Virus record (IMG/VR): IMGVR_UViG_3300049595_000074
Location: 1 to 21,696 of that record
Source: a virus
DNA: 21,696 bases
Strand: one strand, 5' to 3'
Shown here: positions 1 through 21,696 of the stretch, piece after piece
Layout: each line of letters starts with the position of its first letter
How positions within the stretch are numbered: position 1 is the stretch's first letter
The notes under the pieces: model-generated
What the model saw: the letters and a program-made list of their open reading frames with translations, nothing else
Database searches by the model: none
Told to the model about the DNA's origin: nothing
Program-made: the position numbers and the translations under genes

Positions 1-1
1 T

Positions 2-349
2 GAAGACTTTTGGGATAAACGTGCTGAGGAATGGGCTACGACTCCAGACAATGCACAGACAATGCGCTGCGGTAACTGTGCTGCATTTATCCAGACTCCT
101 GAGATGATGGACTGCATTATCAAGGGTATTCAGGGTGAAGAATCAGACGCTGAGACTTACGCTAACGAGGTGGTCGCAGAGTCAGAATTAGGCTACTGTG
201 AGCTTTTCGAGTTCAAGTGTGCTGCTGATCGTACTTGTTCTGCGTGGTTAACTGGAGGGCCTGTGACCAAGGCTATGACTGAGAAGCAAAAGACCATGCT
301 TAAAATGGCAAAGATGGAATATGACCAAGAAGAAGACGAGGATGAATAA
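2..349 (+). CDS. Cys-rich HiPIP-like small protein, 5'-truncated
   Basis: The reading frame is open to the left edge, so the gene starts upstream; the ATG at 62 is probably internal because the 20 codons before it read as normal protein. Of the 115 visible residues, six are cysteines (23, 26, 38, 66, 73, 79). The pattern RCGNC, GYCELF and TCSAW follows the order of the high-potential iron-sulfur protein signature (CxxC, G-x-C-x-L-F, G-W-C-x-x-W), with an unusually long stretch between the second and third ligand. The C-terminus is acidic (EEDEDE). HiPIPs carry a 4Fe-4S cluster and shuttle electrons; in a phage this may instead be a zinc- or cluster-binding structural knuckle. I recall similar uncharacterised proteins in marine and freshwater phages. 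It overlaps the next gene by 1 nt (TAATG). The frame is certain, the family moderate, the function unknown. Confidence 0.75.
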   Translation, partial: EDFWDKRAEEWATTPDNAQTMRCGNCAAFIQTPEMMDCIIKGIQGEESDAETYANEVVAESELGYCELFEFKCAADRTCSAWLTGGPVTKAMTEKQKTMLKMAKMEYDQEEDEDE

Positions 350-645
350 TGGCAGCGGCTTGGACTAAGAAGGCTGGCAAGAATGCCAAGGGCGGTCTTA
401 ATGAGAAAGGCCGTAAGTCTTACGAGGCTGAGAATCCCGGCTCTGACCTAAAGGCTCCAGTCAAGTCAGGAGACAATCCTAGAAGGGCTAGTTTCCTAGC
501 TCGTATGGGCAATATGCCCGGTGCGGAGTATAAAAATGGTGAACCTACGCGCCTACTGCTATCCCTGAAGGCATGGGGTGCTAGCAGTAAGGCAGATGCT
601 AAGAAGAAAGCAGCAGCTATTTCCGCTAGAAATAAGAAAAAGTAA
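349..645 (+). CDS. Small basic phage protein, DUF6321-like
   Basis: A 98-residue Lys/Arg/Ala-rich protein. The pattern [19 protein letters not shown] near the N-terminus, [14 protein letters not shown] in the middle, and a Lys-rich tail ending in SARNKKK matches what I remember of the DUF6321 family, which is frequent in phage genomes and has no known function. Its strong positive charge would suit nucleic acid binding, but that is inference. The start ATG overlaps the upstream stop by one base (TAATG) and its own stop overlaps the next start in the same way, so it sits in a tightly coupled operon. No membrane segment or signal peptide is seen. Confidence 0.8.
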
Positions 646-1154
646 TGAAGCATACCTACGGGGTTAAGAACATTCACGTTAGGGAGTGGGGAGAAGGCAC
701 TGATGTATTAATCGGTGCTTTTTGTTCTATTGCGGACAATGTTGAGATATTCCTTGGCGGTAATCATAGAACAGACTGGGTAACTACTTATCCGTTTGGT
801 CACATCAATAAAGAGGCATTCCCTTGGCATGGCAGAGGACATCCAGCGACTAAGGGCAATGTGGTTATTGGGAACGATGTCTGGATAGGATCAGGCGTTA
901 CGATATTCTCAGGCGTTACTATTGGGGATGGTGCTGTTATATCAGCTAAGTCTGTTGTGGTTAAGGATGTGCCTCCATACTCGATTGTTGGTGGGAATCC
1001 TGCCAAAGTAGTGAAGTTGCGGTTTACTGAAGACCAGATAAACAGGCTTTTAAAAAACCCTTGGTGGGATCTACCTGAGAGCCGTATCAATGAGTTACTC
1101 CCATTGTTGTGTTCAAGTAACGTAGAGGATTTAATTGCAGCCATTAACGCTTAA
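645..1154 (+). CDS. Hexapeptide-repeat acetyltransferase (CatB/VatD-like)
   Basis: A 169-residue left-handed beta-helix acyltransferase of the xenobiotic acetyltransferase type. The N-terminal part has short hexapeptide coils ([12 protein letters not shown], 22-33), then [14 protein letters not shown] at 38-51, where His41 fits the catalytic histidine loop of CatB/VatD-like enzymes. A second run of coils covers about 73-118 ([16 protein letters not shown], then [10 protein letters not shown]), ending in the usual [10 protein letters not shown]. The helical C-terminus (about 128-168) resembles the family tail. Family members transfer acetyl from acetyl-CoA to a hydroxyl, often on sugars or small molecules. 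With a methyltransferase and a glycosyltransferase next in line, acetylation of a glycan is more likely than drug resistance, but the substrate is unknown. It overlaps the next gene by 20 nt. Confidence 0.85.
1124..1137 (+). promoter_or_regulatory. RBS and TTG start of the methyltransferase gene
   Basis: AGAGGA at 1124-1129 lies five bases before a TTG at 1135. An in-frame TAA at 1132-1134 directly precedes the TTG, and the conserved SAM motif LNLGSG follows only a few codons later with no ATG in between. TTG is therefore the only plausible start. Confidence 0.75.
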
Positions 1155-1665
1155 TTTAGGCTCCGGTAAAGACTGGAGAGAGGATTGTCTAAACTCAGAC
1201 ATACAGGCTAGGGTTAAACCTGACTGGGTATGCGACATATCTAAGGTTCAATGGGGTGAGCTAGTAGATACCCGGTTCGGACAGATCAAGATTAAGCCTG
1301 AGATGTTTGAAAAAATCGTCGCAAATGACGTTTTAGAGCATATTCCTGATTTAATTAGTGCCATGAGGAACTGCCGAGACTTACTTAAAGTCGGTGGTGA
1401 GTTCGTTATATCTGTACCTTATGAGCTAAGTCTAGGTGCATGGCAAGATCCTACGCACGTACGTGCTTTTAATGAGAATAGCTGGCTGTACTATACCGAG
1501 TGGTGCTGGTATTTAGGCTGGGAGTCTGGCTTTAGGTTGGCAGAGCTTCAGTTTAAGCTGTCTGAATTAGGCTCAGAAATGTCTAAGACAGCCGTTTCTG
1601 ATGAGGAAATCCTAAGAACTCCACGAGCTGTAGACTCAATGAAGGTGACATTGTGCAAGCTATAG
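1135..1665 (+). CDS. Class I SAM-dependent methyltransferase
   Basis: A 176-residue protein starting at TTG. It shows the class I fold in order: motif [10 protein letters not shown] (6-14), an acidic residue after the second strand (D22), NDVLEHIPD (64-72) as the post-motif strand and active-site region, and [14 protein letters not shown] (83-96) as the strand before the late catalytic part. DPTHVRAFN at 105-113 is typical of Methyltransf_11-like enzymes in glycan and small-molecule clusters. It lacks a DNA methylase (N/D)PPY motif, so it is unlikely to modify DNA bases. It begins inside the acetyltransferase gene and ends inside the glycosyltransferase gene (13-nt overlap), so the three are probably translated together. 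O-methylation of a sugar is the simplest reading; the substrate is inferred from neighbours only. Confidence 0.82.
1641..1655 (+). promoter_or_regulatory. RBS and GTG start of the first glycosyltransferase
   Basis: GAAGGTG at 1641-1647 precedes a GTG start at 1653 by five bases. This supports GTG over any later codon and makes a 13-nt overlap with the methyltransferase gene. Confidence 0.65.
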
Positions 1666-2360
1666 TTATCTGTACGGTAAAGAATCCCGGCGTAACGATA
1701 TTGCTTGAAAGCATTAGAGTTTATGCGCCTACGATGCCGGTATACCTATTTGGTAACAGCTTAGATCTTTGGCACAAGGCTAAGAGTATCTTGCCTAACT
1801 TGGTCTGGAGGCCGAATCAGGCTGATAACTTTGGCGATGCTTACAATACGGCAATAGATTATGCCTTTGAGCATGGGCGTTATAAATCAGTAATTGTGTC
1901 TAACGATGACGTTGTTATAACACCTAGTGCCATAGATGTAATGAAGAATGATTCGGAAATTCTGGAATCAAACGGCGTAAATGTCGGATTCTTGGGTGCT
2001 AGATCGGACTATGTGTTACCAGACCAGAACATTAGATTCCCTGTAGAGGAAGATGAACGAGTCGGATTAAAGTGGGAAAGCGAGTTCTACATTAAGCCCA
2101 CAGGAGTCATAGCACCAATATTTGCTACCATTAGCAAGAAGGCATGGGATGTAGCTAAGTTCCCTAGCACGAATTGGTATTCCGATAATATAATATGCCA
2201 TGACCTGCAAAAAGCAGGATTTGAGCATTTCGTATCAAGGGCTTATGTTCATCACGCAGGAAGCCAGACAGTAGGAACAGACTTTGAGAAATGCCATGAG
2301 GAACCACGAGAGTGGATAAAGGCTAACAGACCGGACGTATACGAGGTATTTTATGGCTGA
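1653..2360 (+). CDS. GT-A (family 2-like) glycosyltransferase
   Basis: A 235-residue protein read from GTG. The N-terminus ([11 protein letters not shown], then PVYLFGNS) has the strand-loop pattern of a nucleotide-sugar-binding Rossmann half. SNDDVVITP at 83-91 is the DxD-like metal and nucleotide-sugar site after a hydrophobic strand. SDN at 177-179 with HDLQKAGF at 183-190 corresponds to the acceptor-side acidic motif, and HHAGSQT at 200-206 is the late His motif seen in many family 2 enzymes. The fold looks complete and no membrane anchor is visible, so it should be soluble. It overlaps the next gene by 8 nt. With the adjacent acetyl- and methyltransferases it forms a small sugar-decoration cassette that may act on host surface polysaccharide or on virion proteins. 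The donor and acceptor cannot be deduced. Confidence 0.8.
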   Translation: MQAIVICTVKNPGVTILLESIRVYAPTMPVYLFGNSLDLWHKAKSILPNLVWRPNQADNFGDAYNTAIDYAFEHGRYKSVIVSNDDVVITPSAIDVMKNDSEILESNGVNVGFLGARSDYVLPDQNIRFPVEEDERVGLKWESEFYIKPTGVIAPIFATISKKAWDVAKFPSTNWYSDNIICHDLQKAGFEHFVSRAYVHHAGSQTVGTDFEKCHEEPREWIKANRPDVYEVFYG

Positions 2361-3792
2361 CATAAGACCAACACCAGTTTCAAATTACCCGGCTTATTAT
2401 GGGGCTGGATTGCTTAGTGGTCTTAATGAGGCCGTAAGTAAGCCGTTTGGCTATGAGAATGATCCTGTCCGAGCATTGACTAACTTGCTTGGAATTCCCT
2501 CCTTTGTAAAGACGCTAGAAAATACTGCTTACGGTATGCCAAACACCCGTGGCGCTGGTATGGCTACGCAATTACGTCCAGAAGCTAAAGAAACAGTGGG
2601 TGCTCTTTTGCCAATGGCTCCCGGCGCTGCAAGACTTGCGGCTCGTGGCGCTGTTGCTGGCGGTAAATATATTGCTCCTCAAGTTGGCGGTTTGCTTGAT
2701 GATTATGCTGCAAAAACAGGTTTGCAGATGTATGTATATAGGCCGACAAGCCCATCTAATCCAGATCCGTTAGTAGGAACTCAATTTAAACGCGAAGATA
2801 TTGGTGGATTAGTTAATAAAACAATTAACGACTTATCAAACAAACAAGGTGCAAGTCTTTTATTTATGCCTTGGGATAATTCAAGTAGAAATATGAAAAT
2901 TACTCAGGTGTCTGGAGTAGATATTCCGCACGTTATTACTCATGGAGGCCAAAATTATATTTTAGATACTGAACATATTAAAAAGGGTATTGGTGGAGCT
3001 TCTGGGAAAACTGTTGCAGAAAAAATTGTTACAAGAGATGCTATTGCTAGAAAAGAAAATTTAAAGGCTGGTGGAACTGGTGAGGTAATTTCAACTCCAA
3101 TAACAATGGCACAATATTCAGAAAATTATTCTGTACAGCCAACGCAAGTTTTATTAGGTTTAATTGATAGGAATCCGAATAGCCCACAAATTATTCCTAA
3201 ACTTAATGAAAGAATACAAAATACTCCTAAATTTGTTGGTACAGGAGAAAAACGGCGAGTAACGTATCCATTTAAAGATTTTGCTGGAGTAGAAACAGAA
3301 TTAGGAAGATTGCAATTATTTCAGAATAGTGCGGCTGGGGGAGATTTGAGAAAAGCATTTGTTGCTAATGCTTATGGTAAAAGTAGGAAAAAAGGTGATA
3401 TAAATTTTCAAAAAGAATTTGGATTTAATGCAGAAGATATAGAAAATGCAATTGGTGATCCTGCTTTGGCTGGACTGCCAAGGGGTTATGGTGGTAATGC
3501 ATTCGTATCTTCAGGTAAAGAAGGAATAATTTTAAAACCTTCTAAAAATGCAACATATAATACAGATCTTACCAATATGGAATATTTGGGTGGATTAGGA
3601 TATAGCGCACCTGTTGAAATATTTATGGGGCCACAATATACAAAATTAGCAGCAGAGCAAATGGGTAAAGTTGGCGATTTGAGATCGCATACGATTGGCG
3701 CTATTGAAAAACGAAAAGCAGGGGTATCAACAATGATTGATGATGCAATGCTAAGAAGACTTGAAGATTATAAGAAAGGCTTACTCGATTAA
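2353..3792 (+). CDS. Composite phage protein with AT-rich polyvalent-type C-terminal module
   Basis: A 479-residue protein in two parts. Residues 1 to about 130 have the base composition of the neighbouring genes and an Ala/Gly-rich helical segment (GALLPMAPGAARLAARGA at about 82-99), the style of N-termini in phage ejection proteins. From about residue 135 to the end the DNA turns clearly AT-rich and the protein becomes an alpha/beta module with ASLLFMPWDNSSRNMKI (about 166-182), GDLRKAFVANAYGK and GALEKRK-like text (AIEKRKAGVS) near the end. I recall comparable wording within giant phage 'polyvalent' (PLxRFG-type) proteins, here as a stand-alone gene; that recall is unverified. The enzymatic role, if any, is unknown. 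It is convergent with the small leftward gene and overlaps its 3' end by 12 nt. Confidence 0.7.
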   Translation: MADIRPTPVSNYPAYYGAGLLSGLNEAVSKPFGYENDPVRALTNLLGIPSFVKTLENTAYGMPNTRGAGMATQLRPEAKETVGALLPMAPGAARLAARGAVAGGKYIAPQVGGLLDDYAAKTGLQMYVYRPTSPSNPDPLVGTQFKREDIGGLVNKTINDLSNKQGASLLFMPWDNSSRNMKITQVSGVDIPHVITHGGQNYILDTEHIKKGIGGASGKTVAEKIVTRDAIARKENLKAGGTGEVISTPITMAQYSENYSVQPTQVLLGLIDRNPNSPQIIPKLNERIQNTPKFVGTGEKRRVTYPFKDFAGVETELGRLQLFQNSAAGGDLRKAFVANAYGKSRKKGDINFQKEFGFNAEDIENAIGDPALAGLPRGYGGNAFVSSGKEGIILKPSKNATYNTDLTNMEYLGGLGYSAPVEIFMGPQYTKLAAEQMGKVGDLRSHTIGAIEKRKAGVSTMIDDAMLRRLEDYKKGLLD

Positions 3793-3939
3793 GTTATTAG
3801 CATCATCAATATGAATTTGTAATAACATTTTGACATGTTCTAAAAAGTTAATAAAGTCATCTTGATTAGATTTTAAAAGCTCATCATCTAAAGTAAATGT
3901 AATACCTTGTGTTGGCGTTGATTCGATAGTGATTTTCAT
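3781..3939 (-). CDS. Small acidic protein, the only leftward gene (moron-like)
   Basis: A 52-residue protein, MKITIESTPTQG at the N-terminus and DDANNLIE at the C-terminus, acidic and without a recognised domain. The start at 3939 is chosen over an in-frame ATG ten codons upstream because it is preceded by a textbook ribosome binding site (TTGGAGGAAC) at the right distance. A perfect TATAAT lies just upstream on the same strand. It is the only gene opposing the long rightward operon and sits in AT-rich DNA between the composite protein and the packaging genes. Independent promoter, opposite strand and distinct composition are the hallmarks of a moron, an accessory gene that may be expressed outside the lytic programme. 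Function unknown. I am confident that it is a real gene. Confidence 0.75.
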   Translation of the reverse strand: MKITIESTPTQGITFTLDDELLKSNQDDFINFLEHVKMLLQIHIDDANNLIE

Positions 3940-3942
3940 AGT

Positions 3943-3949
3943 TCCTCCA
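3943..3949 (-). promoter_or_regulatory. Strong RBS deciding the start of the leftward gene
   Basis: On the minus strand TGGAGGA (complement of 3943-3949) stands three to four bases before the ATG whose first base is 3939. It is close to the full anti-Shine-Dalgarno complement and is among the strongest sites in the window. Confidence 0.75.
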
Positions 3950-3960
3950 AGTGAAATATT

Positions 3961-3988
3961 ATTATACATGAGTATTAATTGTACGCAA
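3961..3988 (-). promoter_or_regulatory. Sigma-70-like promoter of the leftward gene
   Basis: On the minus strand a perfect TATAAT (complement of 3961-3966) is preceded by TTGCGT (complement of 3983-3988) at a 16-base spacing; TTGTTG at 19 bases is an alternative -35. Transcription would begin only about ten bases before the ribosome binding site, giving a short leader. The -10 box is strong, the -35 box weak. Confidence 0.55.
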
Positions 3989-3991
3989 CAA

Positions 3992-4002
3992 GCTTAGTAA
4001 GC
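3992..4002. repeat. Short palindrome next to the leftward promoter
   Basis: GCTTA-G-TAAGC is a perfect inverted repeat with a one-base centre, placed just upstream of the -35 region of the leftward promoter and before the rightward TerS-like gene. It could be an operator half-site pair, but five-base arms can occur by chance. Confidence 0.3.
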
Positions 4003-4027
4003 ATGACATCCAAAGGATAATGCAATT

Positions 4028-4336
4028 ATGGAAACATCAGAAGTTAAAGAAACTCAAAGTAACTGGAAAGTAGGAGACGGTACTGCTGGGCCGGGTAGAC
4101 CTAAAGGATCAGCTAATAAGTCCACTACTATCGTAAGAGAGGCTATAGCTAACCTACTAGAGCGCAATGCTCCTAACATGGATAGATGGCTTAATGAGGT
4201 GGCTGATAAAGATCCTCATAAGGCATTGGACATTATCCAGAAGCTCTCTGAGTACCATATCCCTAAGCTGGCTAGGACTGAGGTCACAGGACTTGATGGC
4301 GCTCCTCAGCAGCACGTGGTTACATGGCAGAAGTAA
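4028..4336 (+). CDS. Terminase small subunit-like DNA-binding protein
   Basis: A 102-residue protein directly ahead of the cupin and TerL genes. The segment GPGRPKGSANKSTT at 21-34 is an AT-hook-like, basic stretch as found in DUF5681-type proteins and in many small terminase subunits of this phage group. The rest (IVREAIANLLERNAPNM, then KALDIIQKLSEYHIPKL) is helical, as expected for an oligomeric DNA-recognition subunit. TerS binds the packaging site and hands the genome to TerL. Position and composition support this, but the identity is inferred because TerS proteins diverge quickly. The ATG follows AAAGGATAATGCAATT, a moderate ribosome binding site. Its TAA stop lies inside the first codons of the next gene. 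Confidence 0.65.
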   Translation: METSEVKETQSNWKVGDGTAGPGRPKGSANKSTTIVREAIANLLERNAPNMDRWLNEVADKDPHKALDIIQKLSEYHIPKLARTEVTGLDGAPQQHVVTWQK

Positions 4337-4337
4337 T
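4324..4337 (+). repeat. Left copy of a 14-nt repeat flanking the cupin gene
   Basis: ATGGCAGAAGTAAT here matches ATGGCAGAGGTAAT at 4784-4797 in 13 of 14 bases, exactly 460 bases apart. This copy holds both the TerS-like stop codon and the cupin start. Confidence 0.7.
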
Positions 4338-4779
4338 GCAATTTGACGATCTTGAGAACTTCAAGAACTGGTGGCTAGGCTCAAGACCTATTAACACACC
4401 AGACTTAAATGCCTTGACCTATGTTGCTGAGACGCATGGAGTTGTCTTATATAGGCAAGACTGCTATCAAGTTGAGATGTTTCTGGTAAAGCCTAACTCA
4501 GAGATAGATCCTCACATCCACCCTAATGTTGATTCTTTTGAGGTCTACATTGGCGGTGACATTAACTTTATGTGCAATGGTGAGTGGTTTGACCAGAATC
4601 TCATAGGCAATTCTATTCGCGTTTATCCTAATAGCTGGCATGGCGGTAAGTTTGGTGAACGTGGCGGATGTTTCTTATCGATACAAAAGTGGCTCAATAA
4701 TGTAGAGCCTAAGTTTGTTGGGGATGACTGGGTAGATACTAAGAATACTGGTTCTTACAAAGAAAACAGGGAGTCATAG
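4324..4779 (+). CDS. Cupin-like metal-binding protein inserted in the terminase module
   Basis: A 151-residue protein with a cupin-type metal site: DPHIHPNVDSFEVYIGGDI at 62-80 gives H64, H66 and E73, and VYPNSWHGG at 100-108 gives H106 of the second motif. Small cupins bind a divalent metal and act as sugar epimerases, dioxygenases, isomerases or simple binding proteins; none can be chosen here. It has no known role in packaging. The first ATG (4324) overlaps the TerS-like gene by 13 nt. A second in-frame ATG at 4336 would make a 1-nt TAATG junction like several others in this genome, so the start is uncertain by four codons. The first bases repeat at the start of TerL, suggesting insertion between TerS and TerL. 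Confidence 0.75.
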   Translation: MAEVMQFDDLENFKNWWLGSRPINTPDLNALTYVAETHGVVLYRQDCYQVEMFLVKPNSEIDPHIHPNVDSFEVYIGGDINFMCNGEWFDQNLIGNSIRVYPNSWHGGKFGERGGCFLSIQKWLNNVEPKFVGDDWVDTKNTGSYKENRES

Positions 4780-4783
4780 CCTG

Positions 4784-4797
4784 ATGGCAGAGGTAAT
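4784..4797 (+). repeat. Right copy of the 14-nt repeat, at the TerL start
   Basis: ATGGCAGAGGTAAT encodes MAEV(I) of TerL and mirrors the MAEV(M) start of the cupin gene. An ancestral TerS/TerL overlap duplicated around an inserted gene would leave this pattern. Confidence 0.7.
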
Positions 4798-6058
4798 CGA
4801 GATTGCTTACAGGCCAAGGGATCAGCAGCTAAAGATCCATGAGGCAGTAGATAACCACAGGTTTACGGTTGTAGTTGCTCATCGTCGTATGGGCAAAACT
4901 GTATCTGCCATTAACCATCTCATAAAGGCCGCCATTGAGTGCAAGAAACCAAACCCACGATTTGCCTATATTGCTCCTACTTACGCTCAATCTAAGCGTG
5001 TCGCTTGGGACTATCTGCTGGAGTTCACTCGTCCTTTGGGAGCTACTGCAAACATCTCTGAGCTACGGGTTGACTTCTGGGGAAGAAGGATTAGTCTTTA
5101 TGGTTCTGATAACGCTGATAGCTTGCGTGGTCAATACTTTGATGGTGTTGTACTGGATGAGATCGGAGATCAAAACCCTAAGATCTGGAACGAGGTCATC
5201 AGGCCAGCGTTAGCAGACCGCAATACTGACGATGCTCCTACGTGGTGTCTCTTTATTGGTACGCCTAAAGGTAAGAACCACTTTGCTGACTTTAGGGATC
5301 GCGCACAGACAGCGGAAGGATGGGCATTACTTGAGTTCAGAGCCAGCGAGACAGGGATTCTTCAGGAAAAAGAACTCTGGGATGCCCGTAAAGAAATGGG
5401 CGAAGACAAGTACCAGCAAGAGTTTGAGTGTTCCTTTAACGCAGCGGTTGAGGGTAGTTACTATGGTCAGATTATTAACGATCTCGAAGCCAAGTCTAGG
5501 ATCACGACTATTGACCGGGATGACCTTTGCAGGTCTTTTGTTGCTTGGGATCTTGGTATGGGTGACTCTACTTGTCTATGGGTGGCTCAGTTGGCTGGCA
5601 AAGAAGTGCGGCTTATCGACTGCATCGAGAATCACGGAGTCGGTTTGGACTGGTATGTATCGTGGCTCAGGGAAAACAAGTACGAAGGCTTTGCACAGAT
5701 ACTCCCGCACGATGTGGAGGTAAGGGAGCTAGGCACTGGCAAGAGCCGTAAAGAGGTTCTTAACGAATCTGGCTTAGAGATTACGGTTGCGCCTAGATTG
5801 TCTGTAGCTGACGGCATTCAGGCTGTCAGACGCTTGCTCCCACGTTGCTGGTTTGACCACAAGACTAAGCCGGGACTAGACGCTATACGCAACTATCGTA
5901 GGGAATATAACGAGAAGCAGCAGGTCTTCTACGATAAGCCGTTGCACGACTGGTCTAGCCACTATTCAGATGCCTTCAGATACCTTGCAATAGGGCTTGA
6001 CGAGAGCGACAGTTCGTGGTCTTCAGACTTGCCTATTAACGCAAAATGGGTTGTATAA
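4784..6058 (+). CDS. terL: Terminase large subunit (packaging ATPase and nuclease)
   Basis: A 424-residue motor that pumps DNA into the procapsid and cuts it. The ATPase half has a Walker A-like HRRMGKT (33-39, the Arg-rich terminase variant), Walker B GVVLDE (121-126) with the catalytic Glu, and the coupling motif FIGTPKGKNHF (157-167). The RNase H-like nuclease half shows AWDLGMGDS (D256), LPHD (D310) and HYSDAFRY (D396), the three acidic metal ligands. It is shorter than T7 gp19 (586) but keeps both domains. GGGAG at 4769-4773 gives a ribosome binding site about ten bases before ATG. It acts with the TerS-like protein at the portal vertex. The identification is firm. Confidence 0.95.
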   Translation: MAEVIEIAYRPRDQQLKIHEAVDNHRFTVVVAHRRMGKTVSAINHLIKAAIECKKPNPRFAYIAPTYAQSKRVAWDYLLEFTRPLGATANISELRVDFWGRRISLYGSDNADSLRGQYFDGVVLDEIGDQNPKIWNEVIRPALADRNTDDAPTWCLFIGTPKGKNHFADFRDRAQTAEGWALLEFRASETGILQEKELWDARKEMGEDKYQQEFECSFNAAVEGSYYGQIINDLEAKSRITTIDRDDLCRSFVAWDLGMGDSTCLWVAQLAGKEVRLIDCIENHGVGLDWYVSWLRENKYEGFAQILPHDVEVRELGTGKSRKEVLNESGLEITVAPRLSVADGIQAVRRLLPRCWFDHKTKPGLDAIRNYRREYNEKQQVFYDKPLHDWSSHYSDAFRYLAIGLDESDSSWSSDLPINAKWVV

Positions 6059-6059
6059 T
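6029..6059 (+). promoter_or_regulatory. Candidate promoter ahead of the portal operon
   Basis: TATAAT at 6054-6059 overlaps the TerL stop codon, with TTGCCT at 6029-6034 as a possible -35 at a long 19-base spacing. It lies 26 bases before the portal start in one of the few intergenic gaps. The -10 is perfect but the spacing is poor. Confidence 0.35.
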
Positions 6060-6085
6060 AAGCAAAATTCCTGTAAGGGCTTGCT

Positions 6086-8188
6086 ATGAAGATGGATGAA
6101 GGCCAGATCAAGAGTATCGTCGAATCTGAGATTGATGACTCTATCGGATACATTGAGACAGAGACCGTTGAGGAGCGTCGTAAGGCGCTAGATTACTATC
6201 TCCGCAATCCGTATGGTAACGAGGTAGAAGGTCGCAGCCAGATCGTCACTGGCGAGGTAGCTGAGGCTATCGATGGTGCATTGCCACAACTTATCCGCGT
6301 CTTTACGACAACAGAGGATATTGTCTACTTTGAGCCTAAGACTGCTGAAGATGAGGAGTCTGCTAAACAGGCTACTGACTACTGCAATTGGGTGTTCTAC
6401 CGTGAGAACGAAGGTCTATTGATCCTGCATAACTGGTTTAAGGATGCCCTGCTTGAAAAGGTTGGTGTCGTTAAGTCGTATTGGGATGCTAAAGAAGATG
6501 TTATTAAAGAGAAATACCAGAGCCTGACTGAAGATGAGCTGGTCATGTTGCTGTCTGACGAGTCTCTTACCGTCGTAAGCCAGAAGGTTGAGATGGTTCC
6601 TGCTGGCGTAGATATGATGGGTATGCCGATAATGGCTCCATCGTATGACGTTACGGTCAAGCGGACAAACAAGAGTGGTTCTGTAAAGATTGAGAACGTA
6701 CCTCCGGAGGAGTTCCTGATTTCCAAGGCGGCTAGGACAATCGAGGACTCCCCTTTTGTAGCTCATCGCAAGCTCATGCAGCGGTCAGAATTGATTGCAA
6801 TGGGCTACGATAAAGACATCGTAAATGAGCTACCTTCTTATGACGATCTAAGTTTCTCTGCCGAGCGTGTTGCTCGTTTTGATAACGGAGAACAGCCAGA
6901 TCAGACTCAGTCCCTTGACCATTCTATGCAGACGGTTGAGGTATACGAGTGCTATATACGCATTGACGAGAACGATGACGGTATCGCTGAGTTGCGTAGG
7001 ATTGTCTATTGCGGATCGGAAATACTAGAAGATGAAGACTGCGACTATGTTCCATTCCATAGCATCTGCCCTATCCCGATTCCGCACAAGTTCTTCGGTC
7101 AGTCTCTGGCAGATAGGACTATGGACATCCAGCTTATCAAGTCCACTATTACTCGTCAGTCTCTCGATAATCTCTACCTAACGAATAACAATCGGGTTGG
7201 CGCTGTAGATGGTCAGGTGAACTTGGATGACCTGCTTAACGCTACTCCCGGCGGTATTGTCCGCTTGAAGAATCCTAACGCTCTGGTTCCATTGCAGGTT
7301 CAGTCTACCTTTGGTCAGGCTATGCCAATGCTGGAGTACATGGATGCGGTACAGGCCAAGCGTACTGGTGTTAGCGACGCACAACAAGGTCTTGATCCAG
7401 ACATTCTGTCTAACGTAACAGCGGCTGCGGTTGCTGCAATGATGAAGTCTAACTCTGGCAAGCTGGAGTTGATTGCCCGTATCTTTGCTGAGACAGGCGT
7501 TAAGAGTCTGTTTAGAGGCATTCTGCATCTGTTGGGCAAGTATCAGGATAAGCCTAAGATCGTCCGTATGCGTGGCAAGTACGTACAGTTTGATCCTCGC
7601 ACATGGGCTAATGAATACGATGTATCCGTTAATGTTGGTCTGGGTTCAGGTGACCGGGATCAGAAGCTAACGATGCTTCAGATGGTTCTTGCCAAGCAGG
7701 AGCAGATTATTCAGGCTTATGGCCCATCTAATCCGCTTGTTTCTGTTGGTCAATACCGTAACACGTTAGCAAAGTTCATCGAGGCTGCTGGTTTCAAGGA
7801 TGCTAATGCTTTCATGAACGAGATTACGCCTGAGATGGATGCTCAGTTATCGCAGCCACAGCCAACTGCGCCAGATGCACAGGCAGAAGTGGCGCAGTTA
7901 TTGGCGCAGGTAGAGCGTGAGAAGACACAGGCTAAGGCGCAGATTGATGCTGCTAAGTTGGATCTGGAGCGTCAGAACCTAGAGGCTGAATATACTCGTA
8001 AGGGTATAGAGATGCAGATGAAGAACCAGAAGGATCAGGCTGACATTCGCATTAAAGAGGCGCAGTTAGCAGTCCAGCAATTGCAAGCGGTATTGGCAAT
8101 GGATCTGGCTGATGAAGATAGCCGTAACCGTCAGGCTGAGATTGTCTTGAAGGCTATTAAAGAGCTAGGGAGTCTGACAGGTGGATAA
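6086..8188 (+). CDS. Portal protein (P22-like)
   Basis: A 700-residue portal, close in size to the P22 portal (725) and far longer than T7 gp8 (536). The N-terminal part (RRKALDYYLRNPYGNEVEGR at 31-50, then SQIVTGEVAEAIDGALPQL) carries the wing and clip pattern of P22-type portals, and GVSDAQQGLDPDILSN near residue 430 is a typical stem-region motif. From about residue 592 to the end the chain is Gln/Ala/Lys-rich and heptad-like, predicted as a long helical barrel or coiled coil that would extend into the capsid. Twelve copies form the DNA channel at one vertex, docking TerL during packaging and the adaptor afterwards. Its 3' end overlaps the next gene by 8 nt. The identification is firm. Confidence 0.92.
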   Translation: MKMDEGQIKSIVESEIDDSIGYIETETVEERRKALDYYLRNPYGNEVEGRSQIVTGEVAEAIDGALPQLIRVFTTTEDIVYFEPKTAEDEESAKQATDYCNWVFYRENEGLLILHNWFKDALLEKVGVVKSYWDAKEDVIKEKYQSLTEDELVMLLSDESLTVVSQKVEMVPAGVDMMGMPIMAPSYDVTVKRTNKSGSVKIENVPPEEFLISKAARTIEDSPFVAHRKLMQRSELIAMGYDKDIVNELPSYDDLSFSAERVARFDNGEQPDQTQSLDHSMQTVEVYECYIRIDENDDGIAELRRIVYCGSEILEDEDCDYVPFHSICPIPIPHKFFGQSLADRTMDIQLIKSTITRQSLDNLYLTNNNRVGAVDGQVNLDDLLNATPGGIVRLKNPNALVPLQVQSTFGQAMPMLEYMDAVQAKRTGVSDAQQGLDPDILSNVTAAAVAAMMKSNSGKLELIARIFAETGVKSLFRGILHLLGKYQDKPKIVRMRGKYVQFDPRTWANEYDVSVNVGLGSGDRDQKLTMLQMVLAKQEQIIQAYGPSNPLVSVGQYRNTLAKFIEAAGFKDANAFMNEITPEMDAQLSQPQPTAPDAQAEVAQLLAQVEREKTQAKAQIDAAKLDLERQNLEAEYTRKGIEMQMKNQKDQADIRIKEAQLAVQQLQAVLAMDLADEDSRNRQAEIVLKAIKELGSLTGG

Positions 8189-8411
8189 GGCACAGTGGGC
8201 ACTTAACCTACTTAGAGAGCCAATGTTCCAAGAGATGATGGAGAATCTTAGAGGAACTGAGCTTAATAAAATCGTAAGTAGTAACTATGGGGAGATAGAG
8301 ATCCGTGAAGAAGCTTACGCACGTATTAGAGTATTGGAATCAATTGAAGCTCACATTGAAAGCATGGCTGCTCAAAAGATGATGGACGAAAAAAGGATTA
8401 AGATTTTGTAA
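8181..8411 (+). CDS. Small conserved protein translated from inside the portal gene end
   Basis: A 76-residue, mostly helical protein starting with GTG at 8181, preceded by AGGGAG at 8166-8171. DKAQWALNLLREPMFQEMM at the N-terminus is followed by NYGEIEIREEAYARIRVLE and a charged C-terminus. I recall similar short proteins just after the portal in related uncultured phages, always uncharacterised. Position between portal and scaffold suggests an assembly factor or a minor virion component, but nothing in the sequence proves it. The 8-nt overlap with the portal gene implies coupled translation. Confidence 0.75.
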   Translation: MDKAQWALNLLREPMFQEMMENLRGTELNKIVSSNYGEIEIREEAYARIRVLESIEAHIESMAAQKMMDEKRIKIL

Positions 8412-8433
8412 CCCGAATCGGGCGGTTCCCGAT
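8412..8433 (+). promoter_or_regulatory. Two competing hairpins before the scaffold gene
   Basis: The blocks CCCGA, TCGGG and CCCGA follow each other, so the middle block can pair left (CCCGA-A-TCGGG, 8412-8422) or right (ATCGGG, five-base loop CGGTT, CCCGAT, 8417-8433). The right hairpin is a perfect six-base stem but is followed by ATAATTT rather than a T-run, so it is a poor terminator. A TATAAT overlaps its end (8433-8438) without a -35 at normal spacing. It may stabilise or cut the capsid message. Confidence 0.45.
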
Positions 8434-8454
8434 ATAATTTAGGAAACAACATAC

Positions 8455-9426
8455 ATGAGCGATACTCCAAACACGACTCCTGAGGGAAGTGGAGAGTTGA
8501 CGGTAGAAGGTGCAGCTAACGCTTTCTTGAGCATGATGAACCGAGAAGATGGCTCCGAACAGGAACAACCAGAATCCGCTTCAGAAGCTAACGAAAGCGA
8601 GGCCGAATCTGAGGAGTCTTATGACGAGTCAGAGGTAGAACAAGAAGATGACGATGTTGAGCAAGAGGAACCTCAGAAGTATCGTGTCAAAGCCGCTGGC
8701 GAAGACAAAGAGGTAACCCTTGATGAGCTTATCAAGTCTTATCAACTTGGCACGGATTACACCAAGAAATCGCAAGCCGTAGCTGAGGAACGCAAGGCGG
8801 TTGAGGCCGAACGTCATGCAGTTCAAGAAGCCAAGGCATTGCGCGATCAATACGCGCAGCAGTTGGGGATCATCGAGCAGATGTTGAACCAGCCGCAACA
8901 AGCAGAGGATTTGGATTACCTGAAAGAGACTGACCCTATCGGTTATGCCGTAAAGGTCGCAGAATTGTCTCAGAAGGAAAAGCAGTTAGCACAGGTTCGC
9001 GCTCAACGAGAGATGATCTCTCAGCAGCAAGAATACGACAGGCAGCAACAGATGAAGCAAATGATAGCCGCTGAATCTGAGAAGCTAGTTGCTGTGTTAC
9101 CTGAGTTTGCTGATCCGTCTAAGGGCGAAGTAATCCGTAAGGACATTCGCACATACGGTAAGCAGATGGGATTCTCTGATGAAGAACTGGCTAACGTATT
9201 TGATTCACGAGCCGTTCTGACGTTATACAAGGCGATGCAGTACGACAAGTTACAGTCTGCAAAGCCGGGGATTACTAAGAAGGTTGCAGAAGCTCCGAAG
9301 GCTATCAAGCCGGGAGTATCTAAGCCGAAAGATAGTAATTCTGAGGAAATTAGGAAACTTAAGTCACGGGCTAAATCCAGTGGAAGTATTAGGGATGCGG
9401 CTAATGTGTTTGAACGCTTTTTATAA
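8455..9426 (+). CDS. Capsid scaffolding protein
   Basis: A 323-residue protein between portal and capsid genes, the usual scaffold position. Residues about 30-75 are extremely acidic (Glu/Asp/Ser/Gln). A short folded-looking element, KYRVKAAGEDKEVTLDELI, follows at about 76-94, and then a long Glu/Gln/Ala-rich coiled coil runs to about 215. The C-terminus is basic (KSRAKSSGSIRDAANVFERFL), matching the Lys/Arg-rich helical tails with which scaffolds bind the capsid protein. Scaffold directs procapsid assembly and leaves before or during packaging. AGGAAA about ten bases before ATG serves as ribosome binding site. No protease domain is seen. The role is assigned from position plus composition. 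Confidence 0.85.
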   Translation: MSDTPNTTPEGSGELTVEGAANAFLSMMNREDGSEQEQPESASEANESEAESEESYDESEVEQEDDDVEQEEPQKYRVKAAGEDKEVTLDELIKSYQLGTDYTKKSQAVAEERKAVEAERHAVQEAKALRDQYAQQLGIIEQMLNQPQQAEDLDYLKETDPIGYAVKVAELSQKEKQLAQVRAQREMISQQQEYDRQQQMKQMIAAESEKLVAVLPEFADPSKGEVIRKDIRTYGKQMGFSDEELANVFDSRAVLTLYKAMQYDKLQSAKPGITKKVAEAPKAIKPGVSKPKDSNSEEIRKLKSRAKSSGSIRDAANVFERFL

Positions 9427-9437
9427 AGGATTGAATC

Positions 9438-10385
9438 ATGGCAATTTATAACGCCTACGACGCAATCGGTCAGCGCGAAGATTTGACCGACGTAATCTAT
9501 GACATCTCGCCTACCGAGACTCCATTCATGTCTTCGATTGGCAAGACCAAAGCTACGGCTGTTTACCACGAGTGGCAGACCGACAGCCTTGCAGCCGCTA
9601 CTACCAATAACGCTGCTGTTGAAGGTGCTGACGCTTCGGACGCAACCCTGTCACCTACTACCCGTCTTGGTAACTACACCCAGATCCTGCAAAAGACTAT
9701 CAAAGTCTCTGGCACTCTGGACGCAGTGAACAAAGCTGGTCGTAAGTCGGAAAAGGCTTACCAGTTGGCTAAGGCTTCGCAAGAACTGAAGCGCGATCTG
9801 GAAACCATCCTGCTGTCGAATCAAGGTCGTTCGGTTGGTTCGAGCAACTCGTCGGCTCGTAAGATGGGTTCGCTGTTGTCTTGGATCAAGACTAACTCGT
9901 CTGTTCAGACTAACGGTGGCGATCCTACGACTATCGGTGTTTCGACTCGTACTGACGGCAATACCCGTACCTTTACCGAAGCCCTGCTGAAAGAAGTCGT
10001 GGCTGAAGTGTTTACTTCGGGTGGTTCGCCTAAGGTTCTGATGGTTGGCCCATCTGGTAAGCAGAAGGTTTCTAGCTTCACTGGTATCGGCGAGACTCGT
10101 TTCAACGTTACAGGTGCAAAGCCTTCGACAATCATTGGCGCTGCTGACATCTACGTGTCTGACTTCGGCAATATGTCGGTTGTTCCTAACCGCTTTATGC
10201 GTACCCGCGATGCTCTGATCCTTGATCCTGAGTACGCTGCTCTGGCCTATTTGCGTCCTTTCCAGACTATCGAACTGGCGAAAGCTGGCGATGCTGACAA
10301 GACTCAGGTTCTGGTCGAAGTTACGCTGGAAGTTAAGAACGAAGCCGCACACGGTATCGTTGCTGACTTGAATATGTCGCTGTAA
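9438..10385 (+). CDS. Major capsid protein, DUF5309/SU10 type
   Basis: A 315-residue HK97-fold capsid protein. The N-terminus (YDAIGQREDLTDVIYDISPT, 6-25) and TPFMSSIGKTKA with a following EWQTD match the DUF5309/SU10 major capsid family; VLMVGPSGKQKVSSF and YVSDFGNMSVVPNRFM correspond to later conserved parts. No extra Ig-like domain is present. Codon use differs from the neighbours: of 25 Leu codons 17 are CTG and none is TTA or CTA, serine is often TCG and Glu mostly GAA, as expected for the most abundant phage protein. AAGGATTGAATC before ATG is a good ribosome binding site, and a strong intrinsic terminator follows the stop. Hundreds of copies build the shell. Confidence 0.92.
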   Translation: MAIYNAYDAIGQREDLTDVIYDISPTETPFMSSIGKTKATAVYHEWQTDSLAAATTNNAAVEGADASDATLSPTTRLGNYTQILQKTIKVSGTLDAVNKAGRKSEKAYQLAKASQELKRDLETILLSNQGRSVGSSNSSARKMGSLLSWIKTNSSVQTNGGDPTTIGVSTRTDGNTRTFTEALLKEVVAEVFTSGGSPKVLMVGPSGKQKVSSFTGIGETRFNVTGAKPSTIIGAADIYVSDFGNMSVVPNRFMRTRDALILDPEYAALAYLRPFQTIELAKAGDADKTQVLVEVTLEVKNEAAHGIVADLNMSL

Positions 10386-10391
10386 AGAACT

Positions 10392-10422
10392 AGCCCCTGA
10401 CCTTAGGGTTGGGGGCTTTTCT
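10392..10422 (+). terminator. Intrinsic terminator after the capsid gene
   Basis: An 11-base-pair stem, AGCCCCTGACC with GGTTGGGGGCT (two G-U pairs) around a TTAG loop, is followed directly by TTTTCT. It lies seven bases past the capsid stop. Since the next gene follows at once, it probably lets part of the transcripts through and sets a step down in expression. Confidence 0.88.
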
Positions 10423-10432
10423 ATGAGGATTT

Positions 10433-10729
10433 ATGGACTATAGACAACAGGTTGTACATGCGGACGGTGATGGCGGTATTATCATCGAGACTAAACAGGA
10501 TGTTACTGAGATACTTGAGAGTAACAAGCAACTTCTGGAGGCAGACAAGCAAAGAACCGGAAATCTTAATGAATTGCACCATATAGCTCGTATTCCTTTT
10601 ACGGTCATTGATGACTTGAATAAGAAGGGGATAATGAAGGGCTTTGCAATAGTAGATGATGCGGCTTTTGCGAGTTGGCTTAATAGTTCCGATAATGCAC
10701 AATGGAAAGTCTATAGGGGGACAGTATGA
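10433..10729 (+). CDS. Small conserved protein downstream of the capsid gene
   Basis: A 98-residue protein with a ribosome binding site (GAGGA) before ATG, just beyond the terminator. The central LHHIARIPFTVIDDLNKKG and a C-terminal NSSDNAQWKVYRG resemble, as I recall, a family of about 100 residues found after the capsid gene in many short-tailed phages (pattern: IASIP, then L-N-D-x-D-W). The role of that family is not known to me; head completion or decoration is a guess from position. The stop overlaps the next start by 4 nt (ATGA). Confidence 0.72.
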   Translation: MDYRQQVVHADGDGGIIIETKQDVTEILESNKQLLEADKQRTGNLNELHHIARIPFTVIDDLNKKGIMKGFAIVDDAAFASWLNSSDNAQWKVYRGTV

Positions 10730-11406
10730 TCGTAGGTGCTTGCGTACCAGCTAGGGATGAAGTTCACACATCGTTTGCTTTTGACTTTGCCAAGATGGTG
10801 GGCAGAGATTCAAGGCATCGATGCTCTAAAGAAGGTAATGGTCTAAAGCTCTATACGATGGCAGGAACGCTGATATTCGATCAGAGAGAGAAGCTAGTAG
10901 ATGCTGCTCTGGCTGAAGGATGCGATGCGATTCTGTTTATTGACTCTGATATGCGGTTTCCGTCTGACACTATTGATATTTTGTTAAGCCGTGATGTGCC
11001 GATTGTTGGAGTTAATGCAGTAACAAGACGTAAGCCGACACTACCGACTGCGTTGAATCTAAAGATCGAGAAGGATGAGAATGGAAAGATTACTCGTCAT
11101 GCTTGGCATAAGATAGATTCGATGGATAAAGAGGGCATAGAGCCTGTTACAGCGGTTGGTTTTGGTGTTGTGATGATCCGTAAGGAAGTCTTTGAGAAGG
11201 TTCCTAAGCCTTGGTTTGATGTGGGTTGGGGATCTAAGGGCATCATTGGCGAGGATGTGCATTTCTGCATCAAAGCCTTGGATGCTGGCATTCAGACTTA
11301 CGTAGATCATAGTTTATCTAAGCATATTGGTCACATTGGTACGTATGAGTATCGATGGGATGACGTAGAGGATGGCGCTATAGAGGCGCACAATAAAGGA
11401 AAATAG
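10726..11406 (+). CDS. Second GT-A glycosyltransferase, inside the structural operon
   Basis: A 226-residue protein beginning MIVGACVPARDEVHTSF, the N-terminal strand and loop of a GT-A fold. AILFIDSDMRFPSD at 68-81 contains the DxD metal and nucleotide-sugar motif (D73, D75). VGFGVVMIRKEVFEKV at 144-159 is the central strand and helix of the fold, and IGEDVHFCIKALDAG at 174-188 holds the acceptor-side E-D pair, followed by a His-rich strand around H195-H203. All catalytic landmarks are present and no membrane segment is seen. It lies between the capsid and adaptor genes and overlaps the previous gene by 4 nt, so it is made with virion proteins. O-glycosylation of a virion protein is possible but unproven. 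Confidence 0.82.
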   Translation: MIVGACVPARDEVHTSFAFDFAKMVGRDSRHRCSKEGNGLKLYTMAGTLIFDQREKLVDAALAEGCDAILFIDSDMRFPSDTIDILLSRDVPIVGVNAVTRRKPTLPTALNLKIEKDENGKITRHAWHKIDSMDKEGIEPVTAVGFGVVMIRKEVFEKVPKPWFDVGWGSKGIIGEDVHFCIKALDAGIQTYVDHSLSKHIGHIGTYEYRWDDVEDGAIEAHNKGK

Positions 11407-11408
11407 TC

Positions 11409-12029
11409 ATGGATTTTGATAGCTACAGCGGATTAAAAGACACGATAGCCGATTATCTGGCACGTAGCGATCTCAATTCTAGTATTCCTACATTCATTCG
11501 TCTGGCTGAGGTGCGTTTACGTCGAGATCTGAGAATCCGTCAGATGTTGGTTGTTGCTACGGCTAATACGACTGGTGGCACATCTACGGTTGGTCTGCCT
11601 ACAGACTTCTTAGAGATGCGGGATATTCATTTAAACACGAATCCTATTGCTTCTCTGTCTTACGAGGCTCCTAACGCCTTCTACGCTAACACTAGATCTA
11701 CTCAATCTGGTCTGCCTACTACCTACACGGTATTGGCTTCAGAGCTGCAATTCTCACCTATTCCAGATGGTGCATACACGGCTCAGATGCTGTATTACGC
11801 CAAGCCTACGCTATTAAGTGACAGCAATCCTAGTAACGTATTCTTGGCTAACTGCCCTGATGCGCTGCTGTATGCTGCTTTGGGTGAGGCTGAACCGTAT
11901 CTAATGAATGACGCTAGGCTTCAGGTTTGGGCATCTCTTTATGATCGTGCTATAGCGTCTATTTCTACATCTGACCAGTCAAGTGAGTACAGCGGTCAGC
12001 CTATGTCTATGTCTTATAACGTGAGGTAA
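11409..12029 (+). CDS. Head-to-tail adaptor protein
   Basis: A 206-residue protein with the pattern of the SU10/BPP-1-type adaptor: MDFDSYSGLKDTIADYLAR, then FIRLAEVRLRRDLRIRQM (about 29-46), a beta-rich middle (VGLPTDFLEMRDIHL, FSPIPDGAYTAQMLYYAKP) and a helical C-terminal part (PDALLYAALGEAEPYL). Adaptors form a ring under the portal that closes the filled head and receives the nozzle; P22 gp4 is the functional counterpart. The ATG lies three bases after the glycosyltransferase stop. Family placement is from remembered motif order plus position between capsid and nozzle genes. Confidence 0.82.
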   Translation: MDFDSYSGLKDTIADYLARSDLNSSIPTFIRLAEVRLRRDLRIRQMLVVATANTTGGTSTVGLPTDFLEMRDIHLNTNPIASLSYEAPNAFYANTRSTQSGLPTTYTVLASELQFSPIPDGAYTAQMLYYAKPTLLSDSNPSNVFLANCPDALLYAALGEAEPYLMNDARLQVWASLYDRAIASISTSDQSSEYSGQPMSMSYNVR

Positions 12030-12032
12030 ATC

Positions 12033-12419
12033 ATGGCAGAAATGTCAAACTATCTTGAGGATGCGTTGATTAACGCTACTCTCCGTAACACCAGCTACAC
12101 AAGCCCTGCGACTGTTTACGTTGGTCTTTATACATCTGATCCTACTGATGCTAATACTGGTACAGAAGTCTCTGGTGGTTCTTATGCTCGTACTGCTGTT
12201 ACTTTTGGCGCTCCCAGTAATGGCGTTAGTACCAACAGTGCTTCGGTTGAGTTCCCAGAAGCCACAGGATCATGGGGAACCGTAGGCTGGATTGGTATTC
12301 TGGATGCTGCTACTAGCGGTAATCTGCTGTATCACACGCCATTGGATACATCTAAGGCTATTTCTTCTGGTGATATTTTCCGCATTACTTCAGGCAATCT
12401 TTCTGTCACGTTGGCATAA
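12033..12419 (+). CDS. Beta-rich tail-fibre-like virion protein
   Basis: A 128-residue protein. SNYLEDALINATLRNTSY is followed by ATVYVGLYTSDPTDANTG, VSGGSYARTAVTF, GSWGTVGWIGILDA and a hydrophobic strand end (SGNLSVTLA). This string of motifs is common in short phage proteins usually labelled tail fibre protein; the fold is probably a beta-sandwich. GAGGTAAATC before ATG is a fair ribosome binding site. Its TAA overlaps the ATG of the following 52-residue gene. It may be a decoration, fibre or tail-knob subunit; the label is by family resemblance, not by proven function. Confidence 0.75.
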   Translation: MAEMSNYLEDALINATLRNTSYTSPATVYVGLYTSDPTDANTGTEVSGGSYARTAVTFGAPSNGVSTNSASVEFPEATGSWGTVGWIGILDAATSGNLLYHTPLDTSKAISSGDIFRITSGNLSVTLA

Positions 12420-12577
12420 TGAAAATAGATTTCTCTTTTGATACTCAGTATGGAAAGTTCTGTGATGCACTGCATTTACCAGAGGATCATACGTTTACTG
12501 AGTCTGAAATTGATGCGATGAAACAGCAGCGGTTAGATAACTGGATAGCCGTTATCACTGCACCATCAGAGGAATGA
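12419..12577 (+). CDS. 52-residue protein, TAATG-coupled
   Basis: A short ORF that fills the gap between two structural genes. It starts at the ATG overlapping the previous stop (TAATG) and ends three bases before the next ATG. The protein begins MKIDFSFDTQYGKF, contains LPEDHTFTESEIDAMKQQR and ends in TAPSEE. I remember near-identical small proteins beside this same tail-fibre-like gene in uncultured phages. It is acidic and partly helical, with no known role. Exact packing between its neighbours makes it a convincing gene despite its size. Confidence 0.75.
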   Translation: MKIDFSFDTQYGKFCDALHLPEDHTFTESEIDAMKQQRLDNWIAVITAPSEE

Positions 12578-12580
12578 TAA

Positions 12581-15118
12581 ATGGCGGATCGTTATTGGGT
12601 TCTAGGCACTGGGTCATGGAATAGCACCAATACTGTTAACTGGTCAGCGACTAGCGGAGGTCTTGGCGGCGCTTCTGTTCCTACGGCTGCTGATAACGTA
12701 TTCTTTGATGCTAACTCAAACGTAGCTACTGGTGCGTTTACGGTCACAATGGCAGACTCGCCAAGGGTTTGTAACGACATCACAATTAGCGGTCTTGATG
12801 GCACAATGACACTAGCTGGTACAAGCATTGGCTTGACTGTTAGCGGTTCTTTATCTTTCCCTGCGACTAATCTCACACGTACCTATACAGGCACTACGAC
12901 ATTTAACGCTACAACCACAGGCAAAACAATTACGACTAACGGAGTTGCTTTTGGTGGGGCAGTTACGTTTGACGGCGTTGGTGGCGCGTGGACGTTAGGC
13001 TCTGCGTTTAGCTTAGGCGGGTCTTTGCTTACTGTAATAAACGGCACGTTTGATACTTCAGTAAGTAATTATGCGGTTACTCTTGGTGCATTTAATTCGT
13101 CAAACTCAAGTACAAGAACAATTAATCTTAATGGATCAACTCTTACATTAAGCGGTAGTTGGACTATGACAAATAGCACTAACGCAACATTAAATGCTGG
13201 TACTTCACAAATAACCCTTAGCGCAATTGCTGTTACTTTTGCAGGTGGTGGTCTTACTTATAATAATATATCTTTTACAAGTCCAACTCCAACAACTACA
13301 ACAAAATCAATAACAGGCGCGAATACATTTAATAATGTTACATTTACAGCTCCTAGTTCTAGTGGTGGTTCAAATAACATCTCCATAGGAGCGAATCAGA
13401 CAATTAACGGAACATTGACAGTTCCGGGTACTAACGGTGATCGAAGACTATTTGTTCGTTCAGACACAATCGGTACATCACGCACATTAACTTGCGCGGC
13501 AGAATCTTTAACAGATGTTGATTTTAGGGATATTGTTGTTGCAGGTGCAGGAAGTCCATTCACAGGAACTAGACTTGGGGATTGCGGTGGCAATACCAAC
13601 ATTACCTTTGATGCTGGTGTTGATAAGTATTGGAACTTGGCGGCAGGTGGCAACTGGAATGCTACGGCTTGGGCATTAAGCTCAGGTGGTTCTGTTGCTG
13701 CTGCAAATTTTCCGTTAGCTCAAGATACGGTAATTATTGAAAATACTGGGTTAAATACGTCAGCTACCATTACTATAAATATAGCTTACAACATTGGTAC
13801 GCTTAACACATCAACCCGTACTAATGCAATGACGCTTGCATCGGGAACTATAAACCCAATATTTTACGGAAACTTTACTTACGGATCAGGCGTAACGCCT
13901 ACTGGGACTGGTACGTATACGTTTTCTAATAGGTCAACGAAGACGCTTAATTCTGGCGGTAAAACATTTCCTCAAATAATAAATATAAATGCTCCCAGTG
14001 GTGGTATACAACTGCTCACTAACAATTTAAGCGTTTCAACCTCTGCAACTTTAACTCAAGGAACCTTAAATCTAAACGGACTGTCTTTTACCGTACCATC
14101 TTTAGCAACAGCTACAGGCACTAAAAACATTACGTTTAACGGTGGGACTTTAACGATATCAAGTTCCGGCGCGACAGCATTTAATAACGCAGCGCCTACC
14201 GGATTTACCACAACCGCAGGAACTGGAACTGGCACAATTAGCATGACATCTGCTAGTGCCAAGACATTTGTTGGCGGTGGATCAGTCTACAACTGCACAT
14301 TGAATCAAGGTGGTGCGGGTACGCTGACAATTACTGGCGCAAATACGTTTAACGACATTACTGAAACAGTGCCGACAGCTAATCAGATCACATTCCCTGC
14401 TAGCACTACAACAACGGTAAATAACTTTACCTTGTCAGGGACTGCTGGCAACTTAGTTTCAATCCGTAGTTCAACACCGGGAACTCGATTTACGTTATCC
14501 AAGTCATCGGGGGCGGTATCAGTTAGTTATGTTGATATTCAAGACAGCAATGCTACTGGCGGTGCTACTTGGCAAGCTACCACAACTAACGGAAACGTAG
14601 ACTCCGGTAATAACCTTGGCTGGTCTTTTATTTCTGGTACTTACGTTGATGCTAGTGCTGCTGTAATTGCATTAGCAGATGTATCTTGTCTTGCCTCAAG
14701 GGTAAGGTTATTTCAAGGTAGCGTAAATGCTAGTGCAACGGTTACGGCTGTCGCAACTCGATTGTTAATGGGTCAGGGTAGTATTAACTGCGATGCAACG
14801 GTTACGGCAACAGGGATACGTATAAGGGTTGGTTCTGGCAGTGTTACTGGCTCTGCTGTAGTAACTGCTGCACCTAACTTTACTGCATCGGGTAATGCTG
14901 CTATTGCTGCTAATGCGGCTGTTTCTGCTTATGCGAATGCTACATTTGATAGTGCGCCTATAATTACAGGCAATGCAACAATCTCTGCTGATGGTCAAAT
15001 TATTGGCGAGGAGTGGGGTGATTCTTCTGTCGTAACGTCAACGTGGGATGATATTTCTCCTTCTGCTGATACATGGCAACCAGCATCACAATCTTCTAAT
15101 ACTTGGTTGAGGCAGTAA
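12581..15118 (+). CDS. Large Ser/Thr/Gly-rich beta-repeat fibre or adhesin
   Basis: An 845-residue protein very rich in Ser, Thr, Asn and Gly with almost no charged residues until the C-terminus. Two equivalent modules follow each other: RYWVLGTGSWN (from 4) with GANTFN at 246 and RSDTIGT at 293, and KYWNLAAGGNWN (from 349) with GANTFN at 586 and RSSTPGT at 629. Between these marks lie stacked short strands typical of a right-handed beta-helix. Residues about 713-763 hold a 20-residue repeat (GSVNASATVTA and relatives), and the last 34 residues carry Trp at 812, 822, 832 and 842. Such proteins form trimeric fibres or adhesins on virions. The many Ser/Thr residues could be glycosylated. Receptor binding is inferred; no catalytic motif is visible. 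Confidence 0.8.
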   Translation: MADRYWVLGTGSWNSTNTVNWSATSGGLGGASVPTAADNVFFDANSNVATGAFTVTMADSPRVCNDITISGLDGTMTLAGTSIGLTVSGSLSFPATNLTRTYTGTTTFNATTTGKTITTNGVAFGGAVTFDGVGGAWTLGSAFSLGGSLLTVINGTFDTSVSNYAVTLGAFNSSNSSTRTINLNGSTLTLSGSWTMTNSTNATLNAGTSQITLSAIAVTFAGGGLTYNNISFTSPTPTTTTKSITGANTFNNVTFTAPSSSGGSNNISIGANQTINGTLTVPGTNGDRRLFVRSDTIGTSRTLTCAAESLTDVDFRDIVVAGAGSPFTGTRLGDCGGNTNITFDAGVDKYWNLAAGGNWNATAWALSSGGSVAAANFPLAQDTVIIENTGLNTSATITINIAYNIGTLNTSTRTNAMTLASGTINPIFYGNFTYGSGVTPTGTGTYTFSNRSTKTLNSGGKTFPQIININAPSGGIQLLTNNLSVSTSATLTQGTLNLNGLSFTVPSLATATGTKNITFNGGTLTISSSGATAFNNAAPTGFTTTAGTGTGTISMTSASAKTFVGGGSVYNCTLNQGGAGTLTITGANTFNDITETVPTANQITFPASTTTTVNNFTLSGTAGNLVSIRSSTPGTRFTLSKSSGAVSVSYVDIQDSNATGGATWQATTTNGNVDSGNNLGWSFISGTYVDASAAVIALADVSCLASRVRLFQGSVNASATVTAVATRLLMGQGSINCDATVTATGIRIRVGSGSVTGSAVVTAAPNFTASGNAAIAANAAVSAYANATFDSAPIITGNATISADGQIIGEEWGDSSVVTSTWDDISPSADTWQPASQSSNTWLRQ
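15017..15109 (+). repeat. Ten-residue Trp repeat at the fibre C-terminus
   Basis: Four Trp residues at exact ten-residue steps: EEW, then GDSSVVTSTW, DDISPSADTW and QPASQSSNTW. The consensus ends in S-x-T-W. The DNA is diverged, so selection rather than recent duplication keeps the period. Confidence 0.8.
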
Positions 15119-15120
15119 TG
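15109..15120 (+). promoter_or_regulatory. RBS and start of the nozzle gene
   Basis: GAGG at 15109-15112 stands five bases before ATG at 15118, which overlaps the fibre stop as TAATG. This start is preferred to an in-frame TTG at 15103. Confidence 0.75.
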
Positions 15121-16536
15121 CAAAAGATTCTGTTTGGTGAGTGGTTGCCAGATCAACCCGGCGTAACAGGTGCAGTAACAGATGCAAAGAACTGTTACCC
15201 AGTAGCTAATGGATATGCCCCAGTTAAAGGCGAGGCTGATTACTCTGACGCTGCTGGTGCTGATCTAATCATTACCTTTGCTGGTAAGTTTGACAGCGTT
15301 AGTACATTGTTTGCAGCTAGCACAACCCAGATTTACAAGTTTGATAGCTCTGATGCTAGCTTGGATGCTGCTACGACTACGGGTTACACAGCGGTTGAGG
15401 GATGGGATGTAACTCAGTTTGGCGCAAAGATGATTCTGGCTAATGGTCAGGACAAGTTGCAAGCATGGACACTTAATTCGTCCACGAACTTTGCTGACCT
15501 AGCTGCTGCTGCTCCTACTGCCAAGTATGTAACCGTTGTGCGTGACTTTGTGGTTGCTGCTAACGACGGAACTGATACTAGCAAGGTCTACTGGTCAGAC
15601 ATAAATGACGAGACAGATTGGACACCGGGTTCTGCATCTCAGTCTGATACACAGATTCTTCCTGACGGTGGTGACATTACTGGTATAGCTGGTGGTGAGT
15701 ATGGTCTGATCTTCTTGGAACGTGCTATCTACCGGATGACCTATACAGGCTCACCGTTCTTCTTCCAGTTTGACGCTATCTCACGGTCTTTGGGCTGTAT
15801 TTCTAACGGATCTATTGCTCAGTACGGCAACCTAACGTATTTCCTTGCTGATGATGGCTTTTATGTCTGTGATGGTCAGTCAACGAAGAACATAGGTAGC
15901 GAAAAGGTAAACCGTTGGTTCTTTGACAATGCTATTCCGGGTGAGATATTTACTGGGATGAGTGCTACGGTTAATCCTGTTACCAAGTTAATAATATGGA
16001 AGTTTAATAATACATTTGGCGGTAATAGTATGCTGATGTATTCGATTGACCTTAACAAATGGTCATACGCAGATACTACAGCAACGTCAATTGCTTATGT
16101 ATTAACGCCTTCAGCTACGTTAGAGCAGGTAGATAACTACAACGCAAGCATTGATGCGCTTGATATTCCATTGGATTCACGGGTATTTGCTGGTGGACAA
16201 CTACTATTTGCTGGTGTTAGCGGTCAGAAGATCATTACTTTTTCAGGCCAACCTAAGACTGCGAACATATCAACGGGTGATATTGATGTAGGTAGGTCTA
16301 CGGTCATGCTGGCAAAGCCTATTGTGGACAATGGTAGCGGTTCTATCGCTGTTTCTAGCCGGGATAATCTTGCTGAACAAGTGGAATTTGGCTCAAATGT
16401 GTCTCCAGATGCAGAAAACCGTGTGAGCTTGAGGTCTAACGGTGAATATCATCGACTAAGACTGACTCCTACTGGATCTAGCTGGAAAACTGCTGTTGGC
16501 TTAGAGTTTGACGTTGTTAAACAGGGTAACCGATGA
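15118..16536 (+). CDS. Tail nozzle / head-closure protein (P22 gp10-like)
   Basis: With the start at 15118 the protein has 472 residues, the size I recall for P22 gp10. The N-terminus QKILFGEWLPDQPGV with DAKNCYPVANGYAPVKG is characteristic of packaged-DNA stabilisation or nozzle proteins, and the body is a run of four-stranded repeats as in a beta-propeller (VVAANDGTDTSKVYWSDIND, GGEYGLIFLERAIYRMTYTG, FLADDGFYVCDGQSTKNIG). Near the C-terminus VVKQG closes a strand that in relatives packs on the adaptor. The protein plugs the filled head and forms the tail tube tip with the adaptor. The ATG overlaps the fibre stop by one base; the 3' end overlaps the next gene by 4 nt. Confidence 0.85.
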   Translation: MQKILFGEWLPDQPGVTGAVTDAKNCYPVANGYAPVKGEADYSDAAGADLIITFAGKFDSVSTLFAASTTQIYKFDSSDASLDAATTTGYTAVEGWDVTQFGAKMILANGQDKLQAWTLNSSTNFADLAAAAPTAKYVTVVRDFVVAANDGTDTSKVYWSDINDETDWTPGSASQSDTQILPDGGDITGIAGGEYGLIFLERAIYRMTYTGSPFFFQFDAISRSLGCISNGSIAQYGNLTYFLADDGFYVCDGQSTKNIGSEKVNRWFFDNAIPGEIFTGMSATVNPVTKLIIWKFNNTFGGNSMLMYSIDLNKWSYADTTATSIAYVLTPSATLEQVDNYNASIDALDIPLDSRVFAGGQLLFAGVSGQKIITFSGQPKTANISTGDIDVGRSTVMLAKPIVDNGSGSIAVSSRDNLAEQVEFGSNVSPDAENRVSLRSNGEYHRLRLTPTGSSWKTAVGLEFDVVKQGNR

Positions 16537-17321
16537 CTCAGTTTCGTACATTACCGCCATTTGGAGGAGATCCTCGTCAGGTTTCTGAAGTTGTTCGTGG
16601 GGTTATGGACGGGAAGACCAATAATACGGGTCGGATTACGTTAGCCACAGGGAATGCCACGACAACTACCCTTTATGACGAGCGTATAGGCTTTGACAGC
16701 CTGATATTCTTGGTTCCAGTATCTAATGCTGCTGAGGCCGATTCAGCGCCTTACGGAGCGTTTCAGGACACCACAGACCAGACTGCTGCTAGCACAACCG
16801 CAGCCTATGCTGTTGCATTAAATACAACAGATTACTCTAACGGTATTTATGTTTCCAATACTTCGCGGATTAACGTCAGGAACTACGGGATATACAACAT
16901 TCAGTTTTCGTTGCAGTACAAGAATACGACTAACGATGGTCAAGATGTAGACATCTGGTTCAAGAAGAACAATACTAATGTTGCTGGATCAAATAGCCGA
17001 TTCCATATGCCAGCTAGAAAAAGCACTGGTGATCCATCTCATCTAATTGCTGCAATGAACTTCTTTTTAGAAATGAATGCTGGTGATTACGTTGAGGTAA
17101 TGTGGCGGACAACAGATACTGGCGTTTCTCTTGAGCAATATCCAACTAGCTCAAGCCCAGACAGACCATCAATTCCTAGTGCGATTATTACTGCTAGCTA
17201 TATCGCTCCTTCAGCAACATCTAATGTGTATGTTTCTAGCCAGCAACAAGGTCAAGCAACAATATCGCATTGGTCAAATGATACGGCAGACAAAACCTAT
17301 GGTTACATTGTGGTGGGCTAA
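16533..17321 (+). CDS. Virion protein with inserted jelly-roll-like domain
   Basis: A 262-residue protein. Residues 1-66 (FRTLPPFGGDPRQVSEVVRG, then GFDSLIFLVPVSNAA) and 228-262 (NVYVSSQQQGQATISHW, ending TYGYIVVG) together read like a complete small phage virion protein of about 110 residues that I recall following the nozzle gene. Between them, about 73-225, lies a separate beta-rich domain: GAFQDTTDQTAASTTAAYAV, then a GIYNIQFSLQY strand, DIWFKKNNTNV, and NAGDYVEVMWRTTDTGVSL. This matches C1q/TNF-like phage tail domains often used for receptor binding. It probably sits at the tail tip. The start ATG overlaps the nozzle stop (ATGA). Confidence 0.72.
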   Translation: MTQFRTLPPFGGDPRQVSEVVRGVMDGKTNNTGRITLATGNATTTTLYDERIGFDSLIFLVPVSNAAEADSAPYGAFQDTTDQTAASTTAAYAVALNTTDYSNGIYVSNTSRINVRNYGIYNIQFSLQYKNTTNDGQDVDIWFKKNNTNVAGSNSRFHMPARKSTGDPSHLIAAMNFFLEMNAGDYVEVMWRTTDTGVSLEQYPTSSSPDRPSIPSAIITASYIAPSATSNVYVSSQQQGQATISHWSNDTADKTYGYIVVG

Positions 17322-17719
17322 TGGAGTTTAGGTACATACCTGTAGACAAACTTAGGGACTGGTGGCCTAGTGTTCGCCCCGGTTTGGACAAAATCAAAAC
17401 ACGAAGCCCGGAGAATTGGATACCAGAAGATGTGTACACAGACTGCTTTAACCAAAAGGCAATGCTGTGGGTAATTTTAGAAAATAATCATTTTGTAGGC
17501 TTCTTTATCCTGCAACCTATGGGCGAAACAATGCACCTATGGGCTGCTTGGACGTTAGAAAATAATTATCAAATTGTTGAATCTGGATTAAAATACATAA
17601 AAGACATCTGCCGTCAAGGTAATGTCAAATATCTAACTTTCTCTAGTCATCGTCAAGGATGGCAACGTAGGGCGAAACAACTCGGTTTCCGTCCTAAACA
17701 ATGGATTTGCGAGGTGTAA
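17321..17719 (+). CDS. GNAT-like virion-cluster protein
   Basis: A 132-residue protein that begins MEFRYIPVDKLRDWWPSVR. MLWVILENNHFVGFFILQP at about 48-66 gives the central beta hairpin of a GNAT fold, HLWAAWTLEN follows as the next strand, and YLTFSSHRQGWQRRAKQLGF with FRPK near the C-terminus resembles the late acetyltransferase strand ('RLGF.P'). The acetyl-CoA binding Q/RxxGxG/A loop is not clear, so it may be inactive. Similar GNAT-like proteins stand just before ejection-protein genes in many short-tailed phages. The TAATG junction couples it to the gene before. The second half of the gene is AT-richer than its neighbours. Confidence 0.65.
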   Translation: MEFRYIPVDKLRDWWPSVRPGLDKIKTRSPENWIPEDVYTDCFNQKAMLWVILENNHFVGFFILQPMGETMHLWAAWTLENNYQIVESGLKYIKDICRQGNVKYLTFSSHRQGWQRRAKQLGFRPKQWICEV

Positions 17720-17720
17720 T

Positions 17721-18455
17721 ATGGGTAGCCGAGGCGGGAATCAAACAAGCACAACGACTACGAGCATTGATCCAGACATCAAGCCGTATGTTACCTATGG
17801 ACTAGAAGAAGGCAAGCGCCTTTATGAGTCTGGTACGCCTACATTCTTCCCCGGTCAGACCTATGTTTCTCCATCTCAGGCTACTCAATCAGCCCTGCAA
17901 ATGGCTCAGGAACGGGCTATGGCGGGTTCTCCGCTGGTTCGTTCAGCACAGCAAGAGCAATTAGCTACGATTCAAGGACGAGGCGTTAATCCATTCCTAG
18001 AGGGTGCTTTGGCTGGCGTTAATCGTCAGGCTCGTGAGCAATTTACGGAAGGTGTCCAAGGTCTTCAGTCTAAGGCTTCCTCGATGGGTCGTTATGGCTC
18101 TGCTGCTCAAGCCGAACAAGAAGCTCGCGCTCAAGACGTATTTGCTCGTGCCTTGGCTGAACAGGGTGGTCAATTGGCTTACGGATCGGCTGAAGCTGAA
18201 CGTGCTAGACAGATGGCTGCTACTCAGGCTGCTCCTCAGATGGCTGCTGCTGACTATTCTGATATTCAAAGACTTCTATCAACAGGTCAGGCACAAGAGC
18301 AATATTCCTCAGCCGAACTGCAAGACGCAATTAACCGCTTTAACTTTGAACAGAACTTGCCACAAGCAAAACTTAGTCAATTCGCTAACTTGTTTAGCAG
18401 TGTGCCTCAAGGTGGTCAGACTGTTACACAAGCTACGCCATCGGGAGGTAAATAA
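17721..18455 (+). CDS. Ejection / internal virion protein, Ala/Gln-rich
   Basis: A 244-residue protein. The N-terminus MGSRGGNQTSTTTTSIDPD is Ser/Thr-rich and flexible, followed by IKPYVTYGLEEGKRLYESG and FFPGQTYVSPS, a motif set I recall from internal virion proteins of many uncultured podophages. From about residue 45 to 225 the chain is Ala/Gln/Glu-rich and nearly all helical. P22 and T7 eject such Ala-rich internal proteins with the genome to build a channel through the cell envelope. No signal peptide or catalytic site is seen. The gene ends in the TAATG overlap with the next. The function is assigned by position, composition and recall. Confidence 0.7.
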   Translation: MGSRGGNQTSTTTTSIDPDIKPYVTYGLEEGKRLYESGTPTFFPGQTYVSPSQATQSALQMAQERAMAGSPLVRSAQQEQLATIQGRGVNPFLEGALAGVNRQAREQFTEGVQGLQSKASSMGRYGSAAQAEQEARAQDVFARALAEQGGQLAYGSAEAERARQMAATQAAPQMAAADYSDIQRLLSTGQAQEQYSSAELQDAINRFNFEQNLPQAKLSQFANLFSSVPQGGQTVTQATPSGGK

Positions 18456-19171
18456 TGGGTGCTGCTGCTACTCCAATGTTGATTGGTTCCGCTATCGGTG
18501 GATTAACTAATCGTGATAACCCATTGCAAGGTGCATTGCTTGGTGGCGCTTTAGGTGGCGCTGGTGGTGCATTTATGGGGCAGGGTGGTCTTTCTAATAT
18601 GTTCTCTTTTGCTGATGATGCTGCTACTGGTGTTTTGCCTAGCGCATTGTCTGGCTCTACTACTGCTGTAACTAATCCTGCATTGGTAACATCTGCGTTA
18701 CCTACATCTGCAACAAACGTAGGATTCCAAACCGCAGCACAGCAAGCAGCAGCTCAAATGCCGACTAATATTGCTAATGAAGCCGCTAAAGGTGGTTTAT
18801 TTGCTCCTCCTGCTGGTGGTTTTCAGTCATTAACGGCTGGAATGCCACAACCTTTAACATTTAACCAAGCTACTGCTGCTGGTATGCAAAGACCACTTTC
18901 TTTAGGTATGCCCGGTGTAGAAGCATCATCTTTGTATGAACCTACTTTTATGGATAGAGTTGGTTCTGTTGGTCAATATGCCCAACAAAATCCTGTGTTG
19001 ACAGGTATGGCATTGCAATCGGCACAGCAAATGATGCAGCGTCCTGAAATGCCACCGTCTCCTGTTGCTCAAATTGATCGTAGTCAGATTCAACCAATGG
19101 ATTACATGAGTCTGCTAAATCCACAGCAAAGCACAGTCCTTAGACCACAACCAATTTCCCTATTAGGGTGA
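18455..19171 (+). CDS. Ejection protein with glycine-zipper segment
   Basis: A 238-residue protein. Near the N-terminus, residues about 9-43, it has LIGSAIGGL and then ALLGGALGGAGGAFMG, a glycine-zipper run able to insert in membranes. The remainder is Ala/Gln/Met/Pro-rich with low charge (QTAAQQAAAQMPTNIAN, QMMQRPEMPPSPVAQ). It sits between two other ejection-type proteins and is coupled to the previous gene by TAATG. A membrane-inserting subunit of the DNA-ejection conduit is a reasonable inference; nothing catalytic is visible. Confidence 0.68.
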   Translation: MGAAATPMLIGSAIGGLTNRDNPLQGALLGGALGGAGGAFMGQGGLSNMFSFADDAATGVLPSALSGSTTAVTNPALVTSALPTSATNVGFQTAAQQAAAQMPTNIANEAAKGGLFAPPAGGFQSLTAGMPQPLTFNQATAAGMQRPLSLGMPGVEASSLYEPTFMDRVGSVGQYAQQNPVLTGMALQSAQQMMQRPEMPPSPVAQIDRSQIQPMDYMSLLNPQQSTVLRPQPISLLG

Positions 19172-19174
19172 TAT

Positions 19175-21199
19175 ATGGCAATTACAGATTACATTCCTAA
19201 TGTCTTTGGTCAAGCGGCTCCTAGCTATCTGCCGGGATTGCTTGGTGCTGAGGAAACTAAGAACTTACAGAATCGCGCTAATATTCAAGGATTGCTAGGT
19301 GCTGGTCTTGCACTAGCTCAAGGCATGAGTAATGTTGGGCCACGTCGTTCTGCTGCTGAGAACATCTTAGGTGCATTGGCTGGTGGCTTTGGTGCTGCTG
19401 GTGGTGCTTACGAGCAGGGTATTAAGAATTACGTTACACAGCAACAGATTGCACAGACTCAACTTGCACAAACTCAAGCAGCAAATAGGTTAAGAAGCAT
19501 TGCTGAAGCTAAACGGCTATACCCTGATATTGCGGCATTAGCTGACATTGATCCAAATAAGTTTGCTGAAGAAGTTGCATTGCGCCAAAGAATGCAAGGC
19601 TTTACTTTAACTGGAAAAGAAACACCACAAGAACTAGAAGCAAAGGCTAATCAAATATATGCAACAGGTGTTGCTGGATTGAAGCCTTATGGCGATTCTC
19701 TTATGGCAAAGTCAAGGCAGTTGGCGATTATGCCTCCTAAAACTGCTGTAGCTCCTGTTGATCAACCTGCTACTGACGCTGCTGCTCAAACAACTATTGA
19801 CGCAACTAAACCAGCTTTGCCTCCAGTTGAAGATACTGCTCGTCGTGGGAAAGTTGGTCAAATTCAATTTGGTCTTGATTATATTGATAATGAACTTGCA
19901 AGGGTCATGAAAGCTGAGCCGACACCAGAAAATATAAATTATCAAAGTTCTTTAAGAGCAAACAGAGAAGTTTTGGCAAAACAGCAAGAACTTTTTTCCG
20001 TAATGGAATATGACTTTACTGATTTAAAGGGATTGCCAAGTAAGTATCAAACAGAGGTTAAGCAACTTCAGAAACAAGCTGAAGGCGGAGTTTTAGATAA
20101 ATCTGGTTTGAATTCTCGTATTGAGAAAATTTATACAAGACTGCAAGAGGATGAAAGAGGTAGAAAACTTGATGGTAATGCAGCAACATTTGCACAAATG
20201 AGGTTTGGCGTTACAGATAGGGCGCAACTTACTGGGCCTCAGCTTGCTGAAGTATTGCGTTTTGAAAATGCTCCTAATGCTGACCAGCTTGCTACATTGC
20301 AAAGAGCAGCTATTGACACTCAATTTACAACGGGTAGGGCAGCACCAATTCCTTCTGGGAGAGAGCAATTTATTGTTCCGGGTCAAAGCGTTTCTCCGCA
20401 GACAGCAGTAGAACAACAAGTAACACCACAAGTTGTTGCTCCGACTCCAGTTGTCCCAACACAAACAGCGCAAGTTCGGACACAAGTGCCACCACAAGTA
20501 ACTCCGCAAGTTGTTCCACAAACGCAAGTTACGCAAACTGTTGCTCGTGAAAACGCTCCTGCTGAAACAAAGAATCTTTATTCGTACAATAAAAATGCTT
20601 TAATAAATAAGTCAGATAGGGATTATTCTCCAGCAAAAAAGCAGATTCTTCTAGAAAAACAAGCTCCATTGCAAAGTGCTGTTACTTACTCACTTACAAG
20701 CATTAAAGACGCTCGTGATGCTGCTCAATCATTGAAAAATAATCCTCAATATATTGACGCATTGACTGGCAGGTTCTCTCCTTTGCTTTCTGGAACTGTT
20801 GGTGGAGTTGTTGTTAACCAAAATGCAAAAACAGCCAATGATTTGCTGCAAAATATTTTAACAAGGTCTTTTGTTAAAGAAATACAGGCAATGAGACAAG
20901 CTAGTCCAACTGGCGCTGCTGTTGGTAGCGTTACAGAAAAAGAAATGGATGCACTTTCTAAAGTTTCTGCTTCTCTTTCGGTTGGAATGAGCAAAGATGA
21001 GTTTATTAAACAATTAGATAATTATTTGGCTATTGCAAATAGATCTCTCAAAAATATTCCAACAGAATACTCTAAGACTTATGGATATAACGGTGAATTT
21101 GATGAAATATTAACTACGCCCGGAGTAAGCACAACTCGAACATCTGGAAAAACTCAAGTTGAGTTGGAATTGCAGCGTAGAAAGAAAGGCAACCAATAA
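19175..21199 (+). CDS. Large ejection / internal virion protein
   Basis: A 674-residue protein. Residues 1-70 (MAITDYIPNVFGQAAPSYLP, GLLGAGLALAQGMSNVGP, ILGALAGGFGAAGGAY) are Gly/Ala-rich with potential membrane-active helices, followed by a Gln-rich coiled coil at about 86-110 and helices to about 400. A Pro/Gln/Val-rich linker lies at about 405-462 (VTPQVVAPTPVVPTQ). The C-terminal domain (about 465-655) contains RFSPLLSGTVGGVVVNQNAK, FVKEIQAMRQASPTGAAVG and SKVSASLSVGMSKDEF, wording I recall from other phage virion proteins of unknown role. The DNA becomes AT-rich after about position 19550. AGGGTGATAT before ATG serves as ribosome binding site. It is probably injected with the genome. No lysozyme motif is visible. 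Confidence 0.72.
   Translation: MAITDYIPNVFGQAAPSYLPGLLGAEETKNLQNRANIQGLLGAGLALAQGMSNVGPRRSAAENILGALAGGFGAAGGAYEQGIKNYVTQQQIAQTQLAQTQAANRLRSIAEAKRLYPDIAALADIDPNKFAEEVALRQRMQGFTLTGKETPQELEAKANQIYATGVAGLKPYGDSLMAKSRQLAIMPPKTAVAPVDQPATDAAAQTTIDATKPALPPVEDTARRGKVGQIQFGLDYIDNELARVMKAEPTPENINYQSSLRANREVLAKQQELFSVMEYDFTDLKGLPSKYQTEVKQLQKQAEGGVLDKSGLNSRIEKIYTRLQEDERGRKLDGNAATFAQMRFGVTDRAQLTGPQLAEVLRFENAPNADQLATLQRAAIDTQFTTGRAAPIPSGREQFIVPGQSVSPQTAVEQQVTPQVVAPTPVVPTQTAQVRTQVPPQVTPQVVPQTQVTQTVARENAPAETKNLYSYNKNALINKSDRDYSPAKKQILLEKQAPLQSAVTYSLTSIKDARDAAQSLKNNPQYIDALTGRFSPLLSGTVGGVVVNQNAKTANDLLQNILTRSFVKEIQAMRQASPTGAAVGSVTEKEMDALSKVSASLSVGMSKDEFIKQLDNYLAIANRSLKNIPTEYSKTYGYNGEFDEILTTPGVSTTRTSGKTQVELELQRRKKGNQ
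20386..20560 (+). repeat. Pro/Gln/Val-rich linker repeat
   Basis: Irregular repeats of codons for P-Q-V and T-Q-V (for example VPPQVTPQVVPQTQV) separate the helical and C-terminal parts of the large ejection protein. This is low-complexity sequence, likely a flexible or polyproline spacer that may vary in length between relatives. Confidence 0.6.
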
Positions 21200-21696
21200 T
21201 GGATCTTTCAAAAATTTCTACCAAAGACCTTGAGTACATAAATGCAGGTCAATTAGATAAAGTATCTACTGCTGGCTTAGAGGAATATGCTAGGCAGGAA
21301 ACTCTTGCGTCTCAACCTAGAAGTTTAGGCCAAGAATTTACTAGAGGCGCGGGGTTGGCTGGTAGGGGTGCTACTCCTGTTGCTGCTGGTGCTGGTCTTG
21401 GTTTTATGTTTGGTGGCGCTCCCGGTGCTTTAGCTGGAACAATTGCTTTGCCATTGGCTGAGGTGGGAACACAAGGCTTAAATTTAGTATTGCCAGAAAA
21501 GTATCAAATACCATCTCCCGTTGCTGGTGTTGAAAGTCTTTTGACCCGTCTAGGATTCCCTGTTGCTGAAACAACTGGAGAACGTGTTATTCAAGCGGCT
21601 GGTGGTGTTCTTCCTTCTACTGCATTTCAAACGGCAACAGCACAGGCACTAAGTAAGACAGCACAAAGCCAGCTAGGTAGAAATATAGCTGGTGAA
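21199..21696 (+). CDS. Start of a large ejection/polyvalent protein, cut by the window
   Basis: Only the first 166 residues are visible; the frame is open at the right edge. The ATG overlaps the previous stop as TAATG. A leading segment, MDLSKISTKDLEYINAGQLD, is followed by a Gly/Ala-rich hydrophobic helix pair (about 54-92: VAAGAGLGFMFGGAPGALAG and neighbours) and then LLTRLGFPVAETTGERVI. That layout matches what I recall of N-termini of very long phage internal proteins that carry peptidoglycan hydrolase or PLxRFG-type modules further on. The C-terminal cargo cannot be seen here. Gene certain, role by resemblance only. Confidence 0.72.
   Translation, partial: MDLSKISTKDLEYINAGQLDKVSTAGLEEYARQETLASQPRSLGQEFTRGAGLAGRGATPVAAGAGLGFMFGGAPGALAGTIALPLAEVGTQGLNLVLPEKYQIPSPVAGVESLLTRLGFPVAETTGERVIQAAGGVLPSTAFQTATAQALSKTAQSQLGRNIAGE

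What the first reader, a model, noticed from the sequence alone, without database searches (positions are those of the whole stretch)
3781..4002. Leftward moron-like gene with its own promoter
A 52-residue ORF opposes an otherwise all-rightward late operon. It has a perfect TATAAT, a near-consensus ribosome binding site, a palindrome beside the -35 region and AT-rich DNA. Its 3' end overlaps the convergent gene by 12 nt, so its transcript would be antisense to that gene. Such genes often alter the host or block other phages.
Basis: partly seen in the sequence, partly recalled or inferred. Interest (0 to 1): 0.6.

Follow-up and report, generated by a model that had tools for sequence, protein, structure and literature searches.

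The report
Phage toxin-like gene with back-to-front partner
A tiny backward-facing phage gene is real and protein-coding, and it almost always travels with the end of the large gene it faces, most likely as the antidote to a toxin-like phage protein that no database describes.

Summary
The 52-codon leftward ORF (3939-3781) is a real, selected gene. It is not a stand-alone moron. It is one half of a two-gene cassette with the convergent 479-aa gene (2353-3792).

A homologue of the small gene lies tail-to-tail with the C-terminal domain (CTD) of that gene in 68 of 74 informative loci. The overlap is usually 12 nt. All 32 loci found by searching with the small protein have the CTD. None of the sister phages carrying other proteins in the slot has it. 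Small-gene dN/dS is about 0.12. CTD plus small gene were exchanged as one nearly identical block between otherwise diverged phages, with different N-termini.

In a 94-97% identical sister phage, the CTD is replaced by a remote homologue (CTD-B). The small gene is replaced by an unrelated leftward gene behind the same promoter. CTD-B carries its own partner in 65 of 76 loci.

The small proteins are acidic and the CTDs basic. The slot's other proteins carry ADP-ribosyltransferase or acetyltransferase domains. Best explanation: a polymorphic phage effector with a cognate immunity protein, encoded convergently under its own promoter, as for pore-forming colicins. Toxicity and neutralisation are inferred. 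Neither family matches Pfam, PHROGs, NCBIfam or PDB.

The parts
3781..3939 (-). small gene 'small-A', 52 aa, pI 4.3; proposed immunity/antitoxin protein
   Evidence: ORF; 68 homologous loci; dN/dS median 0.12, 0.10 for window versus L006; pI
3944..3948 (-). ribosome binding site GGAGG
   Evidence: sequence; GGAGG or a similar AG-rich site upstream of many relatives' small genes
3961..3966 (-). -10 hexamer TATAAT
   Evidence: conserved in relatives with a diverged spacer
3983..3988 (-). -35-like hexamer TTGCGT, 16-nt spacer (weak)
2353..3792 (+). convergent gene, 479 aa: exchangeable N-terminal segment plus CTD-A; proposed effector/toxin
   Evidence: ORF; N-terminus swapped in relatives; no Pfam, PHROGs, NCBIfam or PDB family
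2623..3789 (+). CTD-A (about residues 91-479), pI 9.3, the part that travels with small-A
3781..3792 (.). 12-nt tail-to-tail overlap of the two genes; 12 nt in 38 of 68 loci
2662..3975 (.). exchanged cassette: 98-100% identical to L004/L005 over most of its length while flanks are 74-78% identical; covers CTD-A, small-A and the promoter
3937..4027 (.). promoter/RBS region kept (about 97%) in sister L024 although both CTD and small gene differ; the matching block begins at the small gene's start codon
1653..2360 (+). left flank of the polymorphic slot (glycosyltransferase-like gene)
4028..4336 (+). right flank of the slot: gene before the terminase large subunit, probable small terminase

Best explanation
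The small gene encodes a cognate immunity (antitoxin) protein for the C-terminal domain of the facing 479-aa phage effector. The effector gene is read rightward with the late genes. The immunity gene is read leftward from its own sigma-70-type promoter, or in other phages from a leftward (probably early) operon, so the acidic immunity protein is present before or independently of the late-made basic effector. It would bind and silence the CTD so that the infected cell, and hence the phage's own replication, survives until virions are made. The free effector would then act in the next cell or on competitors. Shown: reality, protein-level selection, strict linkage to the CTD rather than the N-terminus, exchange as a unit, paired replacement by a second CTD/partner pair, and promoter conservation. 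Inferred: toxicity of the CTD, direct binding, timing, and delivery in the virion.
For: Linkage: small-A is present in 68 of 74 informative CTD-A loci. All 32 loci fetched with small proteins carry CTD-A convergently. In the same slot of sister phages, the leftward gene is present with CTD-A/B (11 of 11, window included; some near-identical) and absent with other proteins (0 of 31), Fisher p 2e-10. It tracks the CTD, not the N-terminus: the same CTD plus small gene occurs with different N-termini (L002-L006), and the window's N-terminus with another CTD (L036) lacks it. Exchange as a block with L004/L005. Natural paired swap in L024 with the promoter kept. CTD-B is a remote homologue of CTD-A (hhalign E 9e-6, probability 83) and has an unrelated partner (hhalign probability 0.2) in 65 of 76 loci, dN/dS 0.14. 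A third unrelated leftward 77-aa gene faces a remote CTD homologue in cultured Roseobacter phage CRP-902 (gp71/gp72). Charge: small -7 against CTD-A +9; small-B -3 against CTD-B +8. Sister slot proteins carry ART-PolyVal, GNAT or LPD23 domains. In L129, L134, L136 and L145 the small gene instead ends a leftward operon facing the late operon. Broken CTD with an intact small gene is seen in L106/L108 (same stop in two samples) and L164; the converse was not seen.
Against: No toxicity, binding or expression data. The CTD has no recognisable catalytic family, and its AlphaFold model failed (pLDDT 33). Six CTD-A loci (about four lineages) and the more divergent CTD-B relatives lack the adjacent partner. 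A dedicated chaperone or cofactor would show much of the same linkage. A strictly lytic phage has less obvious need of immunity than a lysogen. Virion packaging of the effector is untested.
Confidence: 0.6

Rival explanations
1. The small protein is a dedicated chaperone, loading factor or cofactor of the CTD (keeps it soluble, helps load it into virions), not an antitoxin.
For: Strict CTD linkage and opposite charges fit equally well.
Against: A loading factor should be made together with its client, in the late operon; the gene is consistently on the opposite strand, under its own promoter or in another operon. Homologous CTDs have unrelated partners, which is more usual for immunity proteins. 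Loading signals are commonly N-terminal, but linkage is to the CTD.
Confidence: 0.22
2. A stand-alone moron or host-takeover peptide (superinfection exclusion, host modification) that merely sits there.
Against: It never occurred without CTD-A in 32 small-first loci and is absent from all other slots. It is exchanged with the CTD.
Confidence: 0.06
3. A convergent antisense regulator: leftward transcription or RNA limits expression of the 479-aa gene; the peptide is secondary.
For: Tail-to-tail overlap in nearly all loci.
Against: dN/dS about 0.12 with changes mostly at third positions (1111 against 428 and 262). The overlap varies from 9 to 50 nt. Unrelated proteins behind one promoter.
Confidence: 0.05
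4. The small protein is a transcriptional regulator of the cassette or of the phage.
For: Small acidic helical protein beside its own promoter.
Against: Unrelated small-A and small-B proteins sit behind essentially the same promoter in sister phages, so neither is likely to be a specific autoregulator of it. No DNA-binding family match.
Confidence: 0.07

Closest known systems
Pore-forming (ionophoric) colicin immunity genes
   Same: The immunity gene lies downstream of the toxin gene on the opposite strand with its own promoter (PMC9517006; PMC6668396).
   Different: Those immunity proteins are larger and act at the membrane (own knowledge; Czi of colicin Z is 151 aa). Here it is a 52-aa acidic protein without an obvious membrane segment, in a phage late operon, facing a basic and not overall hydrophobic CTD (GRAVY -0.40). 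No sequence relation shown.
MuF polymorphic toxins of temperate phages (Jamet et al. 2017, PMC5576092)
   Same: Phage packaging module, variable C-terminal domains, small partner ORF tied to the toxin domain.
   Different: No MuF domain detected. The slot is beside the terminase genes rather than directly after the portal gene. The partner is convergent rather than a following ORF. No lysogeny gene was noticed in the window.
Polyvalent proteins of phages and conjugative elements (Iyer et al. 2017, PMC5512222)
   Same: Sister proteins in the same slot carry ART-PolyVal, GNAT or LPD23 domains.
   Different: This protein matches no such domain at a meaningful score. A search of the paper's text for 'convergent', 'antisense' and 'neutraliz' found none.
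Type II toxin-antitoxin pairs
   Same: Small acidic partner of a basic protein, linked loci.
   Different: Opposite strands, no shared operon, large multi-part putative toxin, no known family.

Membership tests
Polymorphic toxin / immunity systems (general) | Interchangeable N-termini on a conserved C-terminal domain, and different CTDs on one N-terminus | tested here: met
   Same CTD-A with several N-termini; the window's N-terminus with another CTD in L036
Polymorphic toxin / immunity systems (general) | Small partner gene linked to the CTD type | tested here: met
   68 of 74 and 65 of 76 loci; 0 of 31 slots with other CTDs
Polymorphic toxin / immunity systems (general) | CTD toxic, partner neutralises it | not testable with these tools
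   needs expression experiments
MuF polymorphic toxins | N-terminal MuF domain (PF04233/PF06152 or MuF3/4) | tested here: not met
   No Pfam match in this protein or the 34 slot proteins scanned; MuF3/4 profiles were not available
MuF polymorphic toxins | Gene immediately downstream of the portal gene | tested here: not met
   Lies upstream of the probable small terminase gene
Polyvalent proteins | Recognisable polyvalent domains (ART-PolyVal, LPDs and others) | tested here: not met
   None in this protein; one relative has a marginal LPD38 match, E 0.096. Present in sister slot proteins
Opposite-strand colicin immunity | Immunity gene downstream, convergent, own promoter | tested here: met
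   promoter by conservation only
Opposite-strand colicin immunity | Homology to colicin immunity proteins | tested here: not met
   No Pfam, PHROGs or PDB match
Type II toxin-antitoxin | Two genes in one operon | tested here: not met
   Opposite strands
Antisense / type I antitoxin RNA | Partner acts as RNA, no protein constraint | tested here: not met
   dN/dS median 0.12
Moron | Independent transcription unit with promoter and terminator, unrelated to its neighbours | tested here: not met
   No terminator found; near-obligate link to the neighbouring CTD

The most novel reading that the evidence does not exclude
A widespread class of effectors in aquatic phages, each paired with a convergently encoded immunity protein whose sequence is replaced together with the effector's C-terminal domain behind a retained promoter. 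This would amount to colicin-like toxin/immunity warfare carried in phage particles and fought between co-infecting phages or against the host.
Probability: 0.35. Interest if true: 0.8.

Novelty: new variant of a known kind. Interest (0 to 1): 0.62.

Why it matters
Phage effectors with exchangeable C-terminal domains are known mainly from temperate phages and by prediction. Here at least two related domains, and probably a third, each have their own convergent small partner, in aquatic phages. If confirmed, this gives a compact toxin/antidote pair for study, explains a class of 'orphan' leftward genes in late operons, and suggests that phages without evident lysogeny also protect the cell they are exploiting from their own weapons. 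A cultured phage (CRP-902) makes the idea directly testable.

Tried and rejected
Stand-alone moron: rejected by near-obligate linkage. Antisense RNA: rejected by dN/dS. Small protein as autoregulator of its promoter: disfavoured by unrelated proteins behind one promoter. The weak Pfam hit of the small protein to MGMT_N (E 0.016, below cut-off) was taken as chance, as were a PADLOC hit PDC-S05 in one member (E 0.02) and PDB hits of the CTD-B profile to dehydroquinase (E 0.03). The AlphaFold model of the 479-aa protein failed (pLDDT 33, 7 sequences), so no fold search was made; the small protein gave one confident long helix (26-51, mean pLDDT 74), too little for a meaningful fold search. A profile search with the whole small family failed for lack of conserved stretches, so two subfamilies were used. 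CTD-A as in the window is absent from the phage and plasmid record collections; only remote homologues were found. In phage C72C1 the gene after the remote homologue runs rightward and is a 64-aa peptide, not clearly a partner.

Full report
What was checked. The window is a 21.7-kb linear viral fragment. Its terminase is closest to Methylophilales phage Venkman (64%) and to an uncultured podovirus, then to pelagiphages. The ORF at 3939-3781 is as described: 52 aa, GGAGG site, TATAAT at 3966-3961, 12-nt overlap with the rightward gene 2353-3792. By consensus alone the promoter is unremarkable: the sigma-70 scan did not list it, and TATAAT is no commoner than chance. By conservation it is convincing: TTGCGT, 16 nt, TATAAT is kept in relatives whose spacer differs.

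It is a protein gene. Homologues lie at the same place, diverged to about 20-35% identity. Over 63 pairs the median dN/dS is 0.12, with window versus L006 at 0.10. Differences by codon position are 428, 262 and 1111.

It belongs to its neighbour. The region between the glycosyltransferase-like gene and the probable small terminase is a variable slot. In about 40 sister phages it holds a rightward protein built from a limited set of N-termini and many C-termini. Eight of 34 slot proteins scanned carry ART-PolyVal; others carry GNAT acetyltransferase or LPD23 domains. The leftward gene is present in the slot only with two C-terminal types: 11 of 11 (window included; some of these are near-identical) against 0 of 31, Fisher p 2e-10. 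Searching with the CTD profile brought 74 viral loci and one bacterial metagenome-assembled genome. Of these 75, one ends too early to tell, 68 have the small gene and 6 do not. Searching the other way, all 32 loci found with small proteins have CTD-A facing them.

It moves with the CTD. Window and L004/L005 share a 98-100% identical block from about 2690 to 3975, covering CTD-A, small-A and the promoter. The left neighbour gene is 78% identical, the N-terminal part about 50% and the terminase 74%. The N-termini differ while the CTD is nearly the same. Conversely L036 has the window's N-terminus with another CTD and no leftward gene.

A natural paired swap. Sister L024 is 96.5% identical to the left of the slot, 97% over the promoter and probable small terminase, and 94% in the terminase and beyond. 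Between these it carries CTD-B and a different 66-aa leftward gene. The right-hand matching block begins at the small gene's start codon. CTD-B is a remote homologue of CTD-A (hhalign E 9e-6, 258 columns), yet the two small families show no relation. CTD-B has its partner in 65 of 76 loci, overlapping by 7-35 nt, dN/dS 0.14; only more divergent relatives (54% identity or less) lack it. In cultured Roseobacter phage CRP-902, a remote CTD homologue (gp72) faces a third, unrelated, leftward 77-aa gene (gp71) in an otherwise rightward stretch. That phage is described as strictly lytic (PMC10149686).

How it probably works. A small acidic protein (pI 4.3) is tied to a basic CTD (pI 9.3) and made from a separate promoter. 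In L129, L134, L136 and L145 the same small family instead ends a leftward operon that meets the late operon. This suggests the small protein is needed before, or independently of, the late-made CTD protein. That is what an immunity protein needs, and it is the layout of ionophoric colicins. CTD genes broken while the small gene is intact occur in L106/L108 (the same stop in two samples) and L164. No case of an intact CTD beside a broken small gene was seen, although six loci have no small gene at all. These numbers are small. Toxicity, binding, timing and packaging are inferred, not shown. The main rival is a dedicated chaperone or cofactor.

Comparison with the known. The CTDs and small proteins match no meaningful Pfam, PHROGs, NCBIfam, PADLOC or PDB entry (not every family was run against every library). 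In kind it resembles polymorphic toxin/immunity modules. It lacks the MuF domain and portal-adjacent position of MuF toxins and the recognised domains of polyvalent proteins. I therefore call it a new variant of a known kind, by analogy of layout and linkage, not by membership in a named family.

Noticed in passing
window 1653-4028 and the same slot in L007-L086: A hypervariable slot between a glycosyltransferase-like gene and the terminase genes, holding proteins with shared N-termini and varied C-termini (ADP-ribosyltransferase, acetyltransferase, ParB-like and unknown).
   Followed up: partly
window 4324-4779 and L038:1982-2443: A second variable slot between the probable small terminase and the terminase large subunit: a 151-aa cupin-like gene here (no Pfam match), HNH-like or methylase-like genes in sister phages, or nothing. 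L038 has the same gene at 94% identity.
   Followed up: no
L106:2501-3937 and L108:2501-3937: The same in-frame stop at residue 244 of the CTD protein in two separate metagenome contigs, with an intact small gene.
   Followed up: partly
L119, L122, L143, L163: CTD-A without an adjacent small partner, in other gene contexts (for example just before a portal-like gene in L119); whether the partner is elsewhere in the genome was not checked.
   Followed up: partly
L278:2644-4190 (Roseobacter phage CRP-902 gp72/gp71): Remote CTD homologue facing a single leftward gene in a cultured phage; both annotated as hypothetical.
   Followed up: partly
window 645-1154 and 1135-1665: Hexapeptide-repeat acetyltransferase and methyltransferase genes upstream of the slot, perhaps surface or sugar modification genes.
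   Followed up: no
L171 (contig JAURGE010000048.1, Alphaproteobacteria MAG): The only CTD-A plus small-A locus found in the bacterial genome collection, possibly a co-binned phage contig.
   Followed up: no
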